A stretch of 64,000 nt of DNA from Candidatus Methanoplasma cognatum (lineage in GTDB: Archaea > Thermoplasmatota > Thermoplasmata > Methanomassiliicoccales > Methanomethylophilaceae), in contig WRLM01000001.1 in NCBI GenBank assembly GCA_009777615.1, positions 540,984 to 604,983 on the forward strand, read 5' to 3'. The position numbers were made by a program, and so were the translations under genes. The number at the start of each line of letters is the position of its first letter. The first letter of the stretch is position 1. Of this stretch, positions 1 through 64,000 are shown in pieces. The notes below the pieces were generated by a model. The model saw only the letters and a list, made by a program, of their open reading frames with translations, did not search any database and was not told where the DNA came from.

Positions 1-116
1 ACGATCTTCCCGTTCAGTTCGACGGCCACCCGGTCCTGTCTGTAGCCGGTGCTTAATATAAGGCTTTCCAGTGTCATCGGCGAAACCAGCTCCAGATACT
101 TTCCGTTGACGTTCAT
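1..116 (-). CDS. thiS: Sulfur carrier protein ThiS (partial, 3' end outside window)
   Basis: Only the first 38 or so codons are visible, from ATG at 116 to the left edge. The peptide begins MNVNGKYLEL and contains DRVAVELNGKIV, the strand-turn-strand block typical of the beta-grasp protein ThiS. In thiamine synthesis the C-terminal Gly-Gly of ThiS is adenylated and thiocarboxylated and gives its sulfur to the thiazole ring. The Gly-Gly end lies outside the window, so the call rests on this block and on the neighbour: the gene starts 19 nt after the stop of thiE on the same strand. MoaD-type proteins share the fold and cannot be fully excluded. Confidence 0.7.
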   Translation of the reverse strand, partial: MNVNGKYLELVSPMTLESLILSTGYRQDRVAVELNGKI

Positions 117-135
117 GCTATCTCTATCGGTCTTC

Positions 136-765
136 TCAGATATTAGGTCTTACTTTCAGTATCATATCTCTCAGCTCATGAGCGGCAGCGGGGATATCCT
201 TCTGTGACACCACCGCGGAGACCACGGCGGCGCCGTCCGCGCCCGCGCGGATGACGTCTTGGATATTTCCTCTGTTGATCCCGCCGATGGCCATCACCGG
301 TATGTCCACAGCCTGTCTGACCGTGAAAACGGCGTCTAGGCCGCGGCCGTGCTGCGCATCATGTTTGGTGGACGTCCTGAATATCGAGCCCACGCTTACA
401 TAATCGGCCCCCCCAGACTCGGCGTCGGCCGCCTCTTCGGCGTTGTGGACGCTCACTCCTATGATCTTGTCCTCACCGAGCAGTTCCCTGGCGTCCCCGA
501 CGGGTATGTCAGACTGGCCGAGATGCACTCCGTCGGCGTCGGACAGTATCGCAATGTCCACCCGGTCGTTAACGATGAAGAACTTCGCATACTCGTCCGA
601 CAGGGACCTGATCATTCTGGCCTGCTCGAGCATCTCTTTTCCGTCGGACCCCTTCATCCTTAATTGAACTATATCGGCCCCGCCGGAATACGCAAGCCCG
701 GCGACCTCGGCCTCGGATCGGCCGTTGGAAAGAGAGCGGTCCGTTATCACGCAGAGTTCGAACAT
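136..765 (-). CDS. thiE: Thiamine-phosphate synthase ThiE
   Basis: A 209-residue TIM-barrel enzyme that joins HMP pyrophosphate and thiazole phosphate to thiamine phosphate in the cytosol. Visible family motifs in order: VQLRMK near residue 34, NDRVD near 66 (pyrophosphate/Mg site), DGVHLGQ near 80, GVSVH near 103, GADYVSVGSIFRTSTK near 119-134 and AIGGI near 160, then GADGAAVVSAV. The length is normal for the family. ATG 765 lies about 25 nt after a TATA-like CTATTAATAG (786-795, read on the minus strand) and has no ribosome binding site, so the mRNA is probably leaderless. thiS follows directly. A ThiN domain with the same activity is encoded at 4735-6069, so the function may be duplicated. 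Confidence 0.93.
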   Translation of the reverse strand: MFELCVITDRSLSNGRSEAEVAGLAYSGGADIVQLRMKGSDGKEMLEQARMIRSLSDEYAKFFIVNDRVDIAILSDADGVHLGQSDIPVGDARELLGEDKIIGVSVHNAEEAADAESGGADYVSVGSIFRTSTKHDAQHGRGLDAVFTVRQAVDIPVMAIGGINRGNIQDVIRAGADGAAVVSAVVSQKDIPAAAHELRDMILKVRPNI

Positions 766-785
766 GATATCCGATTGTCGGACCC

Positions 786-795
786 CTATTAATAG
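786..795 (-). promoter_or_regulatory. TATA box of thiE
   Basis: CTATTAATAG, itself symmetric, is centred about 25 nt upstream of the thiE ATG on the minus strand, which is the archaeal spacing for transcription starting at the start codon. Confidence 0.45.
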
Positions 796-845
796 TGTTC
801 AAAATCGTCTGCTCTATGGCGCCCCCCGCCCGACTTAAAAAGATA

Positions 846-874
846 AAGTGTATCCTGTGTCCAGGATACTTTAT
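846..874 (-). terminator. Hairpin plus T-rich tract after the acetate transporter gene
   Basis: A perfect 8-bp stem GTATCCTG / CAGGATAC with loop TGTC (850-869), extended by ATAAAG/CTTTAT pairing around a 2-nt bulge. On the minus strand it follows the stop at 887 and is followed by CTTTATCTTTTTAAG, so it resembles a terminator separating satP from thiE. Confidence 0.55.
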
Positions 875-886
875 TAAAGTCTGTTA

Positions 887-1429
887 TCAAAGGGGCAGTA
901 TCTGCTTCTTATACTGTTCGGCGTACATTTCGGCAGATGCGATGTATATCGCCGCCGCTGCGGCTATGATGCCAGCCGCTCCGCCCAACTTTGTGAGTAT
1001 ATCAATTTCCAGAAACGCACCGCTGGTCAGCAGGATCAATGTCAGGTCGATGAGCACGAAGGTTATGATGAAAGACTTAGGGCTCTTGAGCGTACCGAAC
1101 GTCATACATATGACCAGTATGGTGAATATGAGGAAGAAGGTCGACATCGAGGTATGGTCCGGCGTGCCTAATGTCTCTGCATGCAGTAGGCCGAAAGCTA
1201 CCCAGAAAAGGCCCAACAGTGTGAATACTGTCGCTGTGAACATACTGTTCCTCTTGAACTCGATCGCTCCCGCGATGATCTGTGCGAAACCGCCCATGAA
1301 TATGGCGGCCGCGATTATTGTCGCATCCATTTCAAAAAATCCGAGGTTGTGTACTGAGAGCAGAATTACTGCCAAGGCAAACCCGTAAAGGCCTAATGTG
1401 ATGGGGTTTGCTATTTCATTTGAAGTCAT
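887..1429 (-). CDS. satP: Acetate uptake transporter, GPR1/FUN34/YaaH (SatP) family
   Basis: A 180-residue polytopic membrane protein. The N-terminal NPITLGLYGF matches the NPxxLGLxGF signature of the AceTr/SatP family of acetate/succinate channels, and six hydrophobic segments follow, which is the normal topology and length. It ends in a short charged tail (EQYKKQILPL). The ATG at 1429 is supported by AGGTGA 8-9 nt upstream. Family members move acetate with protons; acetate is a carbon source for many methanogens, which would fit but is inference. It has its own promoter (1463-1476) and a terminator-like hairpin behind it, so it appears monocistronic. Confidence 0.88.
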   Translation of the reverse strand: MTSNEIANPITLGLYGFALAVILLSVHNLGFFEMDATIIAAAIFMGGFAQIIAGAIEFKRNSMFTATVFTLLGLFWVAFGLLHAETLGTPDHTSMSTFFLIFTILVICMTFGTLKSPKSFIITFVLIDLTLILLTSGAFLEIDILTKLGGAAGIIAAAAAIYIASAEMYAEQYKKQILPL

Positions 1430-1462
1430 TAAGATTTCACCTGAGGTGTATCATATGCCCTA

Positions 1463-1476
1463 GTTTATTTAATTAA
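1463..1476 (-). promoter_or_regulatory. Promoter of satP
   Basis: On the minus strand GGTTAATTAAATAAAC forms an A/T-rich TATA element about 40 nt before the satP ATG, leaving room for a short leader that carries the AGGTGA ribosome binding site. Confidence 0.5.
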
Positions 1477-1654
1477 CCAAGCGCGGTGAGAAAAGATTCA
1501 TTTTTTCTCCATCGGGTCTCCGATATTGGAAATTACGGTATATATCCGGGCCGGGGCTTGAACGCCTGCCTGGCCGGAAATGAAAGGACAAAACGCATGA
1601 ATATCGTCGGTCAGCTGTCAAGCCTAGGCTCCGGTCATGTTCAAAAGATCGTTA

Positions 1655-1673
1655 AAGGCGGGAACGCCGCCTT
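1655..1673 (-). terminator. Hairpin after thrS
   Basis: A perfect 7-bp stem AAGGCGG / CCGCCTT with a 5-nt loop lies 9 nt beyond the thrS stop codon. On the minus strand it is followed by TTAACGATCTTTTG. It is a plausible terminator; the rest of 1430-1654 shows no gene. Confidence 0.5.
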
Positions 1674-1681
1674 GGTTTGGT

Positions 1682-3517
1682 TCAGAACTCGCAGCGCTTG
1701 CTGAGTTCCGCTGGAAGGTACATGGGGCGTACCGGATAGCCTTCGGTCTCGCTCCTGATCCTCGATATGAGCTCATCTGCGGTCACGTCGATATCTTTGT
1801 TCTCGGATCTGACATAGACCTTCAGCTTTCCGCTCTTCAGCTCGTTCTCGCCGATGACCGCGCTGTATGAGCACCAATCCTGCTTAGCCCGCCTCACTTT
1901 CTTTCCGACGGTCGCGTCGGTGTCGTCGACGGATACCCTGATCCTCTTCGATCTGAGGCCGGCGGCTATCTCCTTGGCCGCCTGGACGTAGTCCTCGGAC
2001 ATCGGCATAAGGCGCACCTGCTCCGGGGTTACCCATACCGGCAGGTATCCGGGGACGCCGGTCTTCTCTATTTGAACTGCGGTGTCCAGGAGGGCGTACA
2101 TGTACCTCTCGATGGAACCGATGACCGCGCAATGCAGGATGACGGGGTACTGTTTCTCTCCCTTTTCATCGGTATAGGTGATGCCGAACCTCTTTGCGTT
2201 GCCGATGTCGATCTGGACCGTGCCGATCTCCCTGGGCCTTTTCATCTGATCTATCATGTGGTATTCGATGTTGACCGTCCAGTAGTAGTTGATCCCTTCG
2301 GGGTATATGTGGATAAGAGCGTCCCTGCCGTGTTTCTCGCAGAGCTTCCTGACCATTTCCTTGTTGTCCTCGAACGCTTTCCTGGAAGAGAAGTTCACGA
2401 GCATGTCGTAATCCCTTCCGATGTTCTCTATCTCGTCGTATATCCTGCCGTCAAGGAGCGTGAAATACTCCTGGGCTTCAGGAACGGTCGAGCATATTAC
2501 GTGGAAGTCGGGCATGTTCAGTCTCCTGGTTCTGAAACAGAGCATGGTCTCCCCGGACTGTTCTAGCCTGTAGGAGTCCGCGACCTCGAAGGCGCCGAAG
2601 GGCATCTGTTTGTAACTTACGTTCCAGTTCCTGATCATGGCGAACTGCTGGTGGCAGGCCGCATACCTCAGGATGAAGCTCTTCTTCCCGGTGCTGATGG
2701 TGTATAGCCTGTCTCCGAAGAGGTCTGCGTGTTCTTTGACGGCAGGTTCGTCAAGGGAGAACATGTTCGTTCCCTTCACGTGGTACACGCTGATCCCGGT
2801 ACTGTTGACTATGTCCGTGGAATAATCGGAGATGAGGTCGAACATCATCGCCCCGTGAGGGGCGAGGTTCATGTGCCCCACGTCCGACATGGTCTCCCAC
2901 TGGATGCCGAACTTCCTGCATAGCCTGAGGTACTCCGGTTCTCCGCCGGCGGGAGCCTCTTTTCCCAGAGCCTCCTTGTCGATCATATATCTCATGCAGT
3001 CGGATCCGCCTTTGTAGTCCTCTATGGACATCTCCTTTCCGTCGGTCTTTAGGATAAAATACGTATCCTTTCCTTTGGGCGCGGTCTTCTCTTCCTTGCC
3101 CTTGAAATCCCTGGACAGTTCGGAGAGCGGGTGCCCCTTACATTTGATGTCGAACGCTTTGTACCATCCGAAAGGCGCGCGGGATACTTCCGCTCCGGAC
3201 GACACGATCATCTCTTTCAGAACATCAAGCATCTCTACGCTTGCCTTCGGTTTAGCAAGATCGCTGCTTAGGTGCGCATACGGATAGAGCATTATGCGTT
3301 CAGCGCCGACCCTTTCTTTTACGGCCAGGATATCCTTCGACGCCTCCGCCGCTACCTGCCGGACCTTACCTTCGTCTTCGCTCTCCACGGTTATGAAAAC
3401 GACCAGGACCTCATCCATCCTTCCGTTGTGGAGGTCATCGGGTATGTCTTCGGCGACCTTTGTCTTATCTTTTGCTTCGAATTCCATCGAGTCGGCGTGA
3501 ATGTACAGTGCTCTCAT
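1682..3517 (-). CDS. thrS: Threonyl-tRNA synthetase, archaeal type
   Basis: Charges tRNA-Thr with threonine. 611 residues from the ATG at 3517. Residues 1-140 form the archaea-specific editing domain related to D-aminoacyl-tRNA deacylase (MRALYIHADSMEFEAK; YPYAHLSSDLAKP; RAPFGWYKAFDIKCKGHP) that removes mischarged Ser. The class II core follows, with zinc-ligand Cys288 in RYAACHQQF, motif 2 FRTRRLNMPDFHV (about 328-340, with His339 as another likely ligand) and a C-terminal anticodon-binding domain beginning PVWVTPEQVRLMPM. An upstream in-frame start at 3604 would add 29 residues without homology, so the ATG that starts the editing domain is preferred. A tRNA-Thr gene lies at 36825-36901. Confidence 0.95.
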   Translation of the reverse strand: MRALYIHADSMEFEAKDKTKVAEDIPDDLHNGRMDEVLVVFITVESEDEGKVRQVAAEASKDILAVKERVGAERIMLYPYAHLSSDLAKPKASVEMLDVLKEMIVSSGAEVSRAPFGWYKAFDIKCKGHPLSELSRDFKGKEEKTAPKGKDTYFILKTDGKEMSIEDYKGGSDCMRYMIDKEALGKEAPAGGEPEYLRLCRKFGIQWETMSDVGHMNLAPHGAMMFDLISDYSTDIVNSTGISVYHVKGTNMFSLDEPAVKEHADLFGDRLYTISTGKKSFILRYAACHQQFAMIRNWNVSYKQMPFGAFEVADSYRLEQSGETMLCFRTRRLNMPDFHVICSTVPEAQEYFTLLDGRIYDEIENIGRDYDMLVNFSSRKAFEDNKEMVRKLCEKHGRDALIHIYPEGINYYWTVNIEYHMIDQMKRPREIGTVQIDIGNAKRFGITYTDEKGEKQYPVILHCAVIGSIERYMYALLDTAVQIEKTGVPGYLPVWVTPEQVRLMPMSEDYVQAAKEIAAGLRSKRIRVSVDDTDATVGKKVRRAKQDWCSYSAVIGENELKSGKLKVYVRSENKDIDVTADELISRIRSETEGYPVRPMYLPAELSKRCEF

Positions 3518-3587
3518 GAGACCATTTTCCTTTTTGTTCTCCGGCTTCTCCACAGAAAGAGAGCTGAATATGTGTCTCGGATACTGA

Positions 3588-3602
3588 GAGTAATATATAA
3601 AC
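3588..3602 (-). promoter_or_regulatory. Probable promoter of thrS
   Basis: GTTTATATATTACT on the minus strand is a strong TATA-like element about 75-80 nt upstream of the thrS ATG, implying a leader of roughly 50 nt. Confidence 0.4.
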
Positions 3603-3750
3603 ACGTATGAATGGGAATGCGGGATGCCTTCACCCTGCGCCGCATCCGAGCTAGAGGCAGCCGCGTCGGATGCCTATGTCAAAATGAAACGTTCTGCGGG
3701 CTTGGAGGGAAAGAAACTCCGAACACGCGGGATTTTCCCAAAGCCGACCG

Positions 3751-3765
3751 CATATATTTTTATAG
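3751..3765 (+). promoter_or_regulatory. TATA box of the membrane FKBP gene
   Basis: CATATATTTTTATAG ends 27 nt before the ATG at 3793, giving a very short or absent leader; no ribosome binding site is visible. Confidence 0.5.
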
Positions 3766-3792
3766 AGAACACACATTGCAAGAATTGGTAGA

Positions 3793-4716
3793 ATGGCTGA
3801 CGAGGAGTTCAAGGTCAAAAAAGAAAGAGACCCGATCATGACGGTCTGTTTTGTTGTGTTCATGCTGACCGTGTGTGTCATTACAGGCGCTACGGTCTAC
3901 AACAACTATCTGAAAGCAGATGACAGCATCGCCGTCAGCGGAAGCGCGGTATCTGTGAACTACATAGGCACATACTATGACTACTACGGCGAAGGCAACT
4001 ACGCCGTTTTCGATACGAGCCGGTGGAACGTCACGAACAATGATGACATCACGAAAGGCAACGACTTCACGCCGAACCCCGAGTCCGCCCACAGGCCGCT
4101 CAGTTTCACCATCGGGGATGGGTCTCTCCTCTCCGGATTCAACAATGCCGTGATAGGCCATAAGATCGGGGAAAAGATCAGAGTCATGATCCCGGCGGGA
4201 GAAGGATACAACGCGGCTTCGACGGATGCCACTATGTCCACAGCGACTGTCATTACCATACCGTCGACCGAGGTCCTGACATTAACGCAGTTCAGCGCGA
4301 TCTACGGCCATGAGCTCAAAGGATATGAGGACATAGAGAAATCGGCGTACGGCTGGCCCGCATCCGCGTCTTATAACTCGGCCAACAACACGGTGACGAT
4401 GAGATATATGCCCCAGACGGGAACGACCTACACGATGACCGACAGCGACTTCGGGACCGTATCTCTTAACGTAACGGCGGTCAGCGGGACCACAATCTCG
4501 TACAGGTATGTGGTCTCAGACTACACAACCGTCTCAACCCAGGGAAGCGACAAAGAGATACAGATGATAATGCTTGATTTCGGAACCGAGAAGTGGTACA
4601 TCGTCTCGGTGACCGATCACGGCACGGGGACCGCGGATTCCTTCACCTACAGAACGACTGGCGAAAGGTACAACCAGGACCTGTACTTCGAGATCGAGAT
4701 AGTAACAATAGGCTGA
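3793..4716 (+). CDS. Membrane-anchored FKBP-type peptidyl-prolyl isomerase
   Basis: 307 residues. A short charged N-terminus is followed by one transmembrane helix (about residues 15-35, PIMTVCFVVFMLTVCVI), so the remainder is probably outside the cell as an anchored foldase. The FKBP part starts at VSVNYIGTYYD (about 53-63), continues with a FDTS-type strand, and has SFTIGDGSLLSGFNNAVIGHKIGEK, the conserved FKBP block leading to the active-site helix, then RVMIPAGEGY. A downstream beta-rich region (about 170-300) replaces the SlyD-type insert-in-flap arrangement and is less familiar. Proline isomerase activity is expected from the family but not proven. It lies convergent to thiDN, with 18 nt between the stops. 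Confidence 0.82.
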   Translation: MADEEFKVKKERDPIMTVCFVVFMLTVCVITGATVYNNYLKADDSIAVSGSAVSVNYIGTYYDYYGEGNYAVFDTSRWNVTNNDDITKGNDFTPNPESAHRPLSFTIGDGSLLSGFNNAVIGHKIGEKIRVMIPAGEGYNAASTDATMSTATVITIPSTEVLTLTQFSAIYGHELKGYEDIEKSAYGWPASASYNSANNTVTMRYMPQTGTTYTMTDSDFGTVSLNVTAVSGTTISYRYVVSDYTTVSTQGSDKEIQMIMLDFGTEKWYIVSVTDHGTGTADSFTYRTTGERYNQDLYFEIEIVTIG

Positions 4717-4734
4717 GTCCCTCGGCCTTTTTTC

Positions 4735-6069
4735 TCAATTTAATATCGAACTTAGTTTCGAAAGCACTTCGGAAGGGTCCCTGCCCAATATTTTGACGGT
4801 CTTACCGTTCTTTTGATCGTTGTCCGATATGGCGTCAGGAACGCCTTTGGTCTTTTCCAAGAGACTCTTTGTCGCGGAGCTCCAGAGGGGGTTGCCCTTC
4901 CTTCCGGACCGCATCGTGTCCATGCCTATCTCCTCAAGAAGGTCTAAAGTATCCTCCGCCGGCGCTATGCTGATCACGCATCTTATCTCAGGGTCCTTTT
5001 TCATAACCTCTAACAGAATGAACGAGAGATGTCCGGCGGTGCCGAACTTCGCAGGCCCGTTCTTCACAAGTTTTCCGTTCCTGAAAGCGATCTTCCCCTC
5101 TATGGCCGCGATATCCTCGGGTCCGTCCGCATCCTTCGCGGCATATGCGATGTTCACTCCGTTTCTGGGGATGAGACTGTTCGGCAATCCGTTCAGGATC
5201 CTTTCCGCCGCCGCATCCAGCGAATTCAGCACGCTGAACCTGTCGGAGTCCTCTTTCGGGAAGGTTACGACCGAAATGGGATTGACCACGAGTTCCCCCT
5301 GCCCGACGGCATACTGCGTTTCGATCGATCTTTGGATCATATCCCTCGCACGGAGGACCGAATTGACGATATCAAGACCCTTCGCAAGGTTAGCTGTGAT
5401 GTACGATGACAGGATGCATCCGCTCCCGTGGCCGGCCCTGTCGAGCCGCGGTTTGCGCATTATGGTGAACTCTGACGAGAGATATAGGTAATCTGTAACT
5501 TTCTTTGAGTCGATGTGCCCGCCTTTCAGCAGAACGGAGGATCCCTGTTTCCCTATTATCTCGCACGCCAGCATCGCGTCGTCCTCGGTGGTTATCTTGA
5601 TGCCCGAAAGGACCTCCGCTTCGTGTTTGTTGGGCGTCACCAGCCCGCAGATGGGAATAAGATCATTCTTAAGAGACCTTGCCAGATCGTCCTTTGATAG
5701 AGTGTCCCCCACGGTAGCAACCATAACAGGATCGACCACCAGAGGAATGTCGCTGTTCTCAAGAACATCCGCGACCACTCTCACGATATCCGCGCTGTAC
5801 AGCATCCCGGTCTTCACAGCCTCTACCCTGCAGTCCGCAAGGACGGACTCCAGCTGTTCTCTGACGATCTCCTCCGGCACTGGGTGGATATTGCTGACTC
5901 TTTTTGTGTTCTGTACCGTCACAGCGGTGACGACTGTCACGGCATGTACTCCCGCCGAAGCCATAGCTTTGACATCCGCTTGTATGCCCGCTCCGCCTAC
6001 GGAGTCGGACCCGGCAATGGTCAGCGCGGTCTTCATTACGGCGCTATGGCCGTGCTTTGATAAAGTCAT
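4735..6069 (-). CDS. thiDN: Bifunctional HMP-phosphate kinase / thiamine-phosphate synthase (ThiD-ThiN fusion)
   Basis: 444 residues. The N-terminal 265 or so are ThiD: TIAGSDSVGGAGIQAD (about 17-32, pyrimidine and phosphate site), KTGMLYS, VVDPVM and the GxGC-like phosphate loop AGHGSGC. ThiD phosphorylates HMP to HMP pyrophosphate. The C-terminal 170 or so are the archaeal ThiN domain (SLIPRNGVNIAYA; RNGKLVKNGPAKFGTAGHLSF; IRCVISIAPAEDT), an alternative thiamine-phosphate synthase unrelated in fold to ThiE. The ATG at 6069 has GGAG 7 nt upstream; ATG 6036 starts nearer the conserved core but lacks a site. Because ThiE is also encoded here, the ThiN part may be redundant or regulatory. Confidence 0.92.
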   Translation of the reverse strand: MTLSKHGHSAVMKTALTIAGSDSVGGAGIQADVKAMASAGVHAVTVVTAVTVQNTKRVSNIHPVPEEIVREQLESVLADCRVEAVKTGMLYSADIVRVVADVLENSDIPLVVDPVMVATVGDTLSKDDLARSLKNDLIPICGLVTPNKHEAEVLSGIKITTEDDAMLACEIIGKQGSSVLLKGGHIDSKKVTDYLYLSSEFTIMRKPRLDRAGHGSGCILSSYITANLAKGLDIVNSVLRARDMIQRSIETQYAVGQGELVVNPISVVTFPKEDSDRFSVLNSLDAAAERILNGLPNSLIPRNGVNIAYAAKDADGPEDIAAIEGKIAFRNGKLVKNGPAKFGTAGHLSFILLEVMKKDPEIRCVISIAPAEDTLDLLEEIGMDTMRSGRKGNPLWSSATKSLLEKTKGVPDAISDNDQKNGKTVKILGRDPSEVLSKLSSILN

Positions 6070-6363
6070 CTTAATTCTCCGATTGAGGAATGCTTATCTT
6101 TTTAAGAGAAACATCCCCCGTTGTGCATCCACAGGTCATACACGGGGTTCGCGGATATAATCTTTAGGATTACGTTCCAGGCCAGGAGGGCCTTTGTGAC
6201 AGAATTTGCGATCCCGATCGGGCCGGGACCATGACTGGAAATGGTCCGAAGCCGCCTACCCATCCGGCGGCGCAGAGCACTTCCGTCAGCCGGGCCGGTG
6301 CGGGGAATGGCGTACAGCCCTGTGCGCCTGTCCCTTTACAGACGGTCGTCTGACAGTATCGCA
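6070..6363. other. Intergenic region between thiDN and the first DUF4143 gene
   Basis: About 290 nt without a supported gene. On the minus strand CTTAAAAAGATAAG (6093-6106) is a possible thiDN promoter, and a 6-bp CCCCGT/ACGGGG stem lies in the thiDN leader side. No TPP riboswitch blocks are visible here. Confidence 0.4.
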
Positions 6364-6448
6364 TTTGCAAAAGTTAAAAAATTTTATTTGTAAAAGTTAA
6401 AAAGTTTTATTTGCAAAAGTTAAAAAGTTTTATTTGCAAAAGTTAAAA
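6364..6448 (+). repeat. Four tandem 23-bp repeats upstream of the DUF4143 ATPase gene
   Basis: Copies begin at 6364, 6387, 6410 and 6433, each starting with the symmetric core TTTGCAAA (one copy TTTGTAAA), then AGTTAAAAAGTTTTA. The last copy runs into AAAATATATA, a TATA box centred 24 nt before the ATG at 6473. No spacers separate copies. The same period, copy number and distance to the start codon occur at 39821-39928. Confidence 0.9.
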
Positions 6449-6472
6449 TATATACACGGGCTCATCAACGTC

Positions 6473-7762
6473 ATGGAGACTAAACGGCCGCCGCTTCCCG
6501 AGGACATACGCAGCATCTACCGTCCGAGGATCATCGATGCGGCCATTTCCAGAGAACTCTCAGCTTTCGGAGGGGTGCTGATAACCGGCCCAAGGTCTTG
6601 CGGGAAGTCATGGACCGGCCTTATGCACTCAAGGTCAGCGACGTTCATGGGCTATGGCAACATCAACAAGCTGGCGATGCTGGAGCCGCAATCTGCGCTG
6701 GAGGGAGAATATCCCCACCTTGTGGATGAATGGCAGGACGTACCCGAACTATGGGACACCGCAAGGAGGAACATCGATTTTGGGAACAGAAAAGGCATGT
6801 ACATATTCACCGGATCATCGGTGCCTCAGCTGGAAAAGACACGCCATACGGGAATCGGCAGGTTCGCCCGTGTGGAGATGCGCACAATGTCCCTTTTCGA
6901 ATCGGGGAGCAGCAGCGGCACGGTAAAGTTATCGGAGGTCTTTGACACAGGAAAGGCAGAGATTGCGCGGTCCGGCATGGATTATCGGAAGATCGTTAAC
7001 CTTATATGCAAAGGCGGATGGCCCGGCGCACTAGGACTTGACGATGAGGCGGCAATGAGCATCCCGTATCAATATATGAAATCAGTAACGAGCACGGATA
7101 TGCTGCAGTTCGACGGTAAAAGGCGGAGCACGACGACCGCAAAAACGGTCCTGATGTCCCTCGCAAGAAACAATGCGACGCTCGCAGGCGATTCAACGCT
7201 CGCCACAGATATCCGGAACACCGGAACAGCTATATCTTATCCTACAACGGCCAACTATGTGGATGCCCTGAAAAAGCTATACATCATCGATGAACAGGCC
7301 GCATGGCACCCGTCGCTGCGCTCCAGGATCCGGATATACACATCCCCTAAAAGACACTTCACAGACCCGTCTTTGGCGGCGGCCGTTCTCGGAGCAAGGC
7401 CGGACATCCTTTACAGGGACCCCAACGCCGCCGGTTTCCTGTTCGAGTCGCTGTGTTACAGGGACCTCTCTGTTTATGCTTCGTCAATGGGAGGAAGCGT
7501 GTTCCACTATCGGGACAACTCGGATCTTGAAGTGGACGCTGTGGTACAGCTCAGCGACGGCAGATGGGGCGCCGCAGAGGTCAAATTGGGCGCGTCCGAG
7601 TTCGACAAGGCCGCCTCCAAGCTTACTGCATTCGGGAAAAAGATGACCATGGCCGGCGCCCCGGAACCGTCGTTCCTTATGATACTCAACGCCACAGGAG
7701 GCGCGGCTCACACAAGGCCCGACGGCGTCGCCGAAGTGCCGATCGACTGCCTCGGGCCGTGA
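6473..7762 (+). CDS. AAA ATPase with C-terminal DUF4143 domain, paralogue 1
   Basis: 429 residues. N-terminal P-loop GPRSCGKS (39-46) and Walker B LVDEWQ (83-88), then FTGSS (sensor-like) and GIGRF(A)R. The C-terminal DUF4143 half holds a PD-(D/E)XK-like pattern: VFHYRD, LEVDAVVQL, WGAAEVKLG. Biological roles of these ATPases are unknown. An in-frame TTG at 6434 lies inside the repeats and is rejected; the ATG at 6473 aligns residue for residue with the GTG start of the paralogue at 39929, both giving 429 residues. The TATA position predicts a leaderless mRNA. A 23-nt inverted repeat follows at 7817-7839. Confidence 0.9.
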   Translation: METKRPPLPEDIRSIYRPRIIDAAISRELSAFGGVLITGPRSCGKSWTGLMHSRSATFMGYGNINKLAMLEPQSALEGEYPHLVDEWQDVPELWDTARRNIDFGNRKGMYIFTGSSVPQLEKTRHTGIGRFARVEMRTMSLFESGSSSGTVKLSEVFDTGKAEIARSGMDYRKIVNLICKGGWPGALGLDDEAAMSIPYQYMKSVTSTDMLQFDGKRRSTTTAKTVLMSLARNNATLAGDSTLATDIRNTGTAISYPTTANYVDALKKLYIIDEQAAWHPSLRSRIRIYTSPKRHFTDPSLAAAVLGARPDILYRDPNAAGFLFESLCYRDLSVYASSMGGSVFHYRDNSDLEVDAVVQLSDGRWGAAEVKLGASEFDKAASKLTAFGKKMTMAGAPEPSFLMILNATGGAAHTRPDGVAEVPIDCLGP

Positions 7763-7816
7763 TGCTCACCGGACCCGCCGTTCTGAAACATAGGACCCCG
7801 GTGAACAACCCGTCGG

Positions 7817-7839
7817 TTTTCGGCGGAATATGCCGAAAA
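7817..7839 (+). terminator. Inverted repeat downstream of the first DUF4143 gene
   Basis: TTTTCGGC / GCCGAAAA, an 8-bp perfect stem with a 7-nt loop, 55 nt after the stop. No T-run follows, so termination is a guess; it could instead act on the gene at 7890. Confidence 0.35.
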
Positions 7840-7889
7840 TCGGCTTGCATTAAGAACACATAAATAAATGCTATGCTTAGTGTCATAAG

Positions 7890-8255
7890 ATGAAGGTCTT
7901 CAGCACCCATTTCGTTCTCAAAGGTAAATCGGATTACAAGGATCTCGCACCCGTATTCCCGGATATCCTGAAAGCTCTGCTGTCGGAGATAGGGCAGATG
8001 CCGGAAGAGGAAGAGATCCTGCAGATGTTCATTGAGATGAACATGGTCGATCTCGAGCGCAACCGCAAGCCCGAGGGATACAACAGGAAGGGAAAGATGA
8101 GGCTGATCTTTCCGATCGACCGGAAGGAGTTTTACTTAAAGACCTACAACAAGTCCACCGACATGTCCAGGATGGCGGACCTGATAAGCGGCCTTCTTAA
8201 CACGGCCAACGTGAAGTTTGAGATACTTCACAACGACAGGACCGATTTTGATTGA
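7890..8255 (+). CDS. Conserved-looking protein of unknown function
   Basis: 121 residues, not recognised. It begins MKVFSTHFVLKGKSDYKDL, is acidic in the middle (MPEEEEILQMFIEMN) and has a basic stretch (RKPEGYNRKGKMRL) followed by a beta-like segment; no membrane helix or catalytic motif is apparent. CATAAATAAATG (7859-7870) lies about 26 nt before the ATG, so the gene is probably transcribed alone as a leaderless mRNA. metY starts 71 nt downstream but with its own promoter. Confidence 0.7.
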   Translation: MKVFSTHFVLKGKSDYKDLAPVFPDILKALLSEIGQMPEEEEILQMFIEMNMVDLERNRKPEGYNRKGKMRLIFPIDRKEFYLKTYNKSTDMSRMADLISGLLNTANVKFEILHNDRTDFD

Positions 8256-8284
8256 TACTGGACGTAAGAAATACCGCTGGATAC

Positions 8285-8294
8285 ATTAATATAA
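8285..8294 (+). promoter_or_regulatory. Promoter of metY
   Basis: ATTAATATAA, followed about 20 nt later by GAGGT as a ribosome binding site 7 nt before ATG 8327. Confidence 0.45.
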
Positions 8295-8326
8295 GCCGTT
8301 ATTAATGCTAATATTGAGGTTTTCCC

Positions 8327-9652
8327 ATGAGCAGATCGAAAAAAGACAACGTCCCTTCGGGCCCGAACAACGATAAGAAACTAAGATTCGAGACGCTCCA
8401 GCTGCACAAAGGGCAGGAGGTCCCGGACCCGGTGTCCGGCGCAAGGGCCGTGCCGATCTACCTCACGGCGGCATATGTTTTCAAAGACTGCAAGGCCGCC
8501 TCGGAAAGGTTCGCTCTCACGGATCCGGGGAACATATACGGCCGCCTTACGAACAATACTCAGGCGATCCTCGAGGACCGCATAGCGGCGCTGGAGGGGG
8601 GATCCGCCGCGCTCGCCACGGCGTCCGGCGCGGCGGCAATAATGTACACTTTGCAGAACATAACCTCGGCGGGAGACCATATCGTTGCGGCCAACAACCT
8701 CTACGGCGGTACGTACAATTACCTTGAGCACACCTTCTCGAGGTTCGGCGTGAAGACCACGTTCGTGGACCCGGGCGACCTGAACAATTTCGAGAAGGCC
8801 ATGCAGAAGAACACTAAAGCGGTGTACATAGAGACCTTAGGGAACCCCAACTCCGATTTCATCGATGTGGAGAAGGTGGCGGAGATAGCACATAAGCACG
8901 GGATAATACTGATCGTGGACAACACGTTCGCCACTCCTTTCCTCTATAGGCCTCTGGAGCACGGCGCCGATATCGTGGTGGAGTCTGCGACCAAGTTCAT
9001 AGGGGGGCACGGGACAGTGCTCGGCGGCCTGATAATCGAAGGGGGAAAATTCGACTGGGCGGCCAGCGGCAAATATCCGCAGCTGGTGGAACCTGACGCA
9101 AGCTATCACGGAATAAGCTTCTTCAAAGCGGCGGGGCCGGCGGCCTTCGTCACAAGGATAAGGGCGGTGCTTCTCAGGGACACGGGGGCAGTGATCTCCC
9201 CGATAACCGCATTCATCCTTCTGCAGGGTCTTGAGACGCTCTCTCTCAGAGTAGAGAGGCACGTACAGAACGCGCTGGAAGTGGTAAGGTACCTGAGCGG
9301 CCATCCAAAGGTCCTGAAGGTGAACCACCCTTCGCTTGAGGATCATCCCTGCCACGATCTGTATGAGAAGAACTTCCCCGACGGGGCAGGTTCGATATTC
9401 ACTTTTGACATCAAAGGCGGAGAGAAAGAGGCGATAAGGTTCATAGACAGTCTGAAGCTCTTCTCTCTGCTCGCGAATGTTGCGGATATGAAATCTCTGG
9501 TGATACACCCGGCGACCACAATTCACTCTCAGCTCAACGACCGTGAGCTGAAAGAGCAGAAGATCAACCGCGGCACCGTCCGTCTTTCCATCGGGACCGA
9601 GAACATCAAGGACATAATCGCCGATCTCGAACAGGCTTTTGACAAAGTGTGA
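8327..9652 (+). CDS. metY: O-acetylhomoserine sulfhydrylase (aminocarboxypropyltransferase)
   Basis: 441 residues, fold-type I PLP enzyme of the Cys/Met metabolism family. ESATKFIGGHGT places the PLP lysine at Lys223; NIYGRLTNNTQ (69-79) and TASGAAAIMYTLQN (98-111) are the substrate/cofactor blocks, and SYHGISFFKAAGPAAFVTRIR plus LQGLETLSLR mark the O-acetylhomoserine branch rather than MetB/MetC. It makes homocysteine from O-acetylhomoserine and sulfide. The partner acyltransferase MetA at 58887-59834 carries the acetyl-CoA determinant Glu111, which supports this substrate. The N-terminus has about 20 extra charged residues compared with typical members. Confidence 0.93.
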   Translation: MSRSKKDNVPSGPNNDKKLRFETLQLHKGQEVPDPVSGARAVPIYLTAAYVFKDCKAASERFALTDPGNIYGRLTNNTQAILEDRIAALEGGSAALATASGAAAIMYTLQNITSAGDHIVAANNLYGGTYNYLEHTFSRFGVKTTFVDPGDLNNFEKAMQKNTKAVYIETLGNPNSDFIDVEKVAEIAHKHGIILIVDNTFATPFLYRPLEHGADIVVESATKFIGGHGTVLGGLIIEGGKFDWAASGKYPQLVEPDASYHGISFFKAAGPAAFVTRIRAVLLRDTGAVISPITAFILLQGLETLSLRVERHVQNALEVVRYLSGHPKVLKVNHPSLEDHPCHDLYEKNFPDGAGSIFTFDIKGGEKEAIRFIDSLKLFSLLANVADMKSLVIHPATTIHSQLNDRELKEQKINRGTVRLSIGTENIKDIIADLEQAFDKV

Positions 9653-9656
9653 GCGG

Positions 9657-9671
9657 GCGGGGAACCCCCGC
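9657..9671 (+). terminator. GC-rich hairpin after metY
   Basis: GCGGGG / CCCCGC stem with a 3-nt loop starting 5 nt after the metY stop. There is no T-run behind it, so efficiency is uncertain. Confidence 0.4.
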
Positions 9672-9777
9672 GCTCCGGCGGCCTATATATATACGATCCG
9701 GTTGCGCCTGGCATATTTACATGTAGAAGCATCTATAAAATATTTATTGACAGTACGCAATATATAGTAGATGGATA

Positions 9778-9811
9778 CATTAAATATATTTATGTACCTA
9801 TTTCTATATAC
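9778..9811 (+). promoter_or_regulatory. A/T-rich promoter region
   Basis: ACATTAAATATATTTA (9778-9793) and TTTCTATATAC (9801-9811) are both good TATA elements, predicting transcription starts near 9815-9835. The next long gene starts only at 10337, so the transcript would have a leader of about 500 nt or be a separate RNA. Confidence 0.5.
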
Positions 9812-9815
9812 TTGC

Positions 9816-9898
9816 GGACGCAGGGGGGCTGAGAGAAAAACGGCGCTCGCATAACGAACTACCTGATGGTGAATGCTTATGGGAGAGGAAGCAGCCCC
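9816..9898 (+). ncRNA. Candidate structured leader RNA with TPP-riboswitch-like blocks
   Basis: A nested fold is visible: outer stem GGGGCTG (9825-9831) with CAGCCCC (9892-9898), middle stem CATAA/TTATG, and a hairpin TACC-TGAT-GGTG. The blocks CTGAGAG, ACCTGAT, GAATGC and GGGA occur in the order found in TPP riboswitches, but the P2 and P5 pairings of that class are not evident and no thiamine gene follows. It may be a diverged or different RNA. The call is tentative. Confidence 0.3.
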
Positions 9899-10336
9899 AA
9901 ATGGAAATATAGGAATATGCGGGGGAGCAGAGAGAGGCCGTTGGTCCTCTTGCAGCCGTATAGGGTCACCGTTAAGGTCGTTTTTGTCAGGGCTAAGAAC
10001 AATTTCTCCGCGGACATGGTGCTTTCAGACTTTTTCATCACCATGCGGCGGGGAATGCGACACCTCCATATACGGGGCCGCCGGCGGAAGCCGCGGCCTC
10101 CGCAGAAAATCTCTTAAAGAGATCGCCGCGCGCATCCCGCCTGGCAAAGTTTCCGGCATTCATTTATTCAACACGTTTCCGTCTCGGCACCCGCCTTGCG
10201 CTGGCGCCGTATCCTTCGGAACGTACGCGTGCGTTGCTTCTCAAAACTCCTCCGCAGAAAAGCGCGGAGCATTTTCCGAAAGATATTCACAGTCGATCTT
10301 CCGCACCGCCGTCCGCGGCGGGCTGAAGCAGTCAAT

Positions 10337-13300
10337 ATGAAGAAAATAAGGCAGGCAATCCAAATGAGACCTAAAAATAAAATGAAATATGAAACAGCGT
10401 CCGAGAGGAAGAAGGGCGCATCGGCGGAGACGAAACATACAATCTTCAAAGGCGCCGTAAAACCTGTGATCATCATAGCGGCCGCCATCATGGTTATGGT
10501 CGCCGCGCTGCCCTTAGTGTCCACGGACACGACCGGCCAGGGACCCGGGACGGATGCATTATGGAAAGATAACTTCGGCGGCGTTTATGGTAATTACTTT
10601 ATGGGTGTTACGGCAACATCCGACGGCGGCTTCGTAGCGGCAGGTTACTCATACGCAGACTCGTTCGGGAACGGCGACTGGTCAGGCGTTACAGGGTACG
10701 GCAATGATGATGCGACCATCGTGAAGTACGACAGCAATGGCGTTGTGCAATGGAGGAAGAACTATGGCGGACCACAAGCCGACTCCTTCCAAGAAGTGAC
10801 GGAAACAAACGACGGCGGGTTCGTCGCCGTAGGTTATTATGCAAGAAGCGACGCGATCATTGTGAAGTACGACAGCGACGGTAATCTGCTATGGGATAAG
10901 AGCTTCGGCGGATCAGGGACCGATTCATTTGTCGGTGTGACGGAAACATTTGACAATGGCCTCGTCGCAGTGGGTAACTCTAACACATTTGGAAATGGTG
11001 ACTGGTCGGGCTATACTGGGAACGGCGGACAAGACGGGATAATAGTGAAGTACGATAGCGGCGGAGATTTACAATGGAAAAAGAGCTTCGGCGGATCGAA
11101 TTTTGATTATCTCTTGAAAGTAACAGAAACATCTGACGGCGACATCGTAGCAGTAGGTGCTTCAGTCGTAATTGGCGGCGACTGGTTGGGTGTCACAGGG
11201 AAGGGCGGCCTCGACGCAACCGTTGTAAGATTCGACAGCAGCGGCAATCTGCTGTGGAATAAGAACTTCGGCGGGCCAGGCGCTAATGACTTCGAAAATG
11301 TAACAGCAACATCTGATGGCGGCGTTGTTGCAGTGGGTCGTTCAACCACATTTGGGGGCGGTGACTGGCCGGATATTATAGGAAACGGCTATGAAGAAGC
11401 AATTATAGTGAAGTACGACAGCGGCGGTAATATGCTGTGGAAGAAGACCTTCGGCGGACCGGAAAATGACATTTTTTATGACGTAATGGAAACATCCGAT
11501 GGCGACATAATCGCAGTAGGTTATTCAGAAGCATTCGATAATGACCTCTGGTCAGGCGTTCCGGGGAACGGCGCTGAAGATGCGATCGTCGTGAAGTACG
11601 ATGGCAGCGGTAATTTGCTATGGAAGAAGAATTTCGGCGGGTCGAGCAGTGATGTCTTCCAAAGTGTGACGGGAACGCAGGACGGCGGCTTTGTTGCAGT
11701 GGGTTATTCTGAAGTATTAAACGATGGCGATTGGTCAGGTTTCGATGGGAAAGGATATATAGATGCCATAATCGTGAAATTCCGCGAACGGGACCCTGCC
11801 ACAATTAGTGCTTCAAACAAAACTGCAGAATGGAATAACGCCTCACAGGCAATAGGCATACCTACAGTAACGGATGATACAACAGGCCTTCCTCTGGGCG
11901 TAACATCTTCCGATTTCGTGATTACATACACCGGAACAGGCGCGACCACATATGGCCCAAGCACCACCCCTCCGACAGAAGCCGGAACATACAGCGTTGA
12001 AATTGCGTTGGAACTTCTGGGCTATTGGGCGCCCGATGTGACGGTGACGCTTACGATCGCTCCGATAGAATGGATTGCGATCGATTTGGCGGACGGCGAC
12101 GGCTCTTTGACGGGCGCGACGGCGGCCGACTGGTCAGATTATTATACGTACAGCGCGGGCGTCCTCACGATAAAACAGGACGCGCCCGCAGGATCCAAAG
12201 GATACCGCATATATCAGACGGATGATCCTCTTGCGAACAGCATATGGATCAACGGCGGCGTGAACACCGCAGTAATGATCGACGGCATCGATATCAGCGG
12301 CCGCATCACATTAGGGAATTCATCTGAAGTCACGCTTTTACTGAAGGATGACAACGTGATAGATGGGGTCATCCATACTCTGGCAGACGCCGTGCTGACG
12401 ATAGACAGCGCAGCCGCTCCCAACACGGGCAGCACCAATGGTTCGCTGACGGTCACCCCACGCAGTGTGACCGATGATTTCTATGCGGGCATCGGCGGCG
12501 GCGAAGGTACGATCATCATCAACGGCGGTACCCTGGACGTAACAGGCGGCGCATACGGCGCAGGCATAGGGGGCGCCGGTGGCGCCGAGGGAGGTTACAT
12601 ATTTATCAATGGCGGAACAGTGACCGCAGAGGGCGGCGCATACGGCGCCGGCATAGGCGGCGGCGATGCAGGAGACGGCGGCTACATAGAGATAAACGGC
12701 GGCACTCTGAACATAACGGGCGGCACCGGCGGTGGTGCGGGCATCGGCGGCGGCAAAGATGGAGAAGGCGGCGCAGGCATAGGCGGCGGTGGCAACATTA
12801 TTATCAACAACGGGATCGTGACCACAACCGGGACCGACGGCGGCGCAGGCATAGGCGGCGGCGCAGGCGGCGGCAGCGGCAAATTAGAGATAGACGGCGG
12901 GATCGTGAACACATACGGCGGGACCGGCGGCGCGGGGATCGGCGGCGGCGCAGGCGGCGCAGGCGATGCCATCACGATCAGCGGCAGCGAATACACGATA
13001 GTGAACGCCTTTGGCGGGACCGGCGGCGCGGGGATCGGCGGCGGCGCAGGCGGCGACGGCGGCAATATAACGATCAATCATGGAGTGGTGACCGCTACCG
13101 GCGGCTACGATGCGGCAGGCATCGGCACAGGCGCCGGTCTCAGTTTATCCAACTCGGTGCTTGTCACAAGCATACCGGCCGAAATATACGCATATTCGAC
13201 CGGAAGCCTCCCCGCGATCCGTGTTGTTATGTTTTATTCCACAGGGTTCATTGTGAGCGCAATATCCGAAACAGAACTCGACGGTACCCTGCTGGTCTAC

Positions 13301-16300
13301 GAGGACGGCGACAGAAGCACAGAGCTCACAGGGATAGATATCCCCCCTGCATGCAAAGGGTTCGCATTCCAGAGACCTATGGCCCCGTGGGCGCAGACAT
13401 ATAACGTGTATCTTCTCGACGAGGACGGCCTAAGGTCCGTCGTGCGCAGAGTCGACGGCGGCGCGGAGATATACTCCGTGAACTACATGAGCGGTTATGT
13501 CATGTATGACTCGAGCTCGACAAATGCCCTTTGGGTGAACACGGGCTCCGTATACTACCTCGGGGTTGTCGAGAAGCATGTCGACATCAATGGCGATCCC
13601 ATATCCAAGACGGACGGGTTCTCGTTCGTCGACCTGGGGAGCGACTACAGCAGAGAGATACCCAAGTTGCAGGGCTGGATCGTCAGAGGATATCACATAG
13701 GCGATACTTTCGACCCGAACACATATGAAGAAGGCACATCCGTGACCATTCTGAACCTCTCGGTCAGCCCGACGACCGTCTACTTCGTATATGAGAGGTC
13801 ACCGTATTGGATGGAGATCGACCTCGACGATGCGGACGGCTCACTCACAACTACCGATTGGCTGCAGTATTATGAATATGATCCGGCGACATATACGCTG
13901 TACATCTACTCGGATGCTCCTGACTGGAGCGGGTACGCATACCGCATCTATCAGTCATCGGGCGCGCACAGTGTGGCGAATATTGTGATAGATGCTGATG
14001 TTACCACAAGCGTGACCATAGACGGCATCGCGATATCCGGCAGCATAATGCTGGAGGACGGCGCCGATCTCAGTCTGTATCTTTCAGGCAGCAGCACTGT
14101 CGACGGAGGGATACATGCTCCCGCCGGAACAACATTAACGATAGACAGTGCATCAAGCACCGCTTCGCAGCCTAACAGCACCCGCGGCTCTCTTGTAATA
14201 ACCGCTCTGGATGCCAGCTTTGCCGGAATAGGCGGCGGCGACCACGAGAACGGCGGCACGATCACGATAAACGGCGGCACTCTTGATGTGACCGGAGGCA
14301 ACGGTGCCGCAGGCATCGGCGGAGGCGAGTATGCCTTCTCCGGTACCATTACCATCAACGGCGGCATTGTGGATGCACAAGGGGGATTCGGAGGCGCCGG
14401 GATAGGAAAAGGCGTGAATGACGTCTCATCCATGGGCGGTTCCGTAACGATAAACGGCGGCACTATCAACGCATACGGCGGCGACTACGCCGCAGGCATA
14501 GGCGGCAGCATGTCCGGCGTCGGTGGCACCATTGTAATAGGCGGCGACGCGATCATCAACGCATACGGCGGCCTCAGCGGCGCAGGCATAGGCGGTGGCG
14601 ACGCCGGCCACGGCGGCAGCATAACGATAAACGGCGACGCACTTGTGAACGCATACGGCGGCGAATTCGCGTCAGGCATAGGCGGCGGCAACATGGCCAG
14701 CGCCGGCATTCTCATAACAATAGGCGGCGACGCGCTTGTGAATGCATACGGAGGCGACCTTGCGGCAGGCATAGGCGGCGGCTACATGGGGAACGGCGGC
14801 GACATAGCCATCATTGAAGGCGCATATGTGAAAGCTGTCGGCGGCGCAGGCGGCGCCGGAATAGGCGGCGGCGCGGGCAGCTACACAGGCGCCTCGCTGA
14901 CCATCGACAGCACAGCGGCGGTCATTGCATATTCGGACGGGGAATTACCGGCGATGCACGCCGATGATGATAACAACGGCAGTGGTTTCTACGTCAACGC
15001 ATACTTTGAAGAAGCAATATCATCTTCCGACGAAGTACTGCTGATCTACGCCGATGGCGATACTACCAACCTCTTGGGAACACTCACCCTCCCCACAGAC
15101 TACATGGCATTCGCCTTCCAGATACGCGGTGCCTCACAATCGGAAGATTATAACATATACTTAGTGACAGCGAGCGAGCCGAGGCCGGTCGTACGTTCGG
15201 AGGATAATCAGCCGGAGATATACTCGGTGAACGCCCTCGACGGCTATGACGGCGACGGCGGCGAAGACACCGGCGACTTCGCTGGAAGCCTTCCCGTAAT
15301 GCTGTTCTCTTTCACAGTGATCGAGAAGTATGTGAACGAGAACGGCGTTCAGCTCAAAAGCGATGACACACTGTACTTCTGGCCTGCCGATTCTTACGGC
15401 GTGACCGCACCAAGCATCACGGGCTTTGCGTACTTAGGGTATGTAGCGGAGACAAGCGGGTCCCCCGATCTCAGGAGCTACAGCCCTTCGGCCACGCCCA
15501 CGATCCCGGTGTCATCCGATATGTTCGTGTTCTTCGTCTACGAGACGCTGCCCATTGATCTCTCCGAAACGACCACTAACGGTGTCGGCTACACCGTCAG
15601 CGGAGTGACCACAGGGGTAAGCGAGTACGGCACATTGTACTCCACGGGCAACGGCGTCATCACCTCTCCGAACGGCGTACTGACATTCGGATCGGGCGCG
15701 GACAACATGATCTATCATATCGAACAGAGCGGTGATGTGAGCAGCTCCTTCTCCGGTCACGATCCGGATGAACCGAAGCATGGGACATCCATATTCAAGG
15801 AGATCATTGTAAGGGAAGGTGTGAAGGTCACCCTTATCATTGAGGACATAGACCTCATCGGACGCATCACCCTAGAGTCGGAGGCCGAGGTAACTCTGCA
15901 GATCGCAGGTAATAACTTTGTACATAGCGGTATCGTCGTCCCCAACGGCATGATGGGCCCCGCATCAATAACAATTGATAGCGCGACGAACTCTGGGAGC
16001 AGCAACGGAACTCTGACCGCGTACGGCAACGGCGGCGCAGGCATCGGCGGCGGCAACAGCGGCGGCCCCGGCGGCAACCAAAGCGCCGGCAACATAACTA
16101 TCGACGGCGGCACAGTGAACGCAATTGGTGACAACAGAGGGGCAGGCATCGGCGGCGGAGGCGACGGCAACGGCGGCAACATAACCATCACCGGCGGCAC
16201 AGTGAACGCGACCGGCGGCAACAGAGGGGCAGGCATCGGCGGCGGTGACCGCAATGGCGGCGGTACGACCACTATCACCGGTGGCACAGTGGTAGCAAAG

Positions 16301-19300
16301 GGAGGCGTCGGGGCCGCAGGCATCGGCGGTGGCGGCGCCCTCGGCGGCAACGGCGGCAACGGCGGCAACATAACCATCACCAATGATGCGGTTGTGATCG
16401 CGATTGGCGGTGCCGACGCCGGCGGTGGCAGCGGCAGCAGCGGCATAGGCGCCGGCAGCGGCGGTGCAGGTTTATCAGGATCCCCGGCTAATATTGTCAT
16501 CGGTAACACCGCGACAGTTATGGCATATTCCTTCGGATTCCTGCCCGCCATACATGGCACAGGCAACACCGGCGACGGCTTCTATGTGAACGCTGACTTC
16601 GGCACACCGATATCCTCTGCGGACATTGACATATATGTGTTCTCTAGCGGCTATTCTGGCAACGACCTCGGCGACTGCACAGTGAAGCTTACGCTTCCCG
16701 GCGATTATGTGAGCTTTGCTTACACCACCGGTTCAACCTCGACCCAGAACGATCATCTGTATGCGTATCTTTCATCAAGCGACATACGAGTGATAGAGCT
16801 GGTGAGCGGCGGCATAAGGGAGATACCTTCGCAGAAAGGCAGCACCGCCAATAGTGTACAGCTGAGGGCGGCGCCCACTCCAGGTACTGTCACGGCATCG
16901 GACATCAACAAAGATTCGGCGGATCTCGTAAGCACAGGACAATCGCTGAGCACATACACCTATGTGAGTGGTTCCGGCGCCTTCCTGTATTCTGAATCTC
17001 TGGATATCGACGGCAGACCCGACACTCCGTCCTCGGTACCGTGGTCGTCTTTCGCGAACCCGGTAACAGGGACAGCAAACGGACTGACACCTAACACAAA
17101 ATATTATGTGATATCTATGTTCGAGGTCGAAGACTTGGATGTCATTTGGTTCGGCATTCCTGCGAGTGATTTGGTCGAAAGCGCAGTATTTGAGCTCGTA
17201 ACGTTACCAAACATAACATCGGGCACCGCAATCGAGACAGCCACTTCAGGCAACTACCTGATAACAGCAGGACTCACAGGCGGCGACGAGACGATAACGA
17301 GCGTGAAGATATACTGGGATACATCGCCGATAGATCCGGAAGACCCGCCATCCTGGGCGGGTCTCTCCGGCTCAAGCAAGACACTCCTTTCGACAGAGTA
17401 CGATCACACAGGTTTCACCAACTACCTTATCGAAGGCCTTAGTGCGACAACATACTACTTCTTAGTGGTAGTAGAGAACGGATCAGGCATGGATGCATAT
17501 CTGATCGATCCTGGCTATGCGATCGATATAATCGTGACGGGCACAGGTTCTGTCACTGTCAATGACGGAACGACCACGTACGGGCCGTTCACAGCAGATG
17601 ATAAGATATTCGTGCCGTTCACGGCCACATCTGTGACGTTCACGGCCGTTTCCGCAGGAACGTATTGGTTTGAGAAGTTAATCATCACTCCGAAGGGCGG
17701 AACACCGTCCGCATATTACGGTGAAGTACTGACAGTCCCGATAAGCTCTGACATGGAGGTCGAGGCACGTTTCTTCACCGGAGCGCACTTCACCATTACC
17801 GAAGGGAACAACATCGGCGACGGAAAGGTACAGTGGTCTGCGGACAACATCATCTACTTTGACATACCCGCAGCCGGCAAGGTATTCCCTGTACCAACGT
17901 CTGTATATCTCAAGGCGGTACCCGACAGCGGATGGGAATTCTCATATTGGATCGGAATAGGTGCAGGCGAGACGAATCCGTATACTTATGCGGCATCAAC
18001 TGATCTGACAATTGCGGCGGCATTCTATGACGACGGCGGAACCGCTGGCACAGACTTCTTCACAATTACCGAAGGAACGAATGTCGGCGACGGAAAGGTC
18101 CAATGGTCGATCGATGATGCGGACTACTACGACATACCGACAGGCGGCAAGGTATTCCCTGTACCAACATCTGTTTACCTGAAGGCCGTTCCCGACACGG
18201 ACTGGGAATTCTCGTACTGGATCGGAATAGGCGCGGGAGAAGACAACCCGTATACTCATGCCGCATCCACAGATCTTACAATAGCGGCAGTGTTCTACGA
18301 CAGCACCGGAACCGCCGGTACCGACTTCTTCACGATAACAGAAGGAACAAACATCGGTGACGGAAAGGTCCAGTGGTCTATCGACGGAACCGCATACTAC
18401 GACATACCGACAGGCGGCAAGACCTTCCCCGCATCGACTACCGTCTACTTGGAAGCGGTACCCGACACGGACTGGGAATTCTCGTACTGGACTGGAATAG
18501 GTGCAGGCGAATCTAACCCCTACACACATTCGCTTTCAACAGACCTGACAATTGCGGCAGCCTTCTACGACGGCACCGGAACCGCCGGCACTGACTTCTT
18601 CACAATTACCGAAGGAACGAATGTCGGCGACGGAAAGGTCCAGTGGTCTATCGGCGGAACCGCATACTACGACATACCGACAGGCGGCAAGACATTCCCG
18701 GCACCGACATCCGTATACCTCAAGGCGGTACCCGACACGGGATGGGAATTCTCGTACTGGATCGGAATAGGTGCAGGCGAATCTAACCCCTACACTTACG
18801 CAGCATCCGTAGACCTGACAATTGCTGCCGCATTCTACGACAGCACCGGAACCGCCGGTACCGACTTCTTCACGATAACAGAAGGAACCAATATCGGCGA
18901 TGGAAAGGTCCAGTGGTCGATTGACGGAACCGCATACTATGACATACCGACAGGCGGCAAGACCTTCCCGGTACCGACCTCGGTTTACCTGAAAGCAGTG
19001 CCTGATGCAGGATGGGAATTCTCATATTGGATTGGAATACCCGCAGGCGAGGCGAACCCGTATACTCATGCCGCATCCACAGATCTTACAATTGCTGCCG
19101 CATTCTACGACAGCACCGGAACCTCCGGAACCGACTTCTTCACCATTACTGAAGGAACGAACATCGGCGACGGAAAGGTCCAGTGGTCTATCGACGGAAC
19201 CGCATACTACGACATACCGATAAGCGGCAAGACCTTCCCGGTACCAACGTCCGTATACCTCAAGGCGGTACCCGACACGGACTGGGAATTCTCATACTGG

Positions 19301-22300
19301 ATCGGAATAGGTGCAGGCGAGGCGAACCCGTACACTTACGCAGCATCCGTAGACCTGACAATTGCTGCCGCATTCTACGACAGCACCGGAACCTCCGGAA
19401 CCGACTTCTTCACGATAACCGAAGGAACCAATATCGGCGATGGAAAGGTCCAGTGGTCGATTGACGGAACCGCATACTATGACATACCGACAGGCGGCAA
19501 GACCTTCCCCGTACCAACGTCTGTATATCTCAAGGCGGTACCCGACACGGGATGGGAATTCTCATATTGGATCGGAATAGGTGCAGGCGAATCTAACTCC
19601 TACACATATTCGCTTTCAGCAGACCTGACGATTGCGGCGGCATTCTATGACGACACAGGAACCACAGGAGTGGACTTCTTCACGATAACCGAAGGAACCA
19701 ATATCGGTGACGGAAAGGTTCAGTGGTCGATTGACGGAACCGCATACTATGATGTACCCACCAGTGGCAAGACCTTCCCGGTACCGACCTCGGTTTACCT
19801 GAAGGCAGTGCCTGATGCAGGTTGGGAATTCTCGTACTGGATCGGAATACCCGCAGGCGAATCTAACCCCTACACACATTCGCTTTCAACAGACCTGACA
19901 ATTGCGGCGGCATTCTATGACAGCACCGGAACCTCCGGTACCGATTTCTTCACGATAACTGAAGGGACCAACGTCGGTGACGGAAAGGTTCAGTGGTCTA
20001 TCGACGATGTGGACTACTACGACATACCGACAGGCGGCAAGGTATTCCCGGTACCAACGTCCGTATACCTCAAGGCGGTACCCGACACGGACTGGGAATT
20101 CTCATACTGGATCGGAATAGGCGCAGGCGAGGCGAACCCATATACTTATGCGGCATCAACCGATCTGACGATTGCGGCTGCATTCTATGACGACACCGGA
20201 ACCTCCGGTACCGATTTCTTCACGATAACTGAAGGGACCAACATCGGTGACGGAAAGGTTCAGTGGTCTATTGACGGAACCGCATACTACGACATACCGA
20301 CAGGCGGCAAGACCTTCCCGGTACCGACCTCGGTTTACCTGAAAGCAGTGCCTGACGCAGGATGGGAGTTCTCATATTGGATCGGAATAGGTGCAGGCGA
20401 ATCTAACCCCTACACATATTCGCTTTCAACAGACCTCACAATAGCGGCTGCCTTCTACGACAGCACCGGAACCTCCGGTACCGATTTCTTCACGATAACC
20501 GAAGGAACCAATATCGGCGACGGAAAGGTCCAGTGGTCCATCGACGGAACCGCATACTATGACATACCGACAGGCGGCAAGACCTTCCCCGCACCAACGA
20601 CCATCTACCTAAAGGCGGTACCCGACACGGACTGGGAATTCTCGTACTGGATCGGAATAGGTGCAGGCGAGGCGAACCCGTACACTTATGCAGCATCCGC
20701 AGACCTTACCATCGCGGCAGCATTCTACGACAGCACCGGAACCTCCGGTACCGATTTCTTCACGATAACCGAAGGAACCAATATCGGCGACGGAAAGGTC
20801 CAGTGGTCCATCGATGGAACCGCATACTATGACATACCGACAGGCGGCAAGGTATTCCCTGTACCGACCTCGGTTTACCTGAAAGCCGTTCCCGACACAG
20901 GCTGGGAGTTCTCATATTGGATCGGAATAGGCGCAGGCGAATCTAATCCCTACACTTATTCAGTATCCGTAGACCTGACGATTGCGGCGGCATTCTATGA
21001 CGACACCGGAACCACAGGAGTGGACTTCTTCACGATAACCGAAGGAACCAATATCGGCGACGGAAAGGTTCAGTGGTCTATCGACGGAACCGCATACTAC
21101 GACATACCGACAGGCGGCAAGACCTTCCCGGTACCGACCTCGGTTTACCTGAAAGCCGTTCCCGACACAGGCTGGGAGTTCTCATATTGGATCGGAATAG
21201 GCGCGGGAGAAGACAACCCGCACACGCACATGGCATCCGCAGACCTGACGATCGCCGCCGCATTCTACGACAGCACCGGAACCACCGGTGTTGAATTCTT
21301 TACGATAACCGAAGGAACTCACATCGGAGACGGAAATATACAGTGGTCCATCAACAATGTGGAATACTATAGAATACCCGTAGGCGGCAAGACCTTCCCG
21401 GTACCAACGTCTGTATACCTCAAGGCGGTACCGGACCCAGGATGGGCATTCTCCTACTGGATAGGAATACCCGCGGGCGAGACCAACCCATATGCCTATA
21501 CGGCATCAACCGACCTGACAATTGCTGCCGCATTCTACGACAGCACCGGAACCTCCGGAACCGACTTCTTCACGATAACCGAAGGAATGAACATCGGCAA
21601 CGGAAAGGTCCAGTGGTCGATCGATGATGTGGACTACTATGACATACCCTCAGGCGGCAAGACCTTCCCCGTGCCGACTGATGTCTACCTCAAGGCGGTC
21701 CCCGGCACTGACTGGGCGTTCTTCTATTGGATCGGTGTTGTCGAAGCAAGCGACACATACACGCATGTGCTATCTGTAGATCTTACTATAGCGGCAGCCT
21801 TCTATGACACCAACAGTACAGATTTCACTATTACTGAAGGAACCAACATCGGCAATGGAAAGATACAATGGTCGACTGACGGAATTACGTATTACGACAT
21901 ACCGACAGGCGGCAAGACCTTCCCCGTACCGTCCTCTATCTACCTCAAGGCGGTACCCGATACAGACTGGGAATTCTCGTATTGGATCGGAATAGGCGCA
22001 GGCGGGGCTAACCCGTATACCTATACGGCATCAACCGACCTGACAATTGCGGCTGCCTTCTACGACAGCACCGGAACCACAGGAGTGGACTTCTTCACAA
22101 TTACCGAAGGGACCAACATCGGCGACGGAAAGGTCCGTTGGTCGATCGACGGAACCGCATATTACGACATACCGTCAGGCGGCAAGACATTCCCTGTACC
22201 GACTACCGTATACTTGGAAGCGGTACCGAATCCGGGATGGGCGTTCTCATATTGGATCGGAATAGGCGCAGGGGAATCTAATCCCTACACTTATTCAGTA

Positions 22301-25300
22301 TCCGCAGACCTGACGGTCGCTGCCGCATTCTACGACAGCACCGGGACCACAGGAGTGGACTTCTTCACTATAACCGAAGGAGCCAACATCGGTGATGGAA
22401 AGGTCCAGTGGTCCATCAACGATGTGGACTACTACGACATACCCGCAGGCGGTAAGACATTCCCTGTACCGACTACCGTCTACTTGGAAGCGGTACCGGA
22501 TCTGGGATGGGAATTCTCCTACTGGATCGGAATAGGCGCAGGCGAATCTAACCCCTACGCTTATGCGGCATCCGCAGACCTCACAATAGCGGCGGCATTC
22601 TATGACGACACCGGAACCACAGGAGTGGACTTCTTTACGATAACCGAAGGGACCAACACCGGTAACGGAAAGGTCCGGTGGTCGATCGACGGAACCGCAT
22701 ACTACGACATACCCGCAGGCGGTAAGACCTTCCCGGTACCAACGTCTGTATACCTCAAGGCGGTACCCGATGTGGACTGGGAATTCTCGTACTGGATTGG
22801 AATAGGCGCAGGCGAGGCGAATCCATACACGCACACGGCATCCGCAGATCTGACGGTCGCTGCCGCATTCTACGACAGCACCGGAACTTCCGGTACCGAC
22901 TTCTTCACCATTACCGAAGGAACAAACATCGGTGACGGAAAGGTCCAGTGGTCCATCAACGACGTGGACTATTACGACATACCCGCAGGCGGCAAGACAT
23001 TCCCTGTACCGACAACCGTCTACTTGGAAGCGGTACCGGACCCGGGATGGGCGTTCTCGTACTGGATCGGAATAGGTGCAGGCGAGGCGAATCCATACAC
23101 GCACACGGCATCTGCAGACCTGACGATTGTTGCCGCATTCTACGACAGCACCGGAACTTCCGGCACTGACTTCTTCACGGTAACTGAAGGAACCCACATC
23201 GGCAACGGAAATGTGCAGTGGTCCATTAACAATGTGGACTACTACGACATACCCGCAGGCGGCAAGACATTCCCTGTACCAACGTCTGTATACCTCAAGG
23301 CGGTACCCGATACTGACTGGGAATTCTCCTACTGGATCGGAATTGGTGCAGGCGAGATGAACCCATACACCTATGCGGCATCAACCGACCTGACAATTGC
23401 AGCTGCCTTCTATGACAGCACAGGAACTTCCGGTACCGACTTCTTCACGGTAACTGAAGGAACAAACATCGGCAACGGAAAGGTCCAGTGGTCCATTAAC
23501 AATGTGGACTACTACGACATACCCGCAGGCGGCAAGACCTTCCCAGCACCAACGACCATCTACCTAAAGGCGGTCCCCGACACGGACTGGGAATTCTCCT
23601 ACTGGATTGGAATACCCGCAGGCGAAGTCAATCCGTACACATATGCGGCATCAACCGACCTGACAATTGCGGCAGCCTTCTACGACAGCACCGGAACCAC
23701 AGGAGTGGACTTCTTCACAATTACCGAAGGGACCAACATCGGCGACGGAAAGGTCCAATGGTCGATCGATGATGTGGACTACTATGACATACCCGCAGGC
23801 GGCAAGACCTTCCCAGCACCAACGACCATCTACCTCAAGGCAGTCCCTGATACCGGATGGGCATTCTCCTACTGGATCGGAATAGGCGCAGGCGAGGCCA
23901 ACCCGTATACCTATGCGGCATCAACCGACCTGACAATTGCGGCAGCCTTATATGACAGCACCGGAACCACGGGAGTGGAATTCTTCACAATTACCGAAGG
24001 AACCCACATCGGCAACGGAAAGATCCAGTGGTCTGTGGACAACACCCACTATTACGGCATACCCGCAGGCGGCAAGACCTTCCCTGTACCTACATCTGTC
24101 TACCTCAAGGCAGTCCCTGATACCGGATGGGCATTCTCCTACTGGATCGGAATAGGCGCAGGCGAGGCCAACCCGTATACCTATGCGGCATCAACCGACC
24201 TGACAATTGCGGCAGCCTTCTATGACAGCACCGGAACCACGGGAGTGGAATTCTTCACCATAACCGAAGGAACCAACATCGGTAACGGAACGGTACAGTG
24301 GTCTATCAACGATGTGGACTACTACGGAATACCCGCAGGCGGCAAGACCTTCCCTGTACCTACATCTGTCTACCTCAAGGCAGTCCCCGATACCGGATGG
24401 GCATTCTCATACTGGATCGGAATTGGTGCTGGCGAGGCGAACCCGCACACACATACGGCATCTGCAGACCTGACGATCGCAGCCGCATTCTACGACAGCA
24501 CCGGAACCACGGGAGTGGAATTCTTCACGATAACCGAAGGAACCCACATCGGCAACGGAAAGATCCAGTGGTCTGTGGACAACACCTACTATTATGACAT
24601 ACCCGCAGGCGGCAAGACCTTCCCCGTACCGACGACGGTCTACCTCAAGGCGGTACCCGACACTGACTGGGAATTCTCCTACTGGATCGGAATAGGCGCA
24701 GGCGAATCCAATCCCTATGCTTATGCAACACCTGCAGACCTGACGATCGCTGCCGCATTCTACGACAGCACCGGAACCACGGGAGTGGACTTCTTCACCG
24801 TTGCCGAAGGAATGAACATCGGCAGCGGAAAGGTCCGGTGGTCGATCGACGGGACCGCATACTATGACATACCCGCAGGCGGCAAGACCTTCCCTGTACC
24901 CACGTCTGTCTACATCAAGGCGGTTCCGGGCAGCGGATGGACATTCTCGTACTGGATAGGCGTTGTCGAAGCAAGCGACACATACACACATTCCGCATCC
25001 TCGGATCTCACCGTCGCGGCGGCGTTCGTCAGCTCCGCCGGTTATTATAACGTGTTCGTCACTATAATCGGCAGCGGAGATGTGGAGATCTATGACGGAA
25101 CTACAACCCATGTAGTGACAGGACCGGGAAGCACCATCGTATATGTTCCGAACACCGTCAGCGAGATAACGATCACTGCGGTCAACGGAACTGACATGTT
25201 CGAGTACTCCGACATCGACTCAGGGAACGTCATCTATGTAAGTTCAGTGAAGTGGCCCATATCGGCAGATATGACAGTTCATTCTAACTTCCTCAACGGA

Positions 25301-26422
25301 GCCCTGTTCAATTATTACGTGGTGGACGTGACCGTTATCGGCAACGGCATAGTGGAGGTAGATGACGGGACAAATGTTCATGCAGTGAACGTTCCGTCGG
25401 CAGTGGTCAATATACCACAGTCCGTACTGTCCATCTCAATTGAAGCGTTCCGGGGAACAGGATATGAGTTCGAGAAGTACGTCATCGATTCGGCAGACAG
25501 TATCCTGAATCCGACCAACACCCCCATAGCCGGCGACATGAGCGTAACCGCAGTGTTCACCTATGCCCCGCCGGTACCGCCTTCGACCAAGAGCTATAAC
25601 ATCAAAGCGACCTCCGACGCCGGATCGACAATATCTCCGTCAGGTACTGTGGCGGTGACAGGGGGGACAAGCCAGACCTTCCATTTCGCTGTCGCCGCCG
25701 GATACCACATAAGCGAGGTCATAGTGGATGGTATAGGTCTCTCTCAGGCTGAGATAGATCTCGGATACTATACCTTCCGCAATGTGAACATGAACCATTC
25801 CATAGAAGTGAGGAGCGCCGAAGGCGGGATCACTCTGGAAATACGCATAACAGGTAGCGGCCATGCCGAATACAGCGTGAACGGGGAGCCGTTCGCAGTA
25901 TACGACCGGCCCGTCTTCCTCTCTGAATTCTCCGACCTGACCCTTACGGCGCATCCCGGCGAGGGGTACAAGCTTGTAGGATGGAATACTGGGTTGCGTG
26001 AGCTACCCGATTCGACGACATCCTTCGATAACGTAACGGAATCCATGGTTGTCTATCTGATCTTTGAGAAAGAGGGGAGCGGAGGCTCCGCAGGCGGCGG
26101 CCTCTTCGGCGGCGCGGATAGCGCCCTTTGGTGGGTCGTCGCGGCAGCGATCCTGCTGCTGGCGGCCGGCGCCCTGTTCTGGTTCCTCTTTTTCTGGAGG
26201 AGGGCATACGATGTCATCAAGGTGCAGTCCTCGGCCAGCATAATCGGTAAGGACAAGGCCCGCAGGAAGAAGCCTTACGAGTTCACCGTGGAAGGTTCAG
26301 GGCAGGCGGCCTACCGCGTCGGAGAGGACGGCGTATGGAAGCCCGTCCCGTCCGGGCCGGGCGGAGAGTACGTCATACCTAAGAACGATGTGACCGACAC
26401 GCTTACCATCGAGGTCCGCTGA
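10337..26422 (+). CDS. Giant repeat-rich adhesin-like surface protein
   Basis: About 5,361 residues. Order: basic cytoplasmic start, transmembrane anchor (about 42-62), seven beta-propeller-like repeats, an MBG-like domain, three modules each made of a beta-sheet lead-in, a glycine-rich beta-helix stretch and a MucBP-like domain, a fibronectin-like region, an InlB-B-type domain, 27 copies of a 90-residue FTITEG repeat, three more InlB-B/Flg_new-type domains, a GS-rich linker, a C-terminal transmembrane helix (SALWWVVAAAILLLAAGALF) and a cytoplasmic tail of about 75 residues. This suggests a cell-surface adhesin or mat-forming protein. No catalytic motif is seen. Start 10337 is chosen by comparison with the paralogue; ATG 10364, conserved in both and preceded by AGGCAGG, is a good alternative. 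Confidence 0.88.
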   Translation: MKKIRQAIQMRPKNKMKYETASERKKGASAETKHTIFKGAVKPVIIIAAAIMVMVAALPLVSTDTTGQGPGTDALWKDNFGGVYGNYFMGVTATSDGGFVAAGYSYADSFGNGDWSGVTGYGNDDATIVKYDSNGVVQWRKNYGGPQADSFQEVTETNDGGFVAVGYYARSDAIIVKYDSDGNLLWDKSFGGSGTDSFVGVTETFDNGLVAVGNSNTFGNGDWSGYTGNGGQDGIIVKYDSGGDLQWKKSFGGSNFDYLLKVTETSDGDIVAVGASVVIGGDWLGVTGKGGLDATVVRFDSSGNLLWNKNFGGPGANDFENVTATSDGGVVAVGRSTTFGGGDWPDIIGNGYEEAIIVKYDSGGNMLWKKTFGGPENDIFYDVMETSDGDIIAVGYSEAFDNDLWSGVPGNGAEDAIVVKYDGSGNLLWKKNFGGSSSDVFQSVTGTQDGGFVAVGYSEVLNDGDWSGFDGKGYIDAIIVKFRERDPATISASNKTAEWNNASQAIGIPTVTDDTTGLPLGVTSSDFVITYTGTGATTYGPSTTPPTEAGTYSVEIALELLGYWAPDVTVTLTIAPIEWIAIDLADGDGSLTGATAADWSDYYTYSAGVLTIKQDAPAGSKGYRIYQTDDPLANSIWINGGVNTAVMIDGIDISGRITLGNSSEVTLLLKDDNVIDGVIHTLADAVLTIDSAAAPNTGSTNGSLTVTPRSVTDDFYAGIGGGEGTIIINGGTLDVTGGAYGAGIGGAGGAEGGYIFINGGTVTAEGGAYGAGIGGGDAGDGGYIEINGGTLNITGGTGGGAGIGGGKDGEGGAGIGGGGNIIINNGIVTTTGTDGGAGIGGGAGGGSGKLEIDGGIVNTYGGTGGAGIGGGAGGAGDAITISGSEYTIVNAFGGTGGAGIGGGAGGDGGNITINHGVVTATGGYDAAGIGTGAGLSLSNSVLVTSIPAEIYAYSTGSLPAIRVVMFYSTGFIVSAISETELDGTLLVYEDGDRSTELTGIDIPPACKGFAFQRPMAPWAQTYNVYLLDEDGLRSVVRRVDGGAEIYSVNYMSGYVMYDSSSTNALWVNTGSVYYLGVVEKHVDINGDPISKTDGFSFVDLGSDYSREIPKLQGWIVRGYHIGDTFDPNTYEEGTSVTILNLSVSPTTVYFVYERSPYWMEIDLDDADGSLTTTDWLQYYEYDPATYTLYIYSDAPDWSGYAYRIYQSSGAHSVANIVIDADVTTSVTIDGIAISGSIMLEDGADLSLYLSGSSTVDGGIHAPAGTTLTIDSASSTASQPNSTRGSLVITALDASFAGIGGGDHENGGTITINGGTLDVTGGNGAAGIGGGEYAFSGTITINGGIVDAQGGFGGAGIGKGVNDVSSMGGSVTINGGTINAYGGDYAAGIGGSMSGVGGTIVIGGDAIINAYGGLSGAGIGGGDAGHGGSITINGDALVNAYGGEFASGIGGGNMASAGILITIGGDALVNAYGGDLAAGIGGGYMGNGGDIAIIEGAYVKAVGGAGGAGIGGGAGSYTGASLTIDSTAAVIAYSDGELPAMHADDDNNGSGFYVNAYFEEAISSSDEVLLIYADGDTTNLLGTLTLPTDYMAFAFQIRGASQSEDYNIYLVTASEPRPVVRSEDNQPEIYSVNALDGYDGDGGEDTGDFAGSLPVMLFSFTVIEKYVNENGVQLKSDDTLYFWPADSYGVTAPSITGFAYLGYVAETSGSPDLRSYSPSATPTIPVSSDMFVFFVYETLPIDLSETTTNGVGYTVSGVTTGVSEYGTLYSTGNGVITSPNGVLTFGSGADNMIYHIEQSGDVSSSFSGHDPDEPKHGTSIFKEIIVREGVKVTLIIEDIDLIGRITLESEAEVTLQIAGNNFVHSGIVVPNGMMGPASITIDSATNSGSSNGTLTAYGNGGAGIGGGNSGGPGGNQSAGNITIDGGTVNAIGDNRGAGIGGGGDGNGGNITITGGTVNATGGNRGAGIGGGDRNGGGTTTITGGTVVAKGGVGAAGIGGGGALGGNGGNGGNITITNDAVVIAIGGADAGGGSGSSGIGAGSGGAGLSGSPANIVIGNTATVMAYSFGFLPAIHGTGNTGDGFYVNADFGTPISSADIDIYVFSSGYSGNDLGDCTVKLTLPGDYVSFAYTTGSTSTQNDHLYAYLSSSDIRVIELVSGGIREIPSQKGSTANSVQLRAAPTPGTVTASDINKDSADLVSTGQSLSTYTYVSGSGAFLYSESLDIDGRPDTPSSVPWSSFANPVTGTANGLTPNTKYYVISMFEVEDLDVIWFGIPASDLVESAVFELVTLPNITSGTAIETATSGNYLITAGLTGGDETITSVKIYWDTSPIDPEDPPSWAGLSGSSKTLLSTEYDHTGFTNYLIEGLSATTYYFLVVVENGSGMDAYLIDPGYAIDIIVTGTGSVTVNDGTTTYGPFTADDKIFVPFTATSVTFTAVSAGTYWFEKLIITPKGGTPSAYYGEVLTVPISSDMEVEARFFTGAHFTITEGNNIGDGKVQWSADNIIYFDIPAAGKVFPVPTSVYLKAVPDSGWEFSYWIGIGAGETNPYTYAASTDLTIAAAFYDDGGTAGTDFFTITEGTNVGDGKVQWSIDDADYYDIPTGGKVFPVPTSVYLKAVPDTDWEFSYWIGIGAGEDNPYTHAASTDLTIAAVFYDSTGTAGTDFFTITEGTNIGDGKVQWSIDGTAYYDIPTGGKTFPASTTVYLEAVPDTDWEFSYWTGIGAGESNPYTHSLSTDLTIAAAFYDGTGTAGTDFFTITEGTNVGDGKVQWSIGGTAYYDIPTGGKTFPAPTSVYLKAVPDTGWEFSYWIGIGAGESNPYTYAASVDLTIAAAFYDSTGTAGTDFFTITEGTNIGDGKVQWSIDGTAYYDIPTGGKTFPVPTSVYLKAVPDAGWEFSYWIGIPAGEANPYTHAASTDLTIAAAFYDSTGTSGTDFFTITEGTNIGDGKVQWSIDGTAYYDIPISGKTFPVPTSVYLKAVPDTDWEFSYWIGIGAGEANPYTYAASVDLTIAAAFYDSTGTSGTDFFTITEGTNIGDGKVQWSIDGTAYYDIPTGGKTFPVPTSVYLKAVPDTGWEFSYWIGIGAGESNSYTYSLSADLTIAAAFYDDTGTTGVDFFTITEGTNIGDGKVQWSIDGTAYYDVPTSGKTFPVPTSVYLKAVPDAGWEFSYWIGIPAGESNPYTHSLSTDLTIAAAFYDSTGTSGTDFFTITEGTNVGDGKVQWSIDDVDYYDIPTGGKVFPVPTSVYLKAVPDTDWEFSYWIGIGAGEANPYTYAASTDLTIAAAFYDDTGTSGTDFFTITEGTNIGDGKVQWSIDGTAYYDIPTGGKTFPVPTSVYLKAVPDAGWEFSYWIGIGAGESNPYTYSLSTDLTIAAAFYDSTGTSGTDFFTITEGTNIGDGKVQWSIDGTAYYDIPTGGKTFPAPTTIYLKAVPDTDWEFSYWIGIGAGEANPYTYAASADLTIAAAFYDSTGTSGTDFFTITEGTNIGDGKVQWSIDGTAYYDIPTGGKVFPVPTSVYLKAVPDTGWEFSYWIGIGAGESNPYTYSVSVDLTIAAAFYDDTGTTGVDFFTITEGTNIGDGKVQWSIDGTAYYDIPTGGKTFPVPTSVYLKAVPDTGWEFSYWIGIGAGEDNPHTHMASADLTIAAAFYDSTGTTGVEFFTITEGTHIGDGNIQWSINNVEYYRIPVGGKTFPVPTSVYLKAVPDPGWAFSYWIGIPAGETNPYAYTASTDLTIAAAFYDSTGTSGTDFFTITEGMNIGNGKVQWSIDDVDYYDIPSGGKTFPVPTDVYLKAVPGTDWAFFYWIGVVEASDTYTHVLSVDLTIAAAFYDTNSTDFTITEGTNIGNGKIQWSTDGITYYDIPTGGKTFPVPSSIYLKAVPDTDWEFSYWIGIGAGGANPYTYTASTDLTIAAAFYDSTGTTGVDFFTITEGTNIGDGKVRWSIDGTAYYDIPSGGKTFPVPTTVYLEAVPNPGWAFSYWIGIGAGESNPYTYSVSADLTVAAAFYDSTGTTGVDFFTITEGANIGDGKVQWSINDVDYYDIPAGGKTFPVPTTVYLEAVPDLGWEFSYWIGIGAGESNPYAYAASADLTIAAAFYDDTGTTGVDFFTITEGTNTGNGKVRWSIDGTAYYDIPAGGKTFPVPTSVYLKAVPDVDWEFSYWIGIGAGEANPYTHTASADLTVAAAFYDSTGTSGTDFFTITEGTNIGDGKVQWSINDVDYYDIPAGGKTFPVPTTVYLEAVPDPGWAFSYWIGIGAGEANPYTHTASADLTIVAAFYDSTGTSGTDFFTVTEGTHIGNGNVQWSINNVDYYDIPAGGKTFPVPTSVYLKAVPDTDWEFSYWIGIGAGEMNPYTYAASTDLTIAAAFYDSTGTSGTDFFTVTEGTNIGNGKVQWSINNVDYYDIPAGGKTFPAPTTIYLKAVPDTDWEFSYWIGIPAGEVNPYTYAASTDLTIAAAFYDSTGTTGVDFFTITEGTNIGDGKVQWSIDDVDYYDIPAGGKTFPAPTTIYLKAVPDTGWAFSYWIGIGAGEANPYTYAASTDLTIAAALYDSTGTTGVEFFTITEGTHIGNGKIQWSVDNTHYYGIPAGGKTFPVPTSVYLKAVPDTGWAFSYWIGIGAGEANPYTYAASTDLTIAAAFYDSTGTTGVEFFTITEGTNIGNGTVQWSINDVDYYGIPAGGKTFPVPTSVYLKAVPDTGWAFSYWIGIGAGEANPHTHTASADLTIAAAFYDSTGTTGVEFFTITEGTHIGNGKIQWSVDNTYYYDIPAGGKTFPVPTTVYLKAVPDTDWEFSYWIGIGAGESNPYAYATPADLTIAAAFYDSTGTTGVDFFTVAEGMNIGSGKVRWSIDGTAYYDIPAGGKTFPVPTSVYIKAVPGSGWTFSYWIGVVEASDTYTHSASSDLTVAAAFVSSAGYYNVFVTIIGSGDVEIYDGTTTHVVTGPGSTIVYVPNTVSEITITAVNGTDMFEYSDIDSGNVIYVSSVKWPISADMTVHSNFLNGALFNYYVVDVTVIGNGIVEVDDGTNVHAVNVPSAVVNIPQSVLSISIEAFRGTGYEFEKYVIDSADSILNPTNTPIAGDMSVTAVFTYAPPVPPSTKSYNIKATSDAGSTISPSGTVAVTGGTSQTFHFAVAAGYHISEVIVDGIGLSQAEIDLGYYTFRNVNMNHSIEVRSAEGGITLEIRITGSGHAEYSVNGEPFAVYDRPVFLSEFSDLTLTAHPGEGYKLVGWNTGLRELPDSTTSFDNVTESMVVYLIFEKEGSGGSAGGGLFGGADSALWWVVAAAILLLAAGALFWFLFFWRRAYDVIKVQSSASIIGKDKARRKKPYEFTVEGSGQAAYRVGEDGVWKPVPSGPGGEYVIPKNDVTDTLTIEVR
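10555..11790 (+). repeat. Seven beta-propeller-like repeats in the giant protein
   Basis: Units of about 61 residues (period about 183 nt, the second shorter) built on W-K-x-FGG, VTETSDGGFVAVGY, DWSG and DAIIVKYDSxGN. Seven copies suit a closed seven-bladed propeller, which is inference. Confidence 0.75.
12064..13800 (+). repeat. Glycine-rich beta-helix module A
   Basis: A lead-in ending in VMIDGIDISGRI, then about 7 units like GGAGIGGGAGGDGGNITI alternating with NGGTVTATGG (12487-13140), then a YYLGVVEKHVDINGDPI block resembling MucBP domains. The strong GGC codon preference creates long proline-rich frames on the other strand. Confidence 0.7.
13804..15545 (+). repeat. Glycine-rich beta-helix module B
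   Basis: Second copy of the same module: YWMEIDLDDADGS lead-in, glycine-rich units (14215-14930) with ITINGG and NAYGGDxAAGIGGG, then a MucBP-like FTVIEKYVNENGVQL segment. Confidence 0.7.
15553..16870 (+). repeat. Glycine-rich beta-helix module C
   Basis: Third copy, with glycine-rich units at 16018-16490 (AGIGGGDRNGGGTTTITGG type) and a MAYSFGFLPAIHGTGNTGDG block, but without a complete MucBP-like end. Confidence 0.65.
17786..25029 (+). repeat. 27 tandem 90-residue repeats in the giant protein
   Basis: The unit starts FFTITEGTNIGDGKVQWSID, continues YYDIPTGGKTFPVPTSVYLK, AVPDTGWEFSYWIGIGAGE and LTIAAAFYDSTGT. The first 14 units keep an exact 270-bp period; unit 15 and the last unit are shortened around VEASDTYTH. 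Copies differ by a few substitutions each (VEFF/TDFF, GDGK/GNGK, TDW/TGW), as expected from repeated unequal exchange. The unit resembles Listeria-Bacteroides (InlB B) repeats with an inserted loop. Confidence 0.9.
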
Positions 26423-26458
26423 ACAGAAAACAGTTTCTCCTCCCTTCAAACCTTTTTC

Positions 26459-26484
26459 AGACGGAGCGCAGCGGACCTCCGTCT
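26459..26484 (+). terminator. Hairpin after the giant gene
   Basis: AGACGGAG / CTCCGTCT, 8-bp perfect stem with a 10-nt loop, preceded by CCTTTTTC. The 62 nt from 26423 to 26484 recur identically after the second paralogue (29845-29906). Confidence 0.5.
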
Positions 26485-26535
26485 ATTCACAGTCAATCTT
26501 CCGCCCGCCGCGGACGGCGGGCGGAAGCAATCTCA

Positions 26536-29500
26536 ATGAATAAAATAAGGCAGGTAATTAAAATGAGACCTAAAAGTAAAATGAAATATGAAACGGCGTC
26601 CGAAAAGAAGAAGGGCACATCGTCCGAGACGAAACGCATCCTTTCTAAACGCGCCGCAAAACCTATGATGATAATTGCGGTCGCCATCATGGTTATGGTC
26701 GCCGCGCTGCCGCTCCTGCACACGGACACAGACAGCTCAGGGGAAATGATAGGTGATGTATCATGGGCAAGCAACTATGGCGGAACAAATCTTGATATCT
26801 TCAGTGACGTAACGGCGACAACCGACGGCGGCTGTATAGCGGTCGGTTATTCTTCGTCAGCATTAAGCGGCCCCGGCTGGTCTGTCGGCAACAATGGCAG
26901 CATAGACGCGCTTATCATGAAATTCGACAGCGCAGGGAACGTGCTGTGGGCAAGCAATTACGGCGGAACAGGTACGGATACTTTCGCCAGCGTAACGGCG
27001 ACAATCGATGGGGGCTTTGTAGCGGTCGGTAATTCTCAATCACCATTCAGCGGTTCCGGATGGTCTGTCGGCAACAATGGTTGGGCTGATTTAATCATCT
27101 TCAAATTCGACAGCGCAGGGAACGTGCTGTGGGCAAACAATTATGGTGGAACAAATTCGGATTACTTCTCTGACGTAACGGCGACAGCCGACGGGGGCTG
27201 TGTAGCGGTCGGTAGTTCAGACTCAACATTCAGCGGCTCCGGCTGGTCTGTCGGCAACAATGGCTGGGCTGATTTAATCATCTTCAAATTCGACAGCGCA
27301 GGGAACGTGCAGTGGGCAAGCAATTACGGCGGAACAGATGGGGATGAGTTCAGTGGCGTAACTGCGACAACCGACGGGGGCTGTGTAGCGGTCGGTAATT
27401 CAAACTCAACATTCAGCGGCTCCGGCTGGTCTGTCGGCAACAATGGTTTGGCTGATTTAATCATCTTCAAATTCGACAGCGCAGGGAACGTGCAGTGGGC
27501 AAGCAATTACGGCGGAACAAATGGGGATTCCTTCGGTCGCGTAACGGCGACAACCGACGGCGGCTGTATAGTGATCGGTCATTCTACGTCAGCATTCAGC
27601 GGCCCCGGCTGGTCTGTCGGCAACAATGGCAGCGGTGACGCGATCATCATGAAATTCCTTTTCTTTGACACCGCTACGATAAATGCTTCTAATAAGGTAG
27701 TAGATTGGAACGGCTCCCCGCAGGCAATAGACACGCCGACGGTAACGGATGATGAAACAAGCCTTCCTCTGAGCGTAACATCTTCCGATATCGTGATCAC
27801 ATACACCGGAACAGGTGCGACCACATACGGCCCGAGCATAACCCCCCCTACAGATATCGGAACATACAGCGTTGAAGTTGTATTGGATCTTACGGGCTAT
27901 TGGGCGCCTGTTGTAACGGTTACCCTTACGATCACTCCGGGCTATGCGATCGATATAATTGTGACGGGCACAGGTTCAGTCACTGTCAATGACGGAACGA
28001 CCATGTATGGGCCGTTCACAGCATCCGACAGTATATTCGTGCCCACCACGACCACATCCGTGACATTCACGGCGGTTTCCGCAGGAGCGTATTGGTTTGA
28101 GAAGTTCATCATCACTCCGGATGGCGGAACGCCGTCCACATACTACAGCGATGTGCTGACCGCCTCGATAAGTTCCGACATGGAGATCGAGGTCAGGTTC
28201 TTCACCGGAGCGCACTTCACTATCACAGAAGGAACCAATATTGGTGACGGAAAGGTCCAATGGTCGATCGACGGAACCGCATACTACGACATACCGGCAG
28301 GCGGCAAGACCTTCCCTGTACTTACATCTGTCTACCTCAAGGCGGCCCCCAACAGCGGATGGACATTCTCGTACTGGATAGGCGTAGTCGAAGCAAGCGA
28401 CACATACACACATTCCGCATCCTCGGATCTCACCGTCGCGGCGGCGTTCGTCAGCTCCGCTGGCTATTATGATGTGTTCGTCACTATAATTGGCAGCGGA
28501 GATGTGGAGATATACGACGGAACCACAACCCATGTAGTGACAGGGCCAGGGAGTACCATTGTGTTTGTTCCAGACACCGTCGGCGAGATAACGATCACTG
28601 CGGTCACCGGGACCGACGTGTTCGAGTACTCTGATATCGACTCAGGGAATGTCATCTTTGTAAGTTCAGTGAAGTGGCCCATATCGGCAGATATGACAGT
28701 TGATGCTAACTTCCTCAACGGGGCCCTGTTCAATTATTATGCGGTGGACGTGACCGTTGCTGGCAACGGCATAGTGGAGATAGACGACGGGACAAATGCC
28801 CATACGGTGAACGTTCCGTCGACCATCATCAATATACCGCAGTCTGTACTATCCATCTCAATTGAAGCGTTCCCCGGAATCGGATACGAGTTCGAGAAGT
28901 ACGTCATCGATTCGGCAGATAATCTGCTGAACCCAGCCAATGTCTCCATAACCGGCGACATGAGCGTGACCGCAGTGTTCACCTATGCGCCGCCGGTACC
29001 GCCTTCGACCAGCAGCTACAACATCAAAGCGACCTCCGACGCCGGATCTACAATATCTCCGTCGGGTACTGTGGCGGTGACGCGGGGGGCGAGCCAGACC
29101 TTCCATTTCGCTGCCGCCGCCGGATACCACATAAGTGAGGTCATAGTGGATGGTATGGGTCTCTCTCAGGCTGAGATAGATCTCGGATACTATACCTTCC
29201 GCAATGTGAACATGAGCCACTCCATAGAAGTGAGGAGCGCCGAAGGCGGGATCACTCTGGAAATACGCATAACAGGCAGCGGCCATGCCGAATACAGCGT
29301 GAACGGAGCGCCGTTCGCAGTATACGGCCAGCCCGTCTTCCTTACTCAATTCTCCGACCTGACCCTGACGGCGTATCCCGTCGAGGGGTACAAATTCATT
29401 GGATGGAAGGTCGGGTCGCAGGAGTCGCCCGATTCGACGATATCCTTCGATAACGTAATGGAATCCATGGTTGTCTATCTGATCTTTGAGAAAGATGGGA

Positions 29501-29844
29501 GCGGAGGCTCCGCAGGTGGCGGCCTCTTCGGCGGCGCGGACAGCGCTCTCTGGTGGATCGCCGCGGCAGCGATCCTGCTGCTGGCGGCCGGCGCCCTGTT
29601 CTGGTTCCTCTTTTTCTGGAGGAGGGCATATGATGTCATCAAGGTGCAGTCCTCGGCCAGCATAATCGGCAAGGACAAGGCCCGCAGGAATAAGCCATAC
29701 GAGTTCACCGTGGAAGGCTCAGGGCAGGCGGCCTACCGCGTCGGAGAGGACGGCGTGTGGAAGCCCGTCCCGTCCGGGCCGGGCGGAGAGTACGTCATAC
29801 CCAAGAACGATGTGACCGACACGCTTACCATCGAGGTCCGCTGA
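26536..29844 (+). CDS. Second adhesin-like surface protein, paralogue of the giant protein
   Basis: 1,102 residues with the same ends as the giant protein: MNKIRQVIKMRPKSK start, an N-terminal transmembrane anchor, five propeller-like repeats (SWASNYGG, VTATTDGGCIAVG, KFDSAGN), one MBG-like domain, one InlB-B-type domain, a single 80-residue FTITEG unit, the same three Flg_new-like domains, linker, C-terminal transmembrane helix and cytoplasmic tail. The glycine-rich modules and 26 of the 27 repeats are absent. The C-terminal 450 or so residues are nearly identical to the first protein, pointing to tandem duplication with ongoing gene conversion. ATG 26563, preceded by CAGGTAATT, is an alternative start. 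Confidence 0.88.
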   Translation: MNKIRQVIKMRPKSKMKYETASEKKKGTSSETKRILSKRAAKPMMIIAVAIMVMVAALPLLHTDTDSSGEMIGDVSWASNYGGTNLDIFSDVTATTDGGCIAVGYSSSALSGPGWSVGNNGSIDALIMKFDSAGNVLWASNYGGTGTDTFASVTATIDGGFVAVGNSQSPFSGSGWSVGNNGWADLIIFKFDSAGNVLWANNYGGTNSDYFSDVTATADGGCVAVGSSDSTFSGSGWSVGNNGWADLIIFKFDSAGNVQWASNYGGTDGDEFSGVTATTDGGCVAVGNSNSTFSGSGWSVGNNGLADLIIFKFDSAGNVQWASNYGGTNGDSFGRVTATTDGGCIVIGHSTSAFSGPGWSVGNNGSGDAIIMKFLFFDTATINASNKVVDWNGSPQAIDTPTVTDDETSLPLSVTSSDIVITYTGTGATTYGPSITPPTDIGTYSVEVVLDLTGYWAPVVTVTLTITPGYAIDIIVTGTGSVTVNDGTTMYGPFTASDSIFVPTTTTSVTFTAVSAGAYWFEKFIITPDGGTPSTYYSDVLTASISSDMEIEVRFFTGAHFTITEGTNIGDGKVQWSIDGTAYYDIPAGGKTFPVLTSVYLKAAPNSGWTFSYWIGVVEASDTYTHSASSDLTVAAAFVSSAGYYDVFVTIIGSGDVEIYDGTTTHVVTGPGSTIVFVPDTVGEITITAVTGTDVFEYSDIDSGNVIFVSSVKWPISADMTVDANFLNGALFNYYAVDVTVAGNGIVEIDDGTNAHTVNVPSTIINIPQSVLSISIEAFPGIGYEFEKYVIDSADNLLNPANVSITGDMSVTAVFTYAPPVPPSTSSYNIKATSDAGSTISPSGTVAVTRGASQTFHFAAAAGYHISEVIVDGMGLSQAEIDLGYYTFRNVNMSHSIEVRSAEGGITLEIRITGSGHAEYSVNGAPFAVYGQPVFLTQFSDLTLTAYPVEGYKFIGWKVGSQESPDSTISFDNVMESMVVYLIFEKDGSGGSAGGGLFGGADSALWWIAAAAILLLAAGALFWFLFFWRRAYDVIKVQSSASIIGKDKARRNKPYEFTVEGSGQAAYRVGEDGVWKPVPSGPGGEYVIPKNDVTDTLTIEVR
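26755..27660 (+). repeat. Five beta-propeller-like repeats in the second surface protein
   Basis: Units of about 61 residues (about 183 bp) on the pattern WASNYGGTNxDxF, VTATTDGGCxAVG, SGSGWSVGNNG and KFDSAGNV. They are more alike at the DNA level than those of the giant protein. Confidence 0.7.
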
Positions 29845-29880
29845 ACAGAAAACAGTTTCTCCTCCCTTCAAACCTTTTTC

Positions 29881-29906
29881 AGACGGAGCGCAGCGGACCT
29901 CCGTCT
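29881..29906 (+). terminator. Hairpin after the second surface gene
   Basis: Same AGACGGAG / CTCCGTCT stem as at 26459-26484, here followed by TATTATTTTTCTTG, which makes it a better terminator candidate. Confidence 0.55.
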
Positions 29907-30122
29907 TATTATTTTTCTTGAAGAAGTCTTACTCTCGCTTGTCCCATTCTTTCCGGATTTATGTTTCGACAGTATTGTCACCGCACCCACATTACGTTTT
30001 CACATCGCCTTTTCTGTCACTTGGGCAACTTTCCCGACATTGACTGTCTTGTTTCAGACAACACTTATCTATCATGGTTAAATACTAAACTATTCTGCCC
30101 TTGTATCATCGGAAGTACGCAT

Positions 30123-31139
30123 ATGTACAAAGTCGGCATAATCGGAGGCACAGGATATACGGGAAGCGAACTGTCACGTTTGCTCTGCACTCACCCGGAG
30201 GTAGAGCTGGCAGCGCTCACTTCCCGTCAGAACGCAGGCAAGAAGGTATCAGATTCTCAAATGTTCCTAAAAGGTTATTCCGATCTTATTTTCACTGAGA
30301 AGATCGGCGACGCAAAGGATCTGGACCTGGTGTTCGTTGCCACTCCTCACGGCGTGGCGATGGGAGAGGTCCCCCCGCTCGCCGAGGCCGGGATAAAGGT
30401 GATCGATCTTTCCGGGGACTACCGTCTGCATGACGCGGCAAAATACTCCAAATGGTACGGGCACGACCACACCGATACGGAGAACCTCAAGCGCTCGGTC
30501 TACGGACTCCCGGAACTGTTCCGCGGAAATATAAAGGGCGCAGACCTCGTAGCTAACCCCGGCTGCTATGCCACGTCCATCATACTGGCGTGCGCTCCGC
30601 TGGTGAAAGCGGGCGTAGTTGATAATGATATCATAGCGGATGCGAAGAGCGGGACGTCCGGCGCCGGAATGGTGCCGTCCCCCCGCCTTCACCATCCTTT
30701 CTGCGGAGAATCCGTGATCCCGTACAGCGTAGGAACGCACCGCCATGCGCCGGAGGTCGAGGATGCCATCGGAATGTTCGCCGGCGCCGAGACCAGCGTG
30801 ACGATGGTGCCCCAGCTGATTCCTATCGTGCGCGGGATACTTTCCTCCTGTTACATGAACCTGAAGAAGGGCATGTCCGATGAGGAGATAGCAAAGATAT
30901 ACGAGAAACAGTACGGCGGAGAGCGCTTTGTCCACTATGTCAAAGAGCCCTCTATACGCGCGGTGGTCGGATCCAATCACGCGCACGTTTCATCCAATGT
31001 CCTCGGCGGCAAGGTCGCGGCGTTCGGAGTTCTGGACAACCTTGTCAAAGGCGCGTCGGGTCAGGCCGTACAGTGCATGAACCTGATGCTCGGCATAAAA
31101 GAAACAGCAGGAATAGACACTCCGGGATTGGGTGTGTGA
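30123..31139 (+). CDS. argC: N-acetyl-gamma-glutamyl-phosphate reductase
   Basis: 338 residues. NADPH-dependent reduction of N-acetylglutamyl phosphate to the semialdehyde in ornithine/arginine synthesis. Rossmann start MYKVGIIGGTGYTGSEL, FVATPHGVAM, VIDLSGDYRL, and catalytic Cys148 in ANPGCYATSI; histidine-rich GTHRHAPEVE follows. The reading frame extends upstream to 29961 but those residues have no family similarity, so ATG 30123 is used. A TTAAATACTA element near 30078-30088 gives a short leader. It is the first gene of argC-argJ-argB-argD; argJ begins one base after its stop. Confidence 0.95.
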   Translation: MYKVGIIGGTGYTGSELSRLLCTHPEVELAALTSRQNAGKKVSDSQMFLKGYSDLIFTEKIGDAKDLDLVFVATPHGVAMGEVPPLAEAGIKVIDLSGDYRLHDAAKYSKWYGHDHTDTENLKRSVYGLPELFRGNIKGADLVANPGCYATSIILACAPLVKAGVVDNDIIADAKSGTSGAGMVPSPRLHHPFCGESVIPYSVGTHRHAPEVEDAIGMFAGAETSVTMVPQLIPIVRGILSSCYMNLKKGMSDEEIAKIYEKQYGGERFVHYVKEPSIRAVVGSNHAHVSSNVLGGKVAAFGVLDNLVKGASGQAVQCMNLMLGIKETAGIDTPGLGV

Positions 31140-31140
31140 A

Positions 31141-32367
31141 ATGATAGAAGAGATAGAAGGAGGCATAACGACCCCTCAGGGGTTCAAGGCCGCGGGAGTG
31201 CACAGCGGCGTCAAATATCGCGCGCTGGACCTGGGGATGGTGTTCTCCGAGGTGCCGGCATCTGCGTTCGTCGGTTACACCAGCAACGAAGTGAAGGCCG
31301 CGCCGGTGCAGGTGATGATAAAAGAGAACTCGCCGAAGTTTTCGGCGGTGGTCATAAACAGCGGCAACGCCAACGCGCTGACGGGGCGCCGCGGGATCGA
31401 GGATGTCATGGCAATGAAACAGACCGCCGCGCTGGAGCTCAACATCGACCCGATCGAGGTCGGGATAATGTCCACCGGCCTGATAGGGCGTTTCGTAGAC
31501 ATGCATAAGGTTCGCTACGGTATAAGCCGCGCCGCGCGCGATCTCGACCAGGGACGCGAGGCCGACGGCCTCTTCGCGGAATCGATCATGACCACGGACA
31601 CGATAAAAAAAGAATTCTCCGTCCGCGTCCGCCAGGAGGACGGAACGCTGGTGTACATATCGGCGACCTCGAAAGGCAGCGGCATGATAGCCCCGCATCT
31701 CAAGACGATCCACGGCACCACTCTGACGATCGTGACGACCGACGCTTCGCTGTCGCCCGCCTTCAAAGCCAAATGGCAGGAGATCCTCGACGACACCCTG
31801 AACATGGTGTCGGTGGACGGGGACCAATCGACGAACGACACGGCGTTACTCATGGCGAACGGCAAGGCCGGCGGTTCCTTTGCGGATGAAGACAAAGAAT
31901 TCATCGCCGCTCTGGAAACGGTGATGATGAAGATCGCAAAAACTATCGCACTGGACGGGGAAGGCGCGACAAAACTCATTGAGGTACAGGTGACGGGCGC
32001 CGATACGAAGGAGGACGCCCGGAAGGCCGTTCATAAGATAATGAACTCGCCCCTCGTGAAGTCAGCCATATTCGGATCGGACCCCAACTACGGACGCATA
32101 ATGATGGCCCTGGGCAACAGCGGATGCAAGTTCAATGTCGAGGACGTACGCCTTACGATAAAGGGAGGGGACATGGAGGTCCCCATACTCGATTCCGGAG
32201 CGCCGGTGTTCCAGGAGGAGCGCGCGGTGGAGGTGGTCCGGATGGCCATGGACAACAAAGAGGTAATAATAGCAGTGGACCTCGCCTCCGGTAAGGAATC
32301 GGCGACAGGCTGGGGATGCGACCTAACGTACGATTATGTGCGCATCAACGCCGAATACGCTTCGTGA
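31141..32367 (+). CDS. argJ: Glutamate N-acetyltransferase / amino-acid acetyltransferase ArgJ
   Basis: 408 residues. Moves the acetyl group from N-acetylornithine to glutamate (cyclic pathway); some members also use acetyl-CoA. The family self-cleaves before a threonine nucleophile: here SKGSGMIAP is followed by HGTTLTIVTTDAS, making Thr193 the expected new N-terminus; the residue before it is Gly192 where Ala is usual. INSGNANALTG, MSTGLIG and SDPNYGRIMMALGNSG are further signatures. Starts one base after the argC stop and its own stop overlaps the argB start (TGATG). Confidence 0.93.
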   Translation: MIEEIEGGITTPQGFKAAGVHSGVKYRALDLGMVFSEVPASAFVGYTSNEVKAAPVQVMIKENSPKFSAVVINSGNANALTGRRGIEDVMAMKQTAALELNIDPIEVGIMSTGLIGRFVDMHKVRYGISRAARDLDQGREADGLFAESIMTTDTIKKEFSVRVRQEDGTLVYISATSKGSGMIAPHLKTIHGTTLTIVTTDASLSPAFKAKWQEILDDTLNMVSVDGDQSTNDTALLMANGKAGGSFADEDKEFIAALETVMMKIAKTIALDGEGATKLIEVQVTGADTKEDARKAVHKIMNSPLVKSAIFGSDPNYGRIMMALGNSGCKFNVEDVRLTIKGGDMEVPILDSGAPVFQEERAVEVVRMAMDNKEVIIAVDLASGKESATGWGCDLTYDYVRINAEYAS

Positions 32368-33188
32368 TGGAAATGAAGATATTCGTTGTGAAATTCGGCG
32401 GCAACGCGATCCGCGGCAAGGAGGACATGATGCGTCTGTCCGGAGAAGTGGCAGAGCTCATCCGCAATGATATAAAGGTCATACTGGTGCACGGCGGAGG
32501 TCCCGAGATCTCGGCCGAGATGGAGAAAAGAGGTCTCATCCCGAAAAAAGCGGCCGGGCTCAGAATAACGGACGACAGAGTTCTGAAGGTCGCCGAGGAG
32601 GTATTGGGGGCGATCAACAAAGACGTGGCGGATCGTCTGAAAGAGGCGTCCGTTGACGCGATCGGCATGCCGGGCTATATGTGCACCCTTTGCAAGAAGA
32701 AGGAGCCGTACACGATCACCGAGGAAGGAAAGGAGATAACGGTGGACCTGGGGCTTGTGGGGGAGGTCATAGACGTCCGCTCCGATACCCTTCTGGACCT
32801 TCTGGGAGGAGGCGTAACGCCGGTGATATGCCCCATCGGAGAGGACGGGGAAGGCACCCGTCTTAACGTTAACGCGGACACGATGGCCGCGGGGATAGCG
32901 GCCGGCGTCGGCTGCGAGGAACTGATAATGATAACCGATGTTCCGGGAATACTTCTGGACGTGAACGATCCGTCCTCGCTGGTGAACAAGCTCACCCTGA
33001 AGGAAGTTGACGAACTGATATCAAAAGGGGTGATATCCGGAGGCATGATCCCAAAAGTGGACGCCTGCCGCAGCGCCCTGGATGCCGGCGCCGGGACGGT
33101 ACGCATGGTGAACGGCAAGGACCCGTGCAGCATCCTGACCGAGCTGATGAAGAACGTACCCCACGGAACAATAATAACGAAGGGATGA
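32367..33188 (+). CDS. argB: Acetylglutamate kinase
   Basis: 273 residues of the amino-acid kinase fold; phosphorylates N-acetylglutamate. KFGGNAIRG near the N-terminus is the ATP-phosphate site, VHGGGPEISAEM binds the substrate, LNVNADTMAAGIA and GMIPKVDACRSAL are the conserved C-terminal blocks. The ATG at 32367 overlaps the argJ stop by one base; the second ATG at 32373 (MKIFVVKFGG) is equally possible and would be closer to the usual family start. Its stop overlaps the argD start. Confidence 0.94.
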   Translation: MEMKIFVVKFGGNAIRGKEDMMRLSGEVAELIRNDIKVILVHGGGPEISAEMEKRGLIPKKAAGLRITDDRVLKVAEEVLGAINKDVADRLKEASVDAIGMPGYMCTLCKKKEPYTITEEGKEITVDLGLVGEVIDVRSDTLLDLLGGGVTPVICPIGEDGEGTRLNVNADTMAAGIAAGVGCEELIMITDVPGILLDVNDPSSLVNKLTLKEVDELISKGVISGGMIPKVDACRSALDAGAGTVRMVNGKDPCSILTELMKNVPHGTIITKG

Positions 33189-34363
33189 AGATGAATTTCA
33201 AAGAGATAAAGGACCTCAGTTCTGAATATCTGTTCCAGAACTACGGGCGCATGGACATAGCATTCACTCACGGAAAGGGAGCATACCTGTATGATGCGGA
33301 AGGAAGAGAGTACCTCGATCTGGTGGCCGGGATAGCGGTCAACTCCGTCGGCCACGCGCATCCCGAGTGGGTAAAGACAATGCAGGAGCAGATATCCAAA
33401 CTGATACACGTCTCGAACCTGTACCATGTGGGCGAGCAGGCGGAACTCGGAGAGAAACTGGCGTCGATATCCCCAGGCGGCCTTAAGCGCTCGCTGTTCG
33501 TCAACAGCGGCGCGGAGGCCAACGAAGGGGCGATGAAGCTCGCGGTCCGCTACACAAAGCGCGGCAAGATAATGTCCGCATACAACGGGTTCCACGGGCG
33601 CACCTCTGCGTCGCTCGGCGCGACCGGCCAGACCAAATATCAGGAAACGTTCGAACCTCTGATAAGCAACGCATACCGCTATTATGAGTTCGGGAACCTG
33701 GAGTCCGTCAAAGATATGATAGACAAAGACACCGCTGCCCTTCTGGTCGAACCTGTCCAGGGGGAGGGCGGCGTCGTCACCGCAGGTAAAGAATTCTTCA
33801 AGGGCGTCCGCGACCTCTGTTCGGACAAAGGGGTGCTGATGGTGGCCGACGAGGTCCAGACCGGCGTCGGACGCACGGGCAAGTGGTTCGGTATGGATAA
33901 CTTCGGCGTGGTCCCGGACATAGTGACGCTTGCGAAAGGCCTTGGCGGAGGAGTGCCCATCGGAGCCGTGGTCACGACAGACGAGATTTCAAAGGTCCTG
34001 ACGCCCGGCAGCCACGGGACGACCTTCGGAGGGAATCCTCTGGTGACAAGATCCGCATGCGCCGTATTGGACATAATCAAGAAGGAAGGCCTCGTCGAAA
34101 ACGCAGACAAGATCGGCAGAGAGTGGATGGACGAATTGAGATCCGTCGGTTCGGAGAAGATCAAAGACGTCCGCGGGTACGGGTTCATCATCGGCGCGGA
34201 GCTCGATTCGAAGGAGACGGCCGCCGCCGTCCAGAGATCAATGCTGGAGAAGGGGATACTCGTAAACATCTGCCACGGCAACGTGCTGCGGCTGATCCCG
34301 CCTCTGATACTAAACTCTGAGCAAAAAGATGCGTTCATGTCAGCTTTCAAAAGTATTATCTGA
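33185..34363 (+). CDS. argD: Acetylornithine aminotransferase
   Basis: 392 residues, class III PLP aminotransferase. FVNSGAEANEGAMKLAV, GFHGRT, EPVQGEGG, VADEVQTGVGRTG and the PLP lysine in TLAKGLGGGVP (Lys251) are visible. Converts N-acetylglutamate semialdehyde to N-acetylornithine. ATG 33185 overlaps the argB stop as ATGA; ATG 33191 is the alternative. It is the last gene of the cluster; TGA is followed by an A/T-rich intergenic region. No lysW-like carrier gene is adjacent, so arginine rather than lysine synthesis is favoured. Confidence 0.93.
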   Translation: MKMNFKEIKDLSSEYLFQNYGRMDIAFTHGKGAYLYDAEGREYLDLVAGIAVNSVGHAHPEWVKTMQEQISKLIHVSNLYHVGEQAELGEKLASISPGGLKRSLFVNSGAEANEGAMKLAVRYTKRGKIMSAYNGFHGRTSASLGATGQTKYQETFEPLISNAYRYYEFGNLESVKDMIDKDTAALLVEPVQGEGGVVTAGKEFFKGVRDLCSDKGVLMVADEVQTGVGRTGKWFGMDNFGVVPDIVTLAKGLGGGVPIGAVVTTDEISKVLTPGSHGTTFGGNPLVTRSACAVLDIIKKEGLVENADKIGREWMDELRSVGSEKIKDVRGYGFIIGAELDSKETAAAVQRSMLEKGILVNICHGNVLRLIPPLILNSEQKDAFMSAFKSII

Positions 34364-34420
34364 TATCGGACACAGGCGCATCTTTTTCCAAACTTTTTCA
34401 GACTTAATGTTCAGAATAGG

Positions 34421-34430
34421 ACATAAATAC
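34421..34430 (+). promoter_or_regulatory. TATA box of the ACT-domain gene
   Basis: ACATAAATAC is centred 26 nt before ATG 34451 and decides in favour of that start over ATG 34436, which would lie upstream of the predicted transcript. Confidence 0.5.
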
Positions 34431-34450
34431 TTGGAATGAGATACGAACGC

Positions 34451-35134
34451 ATGTCCAACGGTATCTCAAAAGAAAGTCTCGCTGAAAGGACCAGAGCATA
34501 TATCGATGCTCACCCGAGCATAAAGGACTGCGTAGCAAAAGGCCTGATAAATTATTCTTCCCTTGCAAGGATGATCATGAAGGACCTGGGCGTCGACAAC
34601 GAGGAAGCGGTGATGATAGCATGCCGCCGCTACGCAAGCAGGCTCAACACCACCAGCGATCACGAGTTGAGCATACTGAGGATACTGAGGGACAGCAGGC
34701 TTGAGATGAGGACAAAGACCTGCATAGTTACGGCGAAGAACGATTGGACGGTCCTTCATAAAATGGACAACCTTTTCAAAGACCTCTGGAACGAGAACTC
34801 CATAATGCAGTGCGTGCAGTCCGCTTCAGCGGTAACGATCATCGCGGACAGCATGCTGAAGGAGAGGATCATCGACACCGTCGGAAGGTTCAATATCATT
34901 AAGATAAGAGAGAATCTCGTCGAGATAGCAGTCAAGTCCCCGGAAAAGATAGTGGACACCAGCGGCGTGATCGCTTACCTGATAACCAACCTCTCCGACG
35001 CGGGCATCAATATCGAGGAGACCGTGAGCTGTCACACCGACACAATCTTCATCGTAGGCGAGAGGGACATGATCAACGCATATTCCGTGCTGACCAAGTG
35101 CATACATTCAGCCGAGAACATGGTCAGCAACTGA
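34451..35134 (+). CDS. ACT-domain protein, possible amino-acid-responsive regulator
   Basis: 227 residues. The N-terminal 75 residues are helical and resemble a small winged-helix-like unit (AHPSIKDCVAKGLINYSSLARMIMKDLG). The C-terminal 60 (EIAVKSPEKIVDTSGVIAYL to FIVGERDMINAYSVL) have the beta-alpha-beta pattern of an ACT ligand-binding domain; the middle region may be a second, weaker ACT unit. Such proteins in archaea are annotated only as ACT-domain proteins. Position after argD suggests, but does not show, an amino-acid link. A TATA box 26 nt upstream predicts a leaderless mRNA. Confidence 0.75.
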   Translation: MSNGISKESLAERTRAYIDAHPSIKDCVAKGLINYSSLARMIMKDLGVDNEEAVMIACRRYASRLNTTSDHELSILRILRDSRLEMRTKTCIVTAKNDWTVLHKMDNLFKDLWNENSIMQCVQSASAVTIIADSMLKERIIDTVGRFNIIKIRENLVEIAVKSPEKIVDTSGVIAYLITNLSDAGINIEETVSCHTDTIFIVGERDMINAYSVLTKCIHSAENMVSN

Positions 35135-35166
35135 TCCGCGTAGATGATATGACCTCATTGGCTCAG

Positions 35167-35175
35167 GGAGGTGAT
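35167..35175 (+). promoter_or_regulatory. Perfect Shine-Dalgarno sequence of the RNase III-like gene
   Basis: GGAGGTGAT, fully complementary to the archaeal 16S rRNA 3' end, ends 4 nt before ATG 35180. It is unusually strong compared with most genes in this window. Confidence 0.8.
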
Positions 35176-35179
35176 GTGA

Positions 35180-35668
35180 ATGAGTTATGCGGAGAAAGAG
35201 AAGGCCATCAAGGCTCTGTTAAGCAAAGCGCCGTTTGACCTCGAATGCAATGAAGAACATATGAAATTGTACAAAGTGGCTTTCACGCATGACAGCTATT
35301 CCAACGAACTGGAAAGAGGCGGCGTGAAAAAGGACGATGAGCCGTATGAACGTCTCGAATTCCTTGGCGACGCCGTTGTTGGTCTGGTGGCCTCCGAATA
35401 TCTGTACCATCTTCTCCAAAAGCCAGAAGAAGGCGAGATGAGTAAAGAAAAGGAGAAAATAGTCGGCAATGAACCCATAGCGAAACGTCTGGAAGAGAAA
35501 AGGATCGATCTGTTCTCACTATGTACCTTTAGCAGCGGCCTCGAAGTCAGCGAGAAAAATCGAGCAGGCATAACGTCTTCGGTGTTCGAGGCTCTGATCG
35601 CGGCCGTATATTTGAACGAAGGATACGATAAAGCGAAAGGAATCGCTCAAAAGATCTTGATCGAGTAA
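35180..35668 (+). CDS. Ribonuclease III-domain protein without dsRNA-binding domain
   Basis: 162 residues. The RNase III signature YERLEFLGDAVVGLVASEYLYH gives metal ligands Glu60 and Asp64, and the second block SSVFEALIAAVYLNEG gives Glu137. The position of the other catalytic Asp (ADxxEA in active enzymes) is Ser134, so one of four metal ligands is missing. There is no C-terminal dsRBD. Full RNase III is uncommon in archaea. It may be a weak or inactive nuclease, or an RNA-binding protein. The stop overlaps a 24-codon ORF (TAATG), which overlaps the Imm5-like gene, so three genes form a tight operon. Confidence 0.85.
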   Translation: MSYAEKEKAIKALLSKAPFDLECNEEHMKLYKVAFTHDSYSNELERGGVKKDDEPYERLEFLGDAVVGLVASEYLYHLLQKPEEGEMSKEKEKIVGNEPIAKRLEEKRIDLFSLCTFSSGLEVSEKNRAGITSSVFEALIAAVYLNEGYDKAKGIAQKILIE

Positions 35669-35742
35669 TGACCGTGATCAACCAAGCCAAGGAAGATACG
35701 GAGGCTGCGGCAAAGGCACAGAAGACCGGAGATCAAAAATGA
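35668..35742 (+). CDS. Tiny ORF bridging the RNase III-like and Imm5-like genes
   Basis: Codes for 24 residues (MTVINQAKEDTEAAAKAQKT then GDQK), a charged helix. Its ATG overlaps the upstream TAA and its TGA overlaps the downstream ATG. This double overlap suggests translational coupling or a leftover C-terminus of the upstream gene split by an earlier mutation. No homologue is recognised. Confidence 0.4.
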   Translation: MTVINQAKEDTEAAAKAQKTGDQK

Positions 35743-36284
35743 AAAGGATCCTGTTCAGCAGAGACAGCGAATGTTTACAGCCGCTATTGGCTCTGATCGA
35801 AAAGCAAAAGCATAGAACATTGGTATTGTGGGCGCTCGAATATGCCGGGGAATTGACGAATAAATTTGAAACGAAATACCCGGACGAGACCAGACCGCGC
35901 GAGGCCGTTGAGATCAGCAGGTCATGGGCCCGCGGCGAGATCAAGATGCCGGTCGCCAAGAAGGCCATCCTTGCGGCGCACAATGCCGCAACGGAGATAT
36001 CCGACGATATCGTTTATTGCTCCATGGTCCGCGCCGTCGGACATTGCTGCGCAACAGTACATGTGGAAACCCACGCCATCGGCGGACCCATCTATGCTCT
36101 CACGGCGATTGTGTACGAGCGCGGTCAAAATAATGCGCAAGCGGCGGTCGAAGCGGAATGCGGTAAATTATGCGAGCGGTTATTGTTCTGGGAAACAAAC
36201 GTTGACACTGTTCAAACGCCGTGGGCGGAGTTCTTATTGAGGGACAATGTTCCCAATAAAGAGAAACTTTTAAGGGAAATGTAA
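35739..36284 (+). CDS. Putative immunity protein, Imm5-like
   Basis: 181 residues, mostly helical. LVLWALEYAGELTNKFE, YPDETRPREAVEISRSWARG, KKAILAAHNAATE and ARAVGHCCATVHVETHAIG-like blocks match the family annotated as putative immunity protein (Imm5), found next to polymorphic toxins in bacteria. No toxin gene is seen nearby, so it may be an orphan defence gene or have another role. GGAG lies 6 nt before ATG 35739. It is the third gene of the small operon and ends 8 nt from the convergent gene at 36293. Confidence 0.65.
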   Translation: MKRILFSRDSECLQPLLALIEKQKHRTLVLWALEYAGELTNKFETKYPDETRPREAVEISRSWARGEIKMPVAKKAILAAHNAATEISDDIVYCSMVRAVGHCCATVHVETHAIGGPIYALTAIVYERGQNNAQAAVEAECGKLCERLLFWETNVDTVQTPWAEFLLRDNVPNKEKLLREM

Positions 36285-36292
36285 CGGCGCCC

Positions 36293-36823
36293 TCAGAGAA
36301 GTTTCTTTTTCAGAAAGGTTTCCCGGACCTTATACTCTATAAAATCGCCTCTGAAGTGCGTAGTGACTCTTCTGCACTGGTCCCTGCTCATGCGGGTCAT
36401 GTTGAAATATGTGTGATAGTCAAAAAGGAAGGTATCGGGACATTCAGGCGTCCCCCCAATGCCCACGGCGATGAAAAGAGGGTCGGTCAGCACAGCATAT
36501 GTGGCCTCTCTTTCCTGATATTCCTGCTTGTCGTAAAGGCTCAGGCTGTTCCCGGAGAAACTGGTCCGGTAGAGGCAATCCACCCAGAACTGAATGCCTT
36601 TGTACTCCAGCATGAGGTCCGGCTCCTGAACTCCTTTTATTTTCTCATCCAGTTTTTGGGTCGAACTCTTGGGGTCCAGCGCAGGAAAGAACCCGTGTTT
36701 GACCATCAGATCGTATACGGAGCGCTCAAACATGAGGCCGATGTTGAGATGATCTCGACTGATCCACATGGCGATATATCGAAATAGGGGATTAAAGGGT
36801 TCTTCTGCATTTTTCAAAGTCAA
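36293..36823 (-). CDS. Unknown protein with a degenerate PD-(D/E)XK-like motif, abutting tRNA-Thr
   Basis: 176 residues from a TTG at 36823, or 158 from ATG 36769. EPDLMLEYKGIQFWVDCLYR resembles the nuclease core PD...(E/D)xK, but the lysine is replaced by Leu, so catalysis is doubtful. DTFLFDYHTYFNMTRMS follows. The TTG lies one base past the CCA end of tRNA-Thr on the same strand, leaving no room for a promoter or leader; either the gene is read through from the tRNA, or the true start is internal, or a recombination at the tRNA removed its original 5' end. Not recognised as a named family. Confidence 0.6.
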   Translation of the reverse strand: MTLKNAEEPFNPLFRYIAMWISRDHLNIGLMFERSVYDLMVKHGFFPALDPKSSTQKLDEKIKGVQEPDLMLEYKGIQFWVDCLYRTSFSGNSLSLYDKQEYQEREATYAVLTDPLFIAVGIGGTPECPDTFLFDYHTYFNMTRMSRDQCRRVTTHFRGDFIEYKVRETFLKKKLL

Positions 36824-36824
36824 G

Positions 36825-36901
36825 TGGAGCCACCTCGGAGATTCGAACTCCGGACCTGCTGATTACAAGTCAGCCGCACTACCGGGCTATGCAAAGGTGG
36901 C
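36825..36901 (-). tRNA. tRNA-Thr (anticodon TGT)
   Basis: Full cloverleaf on the minus strand: acceptor GCCACCT/AGGTGGC, D-stem GCAT/GTGC, anticodon arm GCTGA-CTTGTAA-TCAGC, T-arm CGGAG-TTCGAAT-CTCCG, discriminator T (normal for archaeal tRNA-Thr) and an encoded CCA. No intron. Confidence 0.95.
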
Positions 36902-37047
36902 TTGAATCTGCCGTATGTAGGCATTCCTTTTATTACTTTTCATGCACTAGGACATGTGGCTATTGTAGAAAAACGACCGACACTTTTAATAGGTTTGAGA
37001 TAATCGCGCCTTCTATTGGAACAGAGACAAGGTCATGGTGATTGAAA

Positions 37048-37764
37048 ATGGCAGACAATGACGCTAAAAAGATGATCCGCCTTGATTACAAGGCATACCT
37101 GGCGGACAGCGGCAGACTTTATGATACAACGAACGAGGCCGTCGCCAAAGAGGCAGACATCTACAATGACAAGTACACCTATGAGCCCATGGCATATATC
37201 ATAGGGTCCGGTAAACTCTTCGCCGCCCTCGAGGATGCAATATCGAATGCGGAAGTGGGCAAAGAAACAGAGATACTCATCCCGGCGGAGGACGCCGCGG
37301 GCGCAAGGGACCCCAAGCTCATCGAGATCTATCCCATAAGGGAATTCTACAAGCAGGACATCAACCCGCATCCCGGGCTTCAGGTAACTCTCGGGAACCG
37401 CACGGGACATGTCATGTCCGTAGGCGCCGGGCGTGTTAAGGTGGATTTCAACAGCTCTCTGGCGGGATTCGACCTTCTGTATAAATTCACGGTCACCGAG
37501 GAGATCGAAGATCCCGTCGAGAAGGCGAAGGCCATTCTTGAGGTGAACTTCGGCACCAATGAAGGGTTCGAATTCGTATTCCCCGGTGACAAAGTGACGG
37601 TATCCCTACCGGACATAACAAAGTTCCACCCGGAATGGTCCTCGGCCAGATTCAAGGTCGTATCAGATCTCAGGGATGTGTTCGGCGTAGACACCGTAGA
37701 GTTCGTCGAGACCTGGTCCCTCGGCAAGAAGGATCAGGACGAAGAGGACCAGAAAGAAGAATAA
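37048..37764 (+). CDS. FKBP-type peptidyl-prolyl isomerase, SlyD-like archaeal long form
   Basis: 238 residues, cytosolic. The N-terminal part (KKMIRLDYKAYLADSGRLYDTT; YIIGSGKLFAALEDAISNAEVGKE; ILIPAEDAAG) is an FKBP core with the insert-in-flap region typical of SlyD chaperones, split by NPHPGLQVTLGNRTGHVMSVGAGRVKVDFN; a further 100-residue C-terminal domain and an acidic tail (DQDEEDQKEE) follow, as in archaeal long FKBPs. GGTGAT lies 5 nt before ATG 37048, which is chosen over a TTG at 37042. It is predicted to assist folding of nascent proteins. It lies between tRNA-Thr and tRNA-Arg. Confidence 0.88.
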   Translation: MADNDAKKMIRLDYKAYLADSGRLYDTTNEAVAKEADIYNDKYTYEPMAYIIGSGKLFAALEDAISNAEVGKETEILIPAEDAAGARDPKLIEIYPIREFYKQDINPHPGLQVTLGNRTGHVMSVGAGRVKVDFNSSLAGFDLLYKFTVTEEIEDPVEKAKAILEVNFGTNEGFEFVFPGDKVTVSLPDITKFHPEWSSARFKVVSDLRDVFGVDTVEFVETWSLGKKDQDEEDQKEE

Positions 37765-37796
37765 AGAAACATCTTATTTCCAAACTTATTAATCTT

Positions 37797-37871
37797 GGAC
37801 GGGTGGCCTAGTCTGGATATGGCAGCAGCCTCCTAAGCTGCAGGTCGGGGGTTCGAATCCCCTCCCGTTCG
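37797..37871 (+). tRNA. tRNA-Arg (anticodon CCT)
   Basis: Cloverleaf: acceptor GGACGGG/CCCGTTC, D-arm GGCC...TGGC, anticodon arm GCAGC-CTCCTAA-GCTGC, T-arm GGGGG-TTCGAAT-CCCCT, discriminator G, no encoded CCA. Its 3' end appears to have served as an integration site (see 41239-41260). Confidence 0.94.
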
Positions 37872-37872
37872 C
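37851..37872 (+). repeat. attL-like repeat within tRNA-Arg
   Basis: GTTCGAATCCCCTCCCGTTC plus GC, the T-arm and 3' acceptor strand of the tRNA. Matches 41239-41260 at 19 of 22 positions. Confidence 0.5.
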
Positions 37873-37899
37873 TTCCTTCCCCCAGCCAGTACTTCGTTT

Positions 37900-38214
37900 T
37901 CAAAATCTTAAATTTTTTAGACTGTCTCGTTTACATGACCTCCTTTTGCCTATTTTCTCGAAAATATGTGATGTTATGCGCTCCGGATTGCTGTGTCCGA
38001 GCGCAACTTGAACAACATCAAGCGTAACGTCGGCATCCACAAGATACTGCGCATACGTCCTCCGGAGAATGCGGAGATTGAATCTGAATCCAACATCCGT
38101 GCAGACGTAATCTTTCAGTTTACGGGTGTTCTTGTCGCTCATGGCGCCAACGCCGCCATGAAAGGAGGGATGTTCAGAGGTTATTCCATGCTCTCCGAGG
38201 TACTCAGAATACAT
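37900..38214 (-). pseudogene. Tyrosine recombinase (integrase) C-terminal remnant
   Basis: 104 codons. LRRTYAQYLVDADVTLDVVQVALGHS matches the box II region of tyrosine recombinases (HxxR...LGH). The nucleophile tyrosine expected about ten residues after LGHS is not there; HIFEKIG has Phe. The N-terminal half of the enzyme is missing and the first 10-15 residues overlap the reading frame of the neighbouring gene fragment, so the ORF is a truncated, probably inactive remnant. It lies 28 nt from tRNA-Arg, with its 3' end facing the tRNA, as usual for integrases of tRNA-targeting elements. Confidence 0.7.
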
Positions 38215-38614
38215 TCAACTATTCAGAAATGGGATAATCGAATACTACAATGCAGATCTGTTATACAACCCGCCTAACAAATACATATGTAACTGGGATA
38301 GATTTGAAGAGATGCTTTTCGAAATCGTAGAGAAAAATACAAAAATTTTGGACGGACCCGTTCCGAAACCTTGGTTGATACAGGTCACGATCCAAGGGGC
38401 AAAAGATTATTTAAATGAAAATAGGCATGACATGAGGTACATGGGGCGATTGGATCGTAACATGATTCATTCTCAGGAAGGTATATGGGACGAAGGAAAT
38501 GATATTGTTCAAGCCATGAAGCCTGTTCTGGATTCTCTTGCCAATTGTTTTGACACAGCATATTCTGCATGTATCCGAGGGAGAGAAAACAGCGGGGCGT
38601 ATTCTAAAAATTAA
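38162..38614 (+). pseudogene. 5'-truncated gene fragment of unknown function
   Basis: An open frame begins at 38162 without a start codon; ATG 38312 gives only 100 residues, yet the codons before it read like protein: EYIQLFRNGIIEYYNADLL and YNPPNKYICNWDRFEEM. The first phrase resembles the C-terminal part of AlbA_2/Schlafen-type ATP-binding proteins, a weak impression only. The rest (FEIVEKNTKILDGPVPKPWL; NDIVQAMKPVLDSLANCF) is not recognised. Its 5' end collides with the integrase remnant on the other strand, marking a deletion or rearrangement junction near 38200. Confidence 0.45.
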
Positions 38615-38754
38615 TGAAAAATACAAGAACCGAATACTTTTCCAATCCATTCCAAAGTCGGCACGTTACTCTTAACAGTCAGTCGTTTCAGAGTCTATAT
38701 TTTACGTTTGCGCCAAAAAATGACAATAGCGAACACCATTGTTTATGTTTTTAT

Positions 38755-39468
38755 TTAGGGAATTAACGGCCTTTTTACTGAATCCTTAATCTCCACTCCG
38801 CATATGTCTATTTCAAATTTTTTCTCAATCAATGATAAGCGTTGGACATATGGTTGCACTAAATCCTTCTCAGCATCGGCATCTATATACTCCACTCTTA
38901 TCTGCAAATTTTCTACATCTATCCCTATAGATCCTCCAGCGGACAAATAATAGAGGAAGCCTCCCGGGAATACATCTATATAACTCTCTTTAGGATATTT
39001 GGAGTATTTTTCATTAATAGCATCGAGTTTTACAGGAATCAACTCATTTTCCTCATCGAAAGGATATAGACGAATGCTTATCACCTTTGCAGATCTGCCG
39101 CCTACATTTTCTATACAGATTATCCTTCCTCCAACGAGCTCTTTTTCTCCTTTGTAAAATTCACCGTCACTAGATAAAAAGGTATGATTTTCATTAAAAA
39201 ACGGTCTATTTTTGTTTTTAATACAATCTTCTTTTTTAATACAGCAATCAACCCAAATTATGACGTAAACGGATGATGCGCCGGCAATCGCCAGAATTAT
39301 ACCTATTACGCCTATGATAAATTCTTCTGAGAGCTTTGTAAACTAAGAGGCGGCTAGAACTGACACAGTAATTGTGGCAAACACAACGATGTGCCAAGTA
39401 ATCGCCCTACTTAGCCTCTTTTTCATAACGAACTCATAGTTTTCTTGAGATAAATAGTTGATTAACAT
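38755..39468 (-). CDS. Two-TM membrane protein interrupted by an in-frame TAG
   Basis: From ATG 39468 a 237-codon frame runs to TAA at 38755 with a single interruption, TAG at 39345-39343 (codon 42). Before it: MLINYLSQENYEFVMKKRLS and a hydrophobic helix AITWHIVVFATITVSVLAAS; after it: FTKLSEEF, then a second helix IIGVIGIILAIAGASSVYVI and a soluble domain of about 165 residues (ISIRLYPFDEENELIPVK; GGSIGIDVENLQIRVEYID). The two helices form a sensible hairpin only when the TAG is read through, so it is either a pyrrolysine codon or a recent nonsense mutation. No other start codon is suitable between 39345 and GTG 39084, which would drop both helices. The function is unknown. Confidence 0.55.
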
Positions 39469-39820
39469 CTAGGCTTTCAGGAAATCATATTGAAGTTTAG
39501 GTCTTCAACCGAAACTTACTATTTGTTGATGAGAGATGTTGGCACATCTTCATTAAGGATATTCATAACACATGCCACTTTCCGGCTGAAAAGGCGCCAT
39601 ATCTATATGACGAAAAACCAGGCATTTAAGATTTCGAAGACTGCTGTCTGGACGGCTCACAGGAAATACGCCCCCTTTCACTCTCTTATTCCAAAAAGTT
39701 GGTCTGTATAATCAAGGTTGCGCATTATGGTGTGCGGCGGCGGTTCGTTGCTTTCTTATCCGAATGGCGAATTTTAATTCATAACTCTTCGCGGGTTTTT
39801 GAAATATAATGTTTCTTTCT
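39469..39820. other. Intergenic region inside the element
   Basis: About 350 nt with low GC. A 73-codon frame beginning TTG 39490 shows no domain, no ribosome binding site and biased composition and was not accepted. Confidence 0.4.
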
Positions 39821-39912
39821 TTGCAAACGTTATATTATTTTCATTGCAAACGTTATATTATTTTCATTGCAAACGTTATATTATTTTCATTGCAAACGTT
39901 ATAATATTTACA
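39821..39912 (+). repeat. Four tandem 23-bp repeats upstream of the second DUF4143 gene
   Basis: Copies begin at 39821, 39844, 39867 and 39890 with TTGCAAACGTTATATTATTT then TCA; the last copy changes into TTATAATATTTA, a TATA box centred about 25 nt before GTG 39929. The TTGC of the last copy is 39 nt from the start codon, exactly as at the first locus (6434 to 6473). Confidence 0.9.
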
Positions 39913-39928
39913 TGGCATATCTTATATC

Positions 39929-41218
39929 GTGACAGAAGAATACTTGGAAATGATAGGAGAAGTGCGCAATTTTTACCGTCCGAGGATCATAGATCAGCTG
40001 ATAAAGGAAAAGCTTTCTGCGTTTGGCGGAGTACAGATAACCGGCCCTAAATCATGCGGTAAATCGTGGACAGGGGTTTTCCATTCAAATTCATACATGT
40101 TCTTGGGAGAAGAGGAAATAAACAACTCTGTTGAACTAAATCCGCAGGCCGCATTGGAAGGAGAATATCCCCATCTTGTAGATGAGTGGCAGGATATACC
40201 TAAACTATGGGACATCGCGCGAAGGAATATTGACTTCAAAAACAAGAAAGGCATGTACATTTTCACGGGATCGACCCAGATTCCATATGAAAAAACGTTC
40301 CATACCGGCATAGGCAGGTTTGCCCGCCTTCAAATGAGGACAATGTCCCTTTTTGAGTCGGGGGACAGCAACGGTGCGGTAAGTCTGTCAAAACTTTTTG
40401 ATTCTGGGAGGACGGATGTTGCCAGCTCAAATCTAGACTTCAAAAAAGCCGTCAATCTGATATGCAGAGGTGGGTGGCCAGGGGCGCTCGAGGTCGATGA
40501 AAAAGAGGCGTTCCGCACGTCGTATGATTACATCGAATCGTTGAAAAAAGTAGACACTTCCCGCGTTGACGGGGTAAGGAGAAGTTCCACGGTTATGGGA
40601 CTTGTCCTGAGGTCATTGGCAAGGAACAATGCAACATCAGCGAGCGTACCTACTATTGCAGCGGACATCCGCAGTGCAGGGGAGGATATATCTGAACAGA
40701 CAGTACGCAGTTACATAGAAGTTCTCAAAAAATTATTCGTTATCGAGGAGCAAGAGGCGTGGCACCCTTATGTGCGTTCAAAGACGCGTATTCGAAAGAC
40801 GGGGGTAAGGCACTTCATCGATCCGTCTTTGGCCGCCGCCGCCCTCGGGGCAAGCCCAAACATTCTTTTGAAAGACACAAAAACAGCCGGATTCTTATTC
40901 GAATCGCTGTGTTATAGGGATCTTTCTGCTTATGCATTGGCATCAAGAGGACGAGTATTTCACTACAGAGACGGCGCAGATCTTGAAGTAGATGCGATCG
41001 TTCAGACGGAAGATGGCAGGTGGGGCGCGGCGGAGGTCAAACTCGGAACCTTTGAGTTTGAAAAGGCGGCGTCGAATCTGACCCGTGTGAAGGACAAAAT
41101 GGTGGCGGCTGGTGCAGAAGAACCCTCTTTTTTGATGATAATAAGTGCGACAGGCAGGGTGGCGCACACCAGACCAGACGGGATAGTGGAAGCGCCAATA
41201 GACTGTTTGGGGCCGTAA
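39929..41218 (+). CDS. AAA ATPase with C-terminal DUF4143 domain, paralogue 2
   Basis: 429 residues from a GTG, co-linear with the paralogue at 6473. P-loop GPKSCGKSWTG, Walker B LVDEWQDIPKLWD, FTGSTQ, GIGRFARLQMRTMSLFESG, and a DUF4143 end with VFHYRDGADLEVDAIVQ and WGAAEVKLGTFEFEKA. The two copies share most residues over the whole length. It is the only apparently intact gene of the integrative element and its stop lies 20 nt from the tRNA-derived border. Predicted leaderless. The biological role of the family is not established. Confidence 0.9.
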   Translation: MTEEYLEMIGEVRNFYRPRIIDQLIKEKLSAFGGVQITGPKSCGKSWTGVFHSNSYMFLGEEEINNSVELNPQAALEGEYPHLVDEWQDIPKLWDIARRNIDFKNKKGMYIFTGSTQIPYEKTFHTGIGRFARLQMRTMSLFESGDSNGAVSLSKLFDSGRTDVASSNLDFKKAVNLICRGGWPGALEVDEKEAFRTSYDYIESLKKVDTSRVDGVRRSSTVMGLVLRSLARNNATSASVPTIAADIRSAGEDISEQTVRSYIEVLKKLFVIEEQEAWHPYVRSKTRIRKTGVRHFIDPSLAAAALGASPNILLKDTKTAGFLFESLCYRDLSAYALASRGRVFHYRDGADLEVDAIVQTEDGRWGAAEVKLGTFEFEKAASNLTRVKDKMVAAGAEEPSFLMIISATGRVAHTRPDGIVEAPIDCLGP

Positions 41219-41238
41219 TAATAACTATAAGCGTCGGT

Positions 41239-41260
41239 GTTCGAATCCTCTCCCGCTTGC
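41239..41260 (+). repeat. attR-like copy of the tRNA-Arg 3' end
   Basis: GTTCGAATCCTCTCCCGCTT plus GC. The 5' side of the would-be T-stem does not pair, so this is a fragment, not a tRNA. It lies just behind the DUF4143 gene. Confidence 0.5.
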
Positions 41261-41366
41261 CATTACCATGGATCGCTGCTTTTAAAGGTGAGTTGCAAAC
41301 TCGAATGCGGGAATACTTCTATTATGAGATCAGAGCGGGGACAGCGGATCTCCGTTGTGCTGAAGT

Positions 41367-41377
41367 GTTATATTTGA
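41367..41377 (+). promoter_or_regulatory. TATA box of the synthase-antitoxin fusion gene
   Basis: GTTATATTTGA, centred about 25 nt before ATG 41396; predicts a leaderless transcript. Confidence 0.45.
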
Positions 41378-41395
41378 AGAGCAATATCGGCGCAT

Positions 41396-42376
41396 ATGTC
41401 CTTCAAATATGCAGAATTGGAAAAAACGATAATCAACGCCGTAAGGGATTCTGTTGAAGGAAAGGATGTCGCCGTTGCCTTCTCGGGCGGATTGGACTCC
41501 GGATTGATGTCGGCAATTGCTAAAAAGTATGCCAATTCCGTTCATCTGTACACCTGCGGAACGAACAAGGCGCATGATGTGATCATGGCAAAGGATCTTT
41601 CCGAAAAGCTGGAACTGCCGTGGACGCAGGCCGAGATATCAAAAAGGAATGTCGAACCGCTGATAAAGGAAATGATCTCCGCCACAGGCACAACGGACCC
41701 GTTCACGATCTCTTATGAGCTGCAGCTGTTCTGTGTGTGCAGGGAAGCGAAAGAGAACATCGTGGTAACAGGCCAAGGTGCGGATGAGTATTTCATGGGC
41801 TGTGCAAAATTCGTTGATCAGACAGACAATGACTATGAGATGCACAGGGATGCGGCTGTGGAGAGACTTCTCAAGGTATCGATCCCGTGCGAGTTATCTA
41901 TCGCCAAACACTTCGGAAAAGAGCTCCTCTACCCGTATATGTCGGAAGATGTCATCTCCGGCGTCAGGGGGCTCGGTCAGGATGAGCTGAGACCAAAGGA
42001 TATGGACTCCAGGAAATCCATCCTGAGGGATATCGCAGAGGACCTGGGATATCCGTATATTGCCGCAAGGAAGAAGAAGTCCTCACAATACGGTTCCGGG
42101 ACAACCGATATCGTCCGTGTGCTGGCAAGGGAGAAGGGATTGTACTACAATGAGTATATCGCGTCTCTGTGCGAAGAGGTACTCTTCCCCGAGCAGAAAA
42201 AGGGCAGAGGTTCAGTCATAAACGCACGCGTCGATTCTATCGTCAAGGTGGAGGCGGAGAGAATATTGCAGCAGCTGAATCTGTCTCCTTCCGAGGCCGT
42301 AGAGATGCTCTACCGAAAGATAATTGAGGATGGCGGCATACAGTCGATAGAAAGACCGCCGAAGGAAGACCGTTGA
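41396..42376 (+). CDS. Asparagine-synthase-like PP-loop protein fused to a RelB/DinJ-like antitoxin domain
   Basis: 326 residues. Residues 1-265 are an ATP-pyrophosphatase of the asparagine synthetase C-terminal type: PP-loop SGGLDSG (30-36), VVTGQGADEYFMGC (about 122-135) and RKSILRDIAEDLGYPY. The N-terminal glutaminase domain of AsnB is absent. Residues 271-326 (INARVDSIVKVEAERILQQL; NLSPSEAVEMLYRKI; GIQSIERPPKEDR) match the RelB/DinJ ribbon-helix-helix antitoxin family. The combination is unexpected. No toxin ORF follows. The enzyme part may adenylate a substrate other than Asp, and the tail may bind DNA or a toxin. ATG 41396 is leaderless. Confidence 0.8.
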   Translation: MSFKYAELEKTIINAVRDSVEGKDVAVAFSGGLDSGLMSAIAKKYANSVHLYTCGTNKAHDVIMAKDLSEKLELPWTQAEISKRNVEPLIKEMISATGTTDPFTISYELQLFCVCREAKENIVVTGQGADEYFMGCAKFVDQTDNDYEMHRDAAVERLLKVSIPCELSIAKHFGKELLYPYMSEDVISGVRGLGQDELRPKDMDSRKSILRDIAEDLGYPYIAARKKKSSQYGSGTTDIVRVLAREKGLYYNEYIASLCEEVLFPEQKKGRGSVINARVDSIVKVEAERILQQLNLSPSEAVEMLYRKIIEDGGIQSIERPPKEDR

Positions 42377-42518
42377 AAATTCAGCAGAGAAAGATCGAAT
42401 CTTTTCCAGCCGCGCCGGGTCAATTAAATAACCTATGGCGGATCGTTCACAGGAACAGTGTTCACATCACCGGGTCTTTTCTGGGTAGCTTTCGGCATCT
42501 TGCATTGCTTTCCTGAAT

Positions 42519-42548
42519 CGTGATTCACCAACTCGTGATTCACCAACT
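42519..42548. repeat. 15-bp direct repeat
   Basis: CGTGATTCACCAACT occurs twice in tandem in the 273-nt gap between the fusion gene and the convergent ATPase. No gene is seen in the gap. Confidence 0.6.
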
Positions 42549-42649
42549 CACAAGAGATAGATAGTTTACCATCTTCCTGCTCTGGTGAAATCATAAGGAA
42601 AGGTCAAACCTCCCGCCCATAATTCATGCCCAAGTTCGCTTATTCTTCC

Positions 42650-44056
42650 TCAGCATGCCTCTTCCGGAATCAGATCGGTAAGTCCGATGAGTCTTATCTT
42701 ATCGTTCTCTTTTGCAAGTCTTTGCATCTCTCCCGTGAACCCCCCTTTACTAAAAAAATAATAGTATTTTGTCGTTTGTTTGGGGAAGAGCATGCTTTTA
42801 CGCTTAAGGTCCGTAAAGCTTTCTGTTCCCATCTTTTCATTCCTGAATTTACACTCGCCGAAAATGGCAGAATTTTTATCCAATGCAAGAATGTCGATCT
42901 CCTCTTCCTGCTTTTCTGCAGGGTTGCTGCCCCACCATCTGCCTATTTCCTTCGGAGAAATAGGTAATGAATCGTAATGTTCCCACAGGTATTGGGTGCA
43001 GACACTTTCGAACGCCCTTCCCATGAAATTGTTTATCGCGGGCCATATGTTATCAATGACCCTTTGTCCCTGTCCCTTTGCGACAAGCGTCAGATTATCC
43101 TGAACGTATCTGAACCAAAATTTGAACATTTCGTCATCCAGAACGTAGATGCTCTTTGTGCCGGTCTTTTCACCAAGCGGTTTTTCCTTAGCGACCAGGC
43201 TTAGGCTTATGAGTTTTTTAATATAGATATCGCACAAGTTCGAGGGTTTATTCACTTTGCTCGCGATCTCCGACATTTTCGTACTGCCGTTCGCTATCGC
43301 CGTGATTATTGCGTTATATATCTGCGGCTCCCTCAATTCCTGTTTAATCAGATTGCTGGGTTCCTCAAACAACAGTCCGTTCTGTTTAAAGAATAAATTC
43401 CTTACATTATCACTCAGACTTTTTTCATCGTCTATCTGTGCAAGGTAGAACGGAGTTCCGCCGAAAATGCCGTATGTTAACAGTTTATCCTCTTTAGAAT
43501 AATTCGGAACAAATTTTATCGCGTCGTAATAATTGAACGGTTCGATCTTGAACTGGGCGGTGCGTCTTCCGTACAACGGACTTTTTGAACTGAGGACCTG
43601 GCGTTCCATGAAGCTCATGGACGATCCGCAGAGGATCATCATCATGTCTGTGTTCTTAAAATCTGCATCGATGTATTTTTGTAAAAGTGACGAGAACGCT
43701 TTTTCCGCTTTCGCCAGATAGGGGTACTCATCGATCACCAGAACAACCCTCTCACGCTGTGCTGTTTCAGAGATCATATCTAACAATTGCATAAAATCCC
43801 TCGGTACCATCTTTGCGGTTATTCCTTTATTGGATTCTGATCGAAATTTGTATACAGATTCGGTGAACGCATTCAGATTATATGATGCGGAGTTTTCCAC
43901 TCCGGTGAAGAAGATTGTTCTCTTATCTCTGCAGAAATGGTTTATGAGTTCTGTTTTACCGACACGCCTGCGGCCGTATATCACGGCAACTTCGAGTTTG
44001 CTGCTTTCATACATCTCATTCAATGCCTGAATCTCCTGTTCTCTTCCGATGAACAT
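42650..44056 (-). CDS. Archaeal AAA ATPase with DUF234/nuclease-like C-terminus
   Basis: 468 residues. P-loop YGRRRVGKTELI (27-38), Walker B VVLVIDEYPYL, CGSSMSFME, YGRRTAQFKIEPF, then a winged-helix segment (STKMSEIASKVNKPSNLCDI) and a DUF234-type end (FWFRYVQDNL; EEEIDILALDKNSAIFGECKF, a PD-(D/E)XK-like pattern). Such ATPases are abundant in archaea and of unknown role. GGAG lies 8 nt before ATG 44056; a GTG at 44065 falls inside that site and is rejected. Two palindromes lie in the promoter region. Confidence 0.88.
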   Translation of the reverse strand: MFIGREQEIQALNEMYESSKLEVAVIYGRRRVGKTELINHFCRDKRTIFFTGVENSASYNLNAFTESVYKFRSESNKGITAKMVPRDFMQLLDMISETAQRERVVLVIDEYPYLAKAEKAFSSLLQKYIDADFKNTDMMMILCGSSMSFMERQVLSSKSPLYGRRTAQFKIEPFNYYDAIKFVPNYSKEDKLLTYGIFGGTPFYLAQIDDEKSLSDNVRNLFFKQNGLLFEEPSNLIKQELREPQIYNAIITAIANGSTKMSEIASKVNKPSNLCDIYIKKLISLSLVAKEKPLGEKTGTKSIYVLDDEMFKFWFRYVQDNLTLVAKGQGQRVIDNIWPAINNFMGRAFESVCTQYLWEHYDSLPISPKEIGRWWGSNPAEKQEEEIDILALDKNSAIFGECKFRNEKMGTESFTDLKRKSMLFPKQTTKYYYFFSKGGFTGEMQRLAKENDKIRLIGLTDLIPEEAC

Positions 44057-44072
44057 CTTGAGCACTCCAATT

Positions 44073-44101
44073 CATATTATGATATGTCATATCATGATAT
44101 G
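44073..44101 (-). promoter_or_regulatory. Paired palindromic operator upstream of the DUF234-type ATPase gene
   Basis: CATATTATGATATG (44073-44086, one mismatch to perfect symmetry) and CATATCATGATATG (44088-44101, perfect palindrome) with a 15-bp period, 17 nt before the start codon and between a divergent pair of TATA-like elements. A dimeric repressor site is likely; which protein binds is unknown. Confidence 0.6.
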
Positions 44102-44133
44102 ATTATTAAACCTTACCTACAAAGGAGATCAGA

Positions 44134-44205
44134 ATGATAGTCTTTCCTAGAGTCCCCACCCGGGAAGGGGGTCAGAACCTCCGTATTAATGACAAGCACT
44201 GCTAA
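44134..44205 (+). CDS. Possible small ORF divergent from the ATPase gene
   Basis: 23 residues (MIVFPRVPTREGGQNLRIND then KHC). AAAGGAG is 6 nt upstream of the ATG and an ATTATTAAACC element lies about 30 nt further up, next to the palindromic operator. No homologue is recognised; short length makes chance likely. The remaining 44206-44294 shows no gene. Confidence 0.25.
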   Translation: MIVFPRVPTREGGQNLRINDKHC

Positions 44206-44294
44206 GGTGGCTACTACGACCTTCTTGTTCACTATGATTCTCCGATCTTTGTAAGAAGTTTATGGAAGATGTTTGTTAATATTGCTCTTTGATC

Positions 44295-45221
44295 TCAGGA
44301 TTTCGGATGCGCAATGAAGAACTTCATCATCTCCTCGCCCCAGTTGAATGAGTTGGGGGGTTCGCAAGCGAAGGTCTGGAACGGATTCTCCGGGTCGTAG
44401 TAAACTGTGCTTCCCGGGAAACAATGACCAGTGACAGGCCTATCTCCAAAGGGAGCGCTGGAATAATAGTTATGCGATATGAACTCGAACACGGTCCCGT
44501 TCGCGTTTGTATACCGGGTGTGCGTGTATGTGCTGTCTTGCGCGATGACCACTCCTGCTCCCATGTTCCATGCGGATATCACAGCATCCCTCTGGGCTAT
44601 TCCCCATTCGTAAAGTGCTACAGTATCCTGTATTCCAAATATATATATGATCGGGATCTCATATTCGGGCATGTCTCCTTCGGTGAAAGTGCATCCTGGG
44701 TATCCGGTGCCGCCAATACCGGCGGAAGCCGGGGCCGCTGATGCAAAGAGGTCAGAGTGGTCGCGTATGGTGCGCCACGTGTATCTTCCCCCGTTGGAGA
44801 AGCCGGTCACATGTATGCGGTCCGGATCTATGTCAAGCTCGTCGATAACGATACTGATCATCTCAAACAACGGATCGTCGAACTCAGGGGGGACCCTATT
44901 GGTCGGAGTAGTAGGCTGAAGTATGGCATATCCGTACTGCTGTCCAAGTTCGCGCAGGTTGGTCCCGTCATTCTCTTGTTTAGCATCCATGGTTGCGCCA
45001 TGCATATCAACGACCAATCCAACCGGACCATCCAGAATTTGTTCAGGGATCTCTAAGTCGTAAGTGAACCCATTATACGTGTAAACATAGTGCCCCGGGG
45101 AAGTGTCGCTAAGGACGGTATCATTTCCATCTTTATCATCCCATATGATAAAATAGGCCGCGACTAAAACTATGGCGGCCACTACCACCACTGCACCAAT
45201 AATCATAAAACTTGTTTTCAA
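44295..45221 (-). CDS. Membrane-anchored alpha/beta hydrolase (PHB depolymerase/feruloyl esterase-like), copy 1
   Basis: 308 residues. One N-terminal transmembrane helix (FMIIGAVVVVAAIVLVAAYF) leaves the catalytic domain outside. Nucleophile serine in HVTGFSNGGRY, an oxyanion-type VVDMHGATMD, a probable acid in FGIQDTV and the histidine in VTGHCFPGS complete the triad pattern of the LpqC/esterase_PHB family. The substrate is unknown; host- or diet-derived esters are a guess. The start is TTG 45221: GGAGGAG lies 5 nt upstream and the position matches the ATG of the neighbouring paralogue. It is one of a tandem pair with 45406-46317. Confidence 0.82.
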   Translation of the reverse strand: MKTSFMIIGAVVVVAAIVLVAAYFIIWDDKDGNDTVLSDTSPGHYVYTYNGFTYDLEIPEQILDGPVGLVVDMHGATMDAKQENDGTNLRELGQQYGYAILQPTTPTNRVPPEFDDPLFEMISIVIDELDIDPDRIHVTGFSNGGRYTWRTIRDHSDLFASAAPASAGIGGTGYPGCTFTEGDMPEYEIPIIYIFGIQDTVALYEWGIAQRDAVISAWNMGAGVVIAQDSTYTHTRYTNANGTVFEFISHNYYSSAPFGDRPVTGHCFPGSTVYYDPENPFQTFACEPPNSFNWGEEMMKFFIAHPKS

Positions 45222-45405
45222 TAAAACTCCTCCTTTTAAAGTTTGTATTTAAATATTTGCCTATATAGTATATAATGATTGTGAAAGGATGAATTATGAA
45301 ACATAGGCGCGCCAGCGAAACATAATATAAAAATTTGACAGTGAGTCCGATTGCGAACATCACTATCGTTGTTAATGTTGTTTGTTCATCTAGCTTTGCT
45401 TTGCC

Positions 45406-46317
45406 TCAGGATTTTGGATGCGCAATGAAGAACTTCATCAGCTCCTCACCCCAGATGAACGAATTGGCACCCTCACAAGCGAAGGTCTGCTTCGGGTCCG
45501 CCGGGTCGTAGTAGACCGTGCTTCCGGGGAAGCAGTGTCCTCCGACAAGTCCTCCGGTCAGCTCAAAGGGAGCGTTGGACGCGTAGTCGTGAGATATGAA
45601 CTCGAATACAGTTCCGTTCGCATTTGTATATCGGGTGTGCGTATATGTGCTGTCTGTTGCGATGTTCACTCCTGCTCCCATGTTCCATGCGGCAATTACG
45701 GCATCCCTCTGGACTATTCCCGTCGGGTAGCCTGAATCCTGCGTTCCGTACATGTACAGGATCGGGATCTCATACTCGGGCATCTCATCCCCCGAGAATG
45801 TGCATCCGTCCGGGAGGGTGCCGATGCCGCTGGCCGCCGGTGCCGCCGACGCATAGAAGTCGGAATGGTCGAGTACGGTGCGCCACGTGTACCTTCCTCC
45901 GTTGGAGAAGCCGGTCACGTGTATGCGGTCCGTATCAACGCCGAGCTCGTCGACGACGATGTTGACCATCTCGAACAAGCGCGCATCATAGTCAGTAAGG
46001 ATCGACCTTGTAGGTGTCGAGGGTTGAAGTATGACATATCCGTATTTCGGTCCGATCTCGCGCAGGTTGGTCCCGTCGTTCTCCTGATCGGCGTCCATCG
46101 TCATGCCATGCACGTCCAGGACCAACCCTTTTATCTCATTGGGGATCTCCAGATCATATGCGATCCCATCATATGTGTAGGTATAGTGTCCGGGCGAAGT
46201 GCTGCTAAGGACGTTATTATTCTCATCTTTATCATTCCACAGGGTGAAGTAGGCCGCGACTAAAACTACGGCGGCTACCACTACCACTGCGATAATTATC
46301 ATAACACTTTTTTTCAT
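45406..46317 (-). CDS. Membrane-anchored alpha/beta hydrolase (PHB depolymerase/feruloyl esterase-like), copy 2
   Basis: 303 residues. Same layout as copy 1: N-terminal helix (VMIIIAVVVVAAVVLVAAYF), LVLDVHGMTMD, nucleophile in HVTGFSNGGRYTW, MYGTQDSG and GGHCFPGSTVYYD, identical C-terminus FFIAHPKS. GGAGGAGGA 9 nt before ATG 46317 fixes the start; a longer frame to 46365 adds residues without support. The pair arose by tandem duplication; each has its own ribosome binding site and an A/T-rich upstream region, so they may be transcribed separately. Confidence 0.83.
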   Translation of the reverse strand: MKKSVMIIIAVVVVAAVVLVAAYFTLWNDKDENNNVLSSTSPGHYTYTYDGIAYDLEIPNEIKGLVLDVHGMTMDADQENDGTNLREIGPKYGYVILQPSTPTRSILTDYDARLFEMVNIVVDELGVDTDRIHVTGFSNGGRYTWRTVLDHSDFYASAAPAASGIGTLPDGCTFSGDEMPEYEIPILYMYGTQDSGYPTGIVQRDAVIAAWNMGAGVNIATDSTYTHTRYTNANGTVFEFISHDYASNAPFELTGGLVGGHCFPGSTVYYDPADPKQTFACEGANSFIWGEELMKFFIAHPKS

Positions 46318-46711
46318 TAAGAATCCTCCTCCTTTGTTTAAAAAGTTTGTCTTTTTAACAACCACCTGTATAATATATATAGGTTATGCTGGATGTAACC
46401 GGGCACCTCTTAGCATCTTCTTTCCAACGGATATCGCAGTTTTATGACGTAACCGGCATCTTTGGGATACAGATACCTTGGTCATCCGCCGCACATCGAA
46501 CATAACTCCCCGAATTTGTAAGATTCAGGAAACAGGCCGTCAGGACATATTGTGTCGGCGCCCCTGCTCGACGTTATGGTTTTATAAGACGAGGCCCCAG
46601 CCCAGAAGATCAAAGGTGAAATAGGCGCAAACAGAAAATTTGATAATGGATAGAGAGCATAGGGCGAAACGGAGCCTAAGCTATACCATAAAGGGAAAGG
46701 AGACCAGGAAA
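46318..46711. other. Intergenic region upstream of the COG2403 GTPase gene
   Basis: 394 nt between divergent genes. TTTTATAAG near 46580-46589 is a likely promoter for the plus strand, giving a leader of about 100 nt that contains AAAGGTGAAA without a following start codon. If translation began at ATG 46646 instead, 22 basic residues would be added to the GTPase. Confidence 0.4.
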
Positions 46712-48058
46712 ATGAAAGAAGAAAAACAGAGAAAAATTATAATAATCGGTGCAGCTGGGCGCGATTTTCATAATTTCAACACGTTCTACCGCGACAACCC
46801 CCTGTACAAGGTCGTGGCGTTCACCGCCGCACAGATACCGGATATCGCGGACAGAAAATATCCGGCCGCTTTGGCGGGTTCGTTGTATCCGGACGGGATA
46901 CCCATACACGCCCAGGATGAGCTGGAAGCTCTGATCAAAAAGTTAGATGTTGATGAATGTGTGTTCTCGTACAGCGACGTCCCGTATCCGTTCGTGATGA
47001 GAATGGGTGCAAAAATTAACGCGGCCGGGGCAGACTTCTCAATGATGGGTCACAAGAACACCGCGCTCAAGAGTACGAAGCCGGTCATCGCAGTAGGCGC
47101 AATACGAACTGGCTGCGGAAAAAGCCAGACGAGCCGCAGGATCGCAGAGATCCTGATGAAGAAAGGCCTCAAAGTGATCGCTATACGCCACCCGATGCCT
47201 TACGGAGACCTCGTTGCTCAAAAGGTTCAGCGGTTCGCCACTATCGAAGACCTTACCAAGCATAAATGCACCATTGAGGAAATGGAAGAGTATGAGCCCC
47301 ACATAGTAAGGGGGAACGTCATCTACGCCGGGGTCGACTACGAGGCCATCCTCAGAGCAGCCGAGAACGACCCTGACGGTTGCGACGTGATACTGTGGGA
47401 CGGAGGGAACAACGATTTCTCGTTCTACCAGCCGGATCTGATGGTGACGATCGTTGACCCGCACCGCCCCGGACATGAACTCTCATATTACCCCGGCGAG
47501 GTAACGCTGCGCATGGCCGACGTAGTTGTGATAAACAAGATCGACAGCTCTGATTTTGAGAACATCCAGACCGTGCGGAAGAACATCGAAAGCGTGAACC
47601 CTAAGGCCATCGTAGTGGACGCCGCCTCCACGCTGAACGTCACGGACCCTAAACTGATCAAAGGCAAGCGGGTTCTGGTGATCGAAGACGGTCCGACTCT
47701 CACGCACGGTGAAATGAAGATCGGCGCGGGGGTGGTCGCGGCCCACAAGTTCGGAGCCGCAGAGATCATCGACCCCCGTCAGTATGCGGTCGGGAAACTT
47801 GCGGAAACCTACAGGATATATCCGGGCATCGGCAAGCTCCTCCCCGCGATGGGCTATGGCGAACAGCAGATGAAGGACCTGTCGGCCACCATTGACAAGA
47901 CCGATTGTGATTCCGTTGTCATTGCTACTCCGATAGATCTGCAGCGTGTGATCAAGATCAGTAAACCCTGCACCCGTGTGGGGTACGATCTGCAGGAGAT
48001 CGGCAAACCGGACCTGGAGAGCATACTGGATGATTTCGTGAAGAAGATCAAAAAGTAA
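46712..48058 (+). CDS. COG2403 GTPase, cyclic 2,3-diphosphoglycerate synthetase family
   Basis: 448 residues. N-terminal Rossmann-like KIIIIGAAGRDFHNFN, then a P-loop VGAIRTGCGKSQTSRR (about 128-143), VIAIRHPMPYGDL, CDVILWDGGNNDFSFY, ADVVVINKIDSSDFE and a C-terminal GAAEIIDPR. The family includes the cyclic 2,3-diphosphoglycerate synthetase of Methanothermus, which makes a thermoprotectant; in organisms without that solute its role is unclear, so the exact reaction is not asserted. Start at ATG 46712 with AGGAG and AGGA just upstream. It converges on the SEL1 gene with a hairpin between. Confidence 0.72.
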   Translation: MKEEKQRKIIIIGAAGRDFHNFNTFYRDNPLYKVVAFTAAQIPDIADRKYPAALAGSLYPDGIPIHAQDELEALIKKLDVDECVFSYSDVPYPFVMRMGAKINAAGADFSMMGHKNTALKSTKPVIAVGAIRTGCGKSQTSRRIAEILMKKGLKVIAIRHPMPYGDLVAQKVQRFATIEDLTKHKCTIEEMEEYEPHIVRGNVIYAGVDYEAILRAAENDPDGCDVILWDGGNNDFSFYQPDLMVTIVDPHRPGHELSYYPGEVTLRMADVVVINKIDSSDFENIQTVRKNIESVNPKAIVVDAASTLNVTDPKLIKGKRVLVIEDGPTLTHGEMKIGAGVVAAHKFGAAEIIDPRQYAVGKLAETYRIYPGIGKLLPAMGYGEQQMKDLSATIDKTDCDSVVIATPIDLQRVIKISKPCTRVGYDLQEIGKPDLESILDDFVKKIKK

Positions 48059-48081
48059 ATCATAAATGCAAAGGGGAAGCT

Positions 48082-48100
48082 GGTGAGCCGATGGCTCACC
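48082..48100. terminator. Bidirectional hairpin between convergent genes
   Basis: GGTGAGCC-GAT-GGCTCACC, a perfect 8-bp stem with 3-nt loop, between stops at 48058 and 48112. Confidence 0.6.
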
Positions 48101-48111
48101 GCACCCTATCT

Positions 48112-49914
48112 TTATTCTTCCAATATCTCTGCAAGGGCCTTTATCGCATCGTCATTGCCTTGCTCGGCGGAAAGCCTGTACCATCTAACCGCCTCCTCAT
48201 TGCTCTGCGGCACGCTCTTTCCGTGTCTGTACATCCAGCCCAGGTCCCTCTGCGCGTCCGCGTTCCCCTGATCAGCGGAAAGCCTGTACCATCTCACCGC
48301 CTCCTCATTGCTCTGCGGCACGCCTTTCCCCCTTCTGTACATCCCGCCCAGATTGTATTGAGCGTCGGTGTTCCCCTGCTCGGCGGAAAGCCTGTACCAT
48401 CTAACCGCCTCCTCGTCGTTCTGAGGAACGCCCATCCCGTTCTGATACATCACGCCCAGATTGTTCTGCGCGTATGCGTTCCCCTGCTCGGCGGAAAGCC
48501 TGTACCATCTCACCGCCTCCTCGTTGCTCTGCGGGATGCCTCTTCCCTTTCTGTGCATCCTGCCCAGATTGTATTGTGCTTTTGCACATCCTTGTTCCGC
48601 AGCAAGCCGGAACCATCTCACCGCCTCCTCATCGCTCTGAGGAACACCCATCCCATTCTGGTACATCACGCCCAGGTTGTTCTGCGCGTCCGCATATCCC
48701 TGTTCTGCGGAAAGCAGGAACCAACTCGCCGCCTCCTCATTGCTCTGCGGCACGCCTGTTCCGTTCCGGTACATCACGCCCAGATTATACTGTGTGTATG
48801 CGTCTCCTTCATCGGCGGAAGGCCCCTGCCATGTTGCTGGCCCCTCCTCGTCCAGATGGACGTCCATTCCGTTCTGGTACATCATGTCAGGATCAGGGTA
48901 TGCGTCTCCCTCGCCGGCGGGAGGTTCGTACCACTTTGCAGCTTCATCCTCGTTTAAGGGTATGTCAATTCCGTTCCGGTACATCATGTCAGGATCAGGG
49001 TATGCGTCTCCCTCGCCGGCGGGAGACCCCCGCTGTATTGCAGCTTCACCTTCGCTCTGAGGAACATCATCGCGCTGGTGCGGCATGTCGTCCTGTTCAT
49101 ACTGTATGTCCTCATCCTCTTGGTCATTGGAAAGATCGTAGCGTTTCAGAGTATCCGCATCGTCATGAGGAGCGTTCCCTTCATTCTGGCGCATCTCATC
49201 CAGGTCGGACCCTGCCTCGATGTATCCCTTTTCAGCAGAAAGTCTGAACCACTTCGCAGCTTCCTCCTCGCTCTGGGGAACCCCTTTCCCATACCTGTAC
49301 ATCCAGCCCAGATTATTCTGCGCGTACGCATTCCCCTGTTCCGCGGCAAGCCTGCACCACCTGACAGCTTCCTCATCGCTCTGAGGGACGCCCTTTCCGT
49401 TCCGGTACATCCAGCCCAGATTGTTCTGCGCGTATGCATCTCCCTGTTCGGCGGAAAGCCTGTACCACTTCGCCGCTTCTTCGTCGTTCTGGGGGACGCC
49501 CTTTCCGTTCCGGTACATCCAGCCCAGATCCCTTTGCGCACATGCGTCTCCCTGGCTGGCGGAGAGACCGAACCACTTCGCCGCCTCCGCATCGCTTTGC
49601 GGCACACATCTTCCATAATAATACATCAGACCCAGGCTTCTTTGCGCGTCGGCGTTTCCCCCGTTGGCGGCAAGCCTGTACAGCATCGCCGCCTCTTCGC
49701 CGCTCTGAGGGACGCCTTTCCCGCTGTCATACATCGAACCCAGTTTATACTGCGCTTCTGAGTGTCCCTGTGCCGCAGAGAGCCCGAACCACTTCGCCGC
49801 TCTCGAATGATCAATTGGGAGCCCCTTCCCGGTTTCGTACATCGAACCTAGTTCGAACTGTGCACCCGGGTTTCCGCTCTGCGCAAGTTTCTTGATCTTC
49901 CTGGCTTCGAACAC
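48112..49914 (-). CDS. SEL1-repeat protein with 16 repeats
   Basis: 600 residues made almost wholly of 36-residue SEL1/TPR-like helical repeats (AYAQNNLGWMYRNGKGVPQS and EEAVRWYRLSAEQGN as typical halves). I count 16; repeats 1-6 and 11-16 fit the consensus, 7-10 are degenerate and acidic/proline-rich (DMPHQRDDVPQSEGEAAI; AYPDPDMMYRNGIDIPLNED), two of them shortened. No signal peptide or catalytic domain. Such proteins are scaffolds for protein binding. GTG 49914 is used; a TATATT element about 20-25 nt upstream suggests a leaderless mRNA. Nucleotide repeats make the locus prone to recombination. Confidence 0.9.
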   Translation of the reverse strand: MFEARKIKKLAQSGNPGAQFELGSMYETGKGLPIDHSRAAKWFGLSAAQGHSEAQYKLGSMYDSGKGVPQSGEEAAMLYRLAANGGNADAQRSLGLMYYYGRCVPQSDAEAAKWFGLSASQGDACAQRDLGWMYRNGKGVPQNDEEAAKWYRLSAEQGDAYAQNNLGWMYRNGKGVPQSDEEAVRWCRLAAEQGNAYAQNNLGWMYRYGKGVPQSEEEAAKWFRLSAEKGYIEAGSDLDEMRQNEGNAPHDDADTLKRYDLSNDQEDEDIQYEQDDMPHQRDDVPQSEGEAAIQRGSPAGEGDAYPDPDMMYRNGIDIPLNEDEAAKWYEPPAGEGDAYPDPDMMYQNGMDVHLDEEGPATWQGPSADEGDAYTQYNLGVMYRNGTGVPQSNEEAASWFLLSAEQGYADAQNNLGVMYQNGMGVPQSDEEAVRWFRLAAEQGCAKAQYNLGRMHRKGRGIPQSNEEAVRWYRLSAEQGNAYAQNNLGVMYQNGMGVPQNDEEAVRWYRLSAEQGNTDAQYNLGGMYRRGKGVPQSNEEAVRWYRLSADQGNADAQRDLGWMYRHGKSVPQSNEEAVRWYRLSAEQGNDDAIKALAEILEE

Positions 49915-50122
49915 ACTACGTTAATACCAATATATCCGTTTATTAGTTTTGGAAATAATGACCGGCCCGTCTCTATTCCCAGGAGCGAAATCCTCTCCGT
50001 CGCCGGACCCCTGAGATATGGCGAAAGGCTCCGGTTTGCGTTACGGCCCCTCGGAAATGGAGCGTCTGTTAAAACTTAATATCTGGTAGCCATTTTATCG
50101 TGTCGGGAAAAGAGGTAGAAGG

Positions 50123-50881
50123 GTGAATCAAGCGGTAAAATTGCCAATCGAAGACCTGAACAGGGAACCGTACGTCTCGCTCCTCTGCTATCCGTATGCC
50201 GATCCGCAGGAAGCGGACAGGAGGATCGCGGAGTTAAGAGGGATAGGGGTCACGGCGGTGGAGTTCAAAGGTAACGTTTTGGCCGCCGGCCTGCCCGTGG
50301 TGGGCAAAGGCCACGAGGGCGTCGTGGTTACGGCGTATGCGGACGGAGAGCGGCTGGCGCTGAAGGTGCGCAGGGCCGACAGCATCAGACGCGACCCTTT
50401 TCATGAAGCGGAGATGCTGCGGAAAGCGAACGGCATAGGCGTGGGGCCGAGGTTCAAAGCGGTCACCGGGAACTTCCTTCTCTCCCAGCTGATCGACGGC
50501 GGCAGGCTGGCCGAATGGATGGAGTGCAACATGGAAAAAGCCGCCTTCCGCAGGGTCCTGGAGGACCTTCTGGAGCAGTGCTGGCGCCTCGACGAGGCCG
50601 GCCTGGACCACGGCGAGCTTAGCAACGCGCCGCGGCACATCCTTGCGGACGGATCGGGAAAGCCGTTCATAGTGGACTTCGAGACCGCAAGCGTCAGGCG
50701 CAGAACTTCGAATGTCACGTCGGTATGTCAGTATCTTTTCCTCGGGAACAGCGACGCGCGGATGCTGATCAGCGAGGTCTTGGGGAGAGAAGATAACGGC
50801 CGGATCAGAGAGATACTGACAGACTACAAAAAAGAGCGGTCCAGGGATCGCTTCGAAGCATTGCTGGGGACATTTCTTTAA
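50123..50881 (+). CDS. Archaeal predicted serine/threonine protein kinase (COG2112)
   Basis: 252 residues. Minimal kinase lobe: glycine loop GKGHEGVV (61-68), Lys81 in LALKVRR, a helix glutamate in FHEAEML, catalytic-loop equivalent DHGELSNAPRHIL (His163-Gly-Glu-Leu) and metal site IVDFETAS (Asp185). This HGEL/DFE combination is the COG2112 pattern; substrates are unknown. GTG 50123 has AGAGGT 7 nt upstream, with a TTAATATC element about 35 nt before it. Convergent to thpR. Confidence 0.85.
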   Translation: MNQAVKLPIEDLNREPYVSLLCYPYADPQEADRRIAELRGIGVTAVEFKGNVLAAGLPVVGKGHEGVVVTAYADGERLALKVRRADSIRRDPFHEAEMLRKANGIGVGPRFKAVTGNFLLSQLIDGGRLAEWMECNMEKAAFRRVLEDLLEQCWRLDEAGLDHGELSNAPRHILADGSGKPFIVDFETASVRRRTSNVTSVCQYLFLGNSDARMLISEVLGREDNGRIREILTDYKKERSRDRFEALLGTFL

Positions 50882-50900
50882 CAGACGTTCCCACGCAGCC

Positions 50901-51446
50901 TTAACCGTCGGCGAGACGGAACGTGTCGATCACAGAATGTTCCGCGCCGCCCGATGTGAGCAGACTGCTCATCAGGAATATCTGCCGGCATTCAAAGGAC
51001 CCGGCCTCCATGTCCCGGCATTCATTGAGAAGGGCCGTGAGGCCGGCCGACGGTCTCTTCACCCTGCCTACGGTGACGTGCGCTTTGAACGGTTTCTTGT
51101 CATAGTCAACGGACGAGCCGCTGAGTATCCCGTCAAGGTCGGAAAGGATATCGTAGAAAGGAGCTCCGGGTTCCGCGCCGATCCATATTACGCGGGGATC
51201 CTTATTATTGGGGAACGCCCCCAGCCCTTTCAGGGACACGCTGAAGGAACGGTACCTTTCCAAGGACCTCATCCCTGATGATAATTCTTCGATCTTCTTT
51301 GCTTCCACGTCCCCCAGGAATCTCAGGGTCAGATGCACTTCCTTAGGGACGCTGACCCCAGGTATGCCTCTGAGCCTTACCCTGGCATCCTCGACCGCCG
51401 GCATCATAGGTATATCGAATGAGATGAAAGACCTGATCTTTTCCAT
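50901..51446 (-). CDS. thpR: RNA 2',3'-cyclic phosphodiesterase (2H family)
   Basis: 181 residues with both HxT motifs of the 2H phosphoesterase superfamily: HLTLRFLG (His38, Thr40) and HVTVGRVK (His123, Thr125), near-normal length and the N-terminal RSFISFDIP start. Opens 2',3'-cyclic phosphates at RNA ends (formerly LigT, 2'-5' RNA ligase). GAGGT lies 4 nt before the ATG. Sits alone between convergent kinase and divergent MATE genes. Confidence 0.92.
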   Translation of the reverse strand: MEKIRSFISFDIPMMPAVEDARVRLRGIPGVSVPKEVHLTLRFLGDVEAKKIEELSSGMRSLERYRSFSVSLKGLGAFPNNKDPRVIWIGAEPGAPFYDILSDLDGILSGSSVDYDKKPFKAHVTVGRVKRPSAGLTALLNECRDMEAGSFECRQIFLMSSLLTSGGAEHSVIDTFRLADG

Positions 51447-51714
51447 GTTACCTCAGTATGGAATGATCTGGCCGTATTTGAATTTGGGCAGACCGCATCG
51501 CGGGATCCCCATCATTCCAAGTTACAGTTCCTCACTCGTCCGGGAGCGCAGGGCGTCCGGTGTTCGTTTTGAGTTTTCTCACAGGCGGCGGGAAGGCTGT
51601 CTGAAAAGGTCCGTGCCCCGTTCTGTCCGTCTTTGGGAAAAGTATGCATGCTATCTTTTGACATACTGAAAGGGTCAAATAGTTTATAGAGATAGACGGG
51701 TCGAAGGGGATGCC

Positions 51715-53118
51715 GTGGAGGAGTTCGAGAAGACCAAGGACGTGGAGACCTTATTGGGGGACCCCAAGAAGGCGATACTCGCAATGGCCATTCCCACAAC
51801 GATCGCGCTTGTGGCGCAGTCTGTGAACAACCTCGTGGATGCCATGTGGGTGTCCGGGCTGGGCAGGGACGCTCTCGCCGCGGTCGGGATAGTGTTCCCC
51901 CTGTTCTTCATAGTCATAGGGATAAGCAACGGTATCGGCATCGGAGCCGCGTCCGCCATAGCGAAGAGGATAGGCGCTGAGAACAAGGCCGAGGCGGACA
52001 GGACGGCCGCTCATGCGATGGTCCTCATACTTATCGCAAGCGTGATAATGATGGTGCTGTTCCTTCTGTTACTGGAGCCCATTATAAGGCTGATCGGGGC
52101 GGGGGCCGATGAGGGTACGATACAAGAATGCATCAATTATGCGTTTCCCTTAGTGGTGTTCGTAGCCGTTTTCATGCTGGTAGGCGTCATGTCGAGCATA
52201 CTGAGGTCAGAGGGCGCGGCCAAACGCTCTATGTACATACTGATCATCGCGGCTGTGATAAACCTGGTGCTGGACCCCTTCTTCATCTATGATTACGGGC
52301 TCGGGCTGGGGATGACCGGCGCGGCCCTCGCGACCGTGCTGGCAGAGGGCGTGGCACTGGTCTTCATTTTCTATTGGTATTTCGTCAAGAAGGATCTGTA
52401 CCTGAAGTTCAGGTTCAAAGGATTCAGATTCGAATCCCCGATCATAAAGGACATATTCAAAGTAGGCATCCCTGCGGCTTTTCAGATGATGGTCATATCC
52501 GTTGTGGTGGTGTTCATGAACATGATACTGCTGCAAGCCGCCGGTGACGACGGGGTCGCCATCTATTCGTCGGACTGGAGGATACTGAGCATGTTGATGA
52601 TACCGACGATGGGCATAGCTTCAGGCATCGTGCCTGTCTGTGCGGCGGCTTACGGTGCGAGGCGGTATGACAAGGTCAGGATCGCTTACATGTACGGAAT
52701 AAGGATCTCTGTGATCCTGATGATCGCGGTGGCCGCCGCCACGATGATATTCGCGCCGAACATTCTCGTTGTGTTCACTTATGACTCCGGCACGGAGTAT
52801 CTCAGGGAGGGGATGACGGAGTTCCTCCGGATATCGGTGCTGTTCCTGCCGTTCGTGGCGGTGGGAGCCGCGGCGGAGTCCCTGTTCCAGGCCCTCGGTA
52901 TGGGAACGAGAGCTCTGATATCGACGTTGTTCAGGAACTTCCTTCTGGTACCGGTGTGTTACGTAGCAATGCTGACCACATCCGGCCTGACCTATATATG
53001 GTGGGGCTCCACATTTTCGGAGATCACAGGGTCCCTGTTCGTCGCCATATGGGCGGTCCTCATCATAAGGATAATCTCAAAGGAATTCGAGGCCGAGAAG
53101 AAACTGTCCGATGCGTGA
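51715..53118 (+). CDS. MATE family efflux transporter
   Basis: 467 residues with about 12 transmembrane segments in two homologous halves. First helix region ILAMAIPTTIALVAQSVNNLVDAMWVSGLG is the standard MATE opening, ILRSEGAAKRSM follows helix 4-5, and the second half begins VGIPAAFQMMVISVVVVF. Exports drugs or metabolites using H+ or Na+; substrate unknown. GTG 51715 with GGGGAT upstream; an overlapping ATG at 51710 is in another frame. TTTATAGAG near 51683-51691 is the probable promoter. A hairpin follows at 53161. Confidence 0.92.
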   Translation: MEEFEKTKDVETLLGDPKKAILAMAIPTTIALVAQSVNNLVDAMWVSGLGRDALAAVGIVFPLFFIVIGISNGIGIGAASAIAKRIGAENKAEADRTAAHAMVLILIASVIMMVLFLLLLEPIIRLIGAGADEGTIQECINYAFPLVVFVAVFMLVGVMSSILRSEGAAKRSMYILIIAAVINLVLDPFFIYDYGLGLGMTGAALATVLAEGVALVFIFYWYFVKKDLYLKFRFKGFRFESPIIKDIFKVGIPAAFQMMVISVVVVFMNMILLQAAGDDGVAIYSSDWRILSMLMIPTMGIASGIVPVCAAAYGARRYDKVRIAYMYGIRISVILMIAVAAATMIFAPNILVVFTYDSGTEYLREGMTEFLRISVLFLPFVAVGAAAESLFQALGMGTRALISTLFRNFLLVPVCYVAMLTTSGLTYIWWGSTFSEITGSLFVAIWAVLIIRIISKEFEAEKKLSDA

Positions 53119-53160
53119 GCGGTCGAGTGATCGCAAGATAGAACAAAAGGCAAACAGAAC

Positions 53161-53186
53161 GGTACTGCTTCATGTGAAGCCGTACC
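53161..53186 (+). terminator. Hairpin after the MATE gene
   Basis: GGTAC-T-GCTTCA / TGAAGC-C-GTACC, eleven base pairs with one internal mismatch and a 2-nt loop, followed by CTTATCATTTTCTTTATT. Confidence 0.65.
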
Positions 53187-53262
53187 CTTATCATTTTCTT
53201 TATTATCGGAACACGGTCGCCGTTTCACAACTTTTAGATACGGACCTATCATATCCATCTTC

Positions 53263-53778
53263 ATGCCCCGCGCTTTGGTGGTCGTCGATTATCAGACAGA
53301 TTTTGTGACCGGCAGCCTGGGGTCGCCCCATGCCGAAGCGATAGAGAAGAACATAGTTTCCAAGATCGAGGAGTATCTCTGCAGCGGCGGCAAGGTCTTC
53401 TTCACCATGGACACCCACGATCAGGATTACCTGAGAACGGACGAAGGCGTCCATATACCGATCGAACACTGTATCAAAGGGACCGCCGGATGGCGGATCC
53501 ACGGGAAGGCGGCGGAATATCAGGGCAGAGGGAAGACGATCGAGAAGGGGACGTTCGGAAGTCTCGGTATCGTCGCACCGCTGGCAGGTTTCGACGAGAT
53601 AGAAGTATGCGGCGTGGCCACCAATATCTGCGTGATAGCCAACGCGGTCATTCTGAAGACCGCATATCCCGATTCAAGGGTAATTGTCGATACCAAATGT
53701 GTGGCAAGCTATGATGAGGAACTCCACAGGAAAGCACTGGATGAGATGAGGTCCCTTTCCATCGATATCCTTGAGTGA
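53263..53778 (+). CDS. Isochorismatase-family hydrolase, nicotinamidase-like
   Basis: 171 residues. Catalytic triad Asp9 (VVVDYQTDF), Lys95 (IEKGTF) and Cys123 (GVATNICVIAN), and metal-binding Asp50-x-His52 (MDTHDQDY) with His69, the pattern of nicotinamidase PncA, which deamidates nicotinamide for NAD salvage. The general family also includes other amidases, hence no symbol. The stop lies 4 nt before the next gene's ATG (53783), suggesting co-transcription with the acetyltransferase and the Cys-rich gene. Confidence 0.85.
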   Translation: MPRALVVVDYQTDFVTGSLGSPHAEAIEKNIVSKIEEYLCSGGKVFFTMDTHDQDYLRTDEGVHIPIEHCIKGTAGWRIHGKAAEYQGRGKTIEKGTFGSLGIVAPLAGFDEIEVCGVATNICVIANAVILKTAYPDSRVIVDTKCVASYDEELHRKALDEMRSLSIDILE

Positions 53779-53782
53779 GACC

Positions 53783-54334
53783 ATGATCAGAACGTTCCCC
53801 ATAAACACCCCGCGCCTCTGTCTCCGGCAGTTCATGATGAGCGATGCGAAAAAAGCATATGATAACTGGATGTCCGATGACGATGTGACCGAGTTCCTCA
53901 CGTGGGAGACGCACAGGTCCCAGGAGGAATCCGAAGGGGTGATATGGAGCTGGATACGCGCATATGAAGCGGGACTCATGGATTGGTGCATCACTCTCAA
54001 ACAGAAGCAGGAGCCCATAGGCAGCATAACCGCGGTACAGGATTTCCCGGATAAAGGATACTGCGAGCTGGGATACTGCATCGCGAAGGACCATTGGGGC
54101 AAAGGGTACATGACCGAAGCGGTGAGGGCGGTCACAGAATTCATATTCAAAAACACCGACTATGTATGGATACAGGCCAGGTGCGATTCCGAGAACTACG
54201 GATCGAGAAGGTGTCTTGAGAAAAGCAATTACAAACATGCGACAAGCCTTGAGCTTCCGTCCCCGAAAGGAAAAGGAGAGGTAAGAACTTACCATATGAT
54301 GAGGATAGACCGCAGGGACATGTTCAGAATGTGA
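53783..54334 (+). CDS. GNAT N-acetyltransferase, RimJ/RimL-like
   Basis: 183 residues. FPINTPRLCLRQFMMSDAKKA opening, then LGYCIAKDHWGKGYMTEAVRA, the acetyl-CoA-binding motif A of the GNAT_3 (ribosomal-protein acetyltransferase-like) group, and ARCDSENYGSRRCLEKSNYK as motif B. Substrate unknown; may acetylate an antibiotic, amino acid or protein N-terminus. ATG 53783 is preferred over an in-frame TTG at 53771 overlapping the preceding gene. Confidence 0.85.
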   Translation: MIRTFPINTPRLCLRQFMMSDAKKAYDNWMSDDDVTEFLTWETHRSQEESEGVIWSWIRAYEAGLMDWCITLKQKQEPIGSITAVQDFPDKGYCELGYCIAKDHWGKGYMTEAVRAVTEFIFKNTDYVWIQARCDSENYGSRRCLEKSNYKHATSLELPSPKGKGEVRTYHMMRIDRRDMFRM

Positions 54335-54339
54335 TCGTA

Positions 54340-54594
54340 ATGACGAACGAGAACTACCAAAAATGCCGCACATGCAGGTTCTGCATTCATTCTGGGGATG
54401 ATTGGGTATGTTCGCTCAGAAGCATGCCCACCAGCAGCGGCGGTTCATGCGAAAGGTACAGACCGGGCTCCTGTGAGAACTGCAACCATTTGATCATGTC
54501 CGGAGGGAACGCGCGGTGCGGGTTCACAGGAGAAGAAGCATACATACTCAGCGTCTGTTCCGATTACGACCCGTCGGGAATGAGATCAATATGA
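54340..54594 (+). CDS. Small cysteine-rich protein, probable metal-binding
   Basis: 84 residues with nine cysteines in two clusters: CRTCRFC...VCS...SCERY and SCENCNHL...RCGF...VCSDYD. This looks like two zinc-ribbon or zinc-knuckle units; the tail DYDPSGMR resembles proteins annotated as DUF-type zinc ribbons. No enzyme motif. The ATG lies 6 nt after the GNAT stop with GTGATC in front, so it belongs to the same transcript. The last 9 nt overlap the convergent DUF5685 gene. Confidence 0.7.
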   Translation: MTNENYQKCRTCRFCIHSGDDWVCSLRSMPTSSGGSCERYRPGSCENCNHLIMSGGNARCGFTGEEAYILSVCSDYDPSGMRSI

Positions 54595-55500
54595 GGCGTT
54601 CCTTTTCCTTCGGCCGTCGAACACATTCTTGAGGGAAGCCTTCGCTTCGCTAGAGCCGGACATGACCTTTTTCGCGGAATCCGGTATGCCGTAATAGACA
54701 ATGTTGTCCGCTATTCCCAGATCGAACGTCATCCGATCCCTTAAGGCAGAATATGACGTCTGGAGACCGCCTATGACCTTGTTGAGGGAATCAGAAATGT
54801 CGTAGAGGTTCTCCTCTATGAACTGCATCTTGTTCCTGAACCCTCTGCGGCCGGCCAGCAGCGGATTGTAGGTTCCGTTGATGAAATCCTCGTCAAGATC
54901 GTCTATCGCATCCATAAGATATACCGAAGCACCTAAGCTTGTGAACAATCCTTCCAGATCGCTTCCCGCTTTTTCTCCCGCAATGTCCTTCAGGGCATAT
55001 GCCAGGGATCTGCCGAACGCCTCCCCCATCCGCACGGCGTCATCGCATCCCATGCCCTCCATTCTTCTGAGTTCCTCGAACCCCCGCCCTACCGCCTCGT
55101 CGTACTCCGGATATTCCCTCTCGGCTTTCGATATCGCGCGCCCCAGTACCAGGGAGGCGCCGTTGCTCTTTATGCTTGGTCTGTCAAATGCATCATCGGT
55201 GAGTTCCCATTTTGTCAGCAGGACCGTATATGCGGCCATTTTTCTGAAAAGGTCAGAATCGGCCGAAGGATCCTTAAAAACACACAGCATGGAATTTTTC
55301 GTCCCCTCAAATCTGGGAGTGTCGCCCAAGAAGGAGTTCATGACGATCGTGTTGAAGGTCATGTCGTAATTTACGGCGGATGTAGATATTATGCCGTACC
55401 CAGATCTCAGCTGATGGCACGTTTCACAATAGTATCTCCTGTAAGTTGAAAGGTCCGAAGGGGACAATCTGCTGTAAAGAGGCACAGTATATCCGAACAT
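54586..55500 (-). CDS. DUF5685 family protein
   Basis: 304 residues, all helical. MFGYTVPLYSRLSPSDL, YRRYYCETCHQLRSGYG, AVNYDMTFNTIVMNSFLGD and LMDAIDDLDEDFINGTYNPL match the conserved blocks of DUF5685. The Asp-rich DAIDDLDED recalls the metal-binding DDxxD motif of isoprenoid synthases, and the CETCH pair may bind metal; both are visual similarities only. No function is known to me. ATG 55500; its 3' end overlaps the convergent Cys-rich gene by 9 nt. Confidence 0.75.
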   Translation of the reverse strand: MFGYTVPLYSRLSPSDLSTYRRYYCETCHQLRSGYGIISTSAVNYDMTFNTIVMNSFLGDTPRFEGTKNSMLCVFKDPSADSDLFRKMAAYTVLLTKWELTDDAFDRPSIKSNGASLVLGRAISKAEREYPEYDEAVGRGFEELRRMEGMGCDDAVRMGEAFGRSLAYALKDIAGEKAGSDLEGLFTSLGASVYLMDAIDDLDEDFINGTYNPLLAGRRGFRNKMQFIEENLYDISDSLNKVIGGLQTSYSALRDRMTFDLGIADNIVYYGIPDSAKKVMSGSSEAKASLKNVFDGRRKRNASY

Positions 55501-55675
55501 GTTCTCTGCATGAACATGAATGGTTCGAACATTTAATACTGCGTCCCGTAAAGCTACAATTCCTGATCACAGCATATCTTTAGATCCCAATGACAACAGC
55601 CCGATGAAATGCAACCGCTAAATTTTGCCGCCAACGAGATCAGATCCGGAGCAATTCCCGCCGGTTCTTTCTTCT

Positions 55676-56036
55676 TTCTCCGGGAATGAGGGGGTTTTCA
55701 GTGACCAATCTTTGGCAAATGACACAGCTGTATATGGAATATCATGATGTTGAAAAACTCCAGCCATTGGTTGGAGAAATCAGCTGGGCAAAACATGTTG
55801 TCATTCTCAACCGCTGCAAGGACAACCTCGAAAGGCAATTCTATATCATGTCCGCAAAGAAATTCGGATGGACAAAAGCCGTGCTGATCCATCAGATCGA
55901 CAGCAGGAGCTATGAGAGGCATCTGCTGAATCAGACCAGTTTTGAACAACCCGTTATTTCCGTGAGCTTTTACAATGCATTTGTGACATTCGAAGCAGTG
56001 AAACCGAACGCACTTCGACTAACCATATACATGTAA
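55676..56036 (+). pseudogene. Truncated duplicate of the DUF1016 nuclease gene
   Basis: About 270 nt (55676-55950) nearly identical to 56307-56580 inside the intact gene next to it: GFSVTNLWQMTQLYMEYHDV and NLERQFYIMSAKKFGWTKAV recur. Both ends are cut: upstream sequence is unrelated and after LLNQTSFEQ the frame runs into unrelated codons to TAA at 56036. It lacks the N-terminal part and the nuclease core, so it is a partial-duplication remnant. Confidence 0.8.
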
Positions 56037-56075
56037 TACAGGGGCTTTATCTCCGAACGTTGAACGTATAGGAGC

Positions 56076-57122
56076 ATGAACAAACCAGCAAAAGAAACAG
56101 AGATAGGATCCTTTGAAAAAGCGAATATGGACTTTATAGCTGACATCAAGCTGAAGGTGCGCCAAGCGCAGTATGAGGCGATGCGGTCAGTGAACACACA
56201 GCTTGTGGCCCTCTATTGGGAACTTGGAAAGGCCATCGCGGAGAAACAGCAAGAAGGCTGGGGTAAGGCCGTCGTACCGGCCCTGTCTAAAGAATTACAG
56301 AAGGAATTTCCAGGAGTGAGGGGTTTTTCAGTGACCAACCTTTGGCAAATGGCGCAGCTATATGTGGAATATCACGGTGTTGAAAAACTCCAGTCATTGA
56401 TTGGAGAAATTAGCTGGACAAACCATGTCATCATTCTCAACCGTTGCAAGGACAACCTCGAAAGGCAATTCTATATAATGTCCGCAAAGAAATTCGGATG
56501 GACAAAAGCCGTGCTGATCCATCAGATCGACAGCAGGAGCTATGAGAGACATCTGCTGAATCAGACCAATTTTGAACATACTTTGCCTGAAAACATAAGG
56601 GGTCAGGCGGCTTTAGCAGTAAAAGATGAGTATCTTTTTGATTTCCTCGATCTCGGTGACGATTATTCAGAAAGCCAGCTTGAAACGGCGCTTGTCAACA
56701 ATATCCGTAACTTTTTGCTAGAAATGGACCTTCAGTTCGCCTTCATAGGGAATCAGTTCAGGATAGATGTTGATGATAAGGAGTATTTCATTGACCTGCT
56801 GCTATACCACCGCCAGTTGCAGTGTCTCGTGGCCATTGAACTGAAGGTAGGAGAGTTCATCCCCGAATACAAGGGGAAAATGGAGTTCTACCTGTCTGTT
56901 CTGAACGATAAAGTGAAACTGCCCAATGAGAACGACGCTGTCGGCATAATAATATGCAGAGAGAAGAACCGCACCGTGGTGGAATACTCTCTGAAAACAG
57001 GCACCATGCCTATCGGCGTCGCGACATACTCCACAACATCGGAACTGCCGGAGAGATATCAGAGGTTCCTGCCCGACGGAGAGACGATCGCTAAGAAATT
57101 GGATCATTTCAGAACCCGATGA
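56076..57122 (+). CDS. DUF1016/PDDEXK nuclease-domain protein (YhcG family)
   Basis: 348 residues. N-terminal DUF1016_N helical part (QTLV-type ALYWELGKAIAEKQQEGWG; LSKELQKEFPGVRGFSVTNL), then the C-terminal nuclease: FIGNQFRIDVDDKEYFIDLL, LQCLVAIELKVGEFIPEYKG with catalytic-type Asp and ELK. The family occurs near restriction-modification and other defence genes; activity here is not proven. ATG 56076 has GGAG only 1 nt away, too close for normal use, so initiation may be leaderless or at an internal ATG. A partial copy precedes it. Confidence 0.88.
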   Translation: MNKPAKETEIGSFEKANMDFIADIKLKVRQAQYEAMRSVNTQLVALYWELGKAIAEKQQEGWGKAVVPALSKELQKEFPGVRGFSVTNLWQMAQLYVEYHGVEKLQSLIGEISWTNHVIILNRCKDNLERQFYIMSAKKFGWTKAVLIHQIDSRSYERHLLNQTNFEHTLPENIRGQAALAVKDEYLFDFLDLGDDYSESQLETALVNNIRNFLLEMDLQFAFIGNQFRIDVDDKEYFIDLLLYHRQLQCLVAIELKVGEFIPEYKGKMEFYLSVLNDKVKLPNENDAVGIIICREKNRTVVEYSLKTGTMPIGVATYSTTSELPERYQRFLPDGETIAKKLDHFRTR

Positions 57123-57313
57123 TCTCCTCTCAGTCATCCCCAGACAATGTTTCTTGAAATGGACATGTTCAGTCAAAAATTCCAATAACTGCGCATGCAC
57201 ATTATTCGGGCCTTTTCCGGAGCGGTCTTTCTAAAAGACTTGCCTCTGATATCTTTGGCGTCAGTATCTGGTGGCTCCTTTGCTATGGAGAATAAGGAAA
57301 CGCACAGCAGAAT

Positions 57314-57326
57314 ACTTAATATATTC
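57314..57326 (+). promoter_or_regulatory. Promoter of the Cys-rich peptide / radical SAM pair
   Basis: ACTTAATATATTC; transcription expected near 57345, immediately before the hairpin at 57348. Confidence 0.5.
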
Positions 57327-57347
57327 TTAAGGGGTACGCGGGATGAA

Positions 57348-57365
57348 CCTATCCAGCAGGATAGG
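57348..57365 (+). promoter_or_regulatory. 5' leader hairpin before the Cys-rich peptide gene
   Basis: CCTATCC-AGCA-GGATAGG, a perfect 7-bp stem, sits at the expected 5' end of the mRNA and is followed one base later by the ribosome binding site AGGTGA (57367-57372) and ATG 57377. Confidence 0.6.
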
Positions 57366-57376
57366 TAGGTGAAAAC

Positions 57377-57673
57377 ATGTCTCCCGATGCAAAGACCATC
57401 GAAAGCCTGACCGCATTATATATGGACCAGTCTCCCGCAGCATTCACATCGATCGCCATGCACGCCAAGGCGCCGAACGATTATTCGAAGCGCGTCGACG
57501 AAGCGGAACACGGCGGCGCCCCCGCTTGCGATTATCCCTGCTGTAATGACAGAGGGTGCTGCTCGTCCGGCTGGTGGTATCTTGGGCTGGGAGGATGCGT
57601 AGTGGTATGCTGTGCGTTCTGCTGCTACATAACGAACGGGTTCAACGGCGCATGGCCGTACTGGCCCTTCTGA
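57377..57673 (+). CDS. Cysteine-rich peptide, candidate RiPP precursor
   Basis: 98 residues. The first 47 are a Cys-free, soluble leader-like part ending in GluHisGlyGly (residues 44-47), a double-glycine junction. The last 51 contain ten cysteines (51, 55, 56, 61, 62, 74, 78, 79, 82, 83) in two similar arrays, CxxxCCx4CC and CxxxCCxxCC, separated by SSGWWYLGLGG, and end in aromatic-rich FNGAWPYWPF. Strong AGGTGA before the ATG; the stop is 7 nt from the radical SAM gene. This is the layout of ribosomally made peptides with radical-SAM-installed thioether links. Alternatives: a membrane-embedded metal-binding protein. No homologue is recognised. Confidence 0.7.
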   Translation: MSPDAKTIESLTALYMDQSPAAFTSIAMHAKAPNDYSKRVDEAEHGGAPACDYPCCNDRGCCSSGWWYLGLGGCVVVCCAFCCYITNGFNGAWPYWPF

Positions 57674-57680
57674 GCCGGAT

Positions 57681-58823
57681 ATGAGGCCGTTCATTTCGGT
57701 GATAATAAAGCCGACGCTTGATTGTAATATCGACTGCAGGCACTGCTATCACGCGTCGGAAGAGAGGTCTTCCGAAAGGATGAGCATCGATACTCTGGAC
57801 GATTTTTTCAGGAAGCTGTCCGAGGAGTACGAGTCCGTGTGGTTCATATGGCACGGCGGGGAGCCTCTGCTCATGCCGCCGGGATTCTACAAAGAGGCGC
57901 TGGACCTTCAGGAAAGGTATTTCGGCAAACGTTCCCACAGAGTGGGGAACACGATACAGACGAACGGGACGCTGCTGGATAGAAAGATGATCAGCTTCTG
58001 CAAAGACAAGATGATAAACATAGGGGTATCTTTCGAAGGCCCTTACAACGATGTTCTTCGGGAGAAAACAGAGTCGGTAAGGGAGAGATTGGATTACCTC
58101 AGCCGAAAGGAACGGGTGTTCTCGGTCAGTTCCACCATTTCCTCGGAAACGGCCTCCAAACAAAAGGAGATATACGAAAGCTTCAGGTCGGACAAGACCG
58201 CGGTGTCCCTTTCGCCGGTCATACCCGCGGGATGCGCCGCATGCGGAGGCGTGGTCCCGGATGCCGAAGAGTACATAAGATCAAGCATCGAATGTTTCGA
58301 TGAATGGCTTTTTGACAAGGATGCGGAGATACCGCTCATCCCCCACTACCTATACATCATGAATGCTCTGGGAGAGCCGGCGGAATCCGATTGCGCACAC
58401 GCCTCCTGCCTGACCAAATGGATATGCGTCTATCCCAACGGAGACCTTTATCCGTGCGGCAAAGGCTGCCCTCCCGAATTCAAACTCGGCAATCTGTCGG
58501 GGATCGACAGGATATCGGACGCATTTTTGACGGAAGGGTTCGAAAGGATCCTGAGAGGCACCGTCGAGAGAAGGAACTCCTGCATGGCGGAGTGCGATCT
58601 TTACGGATACTGCAACGGAGGGTGCAGCATCGACGCATATTACGAAGCGGGCATCAGTAAGAACGGAGGGGATTCCTGCAGGATCTTCAAAGCTGTGTTC
58701 GGACACGTCCTTTCTTCGGTGGAAGAGATCATCGAGACGCGCCCCGACCTGTCTCAGTACAACAAGTTCGTCAAGGATGCGGTCCTGGGCAGGCTGGTAA
58801 ATCCCAAGACGATCATCCCGTGA
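57681..58823 (+). CDS. Radical SAM/SPASM enzyme, probable peptide maturase
   Basis: 380 residues. The first cluster motif is CNIDCRHC (Cys15, Cys19, Cys22), then HGGEPLLM, NTIQTNGTLL and GVSFEGPYN as in anaerobic sulfatase-maturase-like enzymes. The SPASM region has CVYPNGDLYPCGKGC, LGNLSG, CMAECDLYGYCNGGC and a final Cys in GGDSC, enough ligands for two auxiliary Fe-S clusters. No sulfatase gene is near, while a Cys-rich peptide gene lies 7 nt upstream, so that peptide is the likely substrate (thioether or C-C bond formation). No dedicated protease or ABC exporter is adjacent. Confidence 0.88.
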   Translation: MRPFISVIIKPTLDCNIDCRHCYHASEERSSERMSIDTLDDFFRKLSEEYESVWFIWHGGEPLLMPPGFYKEALDLQERYFGKRSHRVGNTIQTNGTLLDRKMISFCKDKMINIGVSFEGPYNDVLREKTESVRERLDYLSRKERVFSVSSTISSETASKQKEIYESFRSDKTAVSLSPVIPAGCAACGGVVPDAEEYIRSSIECFDEWLFDKDAEIPLIPHYLYIMNALGEPAESDCAHASCLTKWICVYPNGDLYPCGKGCPPEFKLGNLSGIDRISDAFLTEGFERILRGTVERRNSCMAECDLYGYCNGGCSIDAYYEAGISKNGGDSCRIFKAVFGHVLSSVEEIIETRPDLSQYNKFVKDAVLGRLVNPKTIIP

Positions 58824-58886
58824 CGTCTGTTCAGGCGAAGGCCGCCGGTGTTCTTTGTGCGGTCTTCGGCAGACGGCGAAGCATCC

Positions 58887-59834
58887 TCAGTTCCGACCGT
58901 TGCCGTTGGGTTCGTCCGCGCCGATGGCGTCTATGTCGTACGGCGTGCGCTGGTAGACATAGTAGTTCAGCCAGTTGCTGAAAAGCAGGGTCGCATGTGC
59001 CCTCCAGTTCATAGGGGGGTTCCTATCAGGGTCGTCTTTTGGGAAATAGTTGGCGGGAATACGGGGGGAAAGACCTTTTTTCATATCTCTGTCATACTCA
59101 TATGCCAGAGTCCCCACGTCGTATTCGGAGTGGCCGGTGACGAACACCTGTCCCGCTCTTTCCGAGGTCACTATGCCGACCCCTGCCGCTTTGGATTCGG
59201 CGATTATGTGGAGACGCGGGTTGCGGTTTATGTCGACCGCGCGGACCTCTGTGTGCCTGGAATGCGGCATGTTGAACTCATCGTCGAATCCTCTGATGAG
59301 AGGCTCGTCCTTTACGTTGATCGTATGGCAGAATATACCGGACATCTTCTCGTTGAGGGGGTATTTCGGCACATGATAGTGGTAATACATTCCCGCCTGG
59401 GCGCCCCAGCAGATATGGAGCGTCGAACTCACGTTCTTAAGGGACCATTCCATGATCTCGCACAGTTCGTCCCAGTAGTCCACCTCCTTGAAGTCTATGT
59501 TCTCCACGGGAGCGCCGGTTATTATCATGCCGTCGAACTTCCTGTCCTTGATCTCGTCGAAGGTATAGTAGAACTTATCCAAGTATTCCTGCGAAATGTT
59601 CTTCGATTCATGGGTAACCATCTGCAGGAAGAATATGTCGGTCTGCAGAGGGGTGTTGCCCAGAAGTCTGAGGAGCTGTATCTCTGTGTCTATTTTGGTA
59701 GGCATGAGGTTCAGGAGCAGTATCTTCATCGGACGTATGTCCTGAGCTGCCGCACGTCCCTCCCTCATAACGAATATGTTCTCTGATTCGAGAGCCGCTC
59801 CGGCAGGCAGGTCATCGGGTATGTTTATCGGCAT
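58887..59834 (-). CDS. metA: Homoserine O-acetyltransferase (MetA type)
   Basis: 315 residues. Catalytic Cys142 in [10 protein letters not shown], His235 and Glu237 in [29 protein letters not shown] is the family opening. Residue 111, which sets acyl-CoA choice, is Glu ([10 protein letters not shown]), the acetyl-CoA type; succinyl enzymes have Gly. This matches the O-acetylhomoserine sulfhydrylase at 8327-9652. ATG 59834 has GGGGGAG 8 nt upstream and its own promoter at 59871. The C-terminus carries an extra [17 protein letters not shown] tail. Confidence 0.93.
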
Positions 59835-59870
59835 AAGTTATGCTCCCCCTTGCGGGTGAAGAATACTTAC

Positions 59871-59881
59871 GTTTATTTATC
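59871..59881 (-). promoter_or_regulatory. Promoter of metA
   Basis: GATAAATAAAC on the minus strand, about 42 nt before the ATG; leaves a short leader carrying GGGGGAG. Confidence 0.45.
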
Positions 59882-59922
59882 TATTCTTAGCGGAACCCCT
59901 GTTGGCTATACGTTGAACCGGA

Positions 59923-60468
59923 TCAATATTCAATGCCTTTTCTGGCGTGTACACCCTTATCGAAGGGGTGTTTGATCAGTGTCATTTCGGTCACGAGGTC
60001 GGCATAGTCCACTATCTCCTTGGGTGCGCCCCTTCCTGTAAGCACGATCTCGACGTTATCCGGCCTCCCGCTCAGCATTCCGATGACCTCTTCCGGACTC
60101 AGTAGCTTCCAGCTCATGGCGTTGTTTATCTCGTCTAGTATCACAAGATCGTATCTTCCGGAATAGATCTCGTCTTTGGCCCTCTGAAGCGTTTCGCGGG
60201 CGATCCTGATGTCCGTCTCCCTGGGGACCTTTGACGACATGTGGTTTAGGCCGAGGGGGAGTATTGTGAAGTTCGGGAACCTTCCGGCGGATATGTGCTC
60301 ACCGTAGTTCTCGGGAGGTTTAAGGAATTGTATCATGAGGACCTCAAGTCCGCGCCCCGCCGCCCTGAAAGCGAGACCCAGCGAGGCGGTGGTCTTCCCC
60401 TTTCCGTTCCCCGTATAGATCTGCACCAAGCCGAGTTCTTTCTTTATCTCAGGAGGTATGCTGCTCAT
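59923..60468 (-). CDS. cobA: Cob(I)yrinic acid a,c-diamide adenosyltransferase
   Basis: 181 residues, CobA/BtuR/CobO type. Unusual P-loop YTGNGKGKTTAS (19-30), MIQFLKP, DLVILDEINNAM and the C-terminal ARKGIEY signature. Adenosylates corrinoids using ATP. Methyl-reducing methanogens depend on corrinoid methyltransferases, so corrinoid metabolism is expected. It is divergent from the MFS gene with 72 nt between start codons, and upstream of metA on the same strand but apparently in a separate transcript. Confidence 0.94.
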   Translation of the reverse strand: MSSIPPEIKKELGLVQIYTGNGKGKTTASLGLAFRAAGRGLEVLMIQFLKPPENYGEHISAGRFPNFTILPLGLNHMSSKVPRETDIRIARETLQRAKDEIYSGRYDLVILDEINNAMSWKLLSPEEVIGMLSGRPDNVEIVLTGRGAPKEIVDYADLVTEMTLIKHPFDKGVHARKGIEY

Positions 60469-60540
60469 CTTTATCCCACATGAATCCGGTTCTCAGAATT
60501 AAACCTATGTTATTAATAATGGGATAATAATTTCGAGTCC

Positions 60541-61944
60541 ATGGAGCCGTCCATAACCTATTCTTCTGCTGAGATGAGAACAGTGCTCATTGCCAGCTGT
60601 GCGGGCGTCTTCATTATGCCGCTCATGAGTACGATGATGAATCTGGCTCTTGTGCTGATAGGCGCTGAGTTCGATGTAGGCTCAAAATCTTTGGCCATGG
60701 TCAATACGACATTTCTTCTTGCTTCGGTCATTGTTATGGTGCCCTTGGCAAGGGTATCCGATATCATCGGCAGGAAGAAAGTATTCATCGCAGGCCTGCT
60801 GATCACTCTCGCATCGGCCTTGGTCGGCGGTTTCTCCCCCAACTTTGAGGTCCTGCTCGTTATGAGGTTCATCATGGGGGCCGGCTCGGCCGCACTGTCC
60901 GTTTCGAGCATCGCGATGCTCACGGAGGTGTTCCCCGTTGAAAGGAGAGGATGGGCCATCGGCATACAGTCCACGTTCATCTATCTCGGCATCGCGGTCG
61001 GCCCGGCGCTCGGAGGGTTCATATGCGACTTCATCGGCTGGAGGGAACTGTTCTTCTTCATGATCCCCTTCGTATTGATAGCGCTGGTATATGTGCTCAG
61101 GTTCAAGAGGGAGGCAATATCCAGCGCGGGGACAAGTATGGATTACCGCGGCGCGCTCCTGTACGGGGTGACGATCATGCTCACTATGTACGGCGTGATA
61201 AGCCTCCCGGAGATCTGGGCTTTGCCCCTTATCGCGGTGGGCCTGGTCATGCTGTTCGTTTTCATACGCACGATGAAGAGAACGGGATCCCCGGTCCTGG
61301 ATATCGGGGTATTCAGGTACAGGGTGTTCTCCAGGGCATGCATCGCGGCTTACACGAACTATGCGTCCTCCTACTCCGTCTCTTTCTTCCTGGCACTGTA
61401 TCTTCAAAGCGTTGGCATGCTCACGGCTTTCAACGCCGGACTCATACTTCTGATACAGCCGGTCGTTCAGGTCCTCCTCACCGCAAAGTTCGGGAGCTAT
61501 TCCGACAGGATAGCGGATAAGCGCCTGTTGCCCACGTCGGGCATGGTGCTGACCTGCGTCGCCGTATTCATGATAATATTCATGGGGACATCGGCCAACT
61601 ATCTTTACATCGCGATGATACTGATACTTCTCGGCGTGGGATACGGGATGTTCTCCGCGCCCAACACGAATGCCATAATGTCATCCGTTCCGCCAAAACA
61701 CCGGGGGGAGGCGTCCGGCATGATCGCCGTGGTAAGACAGATAGGGATGATGACGAGCATGAGCATCGCGATGTGCTGCATCGCTTTGATAATGGGATCG
61801 GCGGACAACATCGTCCCCCCGTACGACCAATTCGTAAATGTGATCGAGGTCGCGTTCGCGATATGTTTGGCCATGTGCATAGTGGGCACATTCCTCTCCT
61901 GGTTCAGAGGAGAGGCCCGGAAGAATGCTGCCGCATCCCAATGA
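60541..61944 (+). CDS. MFS transporter, DHA2-like drug exporter
   Basis: 467 residues, 13-14 predicted membrane segments. Motif A-like PLARVSDIIGRKKVF between helices 2 and 3 and motif C-like GIAVGPALGGFICD in helix 5 place it in the 14-helix DHA2 antiporters. Exports toxic compounds with H+ exchange; substrate unknown. TTATTAATAATGG centred about 26 nt before the ATG indicates a leaderless mRNA. Whether it exports the candidate RiPP at 57377 is open; it is 1.7 kb away on another transcript. Confidence 0.9.
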   Translation: MEPSITYSSAEMRTVLIASCAGVFIMPLMSTMMNLALVLIGAEFDVGSKSLAMVNTTFLLASVIVMVPLARVSDIIGRKKVFIAGLLITLASALVGGFSPNFEVLLVMRFIMGAGSAALSVSSIAMLTEVFPVERRGWAIGIQSTFIYLGIAVGPALGGFICDFIGWRELFFFMIPFVLIALVYVLRFKREAISSAGTSMDYRGALLYGVTIMLTMYGVISLPEIWALPLIAVGLVMLFVFIRTMKRTGSPVLDIGVFRYRVFSRACIAAYTNYASSYSVSFFLALYLQSVGMLTAFNAGLILLIQPVVQVLLTAKFGSYSDRIADKRLLPTSGMVLTCVAVFMIIFMGTSANYLYIAMILILLGVGYGMFSAPNTNAIMSSVPPKHRGEASGMIAVVRQIGMMTSMSIAMCCIALIMGSADNIVPPYDQFVNVIEVAFAICLAMCIVGTFLSWFRGEARKNAAASQ

Positions 61945-62020
61945 CCCAGCGGTTTAGTCATTCCTAACTTTTCCGCCCTTCCAGAAAAGTGTAAATACCT
62001 CTCAAGGGCATCACAAACAC

Positions 62021-63049
62021 GTGACGGACGCCTCTCTCGAGAATTATAAATTCCAAAGGATAGTCGTTGCAGTCGGGGCTTTGCTCCTTATAATCAAATT
62101 CACGGCATATTTCATAACGAACTCCGTTGCGATATTCACGGATGCGGTCGAGAGCATCGTGAACGTTGTCGCCGGAGTTATCGGGTTATACGCTCTGTTC
62201 CTATCGGCAAAGCCGGCGGATAAATCGCACCCTTTCGGGCACGGCCGGGTCGAACTCATCTCGGCGTCGGTCGAGGGTGCCATGATATCGACCGCCGGCG
62301 TGCTGATCATATTCGAGGCGGTGAACAACATACTGCATCCGAAAGAGATATCGGCGCTGGACATCGGCCTTCTGCTGATCATATTCGCCGCCGCGGTCAA
62401 CTTTACAGTAGGTTCGGTAGCGGTCAGAAAAGGCAGGAAAAATCGTTCGCTGGCTCTGGAGGCCAGCGGAAAACATCTCATCACGGACACGGTCTCATCC
62501 GTCGGCATAATAATAGGCCTTACCGTGGTGTTTGTGGGAGCTAACCTGGGATACGACATCTACATACTTGATCCGATAATGGCACTGTTCTTCGGAGCGC
62601 TCATCATAGTGACGGGGGCGGGCGTGATAAAGAAGGCCATGGACGGGATCATGGACAAGGCCGATGCGGACATCCTGAAAAAGACGGTCGAATGCCTGAA
62701 CGATCACAGGTCCGAGACGTGGATCGACATACATAACCTCAGGGCGATAAAGTACGGGAGCAGACTCCATATAGAGATGCATGTGACGATGCCGTTCGAT
62801 ATGACGATATCCGAGATGGAGAAAGAGAACCGCCGTCTGCACGAATCCGTCGCATCGACTTTCGGAGGGTCGGTGGACCTCATCATGATGCCGGAACCCT
62901 GCAAAGAATTCTCCTGCATCCACTGCAAGAGGGATTGCGGCGCCAGGCGCGCAGAGTTCCTGGAAAGGATAAACTGGAGCGTCAACCTGCTGGCACAGGA
63001 GCGCCAGCACGCATATGGGAACCATGTCATCATCAAAGACATCAAGTGA
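62021..63049 (+). CDS. Cation diffusion facilitator family transporter
   Basis: 342 residues. Six membrane helices with the CDF metal sites: ITNSVAIFTDAVESIVNVVA (Asp in helix II), SHPFGHGRVELIS, and KHLITDTVSSVGIIIG (HxxTD in helix V), then a cytoplasmic CTD (YGSRLHIEMHVTMP). It carries an added cysteine-rich tail, CKEFSCIHCKRDC, unusual in the family and possibly a metal sensor. Probably exports Zn, Fe or Mn. GTG 62021 lies 26 nt after GTAAATACC, so the mRNA should be leaderless. Confidence 0.9.
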   Translation: MTDASLENYKFQRIVVAVGALLLIIKFTAYFITNSVAIFTDAVESIVNVVAGVIGLYALFLSAKPADKSHPFGHGRVELISASVEGAMISTAGVLIIFEAVNNILHPKEISALDIGLLLIIFAAAVNFTVGSVAVRKGRKNRSLALEASGKHLITDTVSSVGIIIGLTVVFVGANLGYDIYILDPIMALFFGALIIVTGAGVIKKAMDGIMDKADADILKKTVECLNDHRSETWIDIHNLRAIKYGSRLHIEMHVTMPFDMTISEMEKENRRLHESVASTFGGSVDLIMMPEPCKEFSCIHCKRDCGARRAEFLERINWSVNLLAQERQHAYGNHVIIKDIK

Positions 63050-63082
63050 GGGTTTAACTATATTCGACGAAATCACCTTCTC

Positions 63083-63676
63083 ATGATCTTCAGCAAACAA
63101 AAGGACATCCCGGAGGAGATCTCGAAAGTAAAGCTCAGCGAATGGTATTCCGAACTGAGCGATCAGAACAAAGTAAAGGTGGGGAGGTATCTCAAAGGGT
63201 CCGACACATCCTCCCCTTTGAAATTCTGTCTGTCGGTCATGAATGCGGCGGTCTTTGAGGAGAACTATTCAGTAGCGGTGCTCGTCGGAGAGAACATACT
63301 GGGGAGCGGCATAACGGGGATGGATAAGTTCGATCTGTTGGAGGAGATGATACCGGCATATTTCGGCGTCAAAAGGTACGACGACTGTCTGAGATGCTGT
63401 GAAGAAGGCGTCGCGATGATACCCGGCATAATGGATAAAATGAAGAGCAGGAACGGCGGCAGCCTTCCGGAGAGGATACAATGCCGCAGTTATACGATAA
63501 ACGTCCTTGTCGGAGCGTACGGGGACTACGACGCCGGCGACGAGGCCTTGGACAGATTCTTCGAGATGGGCCTGATCTCGGAAGAGGATGTCGCATACAG
63601 AAAACAAAGTCACAAGATACACAGACTTCAGAGGACGTTCGACGGCATATTCTCGTTGAAGCTCAAGGATCAATGA
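63083..63676 (+). CDS. Helical-repeat (TPR-like) protein of unknown function
   Basis: 197 residues, predicted all-helical. EENYSVAVLVGENILGSG and YFGVKRYDDCLRCCEEGVAM look like TPR helices; the N-terminus IFSKQKDIPEEISKVKLSEW is charged. No catalytic motif or membrane segment. The ATG follows the CDF gene by 33 nt and may be in the same transcript. The 3' end overlaps the convergent gene at 63663 by 14 nt. Confidence 0.7.
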   Translation: MIFSKQKDIPEEISKVKLSEWYSELSDQNKVKVGRYLKGSDTSSPLKFCLSVMNAAVFEENYSVAVLVGENILGSGITGMDKFDLLEEMIPAYFGVKRYDDCLRCCEEGVAMIPGIMDKMKSRNGGSLPERIQCRSYTINVLVGAYGDYDAGDEALDRFFEMGLISEEDVAYRKQSHKIHRLQRTFDGIFSLKLKDQ

Positions 63677-64000
63677 CGTCCTTCCACACAACCATCGGCA
63701 GGATGTCGATGGCGGGCTCTTCGTAAGGATGCACCTTTCTGATAGCAAGCACCACTTTTCTCAGGTCCTCGGCCTTGATCGCAAAGTCGATGCGCAGTTC
63801 TTCCTCGACGCTTATCTCTCCCGTCCTCCCTATGAAGGGGTCTGAACCTTCCAAAGACCTCCATGTCCCTTCGGTCTTGGTCACGGAGAAGGCCCTGTCA
63901 TAACCGGGGTACATCTGCTGCATGGAGTCGTTGACCGCATCCATCAGCTCATCCTTGTATCCGGCGGGTATCGCCACGGATATCTTGTAAGCGGTCGGCT
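63663..64000 (-). CDS. Nif3-associated YqfO/CutA-like domain protein (partial, 5' end outside window)
   Basis: About 112 codons visible; the frame stays open to the right edge (PTAYKISVAIPAGYKDELMD), so the start lies just beyond 64000. TEGTWRSLEGSDPFIGRTGE and KVHPYEEPAIDILPMV match the small ferredoxin-like domain inserted in Nif3/YqfO proteins and also found alone. These are trimeric CutA/PII-like proteins of unclear role. An internal GTG at 63977 is less likely because the preceding codons are conserved-looking. Overlaps the convergent gene by 14 nt. Confidence 0.75.
   Translation of the reverse strand, partial: PTAYKISVAIPAGYKDELMDAVNDSMQQMYPGYDRAFSVTKTEGTWRSLEGSDPFIGRTGEISVEEELRIDFAIKAEDLRKVVLAIRKVHPYEEPAIDILPMVVWKDVIDP

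Follow-up and report, generated by a model that had tools for sequence, protein, structure and literature searches.

A ten-cysteine peptide, a radical SAM/SPASM enzyme and a DUF5685 protein as a putative peptide-maturation module of Methanomethylophilaceae-type methanogens

The gene of a ten-cysteine peptide, the radical SAM/SPASM enzyme gene that follows it and a divergently transcribed DUF5685 gene probably constitute a three-gene peptide-maturation module of Methanomethylophilaceae-type methanogens, in which the peptide would be membrane-associated and would not act as a bacteriocin. Together they point to an unrecognised peptide-modification system in methanogens that live in guts and termites and belong to one archaeal family, and DUF5685 is possibly a categorically new element. 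Nothing relevant on radical SAM RiPPs of Methanomassiliicoccales or on DUF5685 was found in the open-access literature. The features are listed below; unless another locus is named, coordinates are positions in the window, which is the whole analysed stretch of 64,000 nt.

54586–55500, minus strand: DUF5685 protein (PF18937), 304 aa, with invariant C25/C28/C73 and the motifs D102DxxD106 and D197xxxD201xxxD205 (Pfam, alignment, structure model)
55686–57122, plus strand: DUF1016/YhcG-type PDDEXK genes, one complete and one partial copy, between DUF5685 and the peptide, outside the module
57315–57365, plus strand: conserved upstream element of putative function, A+T-rich TATA-like box (TTAATATATT) and inverted repeat CCTATCC-AGCA-GGATAGG, 5' of the ribosome-binding site (genus-level alignment)
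57377–57673, plus strand: precursor-like peptide, 98 aa, ten Cys, with homologues in 78 of 147 genomes of the order
57377–57526, plus strand: Cys-free N-terminal part of the peptide, aa 1–50, predicted helices 5–17 and 20–28, invariant Tyr15/Gln18 in LTxLYxxQSPxAF (homologue alignment, structure model)
57527–57562, plus strand: conserved Cys knuckle, aa 51–62, C-x3-CC-x3-G-x-C (homologue alignment)
57569–57631, plus strand: transmembrane-like hydrophobic helix, aa 65–85, with variable Cys and invariant C82/Y84 (hydropathy, AF2 helix)
57632–57670, plus strand: C-terminal aromatic tail, aa 86–98 (TNGFNGAWPYWPF), invariant Gly88, Trp96 and Pro97 (homologue alignment)
57681–58823, plus strand: radical SAM/SPASM enzyme, 380 aa, C15-x3-C19-x2-C22, Cys-rich SPASM region aa 238–333 (profile searches, homologue alignment)

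The peptide gene and its pairing with the enzyme

The original prediction had placed a 98-residue, ten-cysteine peptide ORF 7 nt from a SPASM radical SAM gene, and both frames were confirmed at 57377–57673 and 57681–58823: the peptide stop TGA occupies 57671–57673 and the ATG of the enzyme follows after these 7 nt. The enzyme search over 84,980 species genomes returned 48 loci, nearly all from MAGs labelled as Methanomassiliicoccales or Thermoplasmata. In 47 of these independently fetched loci a Cys-rich peptide ORF with the same tail ends 1–53 nt 5' of the enzyme, so that the pairing is not due to chance; the 48th also has the peptide, its stop codon being lost. In one MAG (L073:5624–6274) the peptide stop reads CGA and the ORF continues into the enzyme gene in another frame, this run-on being either a sequencing error or a real extension.

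The proposed coupling was borne out by genome counts as well. Among the 147 Methanomassiliicoccales genomes the peptide was detected in 78, the enzyme (E<1e-60) in 79, and the only one with the enzyme alone is a fragment truncated by a contig end. All carriers of the pair among these genomes belong to one family and represent 10 genera. Peptide homologues lacking the enzyme, named in advance as the finding that would speak against the coupling, were searched for in 147 genomes and did not appear. Thus, judged by gene content, the peptide and the SPASM radical SAM enzyme form an obligate pair. Shared ancestry and synteny account for a part of this co-occurrence, since all of it is confined to one archaeal family.

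All cysteines of the peptide are situated from residue 51 onward, while residues 1–50 contain none and are likely a recognition leader. That this leader ends in Gly-Gly, as was initially supposed, is true of the window copy and does not hold for the family, where 20 of 56 homologues have Gly at position 46; a C39-type Gly-Gly leader was therefore rejected. Cysteines of the window copy are arranged as C-x3-CC-x4-CC, then C-x3-CC-x2-CC, then the aromatic tail. The double CC arrays noticed at first sight are hence real in this copy, but they are not a defining feature: Cys 61, 74, 78 and 79 are freely exchanged among homologues for Tyr, Gly, Leu, Val and other residues, and the second array lies in the hydrophobic helix. 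Since these four positions vary while C51-x3-CC-x5-C62 is conserved, the double array is better described as a knuckle plus a Cys-rich hydrophobic helix.

Ten residues (Y15, Q18, C51, C55, C56, C82, Y84, G88, W96 and P97) are invariant over all 56 homologues, and C62 (53/53 without a gap), C83, T86, F89 and G91 are almost so. Divergent genera retain only a skeleton composed of CxxCC, the hydrophobic stretch, CC-Y and the WPF end. The aromatic tail expected after the Cys arrays proved to be conserved, with 13 residues here, 11–15 after the helix in homologues, and an invariant Trp-Pro. Hydropathy at residues 65–85 exceeds 1.6, the usual transmembrane threshold, in 55 of 56 homologues, its values being inflated by a scale that counts Cys as hydrophobic; in divergent copies, for instance SCVGIVAVLLVCCAYV, the stretch looks transmembrane-like despite few cysteines. 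The AF2 model, which is of weak to moderate confidence (pLDDT 63), forms a helix over the same residues. Neither this transmembrane-like helix nor the third component, DUF5685, was recognised in the original prediction.

Ten congeneric copies of the peptide gene show a large excess of synonymous over non-synonymous changes (dN/dS about 0.09), and constraint is not relaxed in the core, which indicates that the peptide is under purifying selection. The peptide has no family match in Pfam or NCBIfam and none of its 56 homologues has one in NCBIfam. No homologues were found in viral contigs. An inverted repeat at 57348–57365 (CCTATCCAGCAGGATAGG), recognisable in most congeners, lies shortly upstream of the ribosome-binding site of the peptide and may act as an operator or form a hairpin in the leader.

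Clustered cysteines and a transmembrane-like helix would also suit a small membrane or metal-binding Cys protein, assembled with the help of the enzyme and never covalently modified. We consider this quite improbable, since it leaves the invariance of W96 and P97 unexplained and since SPASM enzymes encoded beside small Cys peptides characteristically modify these peptides.

The radical SAM/SPASM enzyme among known maturases

Cysteines C15, C19 and C22, as well as C238, C243, C259, C301, C305, C311, C315 and C333, are invariant in 46 homologues of the enzyme. Its Pfam match to Radical_SAM is over the cut-off, and that to the SPASM model is slightly under. Cut-offs of the curated NCBIfam families were not attained by any match: the best score, 152 bits against a cut-off of 349, was registered for the anaerobic sulfatase maturase (anSME, TIGR03942), followed by 149 bits for the dynobactin maturase DynA (NF041298, cut-off 450), 115 bits for TIGR04083 (cut-off 300) and 66–74 bits for the ranthipeptide maturase models SCIFF and PapB (cut-offs 425 and 340). 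Matches of the enzyme to PADLOC "viperin" were dismissed as weak (best 42 bits) and spanning only residues ~12–127, that is the radical SAM core.

The top NCBIfam score and the best PDB profile match (E 1.8e-41) both belong to anSME, which the enzyme resembles in overall sequence and in the CX3CX2C plus SPASM layout (PDB 4k36–4k39), so that a sulfatase maturase acting elsewhere, with the peptide gene as an unrelated neighbour, has to be considered. However, the score is far under the cut-off, and the Asp that follows an auxiliary-cluster Cys (YPCD in anSME structures) and is the proposed base for formylglycine formation is replaced by Ala or Gly in the enzyme family. Sulfatase genes, detected elsewhere in the order by the same search, were not found in any of the 37 family genomes searched, the original prediction having noted none near the enzyme gene, and co-occurrence with the peptide is near-perfect. 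Sulfatase maturation was thus ruled out, and a mere neighbourhood of the two genes is extremely unlikely.

A classical secreted antimicrobial, either sactipeptide or ranthipeptide, would imply that the leader is cleaved, thioethers are formed from the Cys arrays, linking in sactipeptides a Cys thiolate to an alpha-carbon, and the product is exported. The Cys-free leader, the Cys-rich core and the adjoining SPASM enzyme are arranged as in SCIFF (CteB, 5wgg) and PapB systems, and the low-score matches to the PapB and SCIFF maturase models tend in the same direction. Nevertheless, ranthipeptide membership, which had been thought of at the outset, could not be upheld, the curated cut-offs being missed and the peptide having no model match; DUF5685, the transmembrane-like core and the absence of linked export are further differences. 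Recurring neighbours of the peptide are DUF5685 and housekeeping genes of the lineage, and no exporter, protease or immunity gene is among them; neither a linked protease nor an exporter was consistently found at the peptide loci. Moreover, the core is kept across ten genera, unlike that of arms-race peptides (the argument of PMC3023750). Secretion as an antimicrobial is, therefore, improbable.

Single-copy occurrence, a highly conserved C-terminus and the lack of a transporter follow the grammar of mycofactocin (PMC3023750), another system with a conserved small peptide and a SPASM enzyme. One can assume by this analogy that the hyperconserved aromatic tail is modified and released as a cofactor or electron carrier similar to mycofactocin or PQQ. 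Conservation of the Cys knuckle and of the hydrophobic helix goes, however, beyond the needs of a released tail, a peptidase or a dependent enzyme was not found, and the peptide, the enzyme family and the third component are all distinct from those of mycofactocin. The likelihood of such a cofactor seems to us low.

Two other known systems come close in part. DynA and darobactin-type enzymes score near anSME, and both they and the present enzyme would act on aromatic-rich peptides, but the substrate here is long, Cys-rich and membrane-like. TIGR04083 is a methanogen radical SAM enzyme of related sequence, accompanied by the idea of a Cys-rich methanogen peptide (TIGR04165, methano_modCys); none of the 56 peptides matches TIGR04165 and not one of the 101 order genomes searched has it above the cut-off, so that membership in this pair was rejected. 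A second adjacent radical SAM/SPASM gene pair is present on contig 6 of the same genome (L082:7504–10079), one gene being nearest to DynA/anSME and the other to the RiPP maturases TIGR04463/CefB. No Cys-rich precursor ORF adjoins it and it was not included in the system. The CX3CX2C motif, the SPASM set of cysteines and a dedicated adjacent precursor peptide are what distinguishes radical SAM/SPASM peptide maturases; all of these are present here, and the module appears to work like a radical SAM peptide-maturation system.

DUF5685 and cysteine-rich tails

Of 58 loci, 53 have a divergent DUF5685 gene upstream of the peptide. In four of the others a contig end cuts the locus; the fifth (L050) is probably that of genome G136, where DUF5685 is located 19 kb from the peptide on the same contig. 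The start-to-start distance is 80–440 bp in 25 of the 28 genomes measured. DUF5685 is present in 77 of 78 peptide genomes, the remaining one being 69% complete, and genomes having DUF5685 without the peptide include four with DUF5685 at a contig edge and G082 from another family of the order. When 390 genomes of the phylum were sampled, the peptide and DUF5685 above the cut-off turned up in one and the same set of 36. Thus, across the genomes compared, the divergently transcribed DUF5685 gene accompanies the peptide–enzyme pair. The complete DUF1016/YhcG-type copy lying between them in the window was scored by PADLOC as the candidate defence family PDC-S02. An 87-aa Cys-rich protein (54331–54594, plus strand; CRTCRFC...CENC), convergent with DUF5685 and having no Pfam match, was rejected as a fourth component, since it is recognised by its pattern in just 29 of 58 loci and deep branches are devoid of it.

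Residues C25, C28, C73, D102, E148, D197, D201, D205 and N212 of DUF5685 do not vary between archaea and actinobacteria, and D106 hardly does; two Asp-rich motifs, D102xxxD106 and D197xxxD201xxxD205, are common to archaea, Clostridia and actinobacteria. Its cysteines may bind a metal that activates thiols. Nearly all of the top 50 PDB matches of the AlphaFold (AF2) model (pLDDT 86.6) are isoprenoid synthases, the transferase MoeN5 among the matches, with E values of only 0.02–0.3 and TM up to 0.6. Homology to polyprenyl synthases at the sequence level was rejected, since profiles of prenyl synthases from related genomes gave hhalign probabilities of 0.1–0.3%, and the proposed isoprenoid-synthase fold of DUF5685 consequently rests on the predicted structure.

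Outside the archaeal family, a small set of nine DUF5685 loci was sampled, mostly from plasmid and phage collections. In five of five (G082, two Oscillospiraceae plasmid records and two faecal contigs) the gene next to DUF5685 encodes a J-domain protein whose C-terminus is rich in Cys, LLCNCCCCGGGF being one example; the last ~25 residues of these proteins contain 4–9 cysteines versus 0–1 in 20 ordinary DnaJ proteins. Tails of these J-proteins (L146, L147, L148, L149 and L110) are hydrophobic and Cys-rich, like those of eukaryotic cysteine-string proteins. In all four actinobacterial records DUF5685 bears its own Cys-string end with 7–15 cysteines in the last 40 residues; on these plasmids (L150–L153) the protein ends Cys/Gly/Asp-rich, as in CDCGSCCDCANCCSGCDGKGGCCDGCGCCDC. 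Based on the five Cys-rich J-protein tails and the four intrinsic Cys strings, DUF5685 accompanies a Cys-cluster C-terminus, in cis or in trans, in every context examined. In none of the nine loci was a radical SAM partner seen next to DUF5685, and this protein may therefore do something other than peptide maturation.

Proposed mode of action and its meaning

Modification of the peptide by the radical SAM enzyme under guidance of the leader is very likely. The N-terminal 50 residues would guide the enzymes, and the radical SAM protein, anSME-like but having lost the formylglycine base, would introduce a cross-link or an oxidation into the C-terminal half; a Cys thioether formed by the C-x3-CC-x5-C knuckle and a bond at the aromatic tail are the most likely products. 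Helix 65–85 may place the peptide in or at the membrane, and a membrane-associated product is likely. We are slightly inclined to think that DUF5685 works on the Cys-rich, Trp-ending C-terminal part. Given its strong conservation, and with neither exporter nor protease nor immunity gene linked to it, the peptide seems to serve the cell itself, perhaps in redox, metal or envelope functions, and a role other than warfare is favoured by this comparison; an exporter could be encoded elsewhere, which would permit a function outside the cell.

Prenylation of Cys or Trp by DUF5685 is a coherent but unproven hypothesis, of low likelihood, which follows from the isoprenoid-synthase-like predicted fold, the precedent of ComQ and PalQ and the invariant Trp third from the end. 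ComQ and PalQ, isoprenoid-synthase-fold enzymes with an Asp-rich motif, prenylate Trp at or near the C-terminus of a peptide (PMC5331326, PMC10853753), this Trp being third or fourth from the end in ComX. In contrast to the ComQ/ComX and PalQ/PalX pairs, a radical SAM enzyme is added here, sequence homology of DUF5685 to prenyl synthases is undetected and prenylation itself is hypothetical. Tentatively, and with no greater likelihood, DUF5685 may be imagined as a prokaryotic isoprenoid-synthase-fold family that prenylates Cys-string or Trp tails of Clostridia J-proteins, of actinobacterial DUF5685 itself and of the radical-SAM-modified peptide of gut methanogens.

If this were true, a peptide both prenylated and modified by a radical SAM enzyme would be a new combination of chemistries, lipidation of J-proteins at several cysteines would be a novelty among bacteria, and the Clostridia J-proteins would be a bacterial counterpart of cysteine-string or farnesylated J-proteins. 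Even the broader reading, if right, connects Cys-rich C-terminal tails with DUF5685, an uncharacterised family present in archaea, Clostridia, actinobacteria and Thermotoga, and so opens the function of this family to direct test. It would also endow the poorly understood gut methanogens with a conserved modified peptide, carried by most members of the dominant host-associated family.
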